DNA from: Magnetospirillum fulvum MGU-K5
Lineage (GTDB): Bacteria; Pseudomonadota; Alphaproteobacteria; Rhodospirillales; Magnetospirillaceae
DNA length: 57,607 bases
Direction of reading: 5' to 3'
Assembly: GCF_000442515.1 (NCBI RefSeq)
Contig: NZ_AQPH01000016.1
Location: 1-57,607 of the forward strand
Shown: positions 1-57,607 of the stretch, piece by piece
Layout of the letters: the number at the start of each line of letters is the position of its first letter
Position numbering within the stretch: position 1 is the stretch's first letter
Notes under the pieces: generated by a model
Database searches by the model: none
What the model was told of the DNA's origin: nothing
Seen by the model: the letters and a program-made list of their open reading frames with translations, nothing else
Translations under genes and position numbers: made by a program

Positions 1-824
1 ATCATTTCTATGTTGCCGCGATGGACGCCGAGGTCCAGGCCCGCAAGGCGACCGAACGCGACATGCGACTGGCGCTGGGCACCGATCAACTTGAATTGCA
101 TTACCAGCCGCTGCTTGACCTCAAGACCGGGCAGATCGTCGGCTGCGAGGCGCTGTTGCGCTGGAACCACCCGACCCGGGGCTGGGTGCCGCCCGCTCAC
201 TTCATCCCGGTGATCGAGCGGACCGACCTCATCACCCCGCTGGGGCGCTGGATTCTCCATCGCGCCTGTCTTCAGGGCCGCACCTGGCTGCGCCAGGGGC
301 TGGGACCGATGCAGATCGCGGTCAATCTGTCCCCGGTCCAGTTCAAGCACAGCCAGACCTTGCTGGCGATGATCGCCGACATCCTGGACCAGACCGGGTT
401 CGACCCTGCGTGTCTTCAGCTTGAAATCACCGAAGGCATCGCGATGCAAAATGTCGAGACCACCATCGAGGTGCTGCAATCGCTGCGCACGATGGGGGTT
501 CTGGTTTCGATTGACGATTTCGGCACCGGCTATTCGTCGCTCAATTACCTGAAGCGCTTCCCGGTCGACAAGCTGAAGATCGACCGCTCGTTCGTCGTCG
601 ATATCGGCCAGCATCCCGACAATGCGGCGGTGGTCAAGGCGATCGTCGATCTCGGCCACTCGCTCGGCACCCGCGTCAATGTCGAGGGCGTCGAAAGGCG
701 CAACCAGCTCGACTTCCTGTTGGCCCAGGGCGTCGATGAGGCTCAGGGCTTCTATTTCAGCCGCGCCGTTCCCGCCGAGGACTTCGCCCAACTGGTCCGC
801 GACCAGCGCGACTGGCTGGCCTGA
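1..824 (+). CDS. GGDEF-EAL protein, 3' part (c-di-GMP phosphodiesterase)
   Basis: The reading frame is already open at the window edge, so the gene starts upstream. The first residues (HFYVAAMDAEVQARK) look like the end of a GGDEF domain plus the usual linker into EAL. The remaining ~250 residues are a complete EAL domain: signature CEALLRW, ITEG around the middle, DDFGTGYSS and a KIDRSF segment, the acidic residues expected to bind the catalytic metals. The protein should hydrolyse c-di-GMP to pGpG. Whether the upstream GGDEF part is active, and what sensor domain precedes it, cannot be seen. The first ATG at 21 is internal to the domain and not a real start. Confidence 0.93.
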   Translation, partial: HFYVAAMDAEVQARKATERDMRLALGTDQLELHYQPLLDLKTGQIVGCEALLRWNHPTRGWVPPAHFIPVIERTDLITPLGRWILHRACLQGRTWLRQGLGPMQIAVNLSPVQFKHSQTLLAMIADILDQTGFDPACLQLEITEGIAMQNVETTIEVLQSLRTMGVLVSIDDFGTGYSSLNYLKRFPVDKLKIDRSFVVDIGQHPDNAAVVKAIVDLGHSLGTRVNVEGVERRNQLDFLLAQGVDEAQGFYFSRAVPAEDFAQLVRDQRDWLA

Positions 825-846
825 CCACCCCTTTCGCACCTGCAAA

Positions 847-877
847 AAACATGTCATCCTGCGAGATCGACATGTTT
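847..877. repeat. Inverted repeat after the EAL gene
   Basis: Perfect 9-bp arms (aaacatgtc / gacatgttt, 847-855 and 869-877) surround a 13-nt spacer. The repeat lies between the EAL stop codon and the ribosome-binding site of the next small gene. It could be an operator for that gene or a weak terminator; the stem is AT-rich and there is no T-run, which argues against a strong terminator. Confidence 0.5.
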
Positions 878-887
878 AGAGGACATC

Positions 888-1031
888 ATGCCCCTGACGG
901 CCCAGGACATCGCGATTACCGCCATTGTCATTATGGCACTGGCGGGACTGGTTATTCTGTTCAGCGCATGGCGCTATGCCGTCCGCGCCGAGCGCGCCGC
1001 CGCAAAGAACGACCTGTCCCCCGCCACCTGA
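888..1031 (+). CDS. Small single-pass membrane protein, 47 aa
   Basis: A 47-residue reading frame with a good ribosome-binding site (AGAGGA at 878-883, 4 nt before ATG). Residues ~8-27 form one hydrophobic helix (IAITAIVIMALAGLVILFSA) followed by a positively charged tail (RYAVRAERAAAK), so the C-terminus probably faces the cytoplasm. The layout resembles many small membrane proteins of unknown role. It follows the EAL gene by 63 nt and is separated from it by an inverted repeat. No family is recognised. Confidence 0.6.
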   Translation: MPLTAQDIAITAIVIMALAGLVILFSAWRYAVRAERAAAKNDLSPAT

Positions 1032-1107
1032 CCGCCCCCCCTCTCCCGTCGGATTGTCAGCACCGCCGCCTTCGCCGTATCCTTGACCAAACGGCGGGGG
1101 AACAGCG

Positions 1108-1524
1108 ATGAACCGGGCGCGCGTCCGAACTTTAATCTTGCTGGGGCTGGGCGTGATCGTGCTGATCTGGGCGACCTTACCGCCGTCGCGGATCGCCCTG
1201 ACCGACCGCTGCGAGCCGGAAAAAGGCCCGCCCGGCCTTGCCGCCCTGATCTACCCTGGTCCGTTCTGGCGCGGCCAGCTTGAGGCGATCGCCGCCGAAC
1301 GCAACGATTTGATGGCCCAACCCGCCCGCCGCGCCCGGCTGGAAGAGGAATCCGCCCAGCAGACCGGCGGCATCGAAAGCCGGATGACCCGGCTTTCCCG
1401 CGAAGAAACCGACGATCCCGCCGAAAAAGAACGGCGCGACATCGCCCGGCAATCGGCCCGGATGCGCAGGCTTGCCTGGCTGTTCCAGTGCGACGACGAA
1501 ATCCGTCAGCGTCTGGCGCGGTAG
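1108..1524 (+). CDS. Membrane-anchored hypothetical protein, 138 aa
   Basis: The N-terminus has a basic stretch (MNRARVR) followed by a hydrophobic segment at ~8-24, which is an uncleaved anchor or a signal peptide. The rest is hydrophilic, rich in Arg, Glu and Ala, and probably mostly helical, with two cysteines (residues ~33 and ~126) that could pair outside the membrane. No known domain is recognised. It has no obvious operon partner: it is preceded by a small membrane protein on the same strand and followed by a cluster of hairpins that should end its transcript. Confidence 0.6.
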   Translation: MNRARVRTLILLGLGVIVLIWATLPPSRIALTDRCEPEKGPPGLAALIYPGPFWRGQLEAIAAERNDLMAQPARRARLEEESAQQTGGIESRMTRLSREETDDPAEKERRDIARQSARMRRLAWLFQCDDEIRQRLAR

Positions 1525-1586
1525 AAATACGGCACGGGGATATCTGGATCGGACGTATTTCGGGGGCGTCCCGCCCCCGCCCCCCA

Positions 1587-1622
1587 TCGGGAGGCACAGC
1601 CTCCCGACCCCTCCGTAGTTTT
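1587..1622 (+). terminator. Probable terminator of the 138-aa gene
   Basis: A 9-bp perfect stem (tcgggaggc / gcctcccga, loop aca, 1587-1607) is followed after 10 nt by gtttta. A second GC hairpin with 8-bp arms lies just upstream (1561-1579). Together they would end rightward transcription before the convergent stress-protein gene. Confidence 0.55.
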
Positions 1623-1635
1623 AATTAATTGATAT

Positions 1636-1671
1636 AAAAAAGAAATGGAGGTTCGGAGGCTTTCGCCTCCG
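1636..1671 (-). terminator. Terminator of the universal stress gene
   Basis: Read on the minus strand, the 7-bp stem cggaggc/gcctccg (1654-1671, 4-nt loop) is followed by a T-rich stretch (1636-1646, mostly T). Another perfect 6-bp hairpin, ccgggc/gcccgg, lies at 1679-1694, nearer to the stop codon. Confidence 0.6.
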
Positions 1672-1722
1672 GACGGGTCCGGGCAGTCGCCCGGCCGCGC
1701 AGCGGCGTGTTTCCATAGTCTG

Positions 1723-2535
1723 TCAATGCGCCATCAGCACCGGCACCGTCATGTGAGACAGGATGTAGTGGGTTCCGCTGCCCCGGGTCAGCGACAGCAC
1801 ACCGGGGCTCTGGGCGCCCATCACCACCAGATCTGCCCCCAGATCGCACAGCCGCGATAGCAACATATCCATCTTGCCGATTTGCTCGCCGGACAGATGA
1901 TCCGCCTCGGCCTTGATCCCCCGGACGGCAAGATGGTCGATGATATCGACGTGAGGCACTTCGGGAAGACCGCGCGAGTCCTCGTGGGCGCCACGCAACG
2001 ACAGCACCGTCACCGAGGTCGCCCCGGCCAGCAGCGGCACGGAATCCGCCAGAGCGCGGGCGGCTTCGCGGCTGGCGTTCCAGGCGATGGCGATACGCTC
2101 GCCGATCGTGGCAAAGCTGCCGCTATAGGGCACCACCAGCACGGGGCGGCCGGAATTCAAGATCACATGCTCGACCAGATCGTTCGGCACCAAGGCCGAT
2201 TTCGGTTCGACCTGCCCCATCACCACCAGATCGGCAAAGCGGGCGCAGAAGGTGGTTTCGGCCAGCACATGACCCGGTTCGCCATGCGACAGATGCCACC
2301 AGCGCCCATTGATTCCGGCGGCGGCCACCGCCGCCTCGAACCCGGCGCGGACGATCGTGCGGGCCGCGATCAGAAAATCGCTGGCCTGATGAGCGACCGC
2401 ACCGGGGGTAAAGCTGTCAACGCGGGCGAACAGCCCGGTGAGGCGGGCCCCGAACCGCTGCGCCAGCCCGATCGCCAGGGCCAGCCGCACCGCACAGCGC
2501 TCGCTGTCATCGAGATGAACCAGAATATCCTTCAT
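1723..2535 (-). CDS. Universal stress protein, two UspA domains
   Basis: At 270 residues this is about twice a single UspA domain. The first half starts MKDILVHLDDS, a typical first strand and acidic loop. The second half ends with GAQSPGVLSLTRGSGTHYIL then SHMTVPVLMAH, matching the ATP-binding G-x2-G-x9-G(S/T) motif and the final strand of the family. The ATP motif is much clearer in the second half, as is common in tandem Usp proteins. The role is cytoplasmic, in stress survival, with no known enzymatic reaction. A purine-rich site (GGGGA) sits just before the ATG. It stands alone, after a hybrid kinase gene on the same strand, with its own terminator. Confidence 0.9.
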   Translation of the reverse strand: MKDILVHLDDSERCAVRLALAIGLAQRFGARLTGLFARVDSFTPGAVAHQASDFLIAARTIVRAGFEAAVAAAGINGRWWHLSHGEPGHVLAETTFCARFADLVVMGQVEPKSALVPNDLVEHVILNSGRPVLVVPYSGSFATIGERIAIAWNASREAARALADSVPLLAGATSVTVLSLRGAHEDSRGLPEVPHVDIIDHLAVRGIKAEADHLSGEQIGKMDMLLSRLCDLGADLVVMGAQSPGVLSLTRGSGTHYILSHMTVPVLMAH

Positions 2536-2614
2536 CGTCCCCTCTCCCTCTCTCCCGTCCTGCCGACGGGTCCCCTCGCTCCACTCTGCACGTCAGACCA
2601 TCGGGTCGCCAGCC

Positions 2615-5600
2615 TCAGAGTGCGGCGACCGCGGCCTCGGTTTCGGCAAAGGCGGCCACCGCCTGCGGCAACGCGGCGACGGCGGTAGTGCGGTCGTCCT
2701 CGGCACAGGCGACCTCGATCGTCGCGCACAGACGGGCGAAGCGGGTCGCCCCGGCGCTGAACGCCGCCCCCTTGGCAGCGTGGGCCGCCTCGCGCGCCGT
2801 CGCGATGTCACCCTCGGCCAAGGCGGCCTGCATCTCTTCGACCTGGGGACGGGTGGACTCGACGAACAGCGCCAGCATCTCGCGGGCTTCGGTCCCGATC
2901 GCGCCGAACAGGCTGCGCATCGGTTCGAGATCGAGCACCGGAGGGGCGTCGCCAACCTGGGAGGGCACGACCGGCGCAGCCATACTCGGCGCGGCGACGG
3001 CAACACGGCGGCGGCGCAGCGTCTGGGCGGCGGGCAGCAGCCGCCGCAAGGTATCGTCAAGCTGGGCAAGGTCGATCGGCTTGGCCAGGAAATCGTCCAT
3101 CCCGCTGTCCCGGCAGCGCCGCGCCGTCCCGGACAGGGCATCGGCGGTCAGGGCGACAATCGGCATCCGCCGCCCGGTCTCGATTTCGGCCTCGCGCACC
3201 CGGTGGGTCAGTTCGTACCCGTCCATCTCGGGCATGTGGCAATCGGTCAGCAGCAGACCGAAATCGCGGATTCGCATCCGCTCCCACGCCTCGGCCCCGT
3301 TGGCGACGATCTCGCAGGCATAGCCCAGCCGCTCCATCAGATGGCGGATCACCACCGTATTGGTCGGATTGTCCTCGGCAATCAGGATCAGCGCCCCGGC
3401 AGCGGCTGCCTCGGCGACCGAGGGGGCCTCGAACAGGGCTTCGGCCCCGGCGGGATTGTCGCCCCCCCCGCCGACATCTTCCAGCCGACCGCGTCCGACG
3501 GCGGCGGCGACCGTCCGCCACAAGGCACGGCGGCGCACCGGCTTTGGCAACAGGGCGAACAGACCGGCAGCGCGGGCCTCGGCGGTAGCAGCGGGCAGAC
3601 CGCGGGGAGCCGCCATCGCCACCACCCGCATTCCCCCTTCGGCGGCGGCGGTCTGCATCAACGCCCCGGCCAGTCCCAGACAATGCCGGTAATCCTGGCC
3701 GCCATCGAGCAGCATCACGTCGTAGCTCCACCCCGCCAGCGCCGCCGCCCGCACGGCTGCCAGCGCGCCCTCGGCGGTGACCACCACCGCGACCTGGGCC
3801 CCCAGATGGCCGAGATAGCGGCGCAATCCCTCGGCCACCACCGGCCCCTCGGCCAGCACCAGAACGGCAATCCCGGCCAGATCGGGACCGGGTTCGGGCG
3901 CGGAATCCGCGACGTCAAGCGGCACGGTGACGCGGAAGGTCGAACCGCGTCCGGGCATTGTCTCGACCGCGATCTCACCCGCCATCAACTCGACGAGACG
4001 GCGACAGATCGACAGGCCCAGCCCGGTCCCGCCATAGCGGCGCGAGATCGTGGCGTCGGCCTGCATGAAGGGTTCGAACAGACGCGCCTTCTGCTCCTCG
4101 TCCAAACCGATCCCGGTATCGATCACCGACAGGGTCAGCGCCAGCGGCCGGGCGTGCGGATCGGCGCTTTCGACCGAAATCCTGACATAGCCGCTATCGG
4201 TGAATTTGATCGCGTTGCCGACCAGATTGGTGACGATCTGGCGCATCCGCACCGGATCGCCCAACACCCGGGCCGGTAAATCGGGATCGATATGGGTGAT
4301 CAGGCTGATCCCCTTCTCACGGGCGCGGGGAGCCAGCAATTCGGCCACGCCTTCGACCAGATCGACCGGCGACAGCTCCATCACCTCCAACGGCAAACGC
4401 CCGGCCTCGATCTTCGAGAAATCAAGGATGTCGTTGATGATCGTCAGCAGCGAGGTCGCGGAATCCCGGATCACCCGCGACATCTCGTGCTGTTCGGGCG
4501 GCAACGGCATGTCTTCGAGCAGATGGGCCATCGTCAGCACCCCGTTCATCGGAGTGCGGATTTCGTGGCTCATCGTGGCGAGGAACAGCGACTTGGCCTG
4601 ATTGGCATCCTCGGCCATCCGCTTGGCCTCGGCCAGTGCGGCTTCCTCTTCCTTGTGACGCGAAATGTCGATCGACGAGACGATCACCGCCGTCTCGCCA
4701 TCCATCTCGATCTCGGCCGCCGACAGCATCGCCCAGAAATCGCGGCCATCGCGGGTTCGCATCCGGCATTCAAAGCCGGTGACGAAGCCGTTCCGGGTCA
4801 CCAGATCGACCAGACGGCGCAGATTGGCGGGATCGGCATAGACGGTCGAGGCATCCAGCCCGACGGCCTGACGGTCGGCAACCTGATACAGCTCGGTCCA
4901 GCGCGGATTGACCAGCACCAGCCGATGATCGGCCACCGTCGAAATCGCCAGCGCCAGCGGCGAGGTATCGAGGATGCGGCGCAGGCGGTTTTCGCTTTCG
5001 ATCAGGGCCTGGGTCGAATCGCTGACCTTGGCCATCGCATCGCGGAACACCACCAGTTCGGCGGCCATGTCGGCGATCTCGTCCTTGCCGCCGTCAGGGA
5101 TCGGGGTGTGGAAATCGCCCAGCACGATCCGGTGCATCGCCTCGGCCAGCCCGGTCAGCCGCCCGACCAGATTGCGGCCGAGATACAGCCAGACGAACAG
5201 CAGCGGACCGATGAAGGTCAGCATCGCCACCACCAGCAGGGTATAGCGACCGTTCAGCACCGCCGCTTCGGCCCGGCGTTCATTGTCGGTGGCGTCGGCC
5301 TCGGCGGCGGATACCAACCGCCCCACCGCCGACGAGGTCCGCGCCACCAGATCGCGGCCTTCGTCGTTGGCGGTGGCCAGCCGGGCGTTGGTCAGCATCT
5401 GGAGCGTGCGCAACTCGAACACGTTTTCCGCCCCGGTCCCCAACGCCAGCACCCGACGGGTCAGCGCCCGGGCCCGATCCGCCGCCGGGCCCTCGCCGAT
5501 TCCGTCGGACAGCAGCGCGAGGCGGCGCACCTGCTCGTCATAGGATTCGCGCAATTCGCCGATCTTCTCGATATCGGGAGCGGTCACCGTTTCGCGCAGG

Positions 5601-6190
5601 ATCGTCGAGGCCAGGACCACCGCCGCCAGCAATTGGTCGTTGTTCAGCCATTCGACCGACCCGCGCACTTCGATATCGAGTTGGGAAATCGCTTCGGCGC
5701 GGGCGCGCTCGGACAATTGCAGGCGGCGATCGACCAGGATGTTGCGGTCAACGACATTGTCGGCAAAGGCGGCGATCATCGAGCGCAATTCTTCGACCCG
5801 ATTCTGGTCGGTCGCCGCCCCGGCCAGCCCGTCGAGCAGGCCGAGCAACCCCTCGGTCTGCTGTTGCAGCGCGACGAAATTGCTCTGACGCTGGAATTGC
5901 GACATCGACCCGTCGAGCGCGGGCGCCGCCGCCGCCAATCGCGCCGTCGCCTCGGACAGTTTCAGCGCGTTCGAGACGCTGGGGAGATTGGTGCGGGTCA
6001 TCGCCGCCAGTAGACGCTCGATCTCGGTATAGCTGAACCAGGTCAGGCTGGCCCCGAACAGGATCATCGCCCCGACCGCGCCGATCGCCACCACCAGCTT
6101 GGCGCGGATGCCGAATCGCCAGCCGCCCACCGCCCGACCCGGTCGCGGCGGGGTGCCTTCCGGCCCGTTCTGCGTCATCGCACCCGGCAC
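2615..6190 (-). CDS. Hybrid sensor histidine kinase with HAMP, PAS, receiver and Hpt domains
   Basis: A 1191-residue membrane kinase. Order: transmembrane helix ~31-54; a long helical periplasmic sensor region; second helix ~313-335; HAMP; PAS domain (from LRRILDTSPLALA); HisKA with phospho-acceptor His542 in MSHEIRTPMNG; HATPase_c with the N, G1 (DTGIGL) and G2 (GGTGLGLSI) boxes; a degenerate receiver-like segment; a true receiver with Asp983 in LTDCHMPEMDGYE; and an Hpt domain with His1137 in HAAKGAA. It can therefore run a complete His-Asp-His relay but needs a separate final regulator, which is not in the neighbourhood. GTG at 6190 is chosen because GGAGG (6201-6205) lies 10 nt upstream; the ATG 12 nt downstream is the alternative. 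The signal sensed is unknown. Confidence 0.93.
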   Translation of the reverse strand: MPGAMTQNGPEGTPPRPGRAVGGWRFGIRAKLVVAIGAVGAMILFGASLTWFSYTEIERLLAAMTRTNLPSVSNALKLSEATARLAAAAPALDGSMSQFQRQSNFVALQQQTEGLLGLLDGLAGAATDQNRVEELRSMIAAFADNVVDRNILVDRRLQLSERARAEAISQLDIEVRGSVEWLNNDQLLAAVVLASTILRETVTAPDIEKIGELRESYDEQVRRLALLSDGIGEGPAADRARALTRRVLALGTGAENVFELRTLQMLTNARLATANDEGRDLVARTSSAVGRLVSAAEADATDNERRAEAAVLNGRYTLLVVAMLTFIGPLLFVWLYLGRNLVGRLTGLAEAMHRIVLGDFHTPIPDGGKDEIADMAAELVVFRDAMAKVSDSTQALIESENRLRRILDTSPLALAISTVADHRLVLVNPRWTELYQVADRQAVGLDASTVYADPANLRRLVDLVTRNGFVTGFECRMRTRDGRDFWAMLSAAEIEMDGETAVIVSSIDISRHKEEEAALAEAKRMAEDANQAKSLFLATMSHEIRTPMNGVLTMAHLLEDMPLPPEQHEMSRVIRDSATSLLTIINDILDFSKIEAGRLPLEVMELSPVDLVEGVAELLAPRAREKGISLITHIDPDLPARVLGDPVRMRQIVTNLVGNAIKFTDSGYVRISVESADPHARPLALTLSVIDTGIGLDEEQKARLFEPFMQADATISRRYGGTGLGLSICRRLVELMAGEIAVETMPGRGSTFRVTVPLDVADSAPEPGPDLAGIAVLVLAEGPVVAEGLRRYLGHLGAQVAVVVTAEGALAAVRAAALAGWSYDVMLLDGGQDYRHCLGLAGALMQTAAAEGGMRVVAMAAPRGLPAATAEARAAGLFALLPKPVRRRALWRTVAAAVGRGRLEDVGGGGDNPAGAEALFEAPSVAEAAAAGALILIAEDNPTNTVVIRHLMERLGYACEIVANGAEAWERMRIRDFGLLLTDCHMPEMDGYELTHRVREAEIETGRRMPIVALTADALSGTARRCRDSGMDDFLAKPIDLAQLDDTLRRLLPAAQTLRRRRVAVAAPSMAAPVVPSQVGDAPPVLDLEPMRSLFGAIGTEAREMLALFVESTRPQVEEMQAALAEGDIATAREAAHAAKGAAFSAGATRFARLCATIEVACAEDDRTTAVAALPQAVAAFAETEAAVAAL

Positions 6191-6303
6191 CCGATCCCGT
6201 CCTCCGCTGATCGCCCCGCCCCATCATGCCCGAGCCGGACGCATTCGGCAAAGCCCGGCGGCAAGGCTTTGCCGCAGCCCGGCCGCGTGCTACCAGTTCG
6301 CTC

Positions 6304-6466
6304 GTGTGGAGGATTCGAAGTTCCTATCATTCGTGCCGCGAACGATTTTAGGAGCTTCGAATCCGAAAACCACACTAGAAAACATAGAGTTATTCGTGTC
6401 CTGATCGATTCCGAAGTTCGAAAGATGCCGGATTTCGACGATACGAACTTCGGAATCGGGACACGA
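6304..6466. repeat. Two tandem long imperfect hairpins in a divergent intergenic region
   Basis: The first hairpin spans 6304-6375: arms gtgtggaggattcgaagttcct and its near complement, with an inner stem atcattcg/cgaacgat. The second spans 6394-6466: tcgtgtcc and cgattccgaagttcg on the left pair with cgaacttcggaatcg and ggacacga on the right, with a 4-nt bulge. Both are built around a shared GATTC(C)GAAGTTC core, so the region holds four alternately oriented copies of that core. They fill most of the 320-bp gap (6191-6510) between the hybrid kinase and the 135-aa gene. Whether they act as protein-binding sites, RNA structures or mobile palindromes is unknown. Confidence 0.7.
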
Positions 6467-6510
6467 ACGGCGGACCGGGTCGGGTTCGCCCCGATCGCAA
6501 GGGGGAAGGA

Positions 6511-6918
6511 ATGGGGACAGCCTACGTCGCCAAAAGCAAAATCCTGCAAGCCTGGGGCGGTGATGTCGGACTGGGCAAGCACCTTTATAAACTGGGCTAT
6601 CTCGCCGAAGGGACGCCCGCCGAGCATCTGGCCGAGGGTCTGGCCGGAGTCACCGACTGGGTGGTGGTGACCGCCCGCCCCGCCGACGCCGTTTCCGAAG
6701 CGGCGATCCTGGAGCGGATGGCGCGCAAGGAAAAGATGGTCGATCCGGCTTATTACCCCCGCCTCAAGGGCGAGGCCGGAATCGTCAAGATCAATCCCAG
6801 TTCGGTCGAGAATTCGATGCGGATTCGCTTCGCGCTCGAAAACGGTCGCGAGGTCAACGAGATCAAGGTCAAGCCGACCGACATCGCCCGCTATCTGCTC
6901 GACAACGCCTTGGGCTGA
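6511..6918 (+). CDS. Conserved-looking hypothetical protein, 135 aa
   Basis: A 135-residue soluble protein with no signal peptide, cysteines or membrane segment. A purine-rich GGGGGAAGGA run directly precedes the ATG. The sequence is balanced in charge, with GVTDWVVVTARPADAVSEAAI in the middle (a probable strand-helix) and a basic/acidic C-terminal half ending in TDIARYLLDNALG. I do not recognise a family. It is a single-gene unit, bounded upstream by the double hairpin and downstream by a strong terminator. Confidence 0.7.
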   Translation: MGTAYVAKSKILQAWGGDVGLGKHLYKLGYLAEGTPAEHLAEGLAGVTDWVVVTARPADAVSEAAILERMARKEKMVDPAYYPRLKGEAGIVKINPSSVENSMRIRFALENGREVNEIKVKPTDIARYLLDNALG

Positions 6919-6944
6919 GACCGCAGCTTTTGGCCCAAAAAACA

Positions 6945-6978
6945 GGGGCGCCCCGGTAACCCGGAGCGCCCCTTTTTT
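6945..6978. terminator. Bidirectional intrinsic terminator
   Basis: Stem ggggcgc...gcgcccc with inner ccgg/ccgg pairing (6945-6972) followed by six T on the plus strand. On the minus strand the same stem is followed by a TTTTTT run (complement of the A-run at about 6938-6942). It sits between two convergent genes and can serve both. Confidence 0.9.
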
Positions 6979-6996
6979 CGTCTCCCCTCGCCGGAT

Positions 6997-8514
6997 TTAC
7001 TCGGCGGCGGCGGCGGCCTTCGCTTCAACCAGCATGCTGCCGGTGCGCTGGGCGTTGAGGTGCCAGGAGAAGGCTTCCTCGATCAGATGCGGGGTGTGAC
7101 CGCCACGGGTCAACGCCCGCTTGTAATAATCGCGAGCAAGGTCGCGGTAGGTCGGATGCATGCAATTCTCGATCACCAGCGAGGCGCGCTCACGCGGGGC
7201 CAGCCCGCGCAGATCGGCCAGACCCTGTTCGGTGACGATCAGATCGACGTCGTGTTCGCAATGATCGACGTGGGTGACCATCGGCACGATCGAGGACAGC
7301 TTGCCGCCCTTGGCAACCGACTTGGTGACGAACACCGACAGATAACAGTTGCGGGCAAAGTCGCCCGAACCGCCGATGCCGTTCATCATGTGGGTGCCGT
7401 TGACGTGGGTCGAGTTGACGTTGCCGTAGATGTCGGCCTCAAGCGCGGTGTTGATGCCGATCAGGCCGAGACGACGGATCACCTCGGGATGGTTCGACAC
7501 TTCCTGCGGACGCAGCACCAGCCGGTCCTTGTAGCGCTTGACGTCGCCGAAGAACTTGCGGGCGCAATCGCCCGACAGCGACAGGGCCGAGCCGGAGGCA
7601 AAGGTCATCTTGCCCGCGTCGAGCAGTTCGAAGGTCGAATCCTGCAACACTTCGGAATACATCGTCAGATCGTGGAACGGGCTGTCGAGGAAGCCGTGCA
7701 GCACCGCATTGGCGATCGACCCGATCCCGGCCTGAAGCGGCTGGAGCGAGGTCGAGAGACGGCCTTTGCCCACTTCGTGGCGGAAGAACTCGACCAGATG
7801 ACCGGCGATCGCGTTGGTTTCCTCGTCCGGCGGGGTGATCGTCGCGAACGAATCCATCTTTTCGGTGATCACGATCGCGGCAATACGCGAGGGATCGACC
7901 GGGATGTAGGGCAGGCCGATGCGGTCGCTGGGGGTCATCAGCGGAATCGGCTCGCGATGCGGACGCCGGGTCGGGATATAGACGTCGTGGAGACCGACCA
8001 GATCCATGCTCTGATGGATGTTGATCTCGACGATGATCTTCTCGGCCAGGATCGCGAAGGTCGCGGAATTGCCGATCGAGCTGGTCGGAATGATCCCGCC
8101 ATCTTCGGTGATCGCCACCGCCTCGATCACGGCGACGTCAACCTTCGGCAGCTGACGCGAGCGCAGCATCTCGACGGTTTCCGACAGGTGCTGATCGACG
8201 AACATCACCTCACCGGCGTTGATCGCCTTGCGCAGCACCGGATCAGCCTGGAACGGCAGGCGACGCGACAGCACATGCGCTTCGGCCAGGGTCTTGTCGA
8301 TGTCGCTGCCCAGGCTGGCACCGGTCATCAGGCTGATCTTCAGCGGGTGCTCGGTCGCGCGTTCGGCCAAAGCCATCGGTACGACCTTGGCGTCGCCGGA
8401 ACGGGTAAAGCCGCTCATCCCGACGGTCATACCGTCCTGAATGTGCATGGCGGCTTCTTCCGCGCCAACCACCTTGCCCCACAGCGACTTGAGCAGGATA
8501 CGATCTCTATACAT
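6997..8514 (-). CDS. Acetyl-CoA hydrolase/transferase family (succinate:acetate CoA-transferase-like)
   Basis: A 505-residue class I CoA-transferase. Motifs: GMSGFTRSGDAK near the N-terminus; GxGSIANAVLHG; the catalytic glutamate Glu288 in MYSEVLQD; and the glycine-rich NGIGGSGDFARN near the C-terminus. Enzymes of this group move CoA between acetate, succinate or related acids through a glutamyl-CoA intermediate, in the cytoplasm. The exact substrate pair cannot be read from sequence. I start at 8514 (MYRDRILL) because GGAG lies 9 nt upstream and family members begin with this motif; an in-frame ATG at 8541 would add nine unusual residues. Together with adhE later in the window it suggests fermentative acetate or acyl-CoA handling. 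Confidence 0.9.
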   Translation of the reverse strand: MYRDRILLKSLWGKVVGAEEAAMHIQDGMTVGMSGFTRSGDAKVVPMALAERATEHPLKISLMTGASLGSDIDKTLAEAHVLSRRLPFQADPVLRKAINAGEVMFVDQHLSETVEMLRSRQLPKVDVAVIEAVAITEDGGIIPTSSIGNSATFAILAEKIIVEINIHQSMDLVGLHDVYIPTRRPHREPIPLMTPSDRIGLPYIPVDPSRIAAIVITEKMDSFATITPPDEETNAIAGHLVEFFRHEVGKGRLSTSLQPLQAGIGSIANAVLHGFLDSPFHDLTMYSEVLQDSTFELLDAGKMTFASGSALSLSGDCARKFFGDVKRYKDRLVLRPQEVSNHPEVIRRLGLIGINTALEADIYGNVNSTHVNGTHMMNGIGGSGDFARNCYLSVFVTKSVAKGGKLSSIVPMVTHVDHCEHDVDLIVTEQGLADLRGLAPRERASLVIENCMHPTYRDLARDYYKRALTRGGHTPHLIEEAFSWHLNAQRTGSMLVEAKAAAAAE

Positions 8515-8692
8515 GCACGGCGGCTCCACACAGATGTCCATTCGGGTTCTTTACCCCCCCGTCACCGCTACCACCAATGTCGAATGGGCAGGTTGCACAT
8601 TCGCACGAGGGGCTTGCATCCGCACTAAAAATCGATATTTTGTTTCGCCGCTTGGGCCGGGAAGAAATTATGTTGCGCTGCGCCATAAAAAA

Positions 8693-9202
8693 TCAGCGCC
8701 CAGCCGCGCCTTTGCAATCCAGCACCCAGATGTCGTAAACCGGGTGCTCCATCGCCGACAGCGCCGGGCTGGAGGCAAACATCCAGCCACGGAACAATTC
8801 CTCTGTCGGTTCACCCGGTCGTAATTCCCAAACATCAAGAAAAGCAGCGCTTTCCGGCAAATCCTCGGGCGGGCGTTTCTTGCAGGCGCGGGCGATGATT
8901 TCCAGCGAGCCGAAGCGGACCGGCACGCCGACCGGGGCCTCGATCGTCTGAACCCGGGCGCTGACCTTGTCCAGCCCCTGAAGCACGGCGGTACCGAACG
9001 ACAAATCCGCCCCCATATGCACCGGAGGCGCGGGCAGCACCGGAACCGGCACGGCGGCGGGCGCGGGCGGCTGGAGCGGCGGCGTCAGCACCGGAGCCTG
9101 GGTTGCGGATTCCGGATTGCCGCCGGGCCCCGCGACCTGGGCCCAGCCGGGTAACGGCACGGCAAAAAGCGCGGCGGCGATTAAGACCAGTGTCGGACGC
9201 AT
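8693..9202 (-). CDS. Exported DUF2155 protein
   Basis: A 169-residue protein with a cleavable signal peptide (MRPTLVLIAAALFAVPLPGWAQ), a low-complexity Pro/Ala linker to about residue 60, then a compact C-terminal domain. The domain has the DUF2155 hallmarks: conserved RACKKRPPEDLPESAAFL, then GEPTEELFRGWMFASSPAL and the end HPVYDIWVLDC. The family is typical of Alphaproteobacteria, with no known biochemical role. The two cysteines (in RACK and LDC) probably form a disulfide in the periplasm. It stands alone, 178 bp downstream of the CoA-transferase start on the same strand. Confidence 0.88.
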   Translation of the reverse strand: MRPTLVLIAAALFAVPLPGWAQVAGPGGNPESATQAPVLTPPLQPPAPAAVPVPVLPAPPVHMGADLSFGTAVLQGLDKVSARVQTIEAPVGVPVRFGSLEIIARACKKRPPEDLPESAAFLDVWELRPGEPTEELFRGWMFASSPALSAMEHPVYDIWVLDCKGAAGR

Positions 9203-9559
9203 GCGACGATCTCCCTTTACCTTAAATACCGGGGCGGCAATGACCGAGCCCCTCTATATATCCCTCGCCGGGTAGCCGCCTCCGCCAGGGAGGATCGGGC
9301 GGCGCACGGTAACCGCCGCGACAGACGACGGGAAGTCTGATCCGCTTCTTAAGTCACGCACATCGGGTCTGAACGCAACCGCAAAGAAGGGAGTCCGGCG
9401 CGTCATCCCTCGTGGGGCGATATTGTCCGGCACAGCGAACAAACCCGGCGGAATTCGTTGCATTATGGCGTAATTTGTTCTTATTTCGCCGCCTACGTTC
9501 GGTCTATCTTCGAACCAGTGACAGGTCCCCCCTATCACCTTGGTTTTAATGTTTGGCCC
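9203..9559. other. Intergenic region without recognisable gene
   Basis: A 357-bp gap between two divergent genes. It probably contains both promoters. I see no convincing reading frame, tRNA or long repeat. The stretch from 9460 to 9559 is AT-richer and in frame with the next gene, but the first credible start with family-like sequence is at 9560. Confidence 0.5.
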
Positions 9560-10657
9560 ATGCCTCCCCTTGAACACGTCCCTCTGATCTCCATCATCGA
9601 CAGCAATGCCACCAACCGGGCGAAGGTGGCCGAGGTGTTGATGTCGATGTATCGGGTCAATCAATATCCCGATGCCGAGCGGGGATGGCACGGTCTGCGC
9701 GTCGCCCCTCCCCGCGTCGTGCTGATCGACGACGAGATTCCCCCCCATGGCGGGTTTGCCCTGGTTCACCAGATGCGGCAGGAGCCGGTCCTGGCCGAGG
9801 TGGCGGTGGTGATCGCCTCGCGACGCCCCCAGGCCGAAATCGCCGTTGCCTTGGAACAAAGCGGTGCCAAGGCCTGTCTGTCGAAGCCCTATGGGCGCAA
9901 CCACCTGATTCGGACGATTTCGTCGCTGCTCAATCAGGATGTCGAGGCACAGTGGGATGATCTGGCCGAACCGTCACGCTTGGCCCTGAAGGGCACGGTC
10001 GCGATTTTCAACGACATTTCCGACTCGATCGCGGCGGGCGAGCCCGTACCGTTCGTCTCGGTCAAGGACGCCTGTGCCCCCCTGGTCGACGCAATCGGCA
10101 CCAGCGACGTTCGCGGCATTCTCGACGGGGTGAAGGAGCATGACAATTACTCCTATGCCCACAGCCTGCGGGTGGCGACGTTGCTGTCGCTGTTCGGTCA
10201 CACGATGGGATTGCCCCGCGACGATTTGATGATGCTGGCCAGCGGCGGATTGCTGCATGATGTCGGCAAGGTGGCGATCCCGCATGAAATCCTCAACAAA
10301 CCGGGCCGCCTGACCGAAAGCGAGTTCACGGTGATGAAGGGGCATGTGACCGAAACCATCCGCTATCTTGATGCTGGTGCCGCGATCCCGAAGCCGGTGG
10401 TGATCGTCGCCGCCCAGCATCACGAGAAACTGGACGGCACCGGCTATCCGCGCGGTTTGCACAAGGGCGAACTGAACGAACTGGCCCGGATGGCCTCGAT
10501 CGCCGATGTGTTCAGCGCGCTGACCGACCGACGGGTCTATAAACCGGCGATGGAGGCGGAAGCCGCGCTGACCCTGATGACCGAGCAGATGAGCCAGCAT
10601 CTCGACCAAAATCTTCTTCGCATGTTCCGCTCGATGCTGCTGGACGCGGTCCGGTAA
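9560..10657 (+). CDS. Response regulator with HD-GYP domain (c-di-GMP phosphodiesterase)
   Basis: A 365-residue protein. Residues ~1-125 form a receiver domain (VPLISIIDSN, acceptor Asp in VVLIDDEIPPHGG, Lys in CLSKPY). Residues ~190-360 are an HD-GYP domain with EHDNYSYAHSLRVA, the HD pair in LLHDVGKVAIP, and HHEKLDGTGYPRGL containing the GYP triad. It is therefore expected to hydrolyse c-di-GMP under control of phosphorylation. Start ATG 9560 is preferred because the receiver domain begins right after it. No cognate kinase is adjacent. It is the second c-di-GMP-degrading protein in the window. Confidence 0.92.
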   Translation: MPPLEHVPLISIIDSNATNRAKVAEVLMSMYRVNQYPDAERGWHGLRVAPPRVVLIDDEIPPHGGFALVHQMRQEPVLAEVAVVIASRRPQAEIAVALEQSGAKACLSKPYGRNHLIRTISSLLNQDVEAQWDDLAEPSRLALKGTVAIFNDISDSIAAGEPVPFVSVKDACAPLVDAIGTSDVRGILDGVKEHDNYSYAHSLRVATLLSLFGHTMGLPRDDLMMLASGGLLHDVGKVAIPHEILNKPGRLTESEFTVMKGHVTETIRYLDAGAAIPKPVVIVAAQHHEKLDGTGYPRGLHKGELNELARMASIADVFSALTDRRVYKPAMEAEAALTLMTEQMSQHLDQNLLRMFRSMLLDAVR

Positions 10658-10672
10658 GGCACCGAGGCGGCC

Positions 10673-11392
10673 ATGGCCCCCTGTCGCGTCACCAGCCTGG
10701 GCGACACCGCCTTCAACATCGATTATGGCGACGCGCCGGACGCCGGATCGCGCATTGCCGCCCTGAATACCGCCGCCCGCGCCGCCCACCAGCGGGGCGA
10801 ACTGGCCGGTTTGGTCGAACTGGTGCCGACCTTCCGCTCGCTGCAAATCCTTTATGATCCGCTGACCACCAGCCGGGCCGAGATCGAAGCCGCTCTCCTC
10901 GCGCTGGAGGCTCAAACCGCCCGCACACCCCCGCCGCCATCGCGGGTGTGGCGGCTGCCGGTCTGTTATCACGAGACGTTCGCCCCCGATCTGGCCGCAC
11001 TGGCCGCCGCAACCGGCCTGTCCCCCGATGCCGTGATCGCCCGCCATTCTGCCGCCGATTATGTCGTCCGGATGTTGGGCTTCCTGCCCGGCTTTGCCTA
11101 TCTGACCGGGCTCGACCCCGCCTTGCGCCTGCCCCGTCGCAGTGATCCCCGCCCCCGCGTCCCGGCCGGATCGGTCGCGATCGCCGACACGATGGCGGCA
11201 ATCTATCCCAGCGACAGCCCCGGCGGCTGGCATCTGCTCGGGCGCTGCCCCCTGCCATTGTTCGACCCGGCATGGTCGCCTCCGGCATTGCTGGCCGCCG
11301 GGGACCGGGTCCGCTTCGAGCCGATCGATCCCGACCGCTTCGCCGCCCTGGCCGCCACCCGTCCCCGTCTCGAACCGGATTTGGGCCGATGA
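10673..11392 (+). CDS. pxpB: 5-oxoprolinase subunit B (KipI family)
   Basis: A 239-residue member of the PxpB/KipI family: N-terminal LGDTAFNIDYG, then RSLQILYDP, and the characteristic MLGFLPGFAYLTGLDPAL followed by RPRVPAGSVAIA and the GGWHLLGR segment. With PxpA and PxpC it makes the ATP-dependent 5-oxoprolinase that opens pyroglutamate to glutamate. It overlaps the next gene by the ATGA junction, so the two are translationally coupled. No pxpA (LamB/YcsF family) is present in the window. GAGG lies 5 nt upstream of the ATG. Confidence 0.92.
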   Translation: MAPCRVTSLGDTAFNIDYGDAPDAGSRIAALNTAARAAHQRGELAGLVELVPTFRSLQILYDPLTTSRAEIEAALLALEAQTARTPPPPSRVWRLPVCYHETFAPDLAALAAATGLSPDAVIARHSAADYVVRMLGFLPGFAYLTGLDPALRLPRRSDPRPRVPAGSVAIADTMAAIYPSDSPGGWHLLGRCPLPLFDPAWSPPALLAAGDRVRFEPIDPDRFAALAATRPRLEPDLGR

Positions 11393-12453
11393 GCCCGGCG
11401 CTTGATATCCTGCGGCCCGGGCCACGCACCAGTCTTCAGGATCTGGGGCGGGTCGGATTGCGGGCGATGGGAATCCCGGTGGCCGGAGCGATGGACCGGA
11501 TCGGGCTGCGCCTCGCCAATGCCCTGGTCGGCAATCCCCCCGGCGAGGGATGCCTGGAACTGACCTTGTCCGGCCCGCTGGTGCAGGTCGAGGCGGACTC
11601 GGTCCGGATCGCGGTGGCTGGTCCGGCCCGGCTGACCCTGACCCAGGCCGACGGGGCGCGGCGGATGCTGGCTCCCGATCGCTCGTGGCGGCTGGTGCGC
11701 GGCGATCGGCTTGAGATCGGTCCGATCAATGGCAGTCTGGTCGCCTATCTGGCGGTCGAAGGCGGGTTCGCCATCGCCCCGGTGCTGGGCAGTCTGTCGA
11801 CTCATCTGGGGGCCGGTCTGGGACCGCTGGGCGGGCGGGCGCTGGAAACCGGAATGCTGCCGCTGCGCCGCAACGATGCCGGTCCCGGACCGGAGCGGAT
11901 TCTGACCCGTCCCCTGCCCTATGGCGACGGCCCGATCCGGCTGGTTCCGGGGCCGCAGGCCGACGCATTCACTGAAGACTCTCTGGCCACCCTGCTCTCG
12001 TCCCCCTACACGGTCGGAGCCCGGTCGGACCGGATGGGGATGCGGCTGGAAGGTCCAACGCTGCACCACCGCGCCGGGGCCGACATTGCGTCAGACGGCA
12101 TCGTCGCCGGAAGCATTCAGGTTCCCGGCGACGGCGGCCCGATTCTGCTGCTGGCCGATCACCAGACCACCGGCGGCTATGCCAAGATCGCCACCGCGAT
12201 CTCGGCCGATCTGCCCCGGCTGGGCCGGGCCGTGCCGGGCGATCGGCTGGTCTTTCGCGCCGTCACCATCGCCGAGGCCGAGGCCGCACGGCGCGCCCAG
12301 GAACAAGCGGTGCAAGACTGCCTCGACAGCCTTGCCTCGATTGAGGAAAGCGGCCGGATCGACCTTGCCGCGCTCTATCGTGCCGAGCTGATTTCTGGAG
12401 TGGTAACCGGCGACGAAGAGCCGGTTGCACCGCCCGAGGCCGAGACGATATAA
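11389..12453 (+). CDS. pxpC: 5-oxoprolinase subunit C (biotin-dependent carboxyltransferase-like)
   Basis: A 354-residue PxpC/KipA family protein starting MSPALDILRPGPRTSLQDLGR, the classic start of the family, followed by AGAMDRIGLRLANALVGNP and later RSDRMGMRLEGP and TTGGYAKIATAI. It is the partner of PxpB in 5-oxoproline hydrolysis. The start at 11389 is fixed by the overlap ATGA with the pxpB stop; an upstream in-frame ATG at 11272 lies deep in pxpB and gives unrelated sequence. The last ~50 residues are a variable helical tail. Confidence 0.92.
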   Translation: MSPALDILRPGPRTSLQDLGRVGLRAMGIPVAGAMDRIGLRLANALVGNPPGEGCLELTLSGPLVQVEADSVRIAVAGPARLTLTQADGARRMLAPDRSWRLVRGDRLEIGPINGSLVAYLAVEGGFAIAPVLGSLSTHLGAGLGPLGGRALETGMLPLRRNDAGPGPERILTRPLPYGDGPIRLVPGPQADAFTEDSLATLLSSPYTVGARSDRMGMRLEGPTLHHRAGADIASDGIVAGSIQVPGDGGPILLLADHQTTGGYAKIATAISADLPRLGRAVPGDRLVFRAVTIAEAEAARRAQEQAVQDCLDSLASIEESGRIDLAALYRAELISGVVTGDEEPVAPPEAETI

Positions 12454-12485
12454 CGGGGCGGCTCCACCCAAAGGAATGGCCCCCG

Positions 12486-12722
12486 ATGATTCTCTACCGT
12501 CTGCGCTGCGCCCACGGCCACGAATTCGAAGAATGGTTCTCGAACGGGGCCGAGTATGACAGTCGCGCCGCCGAAGGCTCGCTGACCTGCCCCGAATGCG
12601 GCGATACCAGCATCGCCAAGGCGATCATGGCCCCCAATGTCGGCCGGACCAAGGCCGCCGCCCCTGCCCCGGCCTGCCCGCCCCAGGGCTGTGGCGGCTG
12701 CGCCTTCGCCAACCAGCACTGA
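12486..12722 (+). CDS. Short DUF1178-like zinc-ribbon protein, 78 aa
   Basis: The N-terminal part (MILYRLRCAHGHEFEEWFSN) is the DUF1178 start, and it contains a probable metal site: Cys8 with the CPEC pair at ~38-41. The usual family length is, as I recall, about 140-150 residues; this one ends after a Cys/Gly-rich tail (CPPQGCGGCAF), reminiscent of FmdB-type zinc ribbons. It may be a short relative rather than a truncated copy, because the frame ends cleanly and the ribosome-binding site (AAAGGAA) is good. Function unknown. Confidence 0.8.
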   Translation: MILYRLRCAHGHEFEEWFSNGAEYDSRAAEGSLTCPECGDTSIAKAIMAPNVGRTKAAAPAPACPPQGCGGCAFANQH

Positions 12723-12805
12723 CCGCGCACGGGGGGATTTAATCCCCCCTTAACCGCGCTCTGTCACACTCTATTTCCCCCTCACGTCTTTGCTGTCTCG
12801 GCCCG

Positions 12806-13150
12806 ATGACGATGTTCTTGTCCAGCACCTATGGCGAAACCCAACGCCGCCGCCGCACCGGCGACCGGGTGGTAGCGCTTGGCTGCGTGATCTGGCTGCT
12901 GGTGTCGGGCTGGATGTTCTTTGGCACCGTGCCGCCGGAAATCGTCGACAATCACACCTCGAAGACGATGCAGCAGCGGATGCGGGTGTGCGAAGGCACC
13001 TTTCAGCAGCGCTTCGAGTGCAAGCAGGCGTTCCTGCTGTCCGGTGAACGCTGGGGCTTTGCCGTCGCGCTCAACCGTTTGATGCTGATGTGCGCTCCGG
13101 CCATCACCGCCTGGATCGTCTGGACGGCGGTGCGCCGGAGAATCGAGTAG
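12806..13150 (+). CDS. Two-helix membrane protein, 114 aa, unknown
   Basis: Two hydrophobic segments, ~24-42 (ALGCVIWLLVSGWMFFG) and ~86-105 (ALNRLMLMCAPAITAWIVW), flank a hydrophilic loop with two cysteines (VCEGTFQQRFECKQ) likely to be disulfide-bonded in the periplasm. The short basic C-terminus (RRRIE) should be cytoplasmic. No family recognised. It lies between the DUF1178 gene and thiol peroxidase on the same strand, with 83- and 74-bp gaps. Confidence 0.65.
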   Translation: MTMFLSSTYGETQRRRRTGDRVVALGCVIWLLVSGWMFFGTVPPEIVDNHTSKTMQQRMRVCEGTFQQRFECKQAFLLSGERWGFAVALNRLMLMCAPAITAWIVWTAVRRRIE

Positions 13151-13224
13151 CCTTCCCTCGTTGCTCCGAAGCCGAGGATGGGGCACAGTCGCTGCTCTCG
13201 AATCCGTTACGGAGATGATACCTC

Positions 13225-13725
13225 ATGGCGACTATCACCCTTAAGGGCAACCCCGTCCACACCAGCGGCGAGTTGCCCGCGCTCGGAACCGCCGCCCCGG
13301 ATTTCTCCCTGACCGGAACTGACCTCGCCGATGTCGGCCTGGCCGCGTTCGCCGGTCAGACGGTGGTTCTGAACGTTTTCCCCAGCGTCGACACGCCGAC
13401 CTGTGCCGCGTCGGTGCGGCGGTTCAATGCCGAACTGAACACTCTGGGCACCGTCGCCGTGCTGTGCATTTCGGCCGATCTCCCCTTCGCCCAGGCCCGG
13501 TTCTGCGGTGCCGAGGGATTGGAGCGGGTCAAGCCGCTGTCCGACCTGCGCGACAAGGGCTTTGGCGACCGCTACGGTCTGCGGATCGTCGACGGCCCGT
13601 TGGCCGGGCTGCTGGCCCGCGCCGTCGTGGTGATCAAGGACGGCAAGGTCGTCCACACTCAGTTGGTCGCCGAAATTGCTGACGAGCCGGATTACGCCGC
13701 GGCTCTGGCTGCGGTCCGCGGCTAA
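13225..13725 (+). CDS. tpx: Thiol peroxidase (atypical 2-Cys peroxiredoxin)
   Basis: At 166 residues it matches Tpx length and sequence closely. The peroxidatic cysteine lies in PSVDTPTCAASVRRFN, and the resolving cysteine in CISADLPFAQARFCGAEGL; the C-terminal region has DGPLAGLLARAVVVI, typical of Tpx. It reduces hydroperoxides in the cytoplasm using thioredoxin. GGAG lies 10 nt upstream of the ATG (GGAGATGATACCTC then ATG). A single-gene unit followed by an inverted repeat. Confidence 0.96.
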   Translation: MATITLKGNPVHTSGELPALGTAAPDFSLTGTDLADVGLAAFAGQTVVLNVFPSVDTPTCAASVRRFNAELNTLGTVAVLCISADLPFAQARFCGAEGLERVKPLSDLRDKGFGDRYGLRIVDGPLAGLLARAVVVIKDGKVVHTQLVAEIADEPDYAAALAAVRG

Positions 13726-13764
13726 AGCGTGATGCATTAATCGGCACCATGCTTTAGCCGATTC
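13719..13764. terminator. Inverted repeat overlapping the tpx stop codon
   Basis: Perfect 10-bp arms cggctaaagc (13719-13728, containing the TAA stop) and gctttagccg (13751-13760). A second, mutually exclusive pairing, aatcgg/ccgatt, is nested at the 3' side. No T-run follows, so this may be a weak terminator or an mRNA 3'-end stabiliser. Confidence 0.5.
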
Positions 13765-13780
13765 ATACATCCCCCTCTGC

Positions 13781-13858
13781 CTAAGTGTGCCCTTCGGGCA
13801 CTTGGCCGCGGCCTCAATGGCCGCAAGCGCATCGTGCGTCATGTTTGGCGCACGATGC
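13781..13858 (+). repeat. Three consecutive hairpins in the leader of the cysteine-rich gene
   Basis: In order: aagtgtgccc-ttc-gggcactt; gcggcc-tcaat-ggccgc; and the perfect 10-bp gcatcgtgcg (13829-13838) / cgcacgatgc (13849-13858). They end 28 nt before the preferred start of the cysteine-rich protein, so an attenuator or structured leader is possible. Confidence 0.5.
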
Positions 13859-13885
13859 TCTCAACACAACAGCGGAGACGTGCCC

Positions 13886-14218
13886 GTGGAACCCAAGGAC
13901 AGCACCGCCAACGAAGCCTTCAAGGGCTTCACCAACAGCGAATGCCCGTTCTATCCCTGTCACCAGGGGGTAAAGCGGGCCTTCAACTGCTTGTTCTGTT
14001 ATTGCCCGCTCAACGCTTACGACTGTCCGGGCCCGTACAAGGCGTTCACCAGCAAGAACGGGGTGCGGCGGAAGGATTGTTCTGCCTGTACCCTGCCCCA
14101 TGACGGCCACACCCAATCCTGGGCGTTCATCCAAAAGTGGCTGGCCCAGCCGGTGCCGTGGGATGGGGGCGAACAGACCCGGCCGTGGCCGCGCGAATCC
14201 GACGAGCCAACGGAATAA
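13886..14218 (+). CDS. Cysteine-rich small-domain protein, 110 aa
   Basis: It contains a dense cysteine pattern: SECPFYPCH, FNCLFCYCPL, DCPGPY, DCSACTLPH. This matches the 'cysteine-rich small domain' (PF04071 type), probably a metal or Fe-S cluster binding fold; relatives often occur near cobalamin genes, but none is adjacent here. The preferred start is GTG 13886, with GGAG (13874-13877) 8 nt upstream. GTG 13880 is too close to that site, and the upstream ATG 13787 would add 33 residues translated from a hairpin-rich leader. Confidence 0.8.
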   Translation: MEPKDSTANEAFKGFTNSECPFYPCHQGVKRAFNCLFCYCPLNAYDCPGPYKAFTSKNGVRRKDCSACTLPHDGHTQSWAFIQKWLAQPVPWDGGEQTRPWPRESDEPTE

Positions 14219-14261
14219 GACCGGCCAACCCTCGATTTGACCGGCTGGCCGCGCTCTAGCC

Positions 14262-14459
14262 TTATTGCGGGGCCAGCCCCAGCTTTTCGACCTCGGCAAT
14301 CGCCACCGAATCGTCCTGCCCGGTCATCGACGCCAAAAACATCGCCGCCGCCGTCACCCCTTCGCGATGGGCAACGTCGGGGGAACGTCCCTGGGCCAGG
14401 GATTCCGAATAGGTCTCGTCATAGGCTTCGGCAACCATTTTTGCGGTACTATCGTCCAT
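14262..14459 (-). CDS. Small hypothetical protein, 65 aa
   Basis: Acidic, helical, soluble. From MDDSTAKMVAEAYDETYSES to VEKLGLAPQ there are no cysteines or membrane segments. The ATG at 14459 has AGGGGGA about 12 nt upstream; a GTG at 14525 in the same frame would add 22 Gly/Ser/Pro-rich residues and lacks a ribosome-binding site. Weak coding evidence apart from codon bias; family not recognised. Confidence 0.5.
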   Translation of the reverse strand: MDDSTAKMVAEAYDETYSESLAQGRSPDVAHREGVTAAAMFLASMTGQDDSVAIAEVEKLGLAPQ

Positions 14460-14627
14460 CGCCGGAACCGATCCCCCTACCCCGGTAAAGACCGGAGAAT
14501 ATCGCCGTCCTGGCGAGGTTTCCACTGCTGTTTCGCCGCGACGTCCCTAGGCCGAGGCGCGGTATCTCCGCCCCAGTGTTTCGTGATATAGAAACCGTCT
14601 TTCGCTTCTGACGCGGTGATCGTTTCA

Positions 14628-15584
14628 ATGCTAAAGCGGTGGTTGCCCTGGGTTTTAAAGGGATCGCTCTCCGTCGGTTTGATCTGGTTTGTCTTCAGCA
14701 AGATTGATCTGACTTCTGCCTGGGCTCAGGCCCGGACCCTCGACCCCTCGATGCTGATCGTCGCCCTGCTTCTCGGGCTGCTTCAGGTCTGGCTGGGGGC
14801 CTTCCGCTGGTGGCTGGTGCTCCGCGCCCTCAAAGCCACTTTCACCACGGTACAGACCTTTATCGTCTATTACATCGGGGTGTTCTTCGCGATCATTCTG
14901 CCCGGCGCCGTCGGCGGCGATGCGGTGCGGATGTGGACGGCGCGGCGGTCGGGCCTGTCGCTATCCGCCAGCATCAATTCGGTGATGCTCGAACGCGCCG
15001 CCACCGTGCTCGCCCTGGTCCTGCTGGTCGCAATAACCCAGCCGTTATTGCTGGCCCGCGTCCCCACCATCCCCGGAAGCTGGGTCTTTCCGGTGCTGTC
15101 GGTGCTGGGATTCATCGGCATTCTGGTCCTGGCCTCGCTCGACCGTCTGCCCACCTCGCTGCATCATTGGCGGGTGGTGCGCGGGCTGACCCATCTGGCG
15201 GGCGATACCCGGCAATTGTTCTTCCGCCCGACCTGGGGCGGTGCCACCCTGATCGTCGCGATGCTGGGCCACGTTAATCTGTCGCTTCAGGTCTATGCCC
15301 TGGCGCTGGGCCTGGGACTCGACGTGTCGGTGATTGATTGTCTGGTGTTGGTGCCGCCGGTGATCCTGATCATGACCTTGCCGATCTCGATCGCCGGATG
15401 GGGCGTGCGCGAAACCGCGATGGTTGCCGCGTTCGGCTATGTCGGGGTCGAAACCCACTCCGCCCTGGTGCTGTCGGTGCTGTTCGGATTGGTCTGCACC
15501 GTCACCGCCCTTCCCGGCGGGGTGGTGTGGCTGCTGTCTGATATCCGTCGTCAGAAACAGGCCGAATCGGCCGAGGCAAACTAG
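14628..15584 (+). CDS. Flippase-like integral membrane protein (UPF0104/lysylphosphatidylglycerol synthase TM family)
   Basis: About 318 residues and eight or so hydrophobic helices, beginning LPWVLKGSLSVGLIWFVFSK. Family marks include GAFRWWLVLRAL, the segment GVFFAIILPGAVGGDAVRMW (conserved PG-GGD in the flippase-like domain) and a late PISIAGWGVRETAM. Relatives belong to the LPG synthase TM/AglD group, linked to lipid or glycolipid handling; the substrate is unknown. ATG 14628 or GTG 14616 are possible starts; neither has a clear ribosome-binding site. Confidence 0.85.
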   Translation: MLKRWLPWVLKGSLSVGLIWFVFSKIDLTSAWAQARTLDPSMLIVALLLGLLQVWLGAFRWWLVLRALKATFTTVQTFIVYYIGVFFAIILPGAVGGDAVRMWTARRSGLSLSASINSVMLERAATVLALVLLVAITQPLLLARVPTIPGSWVFPVLSVLGFIGILVLASLDRLPTSLHHWRVVRGLTHLAGDTRQLFFRPTWGGATLIVAMLGHVNLSLQVYALALGLGLDVSVIDCLVLVPPVILIMTLPISIAGWGVRETAMVAAFGYVGVETHSALVLSVLFGLVCTVTALPGGVVWLLSDIRRQKQAESAEAN

Positions 15585-15615
15585 GGCCGGGGGACGCTCC
15601 CCCGAACCGCCCTAG
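15581..15615. terminator. Bidirectional terminator containing both stop codons
   Basis: Outer arms ctagggc (15581-15587) and gccctag (15609-15615) enclose the perfect inner stem cggggga/tcccccg (15588-15604). The outer arms carry the TAG stop of the flippase gene on plus and the TAG stop of the GST gene on minus. Confidence 0.65.
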
Positions 15616-16283
15616 AAATCCAGGTCGGCGTAATGGCGGGGCGGCGGCATCCCGGGCAGATGGTCGGACAGCAACGGCCGGAAGCTCGGGCGCGACTTGA
15701 CCCGGGCATACCAATCCTTGGCGGCGGGATGCTCTTCCCACGGCACGTCGCCGATGAAATCCAGACAGGACAATTGAACGGCGGCGGCAATATCGGCCAG
15801 CGAGAACGCGGACCCGGCCAGCCAGGCGCGCCGCTCGGTCAACCAGCCGATATAATCGAGATGCGCGCGGATCAACGAGAACGCCAGACGGATCCGCCCC
15901 GAATCCGGCTCGGAATGCCGACTGCCGAGACGGCGGAACACCTTCTGCCCGACCAGATTGTCGGTAACCTCGGTATAGAACTTGTAGCAGAACCAGCCGA
16001 CCAGACGCCGGACCTCGGCCCGCGCGGCGGGATCGCTCGGCAACAACGGCAGATCACGGTGGACCTCGTTCAGATATTCGGCAATGGCAATGGCGTCGGC
16101 CAGAACCGTGCCGTTATCCTCGACAAGAACCGGAACCTCGCTGGAGGGGTTGAGAGCGACGAAGTCCGGGCGCGCTTCCCAGAACTTTTCGATCTGCGCA
16201 TCGAACTCCAGCTTCTTCTCGCCGAGAACGACGCGGACCAGACGCGAAAACGGGCACAGCGGGTGATGATACAAGGTTCTCAT
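15612..16283 (-). CDS. Glutathione S-transferase family protein
   Basis: 223 residues. The N-terminal thioredoxin-like half is MRTLYHHPLCPFSRLVRVVL, with the Ser/Cys-rich CPFS where the glutathione thiol is activated, then NPSSEVPVL (cis-Pro) and LADAIAIAEYL (the Asp/Ser glutathione-binding motif). The C-terminal helical half includes AWLAGSAFSLADIAAAVQL, the N-capping motif of GST helix 6. A cytoplasmic detoxification or conjugation enzyme; the substrate is not predictable. Convergent with the flippase gene. Confidence 0.92.
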   Translation of the reverse strand: MRTLYHHPLCPFSRLVRVVLGEKKLEFDAQIEKFWEARPDFVALNPSSEVPVLVEDNGTVLADAIAIAEYLNEVHRDLPLLPSDPAARAEVRRLVGWFCYKFYTEVTDNLVGQKVFRRLGSRHSEPDSGRIRLAFSLIRAHLDYIGWLTERRAWLAGSAFSLADIAAAVQLSCLDFIGDVPWEEHPAAKDWYARVKSRPSFRPLLSDHLPGMPPPRHYADLDF

Positions 16284-16469
16284 GCCGTCTTCTTAACGCT
16301 TTTTTCCCCGTCCCACCAGAGGGCGAGAGACACCGCCCCCCGTCTTGCCCGCCTCGGACGCGAATTGAAAAAACTCCTGCGACCTCGTGTTTTTTCGCTT
16401 GCACCGATCGGCGGAGTTCCCTATAAACCGGGCCTCCGGTGATCGCCGCTCTCGTTTGAACGGCATTGC

Positions 16470-16545
<76 letters not shown>

Positions 16546-16577
16546 AGTTTTAAAGACGCACCGGCGTCTTAGGCCAA

Positions 16578-16609
16578 GGCCCGATCGCAAGATCGGGCCT
16601 TTCGCTTTT
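16578..16609 (+). terminator. Intrinsic terminator after tRNA-Lys
   Basis: The 9-bp stem ggcccgatc/gatcgggcc with a GCAA tetraloop (16578-16599) is followed by tttcgctttt. The same tttcgcttttt run recurs at the start of each downstream repeat unit (17305 and 17814). Confidence 0.9.
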
Positions 16610-16960
16610 CTGGCCCTTCAGCCAGATTGACAGCGCATCATCCCTAAGCCACCGTACGTACGGGCCTTCGTTTTCCTCTCTTCGCCACTGCCCGCTTTGT
16701 AAGTGGGGATAGGACGAGGACGAGAGAACGAAGGCCCTCTTCATCCCCGATCCATAACCCTGACCACGGCACGCGCCGTGGGCGGAAAACGATCGTCTCT
16801 GGATGGGAATGGTTCCCCGCGAGGTGCTGCACGCCGTACGGCCATCAGCGCCTGACGCCGCCCCCGAAAGGGCGTTTCCTCGCGCGGGAACCAGCATCAC
16901 CATACTCCCGCGCGATAAGCGTCTCAAGCGGCAGGAGCGTCAGTTCAAGCCCGACATCAT
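16598..16960 (+). repeat. Structured repeat element, copy A (possible ncRNA)
   Basis: First of three copies. Stem H1: gggccttcgtt (16662-16672) with aacgaaggccc (16727-16737), 11 bp, enclosing ccact/agtgg. Stem H2: ccacggc-acgc-gccgtgg (16764-16781). Stem H3: ggttccccgcgagg (16811-16824) with cctcgcgcgggaacc (16878-16892), 14 bp with one bulged base, enclosing the palindrome gccgtacggc and the hairpin cgccc/gggcg. Open frames on either strand are short and shared only partly between copies, so I read this as a structural RNA or DNA element rather than a gene. Confidence 0.75.
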
Positions 16961-17186
16961 CTAACCCGAAGCCATCCCGGCCTATCGCGTCGACGATACG
17001 ACGGTGAAAAAGCGAAGCCCCCGTACAGCTCAGGCGCATCCGCGGCTCATGCCGCATCCTCTATCCCGCCAGTGGGAGGCTCCACAATAAGGGTGGAGGA
17101 AATTGCAGACCGACGTCAAGGGATCGGACGGCAATGAATTGCTGCCAACCCTGGGGCAGAAGAAGTGCGGCATCCTCCGCCTGCCC

Positions 17187-17302
17187 CCCGAGGAAATCGA
17201 CAGGTCGGCGTCTATGATGGGCCGACTTACCCCGGCGTACACGATGACGGAGTTGGTACAGGATGCATCTGGACCACATTTACGGATTGCAGGAACGGCG
17301 GT
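17187..17302 (+). pseudogene. Decayed coding fragment, copy 1
   Basis: This stretch aligns with 17697-17812. In-frame it reads PEEIDRSASMMGRLTPAYTM and then diverges to a TAA. The equivalent in the other copy is a smoother amphipathic sequence. It appears to be the remnant of the 3' end of a small gene that was duplicated together with the structured element. No parent family recognised. Confidence 0.4.
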
Positions 17303-17304
17303 AA

Positions 17305-17663
17305 TTTCGCTTTTTAGCTCTGCGGTCAAATTGACAGCCCATCATCTCCCGGCTTAGTGTGGAGAGAGGGCCTTCGTTTTCCTCTCTTCGCCACTGCCCG
17401 CTTTGTAAGTGGGGACAGCGCGAGGACGGGAGAACGAAGGTCCGTGTCATCAAATATCTACACGCCCTGACCGCCACGCACGTCGTGGGCGGGAAAACGA
17501 TCGTCTCTGGATGGAATGGTTCCCCGCGAGGTGCTGCACGCCGTACGGCCATCATTGCCTGACGCCGCCCCCGAAGGGGCGTTTCCTCGCGCGGGAACCA
17601 GCGTCAATATACTCTCGCGTGATAAGCGTCTCAAGCGGCAGGAGCGTCAGTTCAAGCCCGACA
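17305..17663 (+). repeat. Structured repeat element, copy B (possible ncRNA)
   Basis: Second copy, the same order of stems as copy A. H1: gggccttcgtt (17368-17378) with aacgaaggtcc (17433-17443), one pair turned into a G-U wobble. H2 region: ccacg/cgtgg, shifted but still pairing. H3: ggttccccgcgagg (17518-17531) with cctcgcgcgggaacc (17585-17599), inner hairpin extended to cgcccc/ggggcg. Similarity to copy A continues past H3 to about 17663. Confidence 0.75.
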
Positions 17664-17696
17664 GAGATCCCGGACGCCCAGGTGGGGTCGTGGTCG

Positions 17697-17812
17697 CCCG
17701 AGGAAATCGACAAGGCGGTGTCGATGATGGGCCGGTTTACCGCGGCGGACACGATGGCGGGGCTGGCGCAGAATGACCTGGACCTGATCCACTCGTTGCT
17801 GGAACGGCGGGC
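17697..17812 (+). pseudogene. Coding fragment, copy 2
   Basis: In frame it reads PEEIDKAVSMMGRFTAADTM then AGLAQNDLDLIHSLLERR, a plausible amphipathic helical C-terminus, ending within the next repeat unit. It is the better preserved relative of 17187-17302. No start codon with a ribosome-binding site can be assigned, and no family is recognised. Confidence 0.4.
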
Positions 17813-17813
17813 C

Positions 17814-18100
17814 TTTCGCTTTTCAGCCCCCCTCGGTTATCGTTGGCTTCCCCCTCTTGTGTCGTCGCCGGAATGGCATGTCGTGCCGTGTGCTCGCCAT
17901 CTCCACCAATAGGTACCGCAAGAGGGGGAACTCGTTCCGCCCATCTCGATCCATAACCCTGACCACGGCACGCGCCGTGGGCGGAAAACGATCGTTTCAG
18001 AATGAGGAAGTCCCCGCCGAGGTTAACCGCGCCGTACGGCCATCATTGCCTAACGCCGCTCCGAAGAGCGCCCTTCGGTCGGGGACTGAAACCAATCTAC
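17814..18100 (+). repeat. Structured repeat element, copy C (possible ncRNA)
   Basis: Third and most diverged copy. H1 has a different sequence but still forms 12 perfect pairs: ttccccctcttg (17848-17859) with caagagggggaa (17919-17930). H2 is identical to copy A, in a block of about 45 conserved bases from 17949. H3: agtccccgccgagg (18009-18022) with its partner ending ggggact (18087), inner hairpin cgctc-cgaa-gagcg. Several pairs differ from copies A and B on both sides, which preserves pairing. The rest of the gap to 18259 shows nothing else except a weak NikR-like site. Confidence 0.75.
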
Positions 18101-18259
18101 ACGCCCGCGCCCCCCCTCAAACGGCAAAACGAACCGCCGCGCCAGAGAGCACGAGACCGGGCGGGTGGCGAAAACCCGGAAGGCGTGACGCAATATCCGC
18201 CGGTATGAATCTTCAGAAAATCGTATTACATTCCTTATGATCCGCTTAGGAGTGTTCCG

Positions 18260-19039
18260 ATGACCAATTTCACCCGGAAATCGCTGCTCCCTGCCCTTCT
18301 GCTGGCCTCGCTGCCCCTGGCCCCGTCCGCCCAGGCCCATTTCCAGGAAATCCTGCCCTCCACCGACATCGTCGCCGAAAGCGGCGACCGCACCGTCCGG
18401 CTGGACCTTCTCTTCACCCATCCGTTCGAGGGCGGGCCGGTGATGGAGATGGGGCCGCCGGTACAGTTCGGCGTGCTGGCCGATGGCAAGAAAACCGACC
18501 TGCGCGCGGCACTCGCCAAGAAGCCGGTCGAGGGCAAGACCGGCTATGAAGCGTCCTATCAGATCAAAGCGCCGGGCGATTACGTCTTCTATGTCGAGCC
18601 CGCGCCCTATTGGGAAGCAGCCGAGAAGAAATACATCGTCCATCATTCCAAGGTGGTGGTCGATTTCGGCTTGGGCGAAGGCTGGGACAAGCTGGTCGGT
18701 CTGCCCGTCGAAATCGAGCCACTGGTGCGTCCCTATGGCCTGTGGACCGGCAACCAGTTCCGCGGCATCGTCCGCAAGAACGGCAAGCCGGTTCCGTTCG
18801 CCGAGATCGAGGTCGAATGGGTCAATGACGGCTCTGTCAAGGCTCCGGCCGATCCTTTCGTCACCCAGGTCATCAAGGCCGACGCGTCGGGCCAGTTCTC
18901 CTACACCATGCCGCGCGCCGGCTGGTGGGGCTTCGCCGCTCTGACCGAGGGCGACAAGCCGATCAAGGGGCCGGACGGCAAACCCGCCAAGGTCGAAGTG
19001 GGCGGCCTGATCTGGGTCAAGGCTGTCGATATGAAATAA
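18260..19039 (+). CDS. nikK: Nickel transport component NikK-like (DUF4198)
   Basis: 259 residues with a signal peptide ending around SAQAHF; the mature protein begins near a histidine, typical for DUF4198 metal-handling proteins. The domain shows the family pattern [20 protein letters not shown], the [18 protein letters not shown] segment and a late PRAGWWGF. It is a periplasmic accessory subunit of NikKMLQO-type nickel/cobalt importers. It leads a five-gene operon with cbiM, nikL, cbiQ and cbiO, 53 bp ahead of cbiM. TTAGGAG lies upstream of its ATG. Confidence 0.85.
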
Positions 19040-19092
19040 GACGGGCGGGGCCGACCTTTGTGCCCCGCCCCGATTTCCGGAGCAGCCCAGGC

Positions 19093-19734
19093 ATGGCGCA
19101 TATCCCCGACGGCGTTGTCTCGTTTCCGGTTCTGGCCGTCGGTGCCGCCGTCACGGTGGCCGGGTGCGCCTATGCGCTGAAGCGCCTGCCTCCGGAACGC
19201 ATTCCCCAGGCCGCCATCCTGTCGGCGGTGTTCTTCGTCGCCTCGCTGGTGCATTTCCCGGTCGGCCCCAGTTCCGTCCATCTGATCCTCAACGGGCTGA
19301 CCGGGGTGATCCTGGGTTGGGCCGCGTTTCCCGCCATCCTGATCGCCCTGCTGCTCCAGGCGGTGCTGTTCGGCTTTGGCGGCGTGGTGGTGCTGGGGGT
19401 CAACGTCATGAATATGGCGGTCCCGGCAGTGATCTGCGGGCTTTTGTTCGATGTCCTGTACCGGCGCACGGGCGACTCCCCCCGGCTGGCCGCGCTGGCC
19501 GCCGGGTTCTGCGGCGGTTTGGGCGTGCTGCTGACCACGCTGGCGGTCGCGCTGTCGCTGGGCGTGAGCGGGCGCGAGTTCCTCCCCGCCGCCAAACTGA
19601 TCGTCCTGACCCATGTTCCGGTGATGGTCGTCGAAGCGGTGTTCACCGCCGCCGCGATCGGTCTGGTGCTTCGGGTCAAGCCGGGCTTCATCGCCCGGCC
19701 CGGCCTATCCCCCGCCTGGGAGCGCGTCGAATGA
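19093..19734 (+). CDS. cbiM: Nickel/cobalt importer substrate-specific subunit (CbiM/NikM)
   Basis: 213 residues and about six or seven membrane helices. The start MAHIPDGVVSFPVL carries the N-terminal histidine of the metal site, and LVHFPVGPSSVHLILNG carries the second histidine region. In this family the N-terminal amine and His2 coordinate the metal; here Ala follows Met, so removal of Met would put His at position 2. Start 19093 is set by this motif (the open frame runs further upstream). Overlaps nikL by ATGA. The nearby nikR favours nickel over cobalt. Confidence 0.93.
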   Translation: MAHIPDGVVSFPVLAVGAAVTVAGCAYALKRLPPERIPQAAILSAVFFVASLVHFPVGPSSVHLILNGLTGVILGWAAFPAILIALLLQAVLFGFGGVVVLGVNVMNMAVPAVICGLLFDVLYRRTGDSPRLAALAAGFCGGLGVLLTTLAVALSLGVSGREFLPAAKLIVLTHVPVMVVEAVFTAAAIGLVLRVKPGFIARPGLSPAWERVE

Positions 19735-20336
19735 TAAGACGGTTTGCCTTCGTCATCGCCGTGATCGCGCTGGCGCTGGGGACGGGCAGCCCGCCCGCCC
19801 TGGCCCACAAGATGAAGATTTTCGCCTCGGCCACCGGCGCGACGATCCTTGGCTATGCCTATTTCAATGCCGACAGCCGGGCCGTGCAGACCAAGGTGAG
19901 TGTGCGTGGCGCCGACGGCAGCACGGTCTTTACCGGTGTGACCGACGACAAGGGGCAGTTCGCCGTCCAGGCCACTCGCCGGATGGACCACCATATCTCC
20001 GTGATCGGCGATGACGGCCACATGGCCACCTTCACCGTCACCGCCGCCGAATTGCCCGACAGCCTGCCCCCGGCCGGAGGCGCGGCACCGGCCCCGGCGG
20101 CGGCGGTTCCGGCTGCCGCTGCGGCAACGGTGGTTGGGTCCGACGATCTGCGGAACTTCATCGACCAGAGCGTTTCGCGCCAGTTGCGCCCCTTGCGCGA
20201 ACAGATCGACGCCTATCAGGAAAAAATCTGGCTGCACGACGTGATCGGCGGCATCGGCTATATCGTCGGCGTGGCCGGGCTGGCCTTTGGTTTCGCCAAT
20301 CGCAGGCGACGCCCCCAGGTGACGGAGCCATCGTGA
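19731..20336 (+). CDS. NikL/CbiL-like importer subunit
   Basis: 201 residues: signal peptide (IRRFAFVIAVIALALGTGS... ALA) followed by HKMKIF, a carboxypeptidase-regulatory-like fold (KVSVRGADGSTVFTGVTDDKG), a Pro/Ala linker, a short coiled segment (LREQIDAYQEKIWL) and one C-terminal transmembrane helix (IGGIGYIVGVAGLAFGF) with a basic tail. This architecture matches the NikL component of NikKMLQO importers. Its ATG overlaps the cbiM stop and its stop overlaps the GTG of cbiQ. Confidence 0.82.
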   Translation: MIRRFAFVIAVIALALGTGSPPALAHKMKIFASATGATILGYAYFNADSRAVQTKVSVRGADGSTVFTGVTDDKGQFAVQATRRMDHHISVIGDDGHMATFTVTAAELPDSLPPAGGAAPAPAAAVPAAAAATVVGSDDLRNFIDQSVSRQLRPLREQIDAYQEKIWLHDVIGGIGYIVGVAGLAFGFANRRRRPQVTEPS

Positions 20337-21148
20337 GCGGGCTGCATCGCCACACCGGGAGCACCTGCCTGCTGGATGAGGCGTGCGCCGATCACGCCTG
20401 TCTGCATCCGCCGCTGGAACGCGGCGGGCTGATCCAACGCCTCGATCCGCGCAGCCGCGTCCTTGCCGCTGTTAGCTTCGCCCTGCTGGTGGTGGCGCTG
20501 TCCCATCTGCCGACGCTGGCCGTGGCGGTGGCGCTGGCGGTGGTCGCCGCCGTGCTGGCGCGGCTGGAGGTGGGAACGACCCTCCGCCGTCTGCTGGCGC
20601 TGGAGGGCTTCATGGTGCTGGCCCTGATGATGCTGCCATTCACCGTGCCGGGCGACCCCTTGTTCACCGTCGGCGGGCTGGAGGCCTCGCGCCAGGGAGC
20701 GGTGCAGGCGCTGGTGATCCTGTTGAAGGCCAATGCCGTGGTGCTGATGGTGCTGGCCCTGGTCGGGTCGATGGATACCGTCACCTTGGGCCAGGCGCTG
20801 CGGCGGCTGGGCGCGCCGGAAAAGCTGGTGCAGCTTTATCTGTTCACCGTCCGCTACCTCGATGTGTTGCACCGGGAATATCGCCGCCTTCGCACCGCGA
20901 TGCGGGCGCGCGCCTTCACGATGCGCAGCAACCGCCATACCTGGACCTCGATCGGCTATCTGTTCGGGATGCTGATGGTGCGCAGTGTCGAGCGGTCGGA
21001 ACGGATCGTCGCGGCGATGCGCTGCCGGGGCTTTGACGGCACCTTTCCGAGCCTGGAGACGCCGACCCGCTTTCAGCGCCCGGATGGGCTGTTCGCGCTG
21101 GCGTCGCTCGCCGGTATGGTCATGCTGATGACGATCGAGAGCCTGTGA
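20333..21148 (+). CDS. cbiQ: Energy-coupling transmembrane subunit CbiQ
   Basis: 271 residues with several hydrophobic helices and the cytoplasmic coupling motifs of ECF T components: EYRRLRTAMRARAFT and VERSERIVAAMRCRGFDG (two A-R-G type short helices that contact the ATPase). The N-terminal region contains an unusual His/Cys-rich stretch (HRHTGSTCLL..CADHACLH) that could bind metal. Starts with GTG overlapping nikL, and its stop overlaps the start of cbiO. Confidence 0.92.
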   Translation: MSGLHRHTGSTCLLDEACADHACLHPPLERGGLIQRLDPRSRVLAAVSFALLVVALSHLPTLAVAVALAVVAAVLARLEVGTTLRRLLALEGFMVLALMMLPFTVPGDPLFTVGGLEASRQGAVQALVILLKANAVVLMVLALVGSMDTVTLGQALRRLGAPEKLVQLYLFTVRYLDVLHREYRRLRTAMRARAFTMRSNRHTWTSIGYLFGMLMVRSVERSERIVAAMRCRGFDGTFPSLETPTRFQRPDGLFALASLAGMVMLMTIESL

Positions 21149-21807
21149 CGATGCCCCCGTTCTTTCGTTTGGACGGCGTCAGCTTCGCCTATGACCACGC
21201 CCATCCGGTGCTGGCGGGGGCCTGTTTCCGCCTTGCTCCCGGCGAGAAGGTCGCGTTGACCGGCCCGAACGGGGCGGGAAAGACCACGCTGTTCCATCTG
21301 ATGGTCGGCCTGCTGAAGCCCTCGTCCGGCACCATCGAAGCCTTTGGCGCGCCGCGCCGGACCGAACGGGAGTTCAAAGAGGTGCGTGCCCGCGCGGGCA
21401 TCCTGTTTCAGGACAGCGACGACCAATTGTTCTGCCCGACCGTGGCCGAGGACGTCGCCTTCGGTCCGATGAATCTGGGCCAATCCCCGGCAGACGCCCG
21501 CATCATCGTCGGCCAGACGCTGGAGATGCTGGGCCTGAACGGGTTCGAGACCCGGATCACCCACACCCTGTCGGGGGGGCAGAAGCGTCTGGTCGCGCTG
21601 GCCACCGTGCTGGCGATGCGTCCCGACGTGCTGCTGCTCGACGAGCCCACCAACGCCCTCGACGAAGCCACCGAGGCGCGGCTGACCGAGATCCTGCTGG
21701 GTCTGCCCCAGGCGATGGTCATCATCTCGCACGACCGGGCCTTTCTCGACCGCATCGCGACGCGGCGGGTGCGGCTCGACCACGGCCGGTTAAGCGAGAT
21801 CGGCTGA
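21145..21807 (+). CDS. cbiO: ATPase subunit of the nickel importer (CbiO/NikO)
   Basis: 220-residue ABC ATPase with Walker A GPNGAGKTT, Q-loop LFQDSDDQLF (the double Q/D typical of ECF ATPases), signature LSGGQKRL, Walker B VLLLDEPTNALD and switch His in ISHDRAF. It powers the CbiMQ complex. GTG 21145 overlaps the cbiQ stop; ATG 21151 is the alternative start. Last gene of the operon, convergent with nikR. Confidence 0.94.
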   Translation: MTMPPFFRLDGVSFAYDHAHPVLAGACFRLAPGEKVALTGPNGAGKTTLFHLMVGLLKPSSGTIEAFGAPRRTEREFKEVRARAGILFQDSDDQLFCPTVAEDVAFGPMNLGQSPADARIIVGQTLEMLGLNGFETRITHTLSGGQKRLVALATVLAMRPDVLLLDEPTNALDEATEARLTEILLGLPQAMVIISHDRAFLDRIATRRVRLDHGRLSEIG

Positions 21808-21834
21808 TCGCCGCCCCGGCGTTCGCGGGTCCGA

Positions 21835-22329
21835 TCAGGTCTTCGGACTGCTGTGGACATGCGGATGCGAGTGCGGATGGGCATGTCCGTCGCCGTCATC
21901 GTGATGGTGGTGGCTGTCGGTCACCTTCACCTCGACCGGCACGGCGTTCAGCGCCCCGTGGCGCACCCCGGTTTCCGCCATGATCGCATCGGCGAAACGC
22001 CGCACCGACGCCGTCGCCCCTTGGAGGATGCTGACCTCCATGCAATTCTCGTGGTCGAGATGGAGGTGCAGGGTCGAGTGGGTCAGATCGTGATGGGCGT
22101 GGCTGGCCTGGACCAGCCGCCGCGACAGATCCCGCTCGTTATGATTGTAGATATAAGACAGGCAGGCGATACACTGGCCGCTGTCAGCATCGGCCAACCG
22201 CTCGTTTTCGAGAACCTGGCGCAGGACATCGCGCACTGCTTCCGAGCGGTTATCGTATCCCCGGCGGTGGATGTAATCGTCAAATTGCGCCAGCAATGTC
22301 TCGTCGAGCGAAACCGTGAAGCGGTCCAT
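21835..22329 (-). CDS. nikR: Nickel-responsive repressor NikR
   Basis: 164 residues. Ribbon-helix-helix N-terminus (MDRFTVSLDETLLAQFDDYI, RSEAVRDVLRQ) followed by the ACT-like nickel-binding domain with HSTLHLHLDHENCMEV, which supplies the high-affinity His/His/Cys ligands. The C-terminus carries an extra His/Asp-rich tail (HHHHDDGDGHAHPHSHPHVH), not part of the basic fold, perhaps for nickel storage or sensing. It lies tail-to-tail with cbiO, 27 bp apart, and very probably controls the importer operon. Confidence 0.95.
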   Translation of the reverse strand: MDRFTVSLDETLLAQFDDYIHRRGYDNRSEAVRDVLRQVLENERLADADSGQCIACLSYIYNHNERDLSRRLVQASHAHHDLTHSTLHLHLDHENCMEVSILQGATASVRRFADAIMAETGVRHGALNAVPVEVKVTDSHHHHDDGDGHAHPHSHPHVHSSPKT

Positions 22330-22401
22330 CGGCGTGCCTCCCTGTTATGCTCCTTCGATAGCACAAGACAACGCCGATGACGTCCCGGCTTACGTAAAAA
22401 C

Positions 22402-22842
22402 CTAATCGACCTCATTTGCCGTCAGGAACATCGCCTTTTCGAGAGCGGCAAAAAATTGCTGATACGGAGCCGCATCAGAAACCGCCGACAAATTGTATTG
22501 AGCGCTGGCACGCACCGCAATTTGGGTTGTGCCGCGCGGACGGATGGTAATGGTCATCCGCATCGCATAACCGGATAACTTTGTCGCGCTGACCATTCCA
22601 AGCGTCTCGTCCGCCTTATCGACGACAAAACCAAGATCCTGGAGCGTCGCAATAACGTTGCGCAGGGTCAGCATCTTGTCGGTCGTATCGAAGGCACGGG
22701 TCTGAACCGCGCGTAATTCAACCTGACTCTTGTCTGTCAGGAGAACCTGCTGGCGTGAATCGGTTTGACACCCCCCCAAGACAAGAAGGAGGGCGCACCC
22801 GCAGACCAGCGAAAACAGCCCCCTGACTGAAATCCGGGTCAT
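22402..22842 (-). CDS. Small lipoprotein, family B (second copy)
   Basis: 146 residues with a lipoprotein signal (ALLLVLGGC, Cys at ~25). The mature part carries RAVQTRAFDTTD, then LRNVIATLQDLGFVVDKADE and a strand-rich segment with ITIRPRGTTQIAVRA. It is paralogous to the protein at 23867-24403 (same QTRA(F/Y)DTTD, VATLQD, VSATKLS, PRGT landmarks). Its ATG overlaps the stop of the preceding gene (ATGA). Last gene of a five-gene lipoprotein operon. Function unknown. Confidence 0.85.
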   Translation of the reverse strand: MTRISVRGLFSLVCGCALLLVLGGCQTDSRQQVLLTDKSQVELRAVQTRAFDTTDKMLTLRNVIATLQDLGFVVDKADETLGMVSATKLSGYAMRMTITIRPRGTTQIAVRASAQYNLSAVSDAAPYQQFFAALEKAMFLTANEVD

Positions 22843-23393
22843 ATCTGGTGCGCCTCCAGAAACACGGACTCAGACAGTTTGTCGAAGAACCGCTGATAGA
22901 TCACCGGATCGGCGATGGCCTCGACCCGTGACACCTGGCGTTTGTTGTTCCACACGATTCGCTGAAAGGTGACGCGAACCACCACCGCCGCCTTATCGGA
23001 CGCTGGCCGGGTAACAATAGAAACGCGGATTTTCTGCAACAGATCCCATTCCGGGTCCGCTCGGCCGCCCAGAGCCGTAATCAGCGCGGCGATGAACACC
23101 TGTCCGGCCATCTGCTGCGACTCGATCGCGTCACGGTCTTTGGAACCGACAATCAGGCCACTGCGTGTCGCCACTTCCTCAATGGTGAACCCCAAATCCT
23201 GAAGCACCGCCGACGTCGCGGACAAGATGGCCGACTCGTCCTTGGTATCGAAACGACGGGTCTGCATCTGCCGCTGGGCCATGCTTTCCGGGGCCAGAGT
23301 CAGAGCCGATTTCTGCTGTTGCAGATCGTCGCTCTGGCAGCCTCCGAGCGTGAGCACCATCATAGCCAGAAAAAGGGCGCGCACAGGAAGCAC
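22839..23393 (-). CDS. Small lipoprotein, family A (second copy)
   Basis: About 184 residues. Lipobox LTLGGC follows a short signal; the mature part has QMQTRRFDTKDE, LSATSAVLQDLGFTIEEV, LIVGSKDRDA and a late VTFQRIVWNNKRQ. Paralogous to 24400-24951 (shared TRR(F/Y)DT, LQDLGFT, V(A/G)SK.RDA and FFxKLS-(E/G)-VFLE). GTG at 23393 or 23384 are possible starts; the open frame extends into the upstream gene, but that part is not signal-like. Function unknown. Confidence 0.82.
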   Translation of the reverse strand: MLPVRALFLAMMVLTLGGCQSDDLQQQKSALTLAPESMAQRQMQTRRFDTKDESAILSATSAVLQDLGFTIEEVATRSGLIVGSKDRDAIESQQMAGQVFIAALITALGGRADPEWDLLQKIRVSIVTRPASDKAAVVVRVTFQRIVWNNKRQVSRVEAIADPVIYQRFFDKLSESVFLEAHQI

Positions 23394-23397
23394 CCGC

Positions 23398-23862
23398 TCA
23401 GAAGCTGCTGGAGCGATACGCGAAATCGCGGACCAGATTGTTCTCGTCAAATTTCACGATGACGGTCAACGTCCGTTGCGACGTGCTGGTGGCCCCGGCC
23501 CCGCTTTGGTAGCCCGCACCGCCGCCGCCGCCGAGAAGACCGGCGCCAATCAGCCCGCCGCCCAAAATCAGCGCATTGACCCCGCCGGAACTGGACGAAT
23601 GCACCGTCTCGGTCGAGATTTTGTCATAGACCCAGGTTTCACGACGCTTGTCATCGGTGGTCACCATGTTGGGTGCCCCCAAGACCTCGACGACATCGGA
23701 GCCGCTCATCCCGACGCGAATCTCCCTCTGCACTTTTCCCACCGTGATTTTGCTTCCGGCGTCCTGGGCTTTATGGACTTCGGCGGCGTGTTCCGACGCG
23801 CTTTGACACCCCGAAACCGTCATGGCGAAAGCAATGGCGGCAGGTCCGATGATGGTACGCAT
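23398..23862 (-). CDS. BamE/SmpA-like lipoprotein
   Basis: 154 residues from MRTIIGPAAIAFAMTVSGC (lipobox VSGC). The mature part has the BamE-like pattern EIRVGMSGSDVVEVLGAPNMV then ETWVYDK, followed by a glycine-rich insertion (LILGGGLIGAGLLGGGGGAG) and a final LTVIVKFDENNLVRDFAYR. This 'small protein A' fold is used in outer-membrane assembly factors and many unrelated lipoproteins, so a Bam role should not be assumed. It sits in the centre of the A-B-C-A-B lipoprotein operon, 4 bp from its upstream neighbour. Confidence 0.85.
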   Translation of the reverse strand: MRTIIGPAAIAFAMTVSGCQSASEHAAEVHKAQDAGSKITVGKVQREIRVGMSGSDVVEVLGAPNMVTTDDKRRETWVYDKISTETVHSSSSGGVNALILGGGLIGAGLLGGGGGAGYQSGAGATSTSQRTLTVIVKFDENNLVRDFAYRSSSF

Positions 23863-23866
23863 CGCG

Positions 23867-24403
23867 TTAATTCCCCTGTGCTGGTGTCGGTTTGGAAACA
23901 GGTTCAGACGCTGGGATGGAACCGCTGACCGCTTTATTCGGAGCAACGGATTGTCCACCCCCACTGTCTTCGACTTGAAGCGCCTGAAGGAACATCGCCT
24001 TCGATAAAGGCTCGAAAAACAGCTTCTGATAAAATTGCGGGTCGTCGACCTGGGTATTCCTCGCCTCGATCTTGACCATCGCGTTGGCACGGACCGTCAT
24101 CTGCGACGTCCCGCGCGGATAAACCGTGGCCGTCAGCCGCAAGGTAGACAATTTGGTGGCCGAAACCGTTCCCGCCAACGGTTCCACCTTGTCGAGGGTA
24201 TAGCCCATATCTTGCAGCGTGGCGACGATGGCACGGAGCGTCTTGTTACGGTCTGTCGTGTCATAGGCACGAGTCTGCATGGCCCGGAGTTCAACGGCGG
24301 GCTTTGCGCTCAGCACATCGGGGGCGACTTGGTCAGGCCGTTGACAGGCGGAAAGCGACAGCGCCATGGCGGCAGCCGCAACGATTGTCGTCAGACGCTT
24401 CAT
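23867..24403 (-). CDS. Small lipoprotein, family B (first copy)
   Basis: 178 residues; lipoprotein signal MKRLTTIVAAAAMALSLSAC. Mature part: RAMQTRAYDTTDRNKTLRA, VATLQDMGYTLDKVE, VSATKLSTLRL, YPRGTSQMTV, then FFEPLSKAMFLQ, and a Pro/Ser-rich tail of ~30 residues absent from the second copy. ATGA overlap with the upstream family A gene implies translational coupling, as in the other A-B pair. Function unknown. Confidence 0.86.
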   Translation of the reverse strand: MKRLTTIVAAAAMALSLSACQRPDQVAPDVLSAKPAVELRAMQTRAYDTTDRNKTLRAIVATLQDMGYTLDKVEPLAGTVSATKLSTLRLTATVYPRGTSQMTVRANAMVKIEARNTQVDDPQFYQKLFFEPLSKAMFLQALQVEDSGGGQSVAPNKAVSGSIPASEPVSKPTPAQGN

Positions 24404-24951
24404 ATCTCGTGCCCCTCAAGGAAAACCCCACCGGAAAGTTTGGTGAAAAACTCTCGGTAGATTTCAGGATCCTGGATCAGTTCCGCACGAGAGAGGCCGT
24501 TTTTGGTCTGAATAATTCGATCGAAGCTGACCCTCACATCGACCTGTTTGGAGTTTGCGATCGGCGTGGTGACCAGTGTGACCACGATAGTCTGATCCTT
24601 AGCCCAATCCGGATTGTGGTAGCTGCCAAGCAGGGCCATTGCAATGGTCAGCGCCACTTGCCCCGCCACTTCTCCTGCTTCCTCGGCATCGCGTTGTTTC
24701 GAGGCAACGAGAACCCCCACCTCGGACGATGATTCGGTCAGCGTAAAGCCAAGATCCTGCAAAGTCTGGGTCGCAGCCGACAGGATCGCCGTCTGGTCCG
24801 TCGTATCGTAGCGCCTTGTTTCCAACGCCCGCAACTTTACCGCCCCTTCGGGCGCCACTCCGATTCTCATCGCGATGTCATTTGGCGTCTGACACGCTGT
24901 CAAACAGATAGCCACGGCAAGCGTCGCGGCCACAATACGCCCCTTTACCAT
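24400..24951 (-). CDS. Small lipoprotein, family A (first copy)
   Basis: About 183 residues from MVKGRIVAATLAVAICLTAC (lipobox CLTAC). Mature part: RALETRRYDTTDQTAILSAA, TLQDLGFTLTES, VLVASKQRDAEEAGEVAGQV, a hydrophobic stretch TIAMALLG, VSFDRIIQTKNG, and the end YREFFTKLSGGVFLEGHEI. First gene of the operon. ATG 24951 has GGGGG 6 nt upstream; ATG 24972 would add seven residues ahead of the signal. Function unknown. Confidence 0.85.
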   Translation of the reverse strand: MVKGRIVAATLAVAICLTACQTPNDIAMRIGVAPEGAVKLRALETRRYDTTDQTAILSAATQTLQDLGFTLTESSSEVGVLVASKQRDAEEAGEVAGQVALTIAMALLGSYHNPDWAKDQTIVVTLVTTPIANSKQVDVRVSFDRIIQTKNGLSRAELIQDPEIYREFFTKLSGGVFLEGHEI

Positions 24952-25294
24952 CAACCGCCCCCGATCGAACAATCCGAGTTTGTAATTTTCTCACACGATC
25001 GTGCAACAATTGATCAAATGAAACAGCACACAAGTCTTACCGGAATGTCAGAAAATTCCTCCCGAGACGCCCACTTTATCGGGCCAAGGTGCGTGATCCT
25101 CACTCCCTGAAGCGTCTCTGTTGATCGGCGGAATCGCCCTCTCATCTCTGCCCGATAACAACCAAGAATAATTCCAGCTGAACCGATTAAGGACAACAGC
25201 GGTGGCGGCCCGCTGCACCACCCTGCCGTTTGGATAGGGCAGCTTTCATGACATTTTTCTTGCCCAATCAATCCCATAACCGTAATGAGGTTAT
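24952..25294. other. Divergent intergenic region
   Basis: The gap between the lipoprotein operon (minus) and the receptor operon (plus). I see no supported gene. It contains a 7-bp inverted repeat gagacgc/gcgtctc (25064-25070, 25112-25118) with a 41-nt spacer; its rightmost part should hold the receptor promoter. Confidence 0.4.
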
Positions 25295-25319
25295 CGCTAT
25301 ATATAAAAACTATATAGCG
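25295..25319. promoter_or_regulatory. ModE-box-like palindrome upstream of the TonB-dependent receptor
   Basis: Perfect 9-bp arms cgctatata (25295-25303) and tatatagcg (25311-25319), with a 7-nt spacer. The arms match the CGnTATATA / TATATnnCG type of half-site used by ModE-family molybdate regulators, although the spacer is one base longer than the form I recall. It lies about 90 bp before the receptor start codon, in front of the structured leader. Confidence 0.55.
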
Positions 25320-25327
25320 CTACGCGA

Positions 25328-25407
25328 TGTGGCTGGATTGGGGCCGCCCAGAGTGCCTTTGCACCCCGGGACGCAAGGCCAGCCAATGACGATGTGGGGG
25401 AACCATC
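25328..25407 (+). ncRNA. Candidate structured 5' leader of the receptor mRNA
   Basis: Outer stem ggctgg (25331-25336) with ccagcc (25379-25384), containing gggg/cccc pairing and a perfect gtgc-cttt-gcac hairpin (25353-25364). A conserved-looking segment GGGACGCAAGGCC follows the inner stems; it recalls the 3' half of class I c-di-GMP riboswitches (GGGACGCAAAGCC), but the matching 5' half (GGCAAACC) is missing, so I do not assign that class. Confidence 0.35.
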
Positions 25408-27426
25408 ATGATAAGACCGATGACGGTCACGGTTTTGGCCTGTACAGCCTTAGGGTCGATTTCGGCCCAGGCTGGCGAAGAAGCCGGGGTCTTTACCCTG
25501 GGAGAAGTTCATGTAAACGCACCTGTGGAAAGTCAGATTCCCGGATCATCCGTTCTAACCATGGACGAGATGCGGTTGTTAAATCGCGAAACGCTCGACG
25601 ACGCCCTGAATGCGATGTCGGGCACATCGATCACTCATGGCGGTACATCCCGCAACGAATCCAATTATTTCATCCGGGGCATGGATCGCTTGCGCGTTCC
25701 GCTCTATATCGACGGCATCCGGGTCTATATGCCCTATGATAACCGGCTCGACATGGCCCGGTTCACCACCTCGGACATTGCCGAAATCCAGGTGACCAAG
25801 GGCTATACCTCGGTCATAAACGGTCCCGGCGCGATGGGAGGCTCGGTCAATCTGGTCAGCCGTCGTCCGACCTCGGCCTTGAGCGGCGACGTCCGTACCG
25901 GAACCAGTTTTGACGCGAACGGAGCGTTCAACGGCTTCACCACCGATGCGTATGTCGGGTCGATGCAAAAGAACTGGTACATCCAGGGCTCGGGCCAATG
26001 GGCGCAGAAAGATCATTTCGCCCTCTCCGACGATTTCAAGGCGACCCCGTCGGAAAACGGCGGCAACCGCAACGAATCGCAGAAGCAGGATTACAAGATC
26101 AATCTGAAGGTCGGCTACGTCCCGAACGCTGACGACGAATACAGCATCAACTACATCGATCAAAATGGCCGCAAGAGTGCGCCGCCGAATACGGTCTATA
26201 ACAATCGCTACTGGCGCTGGCCGGAGTGGGGCAAGAAAAGCCTGTACTGGCTCTCGAAAACCACCGCCGACGACGGGTCGTACCTCAAGGTTCGCGCCTT
26301 CTACGACCAGATGGACAATACGATCGATTTCTACGCCAACAACACATACACGACCCCACATGCCAAGCAGGGGGTCTGGAGCACGTACAACGATTCCGCA
26401 TGGGGCGGCAGCGTCGAGGGCGGCCTCAACATGTTCAGTGGCCGCGACATGCTGCGCGCGGCGTTGCATGGACGGTCCGACACCCACAAAGAACGTTCGC
26501 GGGTCAGCGCCACCGTGCTGGAACCATGGCAGGAATCGAACGAAGACACCTATTCGGCCGCGTTGGAAAACACCTTCAAGGCGACCAAGGATTGGGATCT
26601 GATCGCCGGTATCAGCTATGACCTGAGGGTTCTCAACAAAGCAGACGATTGGGGCATCACCGGCAACAATGGCAGCGCGATCCATTACGACCGCGCCAAC
26701 GATCATGCCCTTAATCCGCAGATGGCGACGGTCTATCGCTATAGCGACAGCGGCAATGTCAGTGCCTCGATCGAGCGGCGGACCCGGTTCCCAACGCTGA
26801 GCGAGCGCTACAGCAACAAGTTCGGCACCGCCTACAACAATCCGACCCTGAAATCGGAAAAGTCGATCAACACCCAGATCGCGATCAAGGACAAGATCGG
26901 GGCCGACACCAAAGTCGGAGCCACCTTGTTTCACAGCTATATCGATGACGCGATCACAAGCCGTTCGATCAAGGTTGGGGCCGACACCTATACGCAAAAC
27001 ATCAATGTGGGAAGCGCCCGGCATAAAGGCTTCGAACTCGAAACCACGTCCCTGGTTCTTCCTTCGCTTGAAATCGGGGCCAATTATACGTTCCTGCTGG
27101 CCGAGGTCACCAACAAGACCCTGCGCGAGACGGGCATCCCCCGGCACAAGACCACCATGTTTGCCGATTGGGAGGCCGTCGAGGCCGTCCACGTCGTTCC
27201 GTCGGTTGAAATGGCGTCGGAACGCTGGATGCAGAACAGTTCGACAGACGCTTACTATCGCGGCGGCGATCTGGCCGTTGCCAACTTGAAGGTAGCCTGG
27301 CGACCGATCGACGACCTGACCGTCGAAGGTGGAGCGAAAAACATCTTCGACGCGAACTACCAAACCACTGACGGCTTCCCGGAGGAAGGGCGGAACTATT
27401 TCGCTAATGTCCGCGTTACTTTCTGA
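25408..27426 (+). CDS. TonB-dependent outer-membrane receptor
   Basis: 672 residues. Signal peptide to about residue 22 (ISAQA), plug domain from ~30 to ~155 (ETLDDALNAMSGTSITHGGT, RGMDRLRVPLYIDGIRVYMP, IAEIQVTKGYTSVINGPGAMGG, all standard plug motifs), then a 22-strand-type barrel ending in an aromatic residue (VRVTF). The usual TonB box is likely in the short VFTLGEVHV stretch. The substrate is not evident from sequence; the ModE-like box and the downstream binding protein suggest a metal or oxyanion complex. GGGGGAA lies 5 nt before the ATG. Overlaps tonB by 20 bp. Confidence 0.92.
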   Translation: MIRPMTVTVLACTALGSISAQAGEEAGVFTLGEVHVNAPVESQIPGSSVLTMDEMRLLNRETLDDALNAMSGTSITHGGTSRNESNYFIRGMDRLRVPLYIDGIRVYMPYDNRLDMARFTTSDIAEIQVTKGYTSVINGPGAMGGSVNLVSRRPTSALSGDVRTGTSFDANGAFNGFTTDAYVGSMQKNWYIQGSGQWAQKDHFALSDDFKATPSENGGNRNESQKQDYKINLKVGYVPNADDEYSINYIDQNGRKSAPPNTVYNNRYWRWPEWGKKSLYWLSKTTADDGSYLKVRAFYDQMDNTIDFYANNTYTTPHAKQGVWSTYNDSAWGGSVEGGLNMFSGRDMLRAALHGRSDTHKERSRVSATVLEPWQESNEDTYSAALENTFKATKDWDLIAGISYDLRVLNKADDWGITGNNGSAIHYDRANDHALNPQMATVYRYSDSGNVSASIERRTRFPTLSERYSNKFGTAYNNPTLKSEKSINTQIAIKDKIGADTKVGATLFHSYIDDAITSRSIKVGADTYTQNINVGSARHKGFELETTSLVLPSLEIGANYTFLLAEVTNKTLRETGIPRHKTTMFADWEAVEAVHVVPSVEMASERWMQNSSTDAYYRGGDLAVANLKVAWRPIDDLTVEGGAKNIFDANYQTTDGFPEEGRNYFANVRVTF

Positions 27427-28201
27427 CGCGGGTTTGGGGCCGGTATCCGGTGACGGATCGCTCTGGTCGCGGTCCGCCATCGCCTCTCTCCTGTTGCATG
27501 GAGCGGTGGCGATGGCGGTCCTGTCCTGGGGACCAAGACCCGCCGAGGAACCGCCGGAGCCCAATCCGCCGATCATCGTAGAGCTGGACATCTTGCCATC
27601 GAGTCCCGCACCGGTGCCACCCGTGGCCCCGCATCGGGACCCGCGTCCGGACCCGCGTCCGGCGGAGGGAGAGGCACGTCCGCTTCGGCACGAGCCTGTC
27701 AGCCCGCCTCGCCGTCCTCACACGATCGCAAGACCGACGGCCCCCGTTCCGACCGCGGTGACAGAGACGGCTCTGCCATCCGACACCGGGCCGGGAGAAG
27801 AAAGAGCCGCCTCGCCCGAGGCTTCCTCCCCGTCCTCTTCCGCCGCGAATGCGGCTGCGGGGGATGGAAATAGCCGTAGGGGCACCGTTACGGGATCGGG
27901 GACCGGAGGAAACGATGGCGATTCAATGGCCGCCTATCTGTCCGACGTCCGCGCCCGGTTGCAACGTGCCGTGATTTACCCCCCCAAAGCCCGCCGGATC
28001 GGCCTGCATGGCGACATCCGAATCCGGATGCGAATTCTTGCCGACGGCCGCATCGACCCCGATTCGGTCCGTGTGGTCGGGGATGGGGGGCATCCCGTGT
28101 TGATTACGGGGGCACTCGAAACGGTGGAACGGGTGGTGTTGGCAGCGCCGCCCACCCCGCTGATCGAGATCATCGCCCCCATCCAATTTCACCTGGAATA
28201 G
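27407..28201 (+). CDS. tonB: TonB-family energy transducer
   Basis: 264 residues: one N-terminal transmembrane helix (AIASLLLHGAVAMAVLSW, containing the family's Ser-His pattern SxxxH), a long Pro-rich spacer (~45-130), a Ser/Gly linker, and a C-terminal TonB domain (~180-264: YLSDVRARLQRAVIYPPKA, GDIRIRMRILADGRI). It transmits proton-motive force to the receptor upstream. Start 27407 (MSALLSD) lies inside the end of the receptor gene; GGAGGAAGGG is 16 nt upstream, which is rather far. Probably dedicated to this receptor. Confidence 0.88.
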   Translation: MSALLSDAGLGPVSGDGSLWSRSAIASLLLHGAVAMAVLSWGPRPAEEPPEPNPPIIVELDILPSSPAPVPPVAPHRDPRPDPRPAEGEARPLRHEPVSPPRRPHTIARPTAPVPTAVTETALPSDTGPGEERAASPEASSPSSSAANAAAGDGNSRRGTVTGSGTGGNDGDSMAAYLSDVRARLQRAVIYPPKARRIGLHGDIRIRMRILADGRIDPDSVRVVGDGGHPVLITGALETVERVVLAAPPTPLIEIIAPIQFHLE

Positions 28202-28210
28202 GAGAACAGA

Positions 28211-29473
28211 ATGAAGATCGCCCGTTTGTGTCTTGCCGCCCTGTGCGCGGTCGGACTGGCTGGCACCGCCCGCGCCGAAACCTTGCACGTCTACACCAGC
28301 TATCCTCCCGACATCATGGAATTGTACGAAAAAGCTTTCGCCAAGGTCCGCCCCGACATCAAGATCGAGTTCCAATGGGGCCACGGGGCCGAAGCGCTGG
28401 AAACGCTGCGCACACCAGACCAAGGGGGATTCGACGTGTGGTGGGCTCCGGCCGCCAACGCCTTTCCTGTCCTGGCCCGCGAAGGCGGCCTGCGCCCGCT
28501 CGGGGCTCTGCGCGACGGCATCGAGACCTCTGTATGGGGAATGAAGCTGGGTGACGATGCGGGAACGTATCTTCCGTTCGAAATCGCCGGCTATGGTTTT
28601 GCCCTGCGGCCGGATTATCTCACCCGTCACCATCTGCCCAAACCGACCAAGTGGAGCGACTTGGCCAAACCGGTCTATGCGGGTCATGTCGTAATGCCGG
28701 TGCCGTCTTCAGTCGGCTATGCCCCGGCGATGATCGAAATTCCGCTGCAATACCAGGGATGGGACAAGGGATGGGCGTTGTGGACCGAGATCGCCGCCAA
28801 TTCCAGCCTAATGGACGGCGGCGGCGGTGCCGCGCTGTTGAACGAATTGCTCGACGGGACCAAGGGCGTCGCCCTGATCATGGATTTCTTCGTCCGTCCA
28901 GCCCGCCTTGAGGGCAAGCCCGTCACCTTCACGTATCCGTCGGTCACCTTTGTCAGCCCGGCCCATGTCGGTATCACCGCCAAGGCACCGCACCCCGACG
29001 AAGCCCAGGCCTTCGTCAAGTTCCTGCTGTCGGACCCCGGACAGTCACTGCTGATGGAACCCGCGGTCTCGCGCCTGCCGGTCCGCAAGTCGGTTTACGC
29101 CAAGGCACCCGCCGGATTCCCCCATCCCTTCGACGCCCCCCCGCCAGCTCATGCGTTCGATCAGGCCAAAGCGTCCGCCCGGCAAGCCGTCCTGAAGGCT
29201 CTGTTCGATGATGTCATCACCAGCCGTCATGCCCGGCTGAAAGAGCTGTTCACCGCCATTCACGCGGCGGAAAAGCGTGGCGACAGCGCCAAGGCCGAGA
29301 AAGCCCGCGCCCTGGCGACCCGTGTTCCGCTGGATGAAGCCGCCGCCGCCGATCCCGGCATCAATGCGGTGATGACCAATCCCGACAGCGATGAGGCCAA
29401 GACAATCCGCGCCAAATGGCGGAGCCAAGCCGACGAAGCCACCACCCGCGCCTTCGCCGTTCTTGGGAAATAA
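28211..29473 (+). CDS. Periplasmic extracellular solute-binding protein (AfuA/Fe3+-type)
   Basis: 420 residues; signal peptide MKIARLCLAALCAVGLAGTARA. The mature start ETLHVYTSYPPDIMELYEKAF is typical of the AfuA/FbpA-like binding-protein family, followed by GGFDVWWAPAAN and LIMDFFVRPA. No ABC permease or ATPase follows, so it must use a transporter encoded elsewhere or hand its ligand on otherwise. The C-terminal ~100 residues are a helical, Lys/Ala/Glu-rich extension. Nine bp after tonB, so in the same operon. Ligand unknown. Confidence 0.85.
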   Translation: MKIARLCLAALCAVGLAGTARAETLHVYTSYPPDIMELYEKAFAKVRPDIKIEFQWGHGAEALETLRTPDQGGFDVWWAPAANAFPVLAREGGLRPLGALRDGIETSVWGMKLGDDAGTYLPFEIAGYGFALRPDYLTRHHLPKPTKWSDLAKPVYAGHVVMPVPSSVGYAPAMIEIPLQYQGWDKGWALWTEIAANSSLMDGGGGAALLNELLDGTKGVALIMDFFVRPARLEGKPVTFTYPSVTFVSPAHVGITAKAPHPDEAQAFVKFLLSDPGQSLLMEPAVSRLPVRKSVYAKAPAGFPHPFDAPPPAHAFDQAKASARQAVLKALFDDVITSRHARLKELFTAIHAAEKRGDSAKAEKARALATRVPLDEAAAADPGINAVMTNPDSDEAKTIRAKWRSQADEATTRAFAVLGK

Positions 29474-29483
29474 TACTGTCCTC

Positions 29484-29518
29484 GCCCCCAACTGCGCCGT
29501 AAGCGCAGTTGGGGGCGA
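29484..29518. terminator. Long bidirectional hairpin terminator
   Basis: A perfect 14-bp stem: cgcccccaactgcg (29484-29497) with cgcagttgggggcg (29505-29518), 7-nt loop, between convergent genes. No T-run on the plus side. Confidence 0.7.
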
Positions 29519-29527
29519 TCTTCCCGA

Positions 29528-31567
29528 TTACCCGCCGAGGCGGGTCAGAATGCCGACATCCCGTTCGATACTCTTCAGGGTCACGGCACGATCCCGAATG
29601 ACATCGGCCAGCACGGACAGCACTTGTTCGATCGCCGCCGTGTGGAGATGGACATCCTGAAGCCCGTCGGCCATGCCCTGAAAGCGATCCTGGGCACTGG
29701 TGAACCGCACTCGGGTCGAGTCAATATCAGAGCCGAGGGTCGACAGGGTCGCCTCGATGCCTGAAATCGCAGTCTGGGTCCGGGCGAGAGTGGTCTTGGT
29801 ATTATTGGCGAGATGCTTGACCTCTCCGGCCACCACGGCGAACCCCCGGCCGACTTCGCCAGCGCGGGCGGCTTCGATGGTGGCGTTTAATGCCAGCAGG
29901 TTGGTTTGCCCGGCGATGCCGTCGATTGTCGCGAGGATATCCCGCAGGCTGTTGACCGACTGGCCAAGATGAGAGAACTGACGCAGCAAGGCATCGGAGT
30001 CCGATTGGCTGCTCTCGAGCGTGGCGTTCTCTGCAATGACGTGCTGAACGTTCTGGATGGTAAGACGGACCTGACTGGTCTTCTCCACCGCCTGCTCAAT
30101 CCGCTCGCGCAGAGTGGCGCCGCTGGAGAAATGATCGATCAGCCGCTTAATGACGCGTGAGCGCAGTTGGTTGAGGATGGACAGGCGGCTCAGTCGGGCC
30201 TGGGTGTAATAGCCCGAAAAGCGAGCATACTGGATCGGGAAACTGTCGAGGAAAGGATCGGCGAAGCTGCCCGGCGGCCGGTCGAAGAAGAACAGCGCGC
30301 TCAGGGTCTGGTTGACATTGATCCCGAACAATTCGCCGAAGGTCGAAAAACCGCCAACCGGGATTTTATAGAGCCCATCGAAACGGGAGAGTTCGGCGGG
30401 GTTATTGAGCCTGCGCAGAATGCAGTCGTTGACGATCGCGCCGATCGGCTGCGGTTTATCCCGGAAAAAGGCGTCGAGATCGCGCCGGGTCTGATCGACG
30501 ATGTCCGTGGCTTCCAGCAACAGCAGTTCGTCACCGGCATTGACGTCACAGAAGAACGACACCACGCCCTGATCCGTATCGATCGCCGCCACCGAGCGGA
30601 CGAACAACTCGCCATCAATCTCGATCCCGAACGTGTGGCCTTTGAGTTGGTCGGCGACCCGGGCCACCGGCACGCCCAGCAGCCCGGCCAGGGCATCAAG
30701 AATCGGAATGACATGGCCGCTATCGAGATCGATTGCCGCCATCACGGTGCGACGGTCGGGATCGGCTTCCGCCACCACGAAAGAGCGACCGGTCTTTTTG
30801 AAATTCTGACTTTTCAACACCCCGTAACTGACCTCGGACGCCAGCTTCAGGAAGATCACCACGGCGTGATTCTCGACGGTGCTGCGGCCGTCATAGATCT
30901 CGGTCCGACGAAAATCGAACGTGCCTCCGGCCGATCCGCCAAGGAACAGACAGGGGAAATGGCCGCTCCGATACACCGCTTCCATGAAATAGTTTTCGCA
31001 CGATGACAACCCGTCGATCAGGGTCAACGCCAGACTGTCGCGCGGATCAAGCCGGAACGGCGGTATGGCCGATCCCAGCGCGGTGACGATCCGGTTGATT
31101 CGGTCTTCACGCGTCACGGGCGCTTCGCCCCGGCGAATGTCGGCGTTGGGCAGCGGCACCGAGCGGATGCAGACCTCTTTCAAGAGATCTGGCGAAAAGG
31201 CCTGCACCACGATTCCGGACCAGGACGGTCCGGTCGGGCGATAGAACGGCCCACTTTCTTTCCCGTCGCCACAAGCGCAAAGCTCTCCGGCGGTGCTGAC
31301 CGCCACCAGAGGAACCGTCGGTCCGGTCAGCCGACGCAACGACCGCACCACGCCGTCGAAATCGACATGAGGGGAGACATAAGCCAACACCAGCGCCGCC
31401 GGTCGACCATCGAACAGGAGATTGTCTTGTCCAAGGCCGGAAAGGGTCGAGTCTGTTGGCAACACCCGCATCAACGGAGCGGTGCCCTTGGCGGGGAGAG
31501 GAGAGGTCGGTTGCGGAGGTTCTGCCGACTGCAAAACGAGGGGCGGCGTGCGACGGCGAAAGAGCAT
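29528..31567 (-). CDS. Soluble FIST-domain methyl-accepting chemotaxis receptor
   Basis: 679 residues without membrane helices. Residues ~30-260 form a FIST N domain ([50 protein letters not shown]); ~270-460 form FIST C ([17 protein letters not shown], then [15 protein letters not shown]). The C-terminal ~200 residues are a coiled-coil signalling domain with the hairpin [19 protein letters not shown] and [19 protein letters not shown] domains are proposed to sense small ligands such as amino acids; the MCP part should feed CheA/CheW. No WxxF tail is present. Confidence 0.9.
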
Positions 31568-31864
31568 AAGAACCCTCCCAGCTTAAGCTCAGATGTTCCG
31601 TATATGCGCATGGTCATACACCACTTTCCAGACTAGGTCAGAAGTATATTTTCGGAAGCGGCCCAGCGGGAAAGGCCGCAGCCGTCCCCTCCTCCTTCGC
31701 CGACACCGCGACCGGGCGCATGTCATGCAAGGCTTCCAGGGGGTCCCCGGTAGCGGTCAAGCTTCGTCAGAGTGCGGCCGTCTCGTTTTTGGCAAAGACG
31801 GTCAGCAGGAACACCGGCACGTTCTGACCGTGATCGTCGCAACCGATCGACACGTCACCGCCTT
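31568..31864. other. Intergenic region with gene debris
   Basis: Apart from the toxin-like fragment at 31767-31870, I see no intact gene or strong hairpin here. It separates the FIST receptor gene promoter from the end of the LysR gene. Confidence 0.4.
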
Positions 31865-31870
31865 TCAGCG
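31767..31870 (-). pseudogene. Possible RelE/HigB-type toxin fragment
   Basis: On the minus strand this reads GCDDHGQNVPVFLLTVFAKNETAAL then stop. The VFLLTVFAKNE core is typical of the final strands of RelE/ParE-superfamily toxins (as in LL-x-FAKNEK). No N-terminal part or antitoxin is visible, and the 3' end is cut short, so it looks like a relic. It overlaps the end of the LysR gene by a few bases. Confidence 0.4.
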
Positions 31871-32758
31871 CCGATACCGCAGCGCGTCCACCAGCTTGGC
31901 GAAGGCCGGCTTCGGTTGACGGCGGCTGGTGAAATAGAGATGGTAACCGGGGAATGGATGGCACCAATTCTCAAGAACACGGACGAGCCGACCGTCTTCC
32001 AGGTACGCCCTGACATAGTCCTCGGGCAGATAAGCCAGCCCCAATCCGGATAGGACCGCCCACCGGATTGAACTGAGCGTATTGAAGGTCAGTTGCCCTT
32101 CGACCCGAACCTTCACCTCGCGGCCATCCTTGTCGAATTCCCAGGCATAGAGCCCGCCATAGGTCAGCAGACGCATATTGATGCAGCGATGACTGGTTAG
32201 ATCCTGCGGCGTCTCCGGCCTCGGTCTGGTCGCGAAATAGGCCGGCGTCCCCACGACCGCCATGCACAGGTCCGGACCGATGGGAACCGCGATCATGTCC
32301 TTATCAAGATGTTCGCCCATGCGAATTCCGGCATCGAATTGCCCTGCGACAATGTCCGTGAGACTGGAATCGATCACCACATCAACCTGGATGTCCGGAT
32401 ACTCCGGAAGGAATTTCTCCAGGACTGGCTGCAAGATGGTCTCCGCCGCGTGTTCCGCCGTGGTGATCCTGACCAATCCTGCCGGTTTGTCGCGCAGTTC
32501 GCTCAAAGCCGCCAATCCCGCGTCGATGCCCTCGAAATGCGGAGCCACCGCCTTCAGAAGACGCTCGCCGGCTTCCGTCGGTGCGACGCTGCGGGTGGTG
32601 CGGGTCAAAAGCTGGAGGCCCAGCCGGGTTTCCAACGCCCGGATAGTGTGGCTGAGCGCCGATTGCGACAGCCCCAGCTTGGCAGCCGCGCGGGTGAAAT
32701 TCCGCTCGCGAGCAATGGTGATGAAGGTCAGCAGGTCGTTGATGGTGGATCGCGACAT
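31865..32758 (-). CDS. LysR-family transcriptional regulator
   Basis: 297 residues. The N-terminal winged helix-turn-helix is textbook: NFTRAAAKLGLSQSALSHTI and RALETRLGLQLLTRTTRSV. The effector domain (from ~90) has PDIQVDVVIDSSLTDIV and the PVLEKFLPEYP segment typical of the group. Such regulators usually control a divergent gene; here the divergent position is occupied only by a truncated reading frame (32851-32928). Effector unknown. Confidence 0.93.
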   Translation of the reverse strand: MSRSTINDLLTFITIARERNFTRAAAKLGLSQSALSHTIRALETRLGLQLLTRTTRSVAPTEAGERLLKAVAPHFEGIDAGLAALSELRDKPAGLVRITTAEHAAETILQPVLEKFLPEYPDIQVDVVIDSSLTDIVAGQFDAGIRMGEHLDKDMIAVPIGPDLCMAVVGTPAYFATRPRPETPQDLTSHRCINMRLLTYGGLYAWEFDKDGREVKVRVEGQLTFNTLSSIRWAVLSGLGLAYLPEDYVRAYLEDGRLVRVLENWCHPFPGYHLYFTSRRQPKPAFAKLVDALRYRR

Positions 32759-32850
32759 TCATGAACACCCATCATAGCTTCATGAAATTCATACCACCTA
32801 ATTCCATGAGTACGGCAGCGTTACGCTGGCACTAAGCCACAACGTCCCCC

Positions 32851-32928
32851 ATGGACAGGATGGATCGATCGATGAAGACGAAGCTCGGCCTGGTCGCCAT
32901 TTTGCTGTCTGCCATCCTTCCACTCTGA
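32851..32928 (+). pseudogene. Truncated signal-peptide-like reading frame
   Basis: 25 codons encoding MDRMDRSMKTKLGLVAILLS then AILPL and a TGA. It looks like the signal peptide of an exported protein whose body has been lost. It starts 92 bp from the divergent LysR gene, where a LysR target gene would be expected. Nothing coding follows it, only an inverted repeat. Confidence 0.4.
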
Positions 32929-32949
32929 CTGCATTTGAGAGGCGTGCGC

Positions 32950-32988
32950 CCTAGCCAAACGCACTTAGAGCACGGGCGTTTGGCTAGG
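32950..32988. terminator. Inverted repeat, probable terminator of the methyltransferase gene
   Basis: Perfect 13-bp arms cctagccaaacgc (32950-32962) and gcgtttggctagg (32976-32988), 13-nt loop, located 40 bp downstream of the convergent minus-strand methyltransferase stop. Confidence 0.55.
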
Positions 32989-33027
32989 AAATGCAAGCGC
33001 GGCACCGTCACCGCACGCTATTCAGTC

Positions 33028-33696
33028 TCAGCCGATCCGCTGAGACAGTTCGATTTCCGCTCCGATCGGCGTGGACAGATAGCCGTGGCCGGGTGCCCGC
33101 ACGAGGGCGAGATAGTCTGGGCTGTGATCGGCGTTATCGGCGACAATCATCGCACCCGGCCGCAAGCGGCCTTCCACCAGGCGCAGAATATCGGGATAGA
33201 GGGCTTTGGCTCCGTCCAGAAACAGCAGGTCGATGCGATCGGGCAGACCATCGGCCAGGGTCCGCAGGGCATCACCTTCGCGGATCTCGACCAGATCGGC
33301 CACTCCGCCCGCGATCAGATGAGCCCGTGCCCGCGCCGCCTTGGAGGGTTCGAACTCGGTGGTGATCAAATGGCCGCCGCCATTGTCGCGCAGCGCTGCC
33401 GCCAGATGCAGGGTCGACAGGCCGAACGAGGTGCCGAACTCGACGATGCTGCGCGCCCCGCAGCTGCGCGCCAGGATGTACAGCAACCGGCCGGTTTCTT
33501 TCGACACGGCGAGGGGGGCATTCTTCAGCCGGGTGTAAAAGTCGGCATAGTCGGTCCTGCTCTGCATCAATCGCGCCAGTTCTTCGGCGGAAACGTTTGC
33601 CAGAGCCGAATCGGCGAGCGGCGAAATCGCTGCCGCATCTTCGAACAGGCGCTCCAGCAGAGGGGCAAGCGGGAGGGTAGTCAGGGTATTCTTCAT
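33028..33696 (-). CDS. Class I SAM-dependent O-methyltransferase
   Basis: 222 residues. SAM-binding motif I is SIVEFGTSFGLSTLHLAAAL, followed by motif II around HLITTEFEPSKA, and the LLFLDGAKALYPDIL stretch that carries the metal-ligand Asp of the catechol/caffeoyl-CoA O-methyltransferase group. The N-terminal ~60 residues are a helical cap (KNAPLAVSKETGRLLYILA). Divergent from the TetR gene with a 92-bp gap, so likely controlled by that regulator. Substrate unknown. Confidence 0.88.
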   Translation of the reverse strand: MKNTLTTLPLAPLLERLFEDAAAISPLADSALANVSAEELARLMQSRTDYADFYTRLKNAPLAVSKETGRLLYILARSCGARSIVEFGTSFGLSTLHLAAALRDNGGGHLITTEFEPSKAARARAHLIAGGVADLVEIREGDALRTLADGLPDRIDLLFLDGAKALYPDILRLVEGRLRPGAMIVADNADHSPDYLALVRAPGHGYLSTPIGAEIELSQRIG

Positions 33697-33744
33697 GTCG
33701 GTCTCCGATCCGGGTTCGACGCATCCTTGCGCCGGATCAAAAAT

Positions 33745-33757
33745 ACGACTAAATCGT
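33745..33757. promoter_or_regulatory. Small palindrome between methyltransferase and TetR genes
   Basis: ACGA-ctaaa-TCGT lies in the 92-bp divergent region, about 30 bp before the TetR start. It is a reasonable candidate operator core for the adjacent TetR-type repressor; its short arms make this tentative. Confidence 0.3.
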
Positions 33758-33788
33758 CATGTTTCCGATTCGCATTGGCCAAGCCCCC

Positions 33789-34430
33789 ATGACCGATCAT
33801 CGAAAACCTTTGATTACCCAGCGGAAACAGCCTCGTCAGGCCCGCTCAAACGATCTGGTCGCCGCCATCCTGGAGGCGGCGGTTCAGGTTTTGACCAGGG
33901 ACGGCGCGCCCCGTTTCACCACCGCCCGGGTGGCCGAGAAAGCGGGAGTCAGCGTCGGCTCGCTCTATCAATATTTCCCCAACAAGGCGGCGATCCTGTT
34001 TCGCCTTCAGAGCGACGAGTGGCGGCAGACATCCGAAATGTTGCAGACCATTTTGGGAGAAGCGGAGAAACCGCCGCCCGAGCGGCTGCGCACCCTGGTT
34101 CACGCTTTCATCCGGTCTGAATGCGAGGAGGCCGCGACGCGCCAAGCCCTCAGCGATGCCGCTCCCCTTTATCGCGATGCGCCCGAAGCGCGGGAAACGC
34201 GGGAGGCGGCGCAGCGGATGGTCCAGACGTTTCTTCGCGAGGCGTTGCCGGAGGTCGCCGAGTCCAAGCGGGCTCTGGCTGGCGATCTGATCACCATGAC
34301 GTTGGGGTCCGTGGGAAAGCAGTTTTCGAGCGTGCCCCGCACCCCCGCCGAAATCTCGGCTTACGCCGATGCGCTGGCTGACATGTTCTGCGCCTACCTG
34401 GGACTCCTGAATAGTCGCGACACCGACTGA
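33789..34430 (+). CDS. TetR-family transcriptional regulator
   Basis: 213 residues. N-terminal DNA-binding part: QARSNDLVAAILEAAVQVL, FTTARVAEKAGVSVGSLYQYFPNKAAIL, the classic TetR helix-turn-helix. The C-terminal ligand domain is variable. I start at ATG 33789 (MTDHRKP); an in-frame ATG at 33759 would add ten residues. It probably represses the divergent methyltransferase gene. Confidence 0.93.
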   Translation: MTDHRKPLITQRKQPRQARSNDLVAAILEAAVQVLTRDGAPRFTTARVAEKAGVSVGSLYQYFPNKAAILFRLQSDEWRQTSEMLQTILGEAEKPPPERLRTLVHAFIRSECEEAATRQALSDAAPLYRDAPEARETREAAQRMVQTFLREALPEVAESKRALAGDLITMTLGSVGKQFSSVPRTPAEISAYADALADMFCAYLGLLNSRDTD

Positions 34431-34480
34431 ACTGTCCTGCTGGTACAGATCGACGGGGCAATCCGGACCCGGCTTGGAGC

Positions 34481-34519
34481 GCCCCCACCCCCGTCTTGAT
34501 TTGACGAAGGAGTGGGGGC
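34481..34519. terminator. Hairpin between convergent TetR and exported-protein genes
   Basis: Stem gcccccac (34481-34488) with gtgggggc (34512-34519), plus inner gtc/gac pairing. A related but decayed form (gcgcccccaccgcgtcctaat) follows the duplicated gene at about 35459-35490. Confidence 0.6.
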
Positions 34520-34532
34520 ACCCCGTGACGGC

Positions 34533-35345
34533 TTAGGAATCGTGCGGCCGCGGTGCGGGCTGCGGCGCGGGAGTGGTTGCGGACTCGAACGCCTTGGTAT
34601 TGCCCATCAGGTTGGACGAGGCGATCCCCGACTGGAGAAAGACTTCCGGATCGCCATGACGATCGCGATCCTTGATGGTCGATTTCGGCGCGCCAAAGGT
34701 ATAGCGCATCCCGGCAAGGACAATGCCACGATTCTCATGCGCCACCGAGGCACCAGCTTCAGTGAACAGACTGAACGGGGTTTCCTCGGCCGGCTGCCAT
34801 TCGACCTCTGCCAGCACCGCGCGGTAATTGCTGTAGCCGCCATAGGACACCGAGGTCTTCAGGGTATCGAAGACGTAATAATCCGCCTGGATCGCGGCGT
34901 ATCCAGCGGTGGTGGTGGCGTGGTTGGCGCCGCCGCGCTGGATACCGCCGGTGGTGCCGAGGGTGAAATCCCCCAGATAGGCGGCCAGTTCAACGCCATA
35001 ACGATAGGCATTGGTGCTGCCGAAGCGGGACCATTCAAAGGTTCCGCCCGCCAGATAAGCGTCGGGATCACGGGTAAACAGGTGCAGACCGGCATCCATG
35101 CCGCCAGTCCCGCCAGAATTGGTCAACGCGCCATCGACCTGAACCCCGATCCGATCCGTCACCGGCAGGGCAATGCTGGCCGCACCACCGCCGGTGGCCT
35201 TGCCACTGGCCGATCCGCCGATCGCCATCACCGTCGCGCTTGGTGCCGAGACTGCGGCATCGCTTTTCACACCGTCTGCCAGCGCGGCGGATGCCGTCGC
35301 GCCCAACGCGGCCAACGCGATCAGAGTTGCGTTTCTTACCTGCAT
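34533..35345 (-). CDS. Exported hypothetical protein, 270 aa (copy 1 of tandem pair)
   Basis: Signal peptide MQVRNATLIALAALGATASA, then a Gly/Thr/Ser- and aromatic-rich mature chain with alternating hydrophobic residues (GIQRGGANHATTTAGYAAIQ, DYYVFDTLKTSVSYGGYSNY), the style of an outer-membrane beta-barrel. Three-quarters of the way along is VLAGMRYTFGAP, a barrel-strand-like segment, followed by a conserved hydrophilic tail (STIKDRDRHGDPEVFLQSGI). GGGAGGGGAA directly precedes ATG 35345. Nearly identical to the next gene. Function unknown. Confidence 0.82.
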   Translation of the reverse strand: MQVRNATLIALAALGATASAALADGVKSDAAVSAPSATVMAIGGSASGKATGGGAASIALPVTDRIGVQVDGALTNSGGTGGMDAGLHLFTRDPDAYLAGGTFEWSRFGSTNAYRYGVELAAYLGDFTLGTTGGIQRGGANHATTTAGYAAIQADYYVFDTLKTSVSYGGYSNYRAVLAEVEWQPAEETPFSLFTEAGASVAHENRGIVLAGMRYTFGAPKSTIKDRDRHGDPEVFLQSGIASSNLMGNTKAFESATTPAPQPAPRPHDS

Positions 35346-35504
35346 TTCCCCTCCCAAATAGACATGATCCGGCCCCGCCCAATCGGGTGCCGGTCATGAC
35401 GAGAGGAATGGTAACGAATAAACCTAACAAACGGAACGAGCGAAATACTGCCCTGGAGCGCCCCCACCGCGTCCTAATCGGCGTGAAGGCGCCCCAAAGA
35501 CGGC

Positions 35505-36317
35505 TTAGATGGGATTAAAAGGCGCGGGCTGGGGCGCGGCGGGGGTCACGGCAGGCTCGAACGCCTTGGTATTGCCCATCAGGTTGGACGAGGCGATCCC
35601 AGACTGGAGAAAGACTTCCGGATCGCCGTGGCGGTCGCGGTCCTTGATGGTCGAGTTGGGCGCGCCAAAGGTATAGCGCACCCCAGCCAGGACGATGCCG
35701 CGATGCTCATGCGCCACCGAGGCACCGCCCTCGGTGAACAGGCTGAGCGGCGTATCATTGACCGGCTGCCATTCGACCAGTGCCAGCACGGCGCGGTAAT
35801 TGCTGTAACCGCCGAAGGACACCGAGGTCTTCAAGGTATCGAAGAGGTAATAATCCGCCTGAACGGCGGCATAGCCAGCGGTGGTGGTGGCGTGGTTGGC
35901 ACCGCCGCGCTGGATACCGCCAGTGGTGCCGAGGGTGACATCCCCCAGATAGGCGGCCAGTTCGACACCATAGCGATAGGCGTTGGTGCTGCCGAAGCGA
36001 GACCATTCGAAGGTTCCGCCCGCCAGATAGGCGTTGGGATCGCGGGTGAAGAGGTGCAGACCGGCATCCATGCCGCCGGTTCCACCGGCATTGGTCAGCG
36101 CGCCATCGACCTGAACCCCGATCCGATCCGTCACCGGCAGGGCGACGCTGGCCGCACCACCCCCGGTGGCCTTGCCGCTGGCCGATCCGGCGATCCCCAT
36201 CACCGTCACGCTTGGCGCCGAGACCGCAGCATCGCTTTTCACACCGTCCGCCAGCGCAACGGAAGCCGTTGCGCCCAGCGCGGCGAATGCGACCAGAACT
36301 GTTTTGCCTGTCTGCAT
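35505..36317 (-). CDS. Exported hypothetical protein, 270 aa (copy 2 of tandem pair)
   Basis: Same length as copy 1 and roughly 90% identical by eye; differences cluster in the signal peptide and the last 20 residues. Start ATG 36317 is set by the signal MQTGKTVLVAFAALGATASV and the GGGAGGG site; the frame is open far upstream, but that part is not protein-like. The upstream ~100 bp are also duplicated (ggtaacgaa... acaaacggaacg-gcgaaat in both), so the repeat unit covers promoter plus gene. Function unknown. Confidence 0.82.
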   Translation of the reverse strand: MQTGKTVLVAFAALGATASVALADGVKSDAAVSAPSVTVMGIAGSASGKATGGGAASVALPVTDRIGVQVDGALTNAGGTGGMDAGLHLFTRDPNAYLAGGTFEWSRFGSTNAYRYGVELAAYLGDVTLGTTGGIQRGGANHATTTAGYAAVQADYYLFDTLKTSVSFGGYSNYRAVLALVEWQPVNDTPLSLFTEGGASVAHEHRGIVLAGVRYTFGAPNSTIKDRDRHGDPEVFLQSGIASSNLMGNTKAFEPAVTPAAPQPAPFNPI

Positions 36318-36448
36318 ATGCCCTCCCGAATGTACGTGATGAGGCCCCGGCCGATCGGATAGCCGGACATGACGAAGGGCATGGTAACGAAAAACCGCGA
36401 CAAACGGAACGCGCGAAATTCCTATGGGTAAAATTACGGTATAATCGT

Positions 36449-37504
36449 TCAGATCGGCCAGGAAAGGTCGAACGCGGTTCCGCCTAAGGAGGACGGCCCA
36501 CAAATCACATCGCCGCCATGGGCATGGGCGATCGCCTGGACCACGGCCAGCCCCAGCCCGCTGCCCCGGCCATGGGACTGGCCGCGCTGGAACGCCACGA
36601 AAATCTGGGTGATTTCGGCCTCGGGCACGCCGGGGCCACTGTCTTCGACCACCAGATGGCAGCGCTCCGGCTCGACCCGCACTGAAATCCGCACCGGGCC
36701 GGGAATGGCGTGGTGACGGACGTTTTCGAGCAGGGCCAGCAAGGCCTGGCGGATACGGACCGGATCGCATAGCATCGGGCGATTGTCCAATTGGCAAGAC
36801 AGCAAGAACCCGGCTTCAATCAGGCTGGGTTCGAACGCCTGCACCACCGCCGCGATTTCGGCAGACAGGTCGGTTTGTTCCCAATAAAGGTCAAGTCGGC
36901 CGTTTTCCGCCAGCCCGACCAGCCGCAAATCCTCGATCAGCCGCCCCAATCCCTCAACCTGGGTCAGCAGCGAGCGGAACAAGGCCGGGTCCGGCTCGAA
37001 CACCCCTTCGGTCAGTCCTTGCAGACGGCCACGCAACACCGTCACCGGGGTGCGCAGTTCATGGGCAATCGCCGCGCTCCAGAACTGGCGTTCGCGCTCC
37101 ATCCGGTCCAGCCGTTCGGCCATCGCGTTGAAGTCCCGCACCAGATGCGCCACCTCCCCCAGCGATTGGTCGTCCGTACTGGCCCGTACCGTCAGATCGC
37201 CCAGCGCGACTTGACGCAAGCTTTCGGCGACGGAATTAAGCGGCACCAGAATCTGCCGCGCCAGCCCCAGCGCCGAGACCACCGCCAGCCCCAGCGCCGC
37301 CAGCGCGGTCAACGCCATCCAGCCCCATTCCAGCGGAGTGGGAAACAAACTCTCGCTGTTGGCGCCGGGGAAATTGGCCGGGGAGAGAATGAGCCAGAGG
37401 GTATAAAAGGCGTAGGATCCCAGCACCGTCAGCAAGGTGGTGGCCAAAGCCAGGGAGACCATCGAACGGATGATGCGGCGGCTGAGGCCCCCCGCCGCCG
37501 TCAC
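36449..37504 (-). CDS. Sensor histidine kinase (AdeS/BaeS-like)
   Basis: 351 residues: helix ~13-36, short periplasmic loop, helix ~62-84, HAMP (LARQILVPLNSVAESLRQVA), HisKA with the phospho-acceptor His in AAIAHELRTPVTVLRGRLQG, and HATPase with LLALLENVRHHA, VEDSGPGVP and GSGLGLAVV. Overlaps the regulator gene by 4 bp. With the neighbouring efflux operon it forms an AdeRS-AdeABC-like arrangement, so it probably senses a drug or envelope stress. Confidence 0.92.
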   Translation of the reverse strand: MTAAGGLSRRIIRSMVSLALATTLLTVLGSYAFYTLWLILSPANFPGANSESLFPTPLEWGWMALTALAALGLAVVSALGLARQILVPLNSVAESLRQVALGDLTVRASTDDQSLGEVAHLVRDFNAMAERLDRMERERQFWSAAIAHELRTPVTVLRGRLQGLTEGVFEPDPALFRSLLTQVEGLGRLIEDLRLVGLAENGRLDLYWEQTDLSAEIAAVVQAFEPSLIEAGFLLSCQLDNRPMLCDPVRIRQALLALLENVRHHAIPGPVRISVRVEPERCHLVVEDSGPGVPEAEITQIFVAFQRGQSHGRGSGLGLAVVQAIAHAHGGDVICGPSSLGGTAFDLSWPI

Positions 37505-38235
37505 GTCCCCTCTCCCAACCGATAGCCGACGCCGCGCACGTTGGCGGGAACCCCGTCCAGCCCCGCCGCCTCCAGCTTCTTGCGCAGCTTGCTGACATGG
37601 CTGTCGACCGTGCGCTCCAACGCCTCGCCCTCGGGCAGACAGGCAACCAGCAATTCCTCGCGCCCGAACGCCCGACGCGGCGCGCGCATCAGATGAACCA
37701 TCAGCTTGAACTCGGTCGGGGTCAGCGCCAACAGATGGTCGCCGTCCTCGCCATGCAGAGTGATTTCATGGCTTTCCAGGTCGGCCTGCAACCGACCGAT
37801 CCGGATGAAACGGCGGTTCGGGGCCTCGCCGCCGGGGCGGACGCGGCGCAACACCGCCTGGACGCGGGCCACCACTTCGGCCGGATTGAACGGCTTGACC
37901 ACATAATCGTCGGCACCGATCCGCAGCCCGGTCAGCTTGTCGATGTCCTGATCCATCGCGGTCAACATGACGACCGGCGTGTCGCCACGATGGCGGATTT
38001 CGGCCAGCACCTGCCAGCCGTCGAGTTGCGGCATCTGGACATCGAGCAGGATCAGATCGGGCTTTAGCGACAAATGCAGGTCCAACGCCCGGCGACCGTC
38101 GGCGGCGCGCACGCTGCGCAAGCCGCTACGGCCCAGATAGGCGGACAGGATATCGGCGATTTCGGGCTCATCTTCGGCAATGAGCACCAGGGCCTGCGGC
38201 GCGGCGGTTGGGGGAGACATAGCGGGTCTGCACAT
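37501..38235 (-). CDS. OmpR-family response regulator (AdeR-like)
   Basis: About 244 residues. Receiver domain with acidic pocket IAEDEPE, acceptor Asp in LILLDVQMPQLDGW and Lys in YVVKPFNP; C-terminal winged helix with LTPTEFKLMVHLMRAP, ERTVDSHVSKLRKKLEA and NVRGVGYRLG. ATG 38235 has GGAG 11 nt upstream; ATG 38220 is an alternative. Divergent from the RND operon with a 123-bp gap, so it is likely to act on that promoter. Confidence 0.93.
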   Translation of the reverse strand: MCRPAMSPPTAAPQALVLIAEDEPEIADILSAYLGRSGLRSVRAADGRRALDLHLSLKPDLILLDVQMPQLDGWQVLAEIRHRGDTPVVMLTAMDQDIDKLTGLRIGADDYVVKPFNPAEVVARVQAVLRRVRPGGEAPNRRFIRIGRLQADLESHEITLHGEDGDHLLALTPTEFKLMVHLMRAPRRAFGREELLVACLPEGEALERTVDSHVSKLRKKLEAAGLDGVPANVRGVGYRLGEGT

Positions 38236-38358
38236 TTCTGTTCGATCTCCATTGTATCTCCACAAAGGCTCGACGCAAACGCCATCCCCTCGGCCTAGGG
38301 TGCGATCGCCCGCAAAGGCGGCGGGTGGTTCTATTGAGTGTCGGTGAAAGATCGAAGC

Positions 38359-39504
38359 ATGAGAGTGAAACGCCTACCCCGCACCGGCGGGGTCCTGATT
38401 CTGGCCGCGCTGGCGCTGGCGGGCTGTGGCGATCCCGCCCCCGAGGCGGCATTGCCACCCATTCAGGTCGCGGTGATGACCCTGGCCCCGTCGCGGGCCG
38501 ACTTGACCGAAGATCTGCCCGGCCGGGTCGCCGCCGTCCGTATCGCCGAAATCCGCCCCCAGGTCAGCGGCATCGTCCAGCGCCGCCTGTTCGAACAGGG
38601 CGCGGAAATCAGGGCGGGCGCGCCGTTGTTCCAGATCAATCCGGCTCCGTTCAAGGCCGATGCCGACATGGCAGCCGCCGCCTTGCAACGGGCCGAGGCC
38701 GCCCTGGCCCGCGCCCGGATTCAGACCCAGCGGCTGGAGCCGCTGGTGCAGGCCGACGCGATCAGCCGCCAGACCTATGACGACGCGGTGTCACAGCGCG
38801 ATCAGGCTGCCGCCGACGTCGCCCAGGCCCGCGCCACCCTGGCCCGGCGCAAGCTCGATCTGAAGTTCGCGACGGTCGATGCCCCGATCTCGGGCCGGAT
38901 AGATCAGGCCCTGATCACCGAAGGCGCGCTGGTGGCCCCCACCGACAGCAACCCGATGGCCCGGATTCAGCAGGTCGATCAGGTCTATGTCGATGTGCGT
39001 CAGCCCGCCTCCTCGCTGGAGACGGTGCGCGAAGCCCTGGCATCATCCCAAGCCGCGAAAACCTCGGGCCTGCCGGTCACCGTACTGCGCAGCAACGGCA
39101 CCCCCTACGACGTGCGCGGCCGCATCCTGTTTTCCGGCATCAACGTCGATTCCGGCACCGGCGATGTGCTGTTGCGGGTGTTGGTGGACAATCCCAAGCG
39201 CGACCTGTTGCCAGGGATGTTCGTTCGTGCCCGCGTCCCGCGCGCCAGCTATGACGACGCCTTGATGGTACCGCAGCAGGCGGTGGTCCGCCTTGGCGGC
39301 AAGGCGAAAGTGTGGGTGGTGGGCGAAGGCGATCTGGCCTGGTCAGTCCCGGTCGAACTGGGCGAGTTGATCGACCGCCGCTATCGCATTCAGACCGGGC
39401 TGGTCGCCGGGCAGAGGATCGTGGTCGAGGGGCTGGACCGCCTGCTCGACGGCACCGCCGTCGCCCCACGCACGTGGCAACCGAGCAAAACCGCCGCGCG
39501 CTAA
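38359..39504 (+). CDS. RND efflux periplasmic adaptor (membrane fusion protein)
   Basis: 381-residue lipoprotein (ILAALALAGC signal). Adaptor features: RIAEIRPQVSGIVQRRLFEQ (lipoyl half 1), a coiled-coil hairpin of ~80 residues (DADMAAAALQRAEAALARAR and the return arm), FATVDAPISGRIDQ (lipoyl half 2), then the beta-barrel and membrane-proximal domains (LLPGMFVRARVP). AcrA/AdeA type. Start ATG 38359; GTG 38338 also in frame. First gene of the tripartite operon. Confidence 0.92.
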   Translation: MRVKRLPRTGGVLILAALALAGCGDPAPEAALPPIQVAVMTLAPSRADLTEDLPGRVAAVRIAEIRPQVSGIVQRRLFEQGAEIRAGAPLFQINPAPFKADADMAAAALQRAEAALARARIQTQRLEPLVQADAISRQTYDDAVSQRDQAAADVAQARATLARRKLDLKFATVDAPISGRIDQALITEGALVAPTDSNPMARIQQVDQVYVDVRQPASSLETVREALASSQAAKTSGLPVTVLRSNGTPYDVRGRILFSGINVDSGTGDVLLRVLVDNPKRDLLPGMFVRARVPRASYDDALMVPQQAVVRLGGKAKVWVVGEGDLAWSVPVELGELIDRRYRIQTGLVAGQRIVVEGLDRLLDGTAVAPRTWQPSKTAAR

Positions 39505-39528
39505 GAGTCCCCCCGGAGCCTTTTTACC

Positions 39529-42500
39529 ATGCCGCATTTTTTCATCGAACGGCCGGTCTTTGCCTGGGTCGTCGCGCTTTTCATCATTTTGCTGGGGCTG
39601 ATCGCCCTGCCGCAATTGCCGATCGCGCGCTATCCCTCGGTGGCGCCGCCCACGATCAACATCTACGCCAACTATCCCGGCGCCACCCCCCAGACGATGA
39701 ACGATTCGGTGCTGAGCCTGATCGAGCGCGAATTGTCGGGCGTCAAGAACCTGCTCTATTTCGAATCGACCGCCGACACCTCGGGCTGGGCCCAGATCAC
39801 CGTCACCTTCAAGCCGGGGACCGACCCGGAACTGGCCCAGGTCGATGTTCAGAACCGGTTAAAGACGATCGAGCCGCGTCTGCCTCAGGCGGTGCGGCAA
39901 AACGGCCTCAACATCGAATCCGCCTCTTCGGGCTTTCTGATGCTGATTACCCTCAAATCCGAGGATGGCCGCTTCGATGAAACGACGCTGAGCGACTATA
40001 TGGCGCGCAACATCATCGAGGAATTGCGCCGGATCGAGGGGGTTGCCGGGTCCAGTTGTTCGGGGCCGAACAGGCGCTGCGCATCTGGGTCGATCCGTCG
40101 CGGCTGATCGGTTTTGGCCTGTCGATGAACGATCTGTCGACGGCGATTACCCAGCAGAACGCCCAGATCGCGCCCGGCCGGGTCGGCGATTCCCCCACCG
40201 TGGCGGGGCAGCGCGTCACCATTCCGCTGACCGTGCAGGGACAATTGCGCACGCCCGAGGAATTTGCCGCGATCGTGCTGAAAGCCAATGCCGATGGCTC
40301 AAAGGTGGTTCTGGGCGATGTGGCGCGGGTCGAGCTGGGGGCCCAGACCTACAGCTTCGTCAATCGCGAGAACGGCAAGACCGCCACTGTCGCCGCCGTG
40401 CAGCAATCGCCCGGTGCCAACGCCGTCCGCACTGCCGAGGGGGTGCAAAAGCGGCTGGCGGAACTGAGCCACACCCTGCCGTCGGGGATGAGCTATGCCG
40501 TCCCGTTCAACACCGCTCCCTTCGTCAAGATTTCAATCGAGAAGGTCGTCCACACCCTGCTCGAAGCGATGGTTCTGGTGTTCCTGGTGATGCTGCTGTT
40601 CCTGCAAAACATCCGCTACACCCTGATTCCGGCGATTGTCGCCCCGATTGCCCTGCTCGGCACCTTTACCGTGATGCTGATGGCCGGGTTCTCGATCAAT
40701 GTCCTGACGATGTTCGGGATGGTGCTGGCAATCGGCATCATCGTCGATGATGCGATCGTCGTGGTCGAAAACGTCGAACGCTTGATGGCAACCGAGGGCC
40801 TCTCGCCCAAGGAGGCGACGGTTAAGGCGATGACCGAAATCACCGGCGCGGTGATCGGCATCACCCTGGTTCTGACCGCCGTGTTCATTCCGATGGGATT
40901 GGCGAGTGGTTCGGTCGGAGTGATCTATCGCCAGTTCACCCTGTCGATGGCGGTATCGATCCTGTTCTCGGCCTTCCTCGCCCTCAGCCTGACCCCGGCC
41001 TTGTGCGCCACCCTGCTCAAGCCGGTCGATCCCGGCCATCACGAAAAAGGCGGGGTCTTTGGCTGGTTCAACCGCCGCTTCGACCGCATGACCCGATCCT
41101 ATGAACACCGGGTCACCGGCCTGGTTCGCCGCTCGGGCCGGATGATGGCGGTGTTCGTCCTCCTGTCTGTCGTGCTGATCCTGGCCTTCCGCGCCTTGCC
41201 CTCGGCCTTTCTGCCCGAGGAAGACCAGGGCTATTTCATGACTTCGTTCCAATTGCCGTCCGATGCGACGCAGGAACGCACGCTGGATCAGGTACGCCAG
41301 TTCGAGTCGCATGTCGCGGCGCGGCCGGGCATCCAGTCGAACATCTCGATCCTGGGCTTCAGCTTTTCCGGGTCCGGCCCCAATGCCGCACTGGCTTTCA
41401 CCATGCTGAAGGATTGGGACCGGCGGGACGGTGCCACCGCCGCCGACGAGTCGGCCCGCGCCCAAGCGGCGATGTCGGACATCACCGAAGGTACGGTGAT
41501 GAGTCTGCTGCCGCCGTCGATTGATGAAATGGGAACGTCGTCCGGCTTCAGCCTGCGTTTGCAGGACCGCGCCAACCGGGGCCACGCCGCCCTGAAAGCA
41601 GCCGAGACACAATTGCTGGAGTTAGCCGCGCAAAGCAGCATCGTTGCCAATGTCTATCCCGACGGCCTGCCCACCGGTCCCAGCCTTCATCTCGACATCG
41701 ACCGCCAGAAGGCCGAGGCGCTGGGGGTTCCCTTCACCGCGATCAGCGAAACACTGACGGCGGCGATGGGCTCGCTGTACATCAACGACTTCCCCAATGC
41801 CGGACGGATGCAGCAGGTGATCGTCCAGGCCGACGCCCCGGCCCGGATGCAGATTGACGACGTTCTGAAGCTGTATGTCCGCAACGCAAACGGCGGCATG
41901 GTGCCGTTGGCCGAAGTGGTGACGCCGGTATGGGAAGATGCGCCGTTACAGATGGTGCGCTATCAGGGCATCCCATCGGTCCGCATCTCCGGCAGCCCGG
42001 CCCCCGGCGCGTCGAGTGGCGCGGCGATGGCCGAGATGGAACGGATCGCCAAGCAACTCCCCTCCGGCTTCGCGGTGGAATGGACCGGGCAATCGTTGCA
42101 GGAACGGCAATCGGCGGCCCAGGCCCCGTTGCTGCTGGCCCTGTCGATGCTGGTGGTGTTCCTGGTGCTGGCGGCGCTGTACGAAAGCTGGGCGATCCCG
42201 CTCTCGGTGATGCTGGTGGTCCCGCTCGGCCTGTTGGGCGCGGTCGCGGCAGTGATCCTGCGCGAGATGCCCAACGACGTCTTCTTCAAGGTCGGCATGA
42301 TCACGGTGATCGGCCTGTCGACCAAGAACGCGATCCTGATCGTCGAATATGCCCGCCAATTGCACGCCCAGGGTATGGAGGTGCGGGACGCGGCGGTCAC
42401 GGCGGCGCGGCTGCGGCTGCGTCCGATCCTGATGACCTCGCTGGCGTTCACGCTGGGCGTGGTGCCGCTGATGCTGGCCTGGGGCTCCAGTGCCGAGACC

Positions 42501-42665
42501 CAGCACGCGATTGGCACCGGCGTTTTCGGCGGGATGATTACCGCCACCGTGCTGGCGGTGCTGTTCGTTCCCGCCTTCTTCGTTTTCGTCATCGGCGGAT
42601 TGGAACGGCTGGACGACTGGCGGCGTGCCCGTCGTTCCAGCGCGCCGCCGCACAACAAGAGTTGA
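39529..42665 (+). pseudogene. RND efflux inner-membrane pump (AcrB/AdeB type), frameshifted
   Basis: Two overlapping frames together make one HAE1-family pump of about 1045 residues, the normal length. The first (39529-40107) gives MPHFFIERPVFAWVVALFI through IEELRRIEGV, then derails. The second is in frame from about 40047 and continues VQLFGAEQALRIWVDPSRL to the end. Inserting one G in gttgcc at 40045-40046 would restore GVGRVQLFGAEQ, the standard family sequence. The second part has all usual marks: GMVLAIGIIVDDAIVVVENV with the proton-relay Asp pair, and GLSTKNAILIVEYA with the relay Lys. Either a real mutation or a sequencing error. Confidence 0.9.
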
Positions 42666-42674
42666 GTTGATTCG

Positions 42675-44093
42675 ATGCGATTGACCGCGTTTCCCCTGCT
42701 TCTGGCGCTGTCGGCCTGCTCGCTGGCCCCCGATTTGACCAAGCCCGACCTGCCGGTGCCTGCGGCTTACCCTGCGCCCGGGCCAGTGGCCGCCGAGGGC
42801 GAACCTGCCGCCAACCTCGGATGGCGCACGATGTTCGGCGATCCCAGATTGCACCGGCTGATCGATCTGGCGTTAGAGAACAACCGCGATCTGCGGCTGG
42901 CCGCGCTCAATGTCGAGGCGGTCCAGGCGCAATACATGATCCAGCGGGCCGCCCGCATCCCGGCGGTCAACGCCAATGCGGGCACCACCCGCCAGCGCAT
43001 CGCCGCCGACCGGACGACCGATCCCGCCACCCAGGCCCGGATTCAAAGCCAGCACAGCCTTGGCCTCGGCATCAGTGGCTTTGAAATCGACCTGTTCGGC
43101 CGGGTCCGCTCGCTGAGCGAGGCGGCCTTCGCCCGCTACCTCGCCAGCGAGGAAGGCCGCCGCGCCGCCCACATCGCCCTGGTCGGCGCGGTGGCCGACG
43201 CCTATTTCGCCGAGCGTCTGGCCCGCGAGCAACTGGACCTGGCCGAACAGACCCTGGCCGACTGGCGGCAATCGCTTGATCTGGCCCGCCGCCTCAAGGC
43301 CGCCGACCAGACCAGCGGATTGGACATCACCCAGGCGGAAGGTCAGGTCGCCACCGCCGAGGCCGATCTGGAAGGACGCACCCGCGCCCTGGCCCGCGCC
43401 ACCAACGCCTTGACCCTGCTGGTGGGAACCGCCCTGCCCGCCGATCTGCCGCCGCCGGGAATGTTGGACAGCACGTCGGTGCGGACCCGGTTGCCCGCCG
43501 GGCTGCCGTCCGACCTGCTGACCCGCCGCCCTGACATCCGGCGGGCGGAACAGGCGCTGGTCGCCGCCAATGCCGATATCGGAGCGGCCCGCGCCGCCTT
43601 TTTCCCCCGTCTGTCGCTGACCGCCTCGCTGGGCACTGCCAGCCCGATGCTGGGTAGCCTGTTCGACGGCGGCCAGGGGGTGTGGAGCTTTGCCCCGCAG
43701 ATCACCCAATCCCTGTTCCTGGATGGACAGTTGCAAGCCGAATTGCAGCTGGCGGAAATCCGCAAATCCGAAGCGATCGCCGAGTATGAACGCGCGATTC
43801 AGACCGCCTTCCGCGAAGTCGCCGACGGGCTGGCCGGGACCGCCACCTATGGCCGTCAGATCGAGGCGCAAACCCGGATGGTCGCCTCGGCCGAGCGACG
43901 GGTCGAACTGTCCACCCTGCGCTATCGCGCCGGGCAGGAAGGCCGCCTCGAACTGCTCGATTCGCAACGCCAGCTTTACGCCGCGCGCCAGACCCTGCTC
44001 GACATCAAGCGAGACGAGATCAGCAACGCAATCGGCTTGTACAAAGCCCTGGGCGGCGGCCTTGACGGGCAGACGGATGACGGCCCGGCCTGA
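42675..44093 (+). CDS. RND efflux outer-membrane lipoprotein (NodT/OprM family)
   Basis: 472 residues; lipoprotein signal MRLTAFPLLLALSAC. Two TolC-like repeats: the first with LGWRTMFGDPRLHRLIDLAL and ENNRDLRLAALNVEAVQAQY, the second with LPSDLLTRRPDIRRAEQALV and AANADIGAARAAFFPRLSLTA, all signature sequences of the NodT family. It forms the trimeric outer-membrane channel of the pump. It starts 9 bp after the pump gene. A weak hairpin at 44156-44174 is the only possible terminator seen. Confidence 0.94.
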   Translation: MRLTAFPLLLALSACSLAPDLTKPDLPVPAAYPAPGPVAAEGEPAANLGWRTMFGDPRLHRLIDLALENNRDLRLAALNVEAVQAQYMIQRAARIPAVNANAGTTRQRIAADRTTDPATQARIQSQHSLGLGISGFEIDLFGRVRSLSEAAFARYLASEEGRRAAHIALVGAVADAYFAERLAREQLDLAEQTLADWRQSLDLARRLKAADQTSGLDITQAEGQVATAEADLEGRTRALARATNALTLLVGTALPADLPPPGMLDSTSVRTRLPAGLPSDLLTRRPDIRRAEQALVAANADIGAARAAFFPRLSLTASLGTASPMLGSLFDGGQGVWSFAPQITQSLFLDGQLQAELQLAEIRKSEAIAEYERAIQTAFREVADGLAGTATYGRQIEAQTRMVASAERRVELSTLRYRAGQEGRLELLDSQRQLYAARQTLLDIKRDEISNAIGLYKALGGGLDGQTDDGPA

Positions 44094-44267
44094 AATCCCC
44101 CTTTTCTGATAGGGTCAAGGGTCGGGAAGACTGGAAAAGAAGGCTAGAGGGCGATACGATCAGTGTCGGATCGTGCTTAATCGGTCTGAAGATTAACCCG
44201 TCCCTGTGCTGCTCCCCCTGCCGACGGCGACCGATCCAGTCCCGGTGGCAGTGTCTTGAGTGATCGA

Positions 44268-45071
44268 ATGCCTGTTTTCGATATCATGCTCACCCGCAGA
44301 ACTGTTCTGACCGGGCTGCTCGGCCTGATGGCGATGCCTGCGACCGCCAAGACCATCCCCCACGCCGACGTTGTCATCGACATCAGCTACATGACCACCG
44401 TCCGCGACTTCACCCTGGCCCGCAAGAAAAGCAACATTCTGGGCGTGATCCATAAAGCCAGCGAAGGCGGCGACTGGCGCGACCCCTATTATGCCAAGCG
44501 CCGCGCCCAGGCCGAGGCGGCGGGGCTGTTGTGGGGGGCCTATCATTTCGGGACCCGCCAATATTCCGGCAAGGAGCAGGCGCGGACCTTCCTCGACACC
44601 GCCCGCCCCGGCCCGGCCACGCTGATCGCGCTCGATCTCGAACTGAACGAGCTGAACCCGGCCAACAGCATGCATCTCCATCAGGCCGAGGATTTCGTCC
44701 GCACTGTCTTCGCCGCGACCGGGCGCTATCCCCTGCTTTACACCAATGCCGCCTGGGCCGACGGGCGGCCGATGGGACGGACCCACCACAGCCTGGGCGG
44801 CCCGATCACGCCGCGTTCGATCCTGGCCAATTGCCCGCTGTGGCTGGGCGATTACCGGATGCAACCCGAAGTCCCCAGCGCCTGGAAGGGCAAGGGGTGG
44901 CATTTCTGGCAATATGCCGGTGACGGCGGTCCCCGCCACCATCGGACCCGCGCGGTATCGGGCATCGAACGATGCGACCGCAACCTGTTCCGTGGCGATA
45001 TCGCCGCGCTTGAACGCTATTGGCGGCACGAAGCGGGACGATCCTCCCGCCCGCCATCGGCCCGCGGCTAA
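44268..45071 (+). CDS. Glycoside hydrolase family 25 (lysozyme-like) protein
   Basis: 267 residues. The N-terminus LTRRTVLTGLLGLMAMPATA has a twin-arginine-like signal, so it is probably exported folded. The GH25 fold is suggested by VVIDISYMTTVRDF, GVIHKASEGGDWRDPYYAKR, GLLWGAYHFGT, LIALDLELNE (catalytic acidic residues at the strand end) and GKGWHFWQYAGDG. Such enzymes cleave the MurNAc-GlcNAc bond of peptidoglycan. Start ATG 44268 has GAG 7 nt upstream; TTG 44256 and ATG 44286 are alternatives. Confidence 0.87.
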   Translation: MPVFDIMLTRRTVLTGLLGLMAMPATAKTIPHADVVIDISYMTTVRDFTLARKKSNILGVIHKASEGGDWRDPYYAKRRAQAEAAGLLWGAYHFGTRQYSGKEQARTFLDTARPGPATLIALDLELNELNPANSMHLHQAEDFVRTVFAATGRYPLLYTNAAWADGRPMGRTHHSLGGPITPRSILANCPLWLGDYRMQPEVPSAWKGKGWHFWQYAGDGGPRHHRTRAVSGIERCDRNLFRGDIAALERYWRHEAGRSSRPPSARG

Positions 45072-45356
45072 GCGCCGGCACCGCTCCTGCCCTCTGCCAA
45101 CCTGCACCAACGTGTGGCCCCCAGCCACCCGAAGGAATAGCCATGCGTTTCAGGGATAATGCGTATTGACGGATGCATAACAAAACCGCCAAGGATCGAG
45201 AAAAAAGTTACAGTTCCGGTAATAATCTTACCCAATCCCATTCAGGACTGGACCCCCACTTCTTTCTATGAATAATTATCGATCTCCAATCCAACACTGA
45301 ATCAAACTTCAGGGTTCATATCACATCTTTCTAAACAATCACAACGGGGGTTGACG

Positions 45357-48017
45357 GTGACCTTTTCTGCTCTGTCCGACCTCGACCAATTGGTAGCGCG
45401 CGTCAAGGCCGCCCAACTGGCCTTCTCTACCTATTCCCAGGAACAGGTGGACCTGATTTTCCGCAGCGCCGCCCTGGCCGCCGCCGATGCCCGCATCCCC
45501 CTCGCACGGCTTGCCGCCGAAGAAACCGGGATGGGCGTCGTCGAGGATAAGGTGATCAAGAATCACTTCGCCTCGGAATACATCTACAACGCCTACAAGG
45601 ACGACAAGACCTGCGGCATCGTCGAAATCAATGACGAGGCGGGGACCATCACCATCGCCGAGCCGGTGGGATTGATTTGCGGCATCGTGCCGACCACCAA
45701 CCCGACTTCGACCGCGATCTTCAAGGCGCTGATCTGCCTGAAGACCCGCAACGGCATCATCTTCAGCCCGCATCCCCGCGCGGCGCGCTCGACCTGCGCC
45801 GCCGCCAAGCTGGTGCTGGATGCCGCCGTCGCCGCCGGTGCGCCCGCCGACATCATCGGCTGGATCGACGCGCCGTCTCTGGAACTGTCGAACGGGCTGA
45901 TGCATCACCCCGACGTCAACCTGATCCTGGCCACCGGCGGTCCCGGCATGGTGCGGGCGGCCTATTCGTCGGGCAAACCGGCGATCGGCGTCGGCGCGGG
46001 CAATACCCCGGTGGTGATCGACGAAACCGCCGACATCAAGCGGGCGGTTGCCTCGATCCTGATGTCGAAGACCTTTGATAACGGCGTCGTCTGCGCCTCG
46101 GAACAATCCGTCATCGTCGTCGATTCGGTGTACGAGGCGGTGCGCCAGCGCTTCGCCAGCCATGGCGGCTATATCCTGAACCCCGTCGAATTGGACGCGG
46201 TACGCAAGGTGTTGCTGGTCGACGGCAACGTCAACGTCAACATCGTCGGCCAGCCGGCCAGCCGCATCGCCGAACTGGCGGGGATCTCGGTGCCGCCCGA
46301 CACCAAGATTCTGATCGGCGAGGTCAAGGACACCGTCGTCGCCGAACCGTTCGCCCATGAAAAGCTGTCGCCGACGCTGGCGATGTATCGCCGGGCCGAT
46401 TACGCCCAGGCGGTCGCCGCAGCGGTGGACCTGGTGGCACTGGGCGGCATCGGCCATACCTCGGTGCTGTATACCGACCAGGATCTCCAGCCGCAGCGGG
46501 TCCTCGATTTCGGCAAGCACATGAAGACCGCCCGCATCCTGATCAACACCCCCTCCTCGCATGGCGGGATCGGCGATCTGTATAATTTCAGTCTGGCGCC
46601 GTCGCTGACGCTGGGCTGCGGATCGTGGGGCGGCAATTCGATTTCGGAAAATGTCGGCCCCAAGCACCTGATCAACAAGAAAACCGTCGCCAAGCGAGCA
46701 GAAAACATGCTGTGGCACAAACTGCCCAAGTCGATCTATTTCCGGCGCGGCGCGATCACCGAGGCGTTGAAGGACCTCGCGGGGAAAAAGCGGGCGCTGA
46801 TCATCACCGACCGCTATCTCTTCAGCAACGGCTATGTCGACGACACCATCACCCTGCTGAAGCGCAACGGAATGGAGGTGGAAACCTTCTTCCAGGTCGA
46901 AGCCGACCCGACGCTTTCGATCATCAACAAGGGTGTCGAGATCGCCCAGGCGTTCCAGCCCGACGTGATCGTCGCGCTGGGCGGTGGCTCGCCGATGGAT
47001 GCGGCCAAGCTGATCTGGGTGCTCTATGAACATCCCGAGGTCAATTTCGCCGACCTCGCGCTCCGCTTCATGGACATCCGCAAGCGCATCTACAAATTCC
47101 CCAAACTGGGGATCAAGGCCGAACTGGTGGCGATTCCCACCACCTCGGGCACCGGATCGGAAGTGACGCCGTTCGCCGTCGTCACCGACGATGCGACCGG
47201 GATCAAGTATCCGATCGCCGATTACGAGCTGACCCCCAGCATGGCCATCGTCGATGCCAATTTCGTGATGAATCTGCCCAAATCGCTGACCGCGTTCGGC
47301 GGCATCGATGCGGTGGTGCACGCGCTGGAAGCCTATGTCTCGATCATGGCCAGCGAATACACCGACGGGCAGGCGCTCCAGGCGCTGAAGCTGCTGAAGG
47401 AAAGCCTGCCGTCGGCCTATGCCAACGGGGCCAAGGACCCGATTGCGCGCGAACGCGTCCATAACGGCGCCACCATCGCCGGGATCGCCTTTGCCAACGC
47501 CTTCCTGGGGGTGTGCCATTCGATGGCGCACAAGCTGGGGGCCGCCTTCCATCTGCCGCACGGTCTGGCCAACGCCCTGCTGATCAGCAACGTCATTCGC
47601 TACAACGCCAATGACAATCCGACCAAGCAGACCGCGTTCTCGCAATACGATCGGCCGAAATCACGTCATCGTTATGGCGAGATCGCGATAGCGCTCGGTC
47701 TGGACGGCGTCAACACCGCCGCCCGCATCGAACGGCTGCTGGAGTGGCTGGATGGACTGAAGCACGAGTTGGGCATTCCGCCGTCGATCCAGGCCGCCGG
47801 TGTGGCCGAGGCCGACTTCCTGGCCAAACTCGACACCCTGGCCGTCGAAGCGTTCGACGACCAATGCACCGGGGCCAACCCGCGCTTCCCGCTGGTGACG
47901 GAACTCAAGGCGATCCTGCTCGACAGCTATTACGGCCGTCCCTTCAGCGAAGAACGCCTGTACGACCACAGCGAGGACGAGAGCGAAACCCCGCTTGCGG
48001 AGAAAATCCTGGCGTAA
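45357..48017 (+). CDS. adhE: Bifunctional acetaldehyde-CoA/alcohol dehydrogenase
   Basis: 886 residues. N-terminal aldehyde dehydrogenase half: PVGLICGIVPTTNPTSTAIF, the catalytic Cys in FDNGVVCASEQS, and GVGAGNTPVVID. C-terminal iron-dependent alcohol dehydrogenase half: ALGGGSPMDAAKLIW (NAD site), IPTTSGTGSEVTPFAVV, and the Fe ligands in FLGVCHSMAHKLGAAFHLPHG. It converts acetyl-CoA to ethanol through acetaldehyde using two NADH. GTG 45357 follows GGGGG by 6 nt; TTG 45351 is an alternative. The AT-rich 285-bp upstream region (45072-45356) should hold the promoter; I see no clear Fnr or Rex site. Confidence 0.96.
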   Translation: MTFSALSDLDQLVARVKAAQLAFSTYSQEQVDLIFRSAALAAADARIPLARLAAEETGMGVVEDKVIKNHFASEYIYNAYKDDKTCGIVEINDEAGTITIAEPVGLICGIVPTTNPTSTAIFKALICLKTRNGIIFSPHPRAARSTCAAAKLVLDAAVAAGAPADIIGWIDAPSLELSNGLMHHPDVNLILATGGPGMVRAAYSSGKPAIGVGAGNTPVVIDETADIKRAVASILMSKTFDNGVVCASEQSVIVVDSVYEAVRQRFASHGGYILNPVELDAVRKVLLVDGNVNVNIVGQPASRIAELAGISVPPDTKILIGEVKDTVVAEPFAHEKLSPTLAMYRRADYAQAVAAAVDLVALGGIGHTSVLYTDQDLQPQRVLDFGKHMKTARILINTPSSHGGIGDLYNFSLAPSLTLGCGSWGGNSISENVGPKHLINKKTVAKRAENMLWHKLPKSIYFRRGAITEALKDLAGKKRALIITDRYLFSNGYVDDTITLLKRNGMEVETFFQVEADPTLSIINKGVEIAQAFQPDVIVALGGGSPMDAAKLIWVLYEHPEVNFADLALRFMDIRKRIYKFPKLGIKAELVAIPTTSGTGSEVTPFAVVTDDATGIKYPIADYELTPSMAIVDANFVMNLPKSLTAFGGIDAVVHALEAYVSIMASEYTDGQALQALKLLKESLPSAYANGAKDPIARERVHNGATIAGIAFANAFLGVCHSMAHKLGAAFHLPHGLANALLISNVIRYNANDNPTKQTAFSQYDRPKSRHRYGEIAIALGLDGVNTAARIERLLEWLDGLKHELGIPPSIQAAGVAEADFLAKLDTLAVEAFDDQCTGANPRFPLVTELKAILLDSYYGRPFSEERLYDHSEDESETPLAEKILA

Positions 48018-48040
48018 AGCCGGGGACACCGAACAACGTT

Positions 48041-48072
48041 CCGGGATACGGGGGAGCGTCCCCGTATCCCGG
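48041..48072. terminator. Terminator hairpin after adhE
   Basis: Perfect 13-bp stem ccgggatacgggg (48041-48053) with ccccgtatcccgg (48060-48072), 6-nt loop. It lies between convergent adhE and parA; there is no clear T-run on either side. Confidence 0.7.
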
Positions 48073-48124
48073 TGCGATTGTCATCAGGCTTTGACCATCA
48101 GAGACAGGCGGCGAACCGCCCGCG

Positions 48125-49249
48125 TCAGCGCGCCATCTGCCCCAGATAATTGACCAGCGCATCGACCGCCATCCCGGCGACGAAGGCGGCGGTCAGGGCG
48201 ATGAACAGGTTAAGCGACAACACCTGCCACCACGCCCGTTTCGTCCCGGTTTGTCCGGCCGGACCAGCCGCTGCAACTGGCGCGACCGCACGCTCCGCCC
48301 CGCGTCGGGGCTGCACCTCACCCGGCTGCACCGCCGGGGAAAGACGGTTCAACAGATCAGCATGAAGCGTGGCGCGCCATTCGCGCAAACGCTCCAACGC
48401 GGTTTCCAGGCTGGCCGCTTCGGGCAGATGCGCCCAATGACGGTTCTGCCGCGCCAGCAAAGCCAGCATCTCGCGGGTGGCCTCGACATAGCTCAATCCG
48501 GCAGGACCATCGGGATCAAGCACCGTCACCGGCAGCCCCAGATGCGCCGCCTCGGCGACCTTGGCTTTGGCCGGAATCTCGACATCGAGAACCTGATCGC
48601 CGAATTCGGCACGGATCACCCGGGCAACATCGGCCCCGGTCGGGTCCGGCTCGGTCATCGTCAGCAGAATCCCGGCAACGCCCAATTGGTAATTGACCGT
48701 CTCGCGAACGCGACAAATCTCGTACCAGGTGTTGACCAGCCCATCATGGGCGAAGGGATCGGGATGGACCGGCATCAGCACCGCCGTCGCCGAAGCCAGC
48801 GCGGTCGAGGTCGCGGCGGCCAGCGAGGGCGGACAATCGACGACGACGATATCCACCCCGGTTCCGGCCAGCCGGGCTTCGAGCAGCCCACGCCGCCGCC
48901 CGGACGGGGTCAGCAGATGGTCGTTGTCGCGCAGGCTCTGGGTCGCGGGCAGCAGCCACAGCCCCTCATACGCGGTATCGAGGGCGACATCGGCGATATC
49001 GGCCCGTCCGGTGATGACCTCGAAGGCCCCTTCGGCGGGCAGGGGCGCAACACCGAAGCTGGCGGTGGCGTTGCCCTGGGTATCGAGATCGACCAACAGA
49101 ACCCGATAGCCGAACGCGGTCAGGCTGACGGCCAGATTACAGGCGGTGGTGGTTTTCGCCACGCCGCCTTTTTGATTGAAGACAGCCACCATCACCGGCG
49201 GAAGCGGCGGGGCGGAAGCGGCAGCAGGAGTGGATTCGGTCTCGTCCAT
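48125..49249 (-). CDS. ParA-like ATPase with C-terminal membrane helix (chemotaxis operon)
   Basis: 374 residues. Deviant Walker A FNQKGGVAKTTTACNLA, switch I LVDLDTQGNATASF, and Walker B DIVVVDCPPSL mark a ParA/MinD ATPase. Residues ~200-285 complete the fold (PAKAKVAEAAHLGLPVTVLD). After a Pro/Gly-rich linker, residues ~345-368 form a hydrophobic helix (VLSLNLFIALTAAFVAGMAV) close to the C-terminus, which is unusual for ParA proteins. In chemotaxis operons such ATPases (ParC/PpfA type) position signalling arrays in the cell. Its start overlaps the end of the 172-aa gene. Confidence 0.88.
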   Translation of the reverse strand: MDETESTPAAASAPPLPPVMVAVFNQKGGVAKTTTACNLAVSLTAFGYRVLLVDLDTQGNATASFGVAPLPAEGAFEVITGRADIADVALDTAYEGLWLLPATQSLRDNDHLLTPSGRRRGLLEARLAGTGVDIVVVDCPPSLAAATSTALASATAVLMPVHPDPFAHDGLVNTWYEICRVRETVNYQLGVAGILLTMTEPDPTGADVARVIRAEFGDQVLDVEIPAKAKVAEAAHLGLPVTVLDPDGPAGLSYVEATREMLALLARQNRHWAHLPEAASLETALERLREWRATLHADLLNRLSPAVQPGEVQPRRGAERAVAPVAAAGPAGQTGTKRAWWQVLSLNLFIALTAAFVAGMAVDALVNYLGQMAR

Positions 49250-49767
49250 CAGAAAAACAGTTCTTCGTCACAGGTTTCAGCCGGGGCGGGGTAACGCGGC
49301 CCGGGGTCGCGGCCGTCCAGCGCGGCAGCAAAGCGCCGTCGCCAGTCGGACAGAGAAATGCACTCGCTCAATTGCCGGCTCCAGGTCTCCAGCACGACAT
49401 GGATCGGCGGCAACGGCGGGTGGCGTTGAGTTTCTTCGACCAGTTCGGCTTCGAGCCGCCGGAACGTCTCCAGCACCGAGGCGACCTGCTCCAACCCCTG
49501 GCGGGAGCGGTCGGCCGATTGCAGGCGCTGGATCACCGAAAAAGTTTCGGCCTGAAGCAGAGCCGGATCGGTCGAGTCCAAACGACCACCCATCTGTCCC
49601 AACACGGCAGCGGCCCCATCGGTCGAGTTTTCGAATTCCTGCCCGGTGGCCAGCGCTTCGGCGGCGAGAAAGCTAAAGGCGCGCTGCTGCAACTCGGAAA
49701 AAGCCTGCCAACGAGCCAGCAGGCCGAGAAGCGCCGTCTTGTCCTCTCCTTCCCCGGATGTGGTCAT
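49249..49767 (-). CDS. Conserved-looking hypothetical protein of the chemotaxis operon, 172 aa
   Basis: Acidic, mostly helical, no membrane segment. Begins MTTSGEGEDKTALLGLLARW and has heptad-like stretches (LQSADRSRQGLEQVASVLET, FRRLEAELVEETQR). One cysteine near each of the C-terminal tryptophan-rich parts. Positioned between cheB and parA and overlapping parA, so it may be a partner of the ParA ATPase, as ParP-type adaptors are, although no AIF/CheW-like domain is visible. Start ATG 49767 is preferred; the frame is open to 49941 but overlaps cheB. Confidence 0.75.
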   Translation of the reverse strand: MTTSGEGEDKTALLGLLARWQAFSELQQRAFSFLAAEALATGQEFENSTDGAAAVLGQMGGRLDSTDPALLQAETFSVIQRLQSADRSRQGLEQVASVLETFRRLEAELVEETQRHPPLPPIHVVLETWSRQLSECISLSDWRRRFAAALDGRDPGPRYPAPAETCDEELFF

Positions 49768-49831
49768 CGTCTCCGATCCCCTTGTGCGCCGATTCGCACT
49801 CCCCCCACTGTGGCCTAAGCGCGGCTTGGCA

Positions 49832-50884
49832 TCAATCATCGCCTTGCGCTCGACACAACCGCAGAATTTCATCGGCGATCCGCGAGAGTGGCAATTGACG
49901 CTGAACCGCCCCGATTTCGTGGGCCGCTTTCGGCATACCATAAACGACGCACGAGGATTCGTCCTCGCCTAGCGTATCGGCTCCCGCCTCGCGCATCGCC
50001 AGCAATCCATCGGCCCCGTCGCGCCCCATGCCGGTCAAAATCACTCCAACCGCCTTGCCCGCGCAGGTCTGCGCCACCGAGTGGAACAAGGCATCGACGC
50101 TGGGCTTGTGCCCACTCACCAACGGCCCGTCCTGAACATGGGTGACCAGCGCCGCCCCCGACCGGCGTACCCGCAGATGGCGGTCGCCCGGAGCAATATA
50201 GACATGACCGGCCAGAATCCGTTCGGCATCGACCGCTTCCTTGACCCGAACCGCCGACAGACCGTTGAGCCGCTCGGCGAAGCTGGCGGAAAAGCGGGGC
50301 GGAATATGCTGGGCGATCACCACCGGCGGCGCGTCGGCGGGCAAGGCAACGATGATGTCGCGCAACGCCTCGACCCCGCCGGTTGACGAGCCGATCGCCA
50401 CCAGCCGGTCGCTGGAGCGGTAAATCTGAGTCACCGACAGGCGGGTGATCGACCGGGCGGCAGGATCGCGCGGCGGACGCAACCGCGCCATGGCAGCGGC
50501 CTTGATCTTCTCGATCAGTTCGGTTCGATAGGCGGTCAAGCCCCCCGCTGCGGCATCGGCGGGCTTACAGAACACATCGACCGCCCCCAATTCGAGGGCA
50601 CGAAGGGAAACGGCAGCCCCCTGCCCGGTCAGGGACGACACCATCACCACCGGCATCGGCCGCAACGCCATCACCCGTTCGAGGAAAGCCAGCCCGTCCA
50701 TCCCCGGCATTTCGACGTCGAGCGTCATCACGTCGGGATTGAGGGTTTTGATCTTGTCGCGGGCAACCAACGGATCGGGCGCGGTGCCCACCACCTCGAT
50801 CCCCGGATCGGAGGTCAGGATCGACGACAGCATCTGTCGCATCAGAGCGGAATCGTCGACGATCAGAACACGGATACGAGCCAT
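49832..50884 (-). CDS. cheB: Chemotaxis methylesterase/glutamine deamidase CheB
   Basis: 350 residues. Receiver domain with VLIVDDSALMRQ, acceptor Asp in VMTLDVEMPGMDGL and Lys in FCKPADA; the C-terminal esterase has the catalytic triad motifs GSSTGGVEAL (Ser), VIAQHIPPRF (His) and ILTGMGRDGADGL (Asp). It demethylates receptors when phosphorylated by CheA. ATG 50884 (GAGAG 5 nt upstream) is chosen over GTG 50896. Overlaps cheD. Confidence 0.96.
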   Translation of the reverse strand: MARIRVLIVDDSALMRQMLSSILTSDPGIEVVGTAPDPLVARDKIKTLNPDVMTLDVEMPGMDGLAFLERVMALRPMPVVMVSSLTGQGAAVSLRALELGAVDVFCKPADAAAGGLTAYRTELIEKIKAAAMARLRPPRDPAARSITRLSVTQIYRSSDRLVAIGSSTGGVEALRDIIVALPADAPPVVIAQHIPPRFSASFAERLNGLSAVRVKEAVDAERILAGHVYIAPGDRHLRVRRSGAALVTHVQDGPLVSGHKPSVDALFHSVAQTCAGKAVGVILTGMGRDGADGLLAMREAGADTLGEDESSCVVYGMPKAAHEIGAVQRQLPLSRIADEILRLCRAQGDD

Positions 50885-50892
50885 GGGCACTC

Positions 50893-51528
50893 TCACGTAA
50901 ACAGTTCGACGTCGCCTTCGACCGGCACGTCTTTTAGTCGGGTACGGTAGGACATTTCGCGAGTGAGAACCGCCCGCTCGACATCCTTTTTCAAAAACAG
51001 ACGGATCACCTTGCCCAGACGGGGAAAGAAGTGGATGCGGCGGGGATACGGCCCGCCCAGATCCTCGGCGGCCAGTCGCAGCCCTTCCTCGCCCAGATAG
51101 CGACGGACAAACTGGGCGTTGCGGTCGCCGACCGATGCCGTCCCGCCGACCATGCCGGGAATCACGTTGCCGGCGCCGAACACCTTGATCTCCAGCGCCT
51201 CGCGTCGCGCTCCCCGCCGCAGCAGATCGTTGATCAATTGTTCCATCGCGTAATTGCCATAGCGCATCGCTTTGTCAATCGGAGCATACTCGGCGCCGCT
51301 ATCGGGCAGCATGAAATGGTTCATACCCCCGATCTTCATCCGGGGGTCCCAGATGCAGGCAGCGACACAGGACCCCAATACGGTCACGATCATTTCCTGT
51401 CCCGCCGTTGAGACGTAATGCTCGCCGGGTAGAACCTTGACCGCCATGATCTTGAAGGTTGGGTCGAACCAGCGACGACGTTCCGCTTCTTCCGCCTGAC
51501 TGCCCCAAACCTGATCCGTCTCTTTCAT
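50893..51528 (-). CDS. cheD: Chemoreceptor glutamine deamidase CheD
   Basis: 211 residues. Catalytic Cys and context VTVLGSCVAACIWD, His in MNHFMLPDSG, and the Thr/Ser-containing FGAGNVIPGM segment are all present. It deamidates receptor glutamines and can modulate CheC-like phosphatases. Overlaps cheR (4 bp) and is followed by cheB. Confidence 0.95.
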   Translation of the reverse strand: MKETDQVWGSQAEEAERRRWFDPTFKIMAVKVLPGEHYVSTAGQEMIVTVLGSCVAACIWDPRMKIGGMNHFMLPDSGAEYAPIDKAMRYGNYAMEQLINDLLRRGARREALEIKVFGAGNVIPGMVGGTASVGDRNAQFVRRYLGEEGLRLAAEDLGGPYPRRIHFFPRLGKVIRLFLKKDVERAVLTREMSYRTRLKDVPVEGDVELFT

Positions 51529-52253
51529 TTTCGCCTGTAAACGGTCTTATCGGACATCTCGAACCGATCAGTCAGGCCGATCAGCGATTCCGCATGTCCA
51601 AGGTATAGCATACCTCCGGGGACAAGGATGTCCGCGTAACGGTTGAACAGGCGATGCTGCGTTGGTTTATCAAAGTAGATCGCGACATTGCGGCAAAAGA
51701 TGACATCGAACAAACCCTTCATCGGCCAGGCTTCGTGCAGATTGAGCCGACGAAAACGGATCAGACGACGGAGATCGTCGCTCATCTGCACCCGGTCGGG
51801 ATCGCCATGGACGCGCCTCACATAGCGCTTGCGGTAGGTCTCGGGGATCGTCGCCCCCTCCTCCGCCGAATAAAGCCCGGCCTCACCCCGTGCCAGCATG
51901 TTGGTGTCGATGTCGGTGGCCAAAATCACCGCGTCCCACCCCTCGATCGGGCGCATGATTTCGGCCACCATCATCGCGATCGTATAAGGCTCCTGCCCCG
52001 AGGAACAGCCCGCCGACCAGATCCGCAGACGCGGACGGCGCGGCAGTTCGGCAAAGCGGGGCATCAGAACCCGGGTCCGCAAATGCTCGAAATGGTGCGG
52101 TTCGCGGAAAAACTGAGTGATGTTGGTGGTGAGGGCATTGACGAGATTCTCGATCTCGGCATGACCGTCCGGTCCCTCGATCAGATCGCAATAATCGCTG
52201 AAATTGCGCAACCCCAGCGCCCGCAAACGCTTGACGAGGCGGCCCGATACCAT
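51525..52253 (-). CDS. cheR: Chemotaxis protein methyltransferase CheR
   Basis: Listed from the first ATG, 242 residues: SAM motif LRIWSAGCSSGQEPYTIAM, ATDIDTNMLARGEAGLY, and DVIFCRNVAIYFD are standard CheR. The conserved N-terminal domain extends upstream in the same frame (EFELGDREFRYLATFLTRET then GIVVTDHKRQ before this ATG), open to 52442, but contains no ATG, GTG or TTG. True initiation is therefore probably at a rare codon (CTG at 52433 is in frame) or a base is missing near 52300-52430. It methylates receptor glutamates and may dock on the WxxF tail of the adjacent receptor. Confidence 0.9.
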   Translation of the reverse strand: MVSGRLVKRLRALGLRNFSDYCDLIEGPDGHAEIENLVNALTTNITQFFREPHHFEHLRTRVLMPRFAELPRRPRLRIWSAGCSSGQEPYTIAMMVAEIMRPIEGWDAVILATDIDTNMLARGEAGLYSAEEGATIPETYRKRYVRRVHGDPDRVQMSDDLRRLIRFRRLNLHEAWPMKGLFDVIFCRNVAIYFDKPTQHRLFNRYADILVPGGMLYLGHAESLIGLTDRFEMSDKTVYRRK

Positions 52254-52435
52254 CTGGCGTTTGTGATCGGTGACGACGATCCCGGTTTCGCGGGTCAGAA
52301 AGGTGGCGAGATAGCGGAATTCGCGGTCGCCTAATTCGAATTCACGTTGAGGTGGCGCGCTACTCGCACCAGCCTCCCCCTCTCCGGCAAGGGTCCGGCC
52401 ACGGGGGCGACCGGACCCGATGCGGGATTTCAGGC

Positions 52436-54862
52436 TCAGAACTCAGCCCAATCCTCATCCCCAGCCGACGCCTTCGGCGATGGGGTGGCGGCAGGCTTGG
52501 GATGATCACCCCGGGCGGCGACGGGATGAGCCTTGGCGACATGCGGAGGCGTCGGCTTGCGCACCGCCGGTTTGGTCGCAGCAGCCCGCGCCGGAGCCCG
52601 GCTGCCAGCGGCACGCGGCTGAGCCGCAGCCGCACCGGTGTTGAAGAAGGCCATCACCTCGCCTAGATGGCGCGATTGTTCCTCCAACGAGTGAGCGGCG
52701 GCGGTGCTTTCTTCGACCAGGGCGGCGTTCTGCTGGGTCATTTCGTCCATCTGGGTGACGGCTTCGTTGACCTGATCGATACCGCTGGCTTGTTCGGCAC
52801 TGGCCGCCGCGATCTCGGCAACGATGTCGGCAACCCGTTTGACCGAGCCCAGGATATCTTCAAGCGTCCGGCCCGCGCCCTTGACCAGATCGGCACCGTT
52901 GCGGACCTGGGACGAGCTTTCGGCGATCAGCCCCTTGATCTCCTTCGATGCCTGGGCCGATCGTTGGGCGAGGTTGCGGACTTCCTGCGCGACGACGGCA
53001 AAGCCCTTGCCCGCATCGCCAGCCCGCGCCGCCTCGACGGCGGCATTCAGCGCCAGCAAATTGGTCTGGAAGGCGATCTCGTCGATCATGCCGACGATAT
53101 CCTCGATCTTCTGCGAGCTGGATTCGATCCGGGCCATCGCCCCGATCGCGTCGGTCACCACCTGCCCGCCCGACGCCGCAACCTCGCGGGCACCGGCGGC
53201 GAGTTGGTTAGCCTGCTGGGCGTTGGCCGAGTTCTGGCGAACCGTGGCGGCGAGTTCTTCCATCGAGGCCGCCGTCTCTTCCAGCGCGCTGGCCTGCTGC
53301 TCCGACCGTTCGGACAAATCCTGGCTCCCGGCGGCGACTTCCGAAGCGGCGCTGGTGATCTGGACAGTGGCTTCGTTGATGTTGCTGACCACCTCGAACA
53401 GCTTGTCGGCGGTGCGGTTGACGTCGGCCTTCAACTGGCCGAACACCCCGGCGTAATCGCCGTTGATGCGCCGGGTCAGGTCGCCGTCGGCAACGGCGGA
53501 CAGCACCCCGGCAACATCCTTCAGCGCCGTTCCGGTCAGCGCGATCAGGTTGTTGACGCCCTCGCACAGATTGAGCAGGAAGCCTTCCTTGCCCAGCAGA
53601 TCGATGCGGCGGTCAAGATCGCCCGAACTGGCGGCCTTCGCCACCTCGGCGACCTCGGCGACGATCGCGGCTTCGCGCTTGCGCTGCTGTTCCTCCTGAG
53701 CGCGCTGGGCCTCCTCGGCCTCCCTCTGCTCGGTTTCCATCCGCAGCTTGTCGATGGCGTTCTGCTTGAACACCTGGACCGCTTTGGCCATCAGGCCGAT
53801 CTCGTCGTGATTCTCCAGCGCCGGAACCGTGACGGTGTTGTCGCCCCCGGCCAACCGGGTCATCGCCTCGGTCATCGCCTGGACCGGAACGGTGATGCCG
53901 CGCGCGATCACCCAGGCAAAGATGATGCCCAACAAAACCGCCAGACCAGACACCAGCAACAGAATGGTGATCGCGGTGGCATTGGCGGATTCGGTGTCCT
54001 CGGTCAGCTTGGCCAGCGAGCGGTCGAGTTCGGTCGACAATTGGTTGGCCAGATCAGCGAAATCAGCGGCCATCTTGGGCATCGTCCCATTGATAAGGGC
54101 CTGGGACTTCGCGTTATCAGTCACGATCTCGTTGAAAGACTTCAGATATTGCGTCGCCAGATCAAGGGTCGTGCGGGTTTGCCGGGCGACCTCGGGATTT
54201 TTGGTCTTGGTCGCAACCGCATTCAGCAATTGCGTGAGCTTGTCGATTTGCTTGATCCCGGCATCGGCATTTTCGGGATTGATATCAAGCAGATATTTGG
54301 CAGCGAGCAGACGGGACTGGACCCATTCGGTGCGCAGATCGGCCAGATCCAACGTCAGTTCCGCCTCGTGGGCGGCATGCTGGGACTCGATCAACCGCCC
54401 CAATTCCTCGTACCCGGCCGCGCCATTGCGGCTCATCTGGGCCGTGCTGGCGTCGCGCTTATGGTCGAAATCCTTCATCTTCTCGGTCGCAGCCAGATAT
54501 TCCTCGGCCAACCGGATCATGCGGCCCGTAGTTTCCCGCCGGGACTCGGACTTGAACGCCGCCTGAGCGGTTTTCAGCGCGTCGATCAACGCGAGATTGG
54601 CATCGTGGACGCGCTTGTAATCCTCGTCCTCGCCGCTCTTTTCGTAAATCCGCACCAGCCGCCGCAGATTGGCGACATCGGACTCGATTTTAAGGATGCT
54701 CTGAGCCTGCCCAGTCAGACGGGCATATTCGTGGGTTCGACCGACGGCGCTTTCCAGGCTCTGCCACCCGGTGACGCCCAGAACGCACAGCAGGGCCAGG
54801 ACCAGGAGGAAGCCCGCAAAGATACGGCTTCCGATCTTGAAGTTGGCCATCCAGGTGATCAT
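52436..54862 (-). CDS. Methyl-accepting chemotaxis protein
   Basis: 808 residues. Helix ~14-34 ([20 protein letters not shown]), long helical periplasmic domain (~35-300), helix ~300-325, HAMP plus a second HAMP-like linker, then the signalling hairpin [21 protein letters not shown] with [19 protein letters not shown]. The C-terminus has a Pro/Ala/Lys linker of ~70 residues and ends DWAEF, matching the W-x-x-F tail that tethers CheR and CheB. Start 54862 (MITWMANF) has GGAG 6 nt upstream; ATG 54874 is an alternative. Ligand unknown. Confidence 0.94.
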
Positions 54863-54921
54863 CGCACACTCCATTTTCTGGTCGCGACAGGCGCGTCAGG
54901 TCGGGTTGGTCGGGCGGAGGA

Positions 54922-55386
54922 TCAGGCCGCCACGACGCCGTCGGTCAAATCCAAATCGTCAAAGGCAAAGACATGATCGAGGTCGAGCAGGGCGACCATC
55001 CGCCCCTCGACGGTAACCAAGCCGGTCAGAAAGCCGATATCCGTACGCTCGATCTGAGGCGGCGGCTGAATTTCATCGGCCGAGACCGCCAGGATATCGG
55101 CAACGGCATCGACCAGGATTCCCGCAACCCGGCTGCCCACCGCGACGACGATGATGACATGGCGGGGCGAGGTGACGGTGACGCCCCGGCCAAAGCGGGC
55201 GCGCAGGTCGAGGATCGGCACGATCGCGCCGCGCAGATTGATGACGCCCCGAATATAGGGCGGGGTGTTGGGCAGTTCGGTACTGACCGTCCATCCCTTG
55301 ATCTCGCGGATCGCCATGATATCGACGCCATATTCCTCGTCGCCGATGGTGAACGAGATGAACTGCCTGATGCTGCTCTCCGCCAC
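54922..55386 (-). CDS. cheW: Chemotaxis coupling protein CheW
   Basis: 154 residues, one CheW domain: QFISFTIGDEEYGVDIMAIREI, NTPPYIRGVINLRGAIVPIL, DLRARFGRG, and GILVDAVADILAVSADEIQP. It links receptors to CheA. GTG 55386 is chosen because GGAGGG lies 4 nt upstream; the open frame to 55491 gives non-CheW sequence. Confidence 0.95.
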   Translation of the reverse strand: MAESSIRQFISFTIGDEEYGVDIMAIREIKGWTVSTELPNTPPYIRGVINLRGAIVPILDLRARFGRGVTVTSPRHVIIVVAVGSRVAGILVDAVADILAVSADEIQPPPQIERTDIGFLTGLVTVEGRMVALLDLDHVFAFDDLDLTDGVVAA

Positions 55387-55426
55387 GTCACCCTCCCCTT
55401 CGCGCCGTTGCTCCGGCCAGGTTGCT

Positions 55427-57571
55427 TTATTCCGCCGCCACGGTGGCGTCGCGGCTGAGACGCTCGCCCATGATGCGAAGCGCTCCGGCATCCAGGATCA
55501 GCGCCACCCGCCCATCGCCCAGGATGGTCGCCGCCGAAACTCCTTCAACCGGATGGAAATTAGAATCCAGGCTTTTGATGACAACCTGCTGCTGTCCCAG
55601 CAATTCATCAACCAGCAGGCCGATGCGGTCGCCGCCCTCGGTTTCGACCACCACGGCCAGCGCCCGGGTGGCATCGGTGATCGCGCCCGTGATCCCGAAC
55701 AATTCGTACAGCCGGATCAGCCGGATGTAATCGCCGCGCAGGGTCAGCACGTCACCGACATTGACCAGGGTCCGGGTTTGTTGCGGTGTCGGGCGCAGCG
55801 ATTCGACGATGTTGGTCAGCGGCAAGACATAGCGTTCGCCCCCGACCGCGACCAGCATCCCGTCCATCACCGCAAGCGTCAGCGGCAAGGACAGCACGAA
55901 GCGCGCCCCCTGGCCCGGATTGTTCTGCACCACCACCCGGCCGCCGACATCCTGGATGTTCTTACGCACCACATCCATTCCGACGCCGCGTCCGGACACA
56001 TCCGAAACCGTCTCCGCGGTCGAAAATCCTGGTGCAAAAATCAACTGGTCAATCTGCTCGTCGGACAATTGGGCGTTGCGGTCGATCAGGCCGCGCTCGA
56101 CCGCCTTCTCGAACACCCGCTTGCGGTTGATGCCGCGCCCGTCATCCGACACTTCGATGATGATCCGGCCGGAGCGATGCGCCGCGCCGAGATGGATCGT
56201 CCCCTCGACCGGCTTGCCCGCGGCCAGACGCTCATCGGGCGGTTCCAGCCCGTGATCGAGCGAATTGCGGATCAGGTGGGTGAGGGGATCGGACAATTGC
56301 TCGATCACCGTCTTATCGACTTCGGTGGTCTCGCCGCTCATCACCAGCCGGGCCTGCTTGCCCAGCTTCAGCGACAGGTCGCGGACCAGACGCGGCGCAC
56401 GCGAGAACAGCGCCTTGACGGGCTGGGCGCGGATCGCCATCACGCTTTCCTGAAGCTCGCGGGTATGGTGCGAGAGTTCCTGAAGGCCCTGCACCAGTTC
56501 GGGATGGGATTCGACCGAGAATCCGGTGGTCTGCTGGCCCAGCATCGCCTGGGTAATCACCAGTTCGCCGACCATATTGACCAGCCGGTCGATCCGGTCG
56601 AGATCGACCCGGATCGACGAGGTGTGAATGCCACTGCCACCACTGCCGCCGACACTGGCGGGCGCCGTCGGGGCCGCAAGCGTGGGCCGGGCCGGGGCAA
56701 TCGCGGGAGACGGAGCCGACGCGACCGCCGCCGACGCTTCGGCCGGAGTGGAATCGGGCGACGGCTCGAACAGCCCCCATCCCTCGTCCGCCACGGCGCC
56801 GCCGTCGGATTGGCCGGACTCGACCGTTTCGCCAGACAGGGCCGGGGTGATCTCGACTTCGGCGGATTCGCCCGCAACGAACTCGAACACCTCCTCAATC
56901 GCGGCACGGTCGCGCTCGGTGGTCAGGCTCGCCGTCCAGGACAGATAGGTATCGCGGGGATTCATCTCGGTCAGGTCGGGCAGACGCGATAGATCGGCAA
57001 CGACCTCCAGCGGCCCCAGCGCGGCCAGTTCGCGAAACAGCAATTGCGGATCGTTGCCGGTCAGCAGCAGACCGGCGGCGGGGGTCAGACGGATATCCCA
57101 CCGCATCGCCTCAGGAGCGGCGGGCGGGGCCGACACCGGCGGAACCGGCGCGGCGGCGACGGCCGAAGCCTCGCCGGTCAGGATCGTTTCAAGCTGGGCG
57201 GTGACGTCGGCCCCATGGTCGGCGGGCAAGGTCACCTCTTCCTGGGCGGCACGGACGAAATCGCCCAGCGTGTCGGTGCCGCGCACCAGAATATCGGCGA
57301 CATGGGGGGTCAGGGCGACCCGTCCCGAACGCAGCGCGTCCATCGAGGTCTCGAACACATGGGCGAAGCGGACCAGATCCTCGAAGGCAAAGGCTCCGGC
57401 ACCGCCCTTGATCGAATGGACACAGCGGAAAACGGCGTTGAGGTCCTCAAGATCGCCTTCGCCCAGTTGCAAGCGAGCAATCGTCTCTTCGGCTGCGGCG
57501 AGAAGCTCGGCGCATTCCTCGAAATAGGTCGCCTTGAACCGCGACAGGTCGTAGGACTGGTCCTCGCTCAC
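55427..57571 (-). CDS. cheA: Chemotaxis histidine kinase CheA
   Basis: 714 residues. P1 Hpt domain with His52 in HSIKGGAGAFAFED; Ala/Pro-rich linkers with a P2-like segment; P3 dimerisation (VNMVGELVITQAM); P4 kinase with LIRNSLDHGLE (N box), VSDDGRGI (G1) and GVGMDVVRKN (G2); P5 CheW-like regulatory domain (LPLTLAVMDGMLVAVGGERY). GTG 57571 has GGAGAG about 6-8 nt upstream. First gene of the che operon; its upstream region continues beyond the window. No CheY-only gene is present here. Confidence 0.95.
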   Translation of the reverse strand: MSEDQSYDLSRFKATYFEECAELLAAAEETIARLQLGEGDLEDLNAVFRCVHSIKGGAGAFAFEDLVRFAHVFETSMDALRSGRVALTPHVADILVRGTDTLGDFVRAAQEEVTLPADHGADVTAQLETILTGEASAVAAAPVPPVSAPPAAPEAMRWDIRLTPAAGLLLTGNDPQLLFRELAALGPLEVVADLSRLPDLTEMNPRDTYLSWTASLTTERDRAAIEEVFEFVAGESAEVEITPALSGETVESGQSDGGAVADEGWGLFEPSPDSTPAEASAAVASAPSPAIAPARPTLAAPTAPASVGGSGGSGIHTSSIRVDLDRIDRLVNMVGELVITQAMLGQQTTGFSVESHPELVQGLQELSHHTRELQESVMAIRAQPVKALFSRAPRLVRDLSLKLGKQARLVMSGETTEVDKTVIEQLSDPLTHLIRNSLDHGLEPPDERLAAGKPVEGTIHLGAAHRSGRIIIEVSDDGRGINRKRVFEKAVERGLIDRNAQLSDEQIDQLIFAPGFSTAETVSDVSGRGVGMDVVRKNIQDVGGRVVVQNNPGQGARFVLSLPLTLAVMDGMLVAVGGERYVLPLTNIVESLRPTPQQTRTLVNVGDVLTLRGDYIRLIRLYELFGITGAITDATRALAVVVETEGGDRIGLLVDELLGQQQVVIKSLDSNFHPVEGVSAATILGDGRVALILDAGALRIMGERLSRDATVAAE

Positions 57572-57607
57572 GCGTGCCTCTCCCGCTCGGGCCTGTGTTA
57601 GGGGCAG

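Follow-up and report, generated by a model that had tools for sequence, protein, structure and literature searches.

Three hairpin-bearing copies behind tRNA-Lys

The window analyzed, a 57,607-nucleotide stretch of contig NZ_AQPH01000016.1 of Magnetospirillum fulvum MGU-K5, contains a tRNA-Lys gene (16470-16545) followed by an array of three copies of a hairpin-bearing sequence, namely, copy A (16598-16956), copy B (17305-17663), and copy C (17808 to about 18125). The first-pass annotation had proposed three diverged copies at this position, and the comparison of the sequences bore this out. The features are listed below, and all z scores refer to shuffled sequences.

16470-16545, plus strand: tRNA-Lys (CTT), neighbor of the array and probable integration landmark (ARAGORN; Rfam tRNA model, 73.3 bits)
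16576-16601, plus strand: intrinsic terminator-like hairpin after tRNA-Lys, its T-run being the start of copy A (homology with G006 ends at 16616)
16662-16737, plus strand: H1 hairpin of copy A (z -5.98; H1 model match)
16748-16805, plus strand: H2 block of copy A (55/58 identical to C; z -2.66 for 16745-16800)
16810-16893, plus strand: H3 hairpin of copy A (folding, pair changes, H3 model)
17187-17303, plus strand: spacer S1, decayed polyvalent-protein fragment (one-base frameshift relative to spacer S2; 78.4% to S2)
17368-17443, plus strand: H1 hairpin of copy B (z -6.45; H1 model match)
17461-17515, plus strand: H2 block of copy B, hairpin unsupported (z -0.13 for 17455-17508)
17517-17600, plus strand: H3 hairpin of copy B (folding, pair changes, H3 model)
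17694-17810, plus strand: spacer S2, frame SPEEIDKAVSMM...LLERR (47% over 36 amino acids to a polyvalent protein of genome G014)
17848-17930, plus strand: copy C stem in the H1 position, 12 perfect pairs, homology to the H1 of A and B undetected (sequence, folding)
17947-18004, plus strand: H2 block of copy C (z -3.33 for 17945-18000)
18008-18088, plus strand: H3 hairpin of copy C (folding, pair changes, H3 model)

Sequence identity varied largely between blocks. Copies A and B were 93.4% identical in H1, 74.6% in the linker plus H2, and 96.4% in H3, and the corresponding values for B and C were 64.1% in H1 (over the 64 alignable positions out of 76), 79.2% in H2, and 75.9% in H3 (79 of 84 positions aligned). 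Copies A and C were 94.8% identical over the 58-nt H2 block (55/58) and 73.2% identical in H3. Since A and B have H1 and H3 in common and A and C have H2 in common, the blocks form a mosaic. A search of the 3.77-Mb assembly with copy A (E ≤ 0.001) returned three places, all within the array; neither a fourth copy nor dispersed copies as in palindromic repeats or MITEs were thus found in the genome. About 230 bp of the A unit (16957-17186) lacked an equivalent in either the B or the C unit, and segment 16940-17310 matched only its own genome among 17 genomes of the genus.

The tRNA-Lys gene is an insertion site in the genus. This is illustrated by genome G006, of which the tRNA-Lys region matches the window at 87 to 95%; the homology (window 13001-24000 against 19 kb of G006) ends at window position 16616, and an island of ~11 kb lies behind the tRNA-Lys of G006, bounded at its distal end by a 50-nt repeat (98%) of the tRNA 3' end. 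Second matches to the 3' half of the tRNA in G003 (on another contig) and G005 (13 kb away) may also point to insertion at tRNA-Lys. For the M. fulvum locus itself, neither an attR site nor a repeat of the tRNA 3' end was found among the eight matches in its own genome, the only one on the contig of the window being the tRNA itself. The G006 island (L213 5489-16640, G006:C9) encodes an RND efflux pump, an HlyD-type protein, and a MerR regulator. An AcrB-type efflux frame is also present at window 40056-42665; its match begins at profile position 177, and the N-terminal part is in another frame or missing.

Gene fragments in the repeat unit and relatives in other genomes

The unit of ~230 nt initially described is too small. 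The repeat unit is ~500 bp, with a gene fragment in front of both B and C: S1 plus B (17187-17660, 474 bp) and S2 plus C (17697-18130, 434 bp) are colinear from end to end, with the gene fragment included. The translation of S2 (17694-17810) is SPEEIDKAVSMMGRFTAADTMAGLAQNDLDLIHSLLERR. When this peptide was compared with 40 related genomes, including its own, two were matched, namely, its own and G014 of the same genus (E 5e-6), in which the match sits inside a 1,522-amino acid frame. The G014 protein bears an LPD3 domain (PF18798, E 1e-14), and S2 is homologous to this LPD-bearing polyvalent protein. PMC5512222 describes polyvalent proteins from phages and conjugative elements.

The alignment of S2 with the G014 protein runs on past the spacer (FRFS versus FRYA), and the bases encoding FRFS are the run that had been taken as the start of each unit. 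This common run is indeed present, but its context differs among the copies: in A it is the tail of the tRNA-Lys terminator, in B it comes after the frameshifted copy of the polyvalent fragment, and in C it continues the polyvalent-protein-like frame. The array contains no intact long polyvalent reading frame, as the matches span ~40 amino acids and S1 is frameshifted. Similarity to a conserved protein, which had been named as evidence against a structured RNA, was found for the spacers but not for the hairpins. Between B and C, H2 and H3 (79.2% and 75.9%) are not better conserved than the frameshifted spacer (78.4%).

The S2 peptide had no match in Pfam or in phages and a single chance-level match in PHROGs (E 0.31). 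The hairpins showed no convincing match at six loci with long polyvalent frames. Translated array pieces gave, apart from the spacer, only weak matches to these loci; the best of them, a minus-strand match of copy C (E 0.001, 45% over 40 positions), was attributed to chance and lies opposite an open frame of 836 residues.

Relatives of the hairpins were found in one further genome only, G004, of the same genus. At the DNA level, 2 of 317 genomes of the order matched at E ≤ 1e-4 (its own and G004), the H1 model matched the same two among 314 genomes, and the H3 model matched 4 of 314 at E ≤ 0.01; these searches scored part of the candidates per genome, and the models used stricter filters, so that weak relatives could be missed. 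Two of the four H3 model matches were borderline (E 0.008 and 0.0095 per genome, with 314 genomes searched) and are probably due to chance. The H3 lineages A/B and C have one relative each, both in G004 amid transposase debris, where the A-type and C-type hairpins lie 193 bp apart from start to start (L150 6350 and 6543), flanked by a broken DUF772-type transposase and a DDE_Tnp_1_4 transposase. A polyvalent fragment, 54% identical over 57 amino acids, is located beyond the latter, ~1.4 kb past the second H3. The single H1 of G004 is on a different contig, in opposite orientation and ~310 bp from the tRNA-Lys of that genome, between this tRNA and a gene that weakly matches phage lysozyme (E 0.0017, short of the Pfam cut-off); on that side, a phage-integrase gene follows after another ~5 kb. 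H1 and H3 are thus separable. The presence of both H3 types in both genomes suggests that the types predate the species split, unless one of them was transferred. G004 also contains a dispersed repeat (L175, L177, L178, L179, and L180) of 62 to 68 bp with 79 to 85% identity, a copy of which lies directly before the H3 copies; it is perhaps a transposon end.

Further searches returned little. In viral contigs, 40 stretches fitted the pattern of the 57-amino acid fragment of G004, of which one was confirmed, over residues 34-55 only; one viral contig thus encodes a short relative of the fragment. A class-wide search with this fragment (E 1e-7) gave 0 matches in 385 genomes, a figure that is uninformative because the search had no positive control. 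The DNA search of plasmid and phage collections gave no match, the blastn comparison of 154 loci gave matches of at most 46 nt outside the own genome and G004, and longer patterns of H1, H2, H3, and the H1 core each gave 0 matches in viral contigs. A 15-nt core pattern occurred in at least 117 stretches of genome contigs and in 21 of viral contigs and is too short to be meaningful. Matches of 22 to 40 nt in G001, G013, and G057 lie inside ordinary-looking gene sequence and were judged by eye to be chance. With Rfam, only the tRNA reached its gathering score in the window, and the copies had no convincing subthreshold match; the strongest weak match in bits was CC0196 (24.7 of 35 bits), which overlaps the tRNA terminator.

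Folding, pairing, and conservation of the hairpins

The H1 hairpins of A and B folded far better than shuffled sequences, with z scores of -6.0 and -6.5 on the plus strand and -3.1 and -4.1 on the minus strand. Their energies were -48.9 and -53.3 kcal/mol (plus) as compared to -40.2 and -37.8 kcal/mol (minus), and the plus strand was favored under RNA and DNA parameters alike. The G004 H1, evaluated with RNA parameters, agreed with A and B in strand, as it folded better than shuffles on the plus strand (z -3.5) but not on the minus strand (z -0.9). Across these three sequences the inner H1 core is invariant and the arms vary: two pairs were changed on both sides, six showed one-sided changes between Watson-Crick and G-U pairs, and five were broken in one sequence each. 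Changes on both sides (2 of 31 pairs) were equaled in 59 of 500 shuffles, the RNAalifold covariation term was -0.54, and the neutral-change test from B to G004 was not significant (pairs, P 0.35 and 0.13; energy, P 0.12 and 0.10).

In copy C, the stem at 17848-17859/17919-17930 does form the 12 perfect pairs reported for it. Its interpretation as a diverged H1 was not upheld, as homology to the H1 of B was undetectable when H1 was aligned by itself, with 28 of 300 shuffles scoring equally high. This stem has energies of -37.0 (plus) and -37.9 kcal/mol (minus) and z scores of -2.3 and -3.5, respectively. The wobble pairs in the H1 of B and the H3 of C had been read as favoring plus-strand RNA; a preference for this strand holds for the H1 of A and B but not for the C stem or H3, in which the minus-strand energy is lower. 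Similarly, a hairpin H2 had been assigned to all three copies, whereas the block of B, in contrast to those of A (z -2.66) and C (z -3.33), folds no better than shuffles (z -0.13).

For H3, the z scores of A, B, and C were moderate on the plus strand (-2.75, -1.77, and -2.13) and amounted to -3.67, -3.69, and -1.88 on the minus strand. The minus-strand energies (-54.2, -51.1, and -41.7 kcal/mol) were below those of the plus strand (-48.4, -45.4, and -36.6 kcal/mol), also under DNA parameters. The G004 A-type H3 folds (z -3.24); the G004 C-type H3 has a z score of -0.18 and has partly lost its outer stem, three of the outer pairs being disrupted and a further one gapped.

The earlier statement that at least two outer-stem pairs of H3 changed on both sides was correct, the count being 4 of 14. 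Over the entire hairpin, 4 of 19 pairs were so changed, a number reached by 29 of 500 shuffles. The H3 covariation score exceeded that of all 500 shuffles, a control that ignores that the rows represent two lineages, and the RNAalifold covariation term was +1.36. With the five H3 sequences falling into just two lineages (A/B and C), significant covariation can hardly be expected. In neutral tests from B to C (2,000 simulations for each of two substitution schemes), stem pairs were kept better than at random (P 0.011 and 0.006), as was energy (P 0.045 and 0.014); these P values are optimistic because the region was picked for looking paired. In the apical core, which was chosen after inspection of the alignment, 1 of 28 aligned sites differed, as compared to 18 of 51 in the rest of H3 (P 0.002). 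This conservation points to constraint in some period, although the H3 of A and the A-type H3 of G004 deviate from B inside the core. The C-type H3 (window 18002-18082 and L150 6545-6625 of G004) is 97.5% identical over 81 nt, and stretches left of tRNA-Lys are 81 to 89% identical between the same genomes; judged by these identities, the former value may reflect either constraint or transfer.

The first-pass annotation had recognized in the copies the pattern of a structured noncoding RNA family. The paired changes it relied on are real, but they need not mean a functional RNA, since they come from two lineages and one contrast and template switching can alter both arms. A functional noncoding RNA family is possible but unproven. 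A lineage-specific family of this kind, with three paralogous plus-strand RNAs that comprise H1 to H3, are under selection, and perhaps regulate the element or the host, is in our view rather doubtful. The retention of the H3 stem (P about 0.01), the conserved apical core, the plus-strand folding of the G004 H1, and the invariant inner H1 core with variable arms argue for it. However, H3 is represented by two lineages only, H1 pairing retention is not significant (P 0.10 to 0.35), the H2 of B and the G004 C-type H3 fold no better than shuffles, and copy C has no recognizable H1. In addition, H1 and H3 are on separate contigs in G004, the tRNA alone matched Rfam at gathering score, and the array, for which only 2 of the 317 genomes searched in the order gave a match, is located amid mobile-element gene debris. 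It is unlikely that H1-H2-H3 is a new modular structured RNA of a polyvalent-protein-bearing element targeting tRNA-Lys, which would have been under selection and amplified in tandem after insertion and would include the invariant inner H1 hairpin and the H3 apical core.

The strand preference of H3 bears on a DNA-level explanation, according to which the palindromes are single-stranded DNA sites (for recombination, transfer, or a replication origin) or a small mobile palindromic element, with pairing mended by replication template switching and not by RNA selection. The lower minus-strand energy of H3 in all three copies under both parameter sets agrees with this, as does the fact that the paired changes fall within one contrast. 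According to PMC8794818, template-switch mutations can change both arms of a hairpin at once, and template switching can create and maintain hairpins. Yet H1 favors the plus strand in A and B (RNA and DNA parameters) and in G004 (RNA parameters), and the genome has no dispersed copies, unlike typical palindromic repeats. We therefore consider this explanation distinctly unlikely.

H3 could also be a coding relic, since a frame that reads VPxEVxxAVRPxxPxAAPxxAxxR runs without a stop through H3 in each of the five copies, the main gap has a length of three bases, and the differences between B and C are distributed 7/3/10 over codon positions 1/2/3. Among A, B, and the G004 A-type, however, only 2 of 14 pairwise differences are at position 3, and searches of phages, plasmids, and viral contigs with the H3 peptide yielded no relative (in the viral contigs, 14 stretches fitted the pattern and 0 were confirmed). 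Matches at E ≤ 0.1 were found in 8 of 99 related genomes, namely, its own, G004, and six weak ones taken as chance (E 0.017 to 0.083). A coding origin of H3 is accordingly highly improbable.

Origin of the array and comparison with known systems

The polyvalent fragments, the tandem unit, the transposase debris, and the tRNA-Lys neighborhood are most simply accounted for by a mobile-element relic. We assign a probability of roughly 0.6 to the region being a tandemly duplicated, decayed relic of a mobile element at tRNA-Lys, the noncoding part of which carried real hairpins. A piece of a phage- or conjugative-type element would have inserted right behind the tRNA-Lys terminator. The ancestral unit of ~500 bp would have combined part of a large polyvalent protein gene with the H1, H2, and H3 stretch behind it, and unequal recombination may have copied this unit into blocks of the A/B type and of the C type, probably at a time when the two species had not yet diverged. 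A and B would have been duplicated later, within the present lineage, and the segments of the gene have since been disrupted. A transcript of the parent element probably included the hairpins, in the case of H1 most likely from the plus strand, but at this locus a relic is more probable than an active gene.

Several results suggest otherwise, namely, H3 pairing kept better than under neutrality, the constrained apical core, and the 97.5% identity of the C-type H3 as compared to 81 to 89%. The fact that no intact parent element was found also counts against a relic, as do the failure to find an attR site for this locus and the lack of a convincing hairpin match at the six loci with long polyvalent frames. 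The hairpins may have been RNA elements of the parent element, H1 being the better candidate, and any activity of the copies at this locus would be hypothetical.

The array provides a clean test case of the reliability of compensatory changes observed in a small number of paralogs. Its pairing is genuine and exceeds what random change would leave, but with tandem duplication, dead fragments, two lineages, and template switching as an alternative, a functional RNA is as yet unproven.

Bacterial palindromic repeats and MITEs (REP or RPE type) are short, strongly palindromic, and located in or beside other genes. The hairpins of the array share these properties but differ in that there are three copies in a single tandem array and none dispersed. 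GOLLD is an example of the structured RNAs of prophages or tRNA neighborhoods. The array resembles such RNAs in its stable hairpins and its position beside a tRNA and mobile-element debris, whereas its copies are smaller and have no Rfam match at gathering score. Compared with large polyvalent proteins (LPD3, PF18798), the locus holds only short, broken fragments, and its hairpins have no convincing match at long-frame loci; the spacers and the G004 fragment nevertheless match the 1,522-amino acid LPD3 protein of the same genus. Discovery of an intact parent element could bring to light a structured RNA associated with polyvalent-protein mobile elements.
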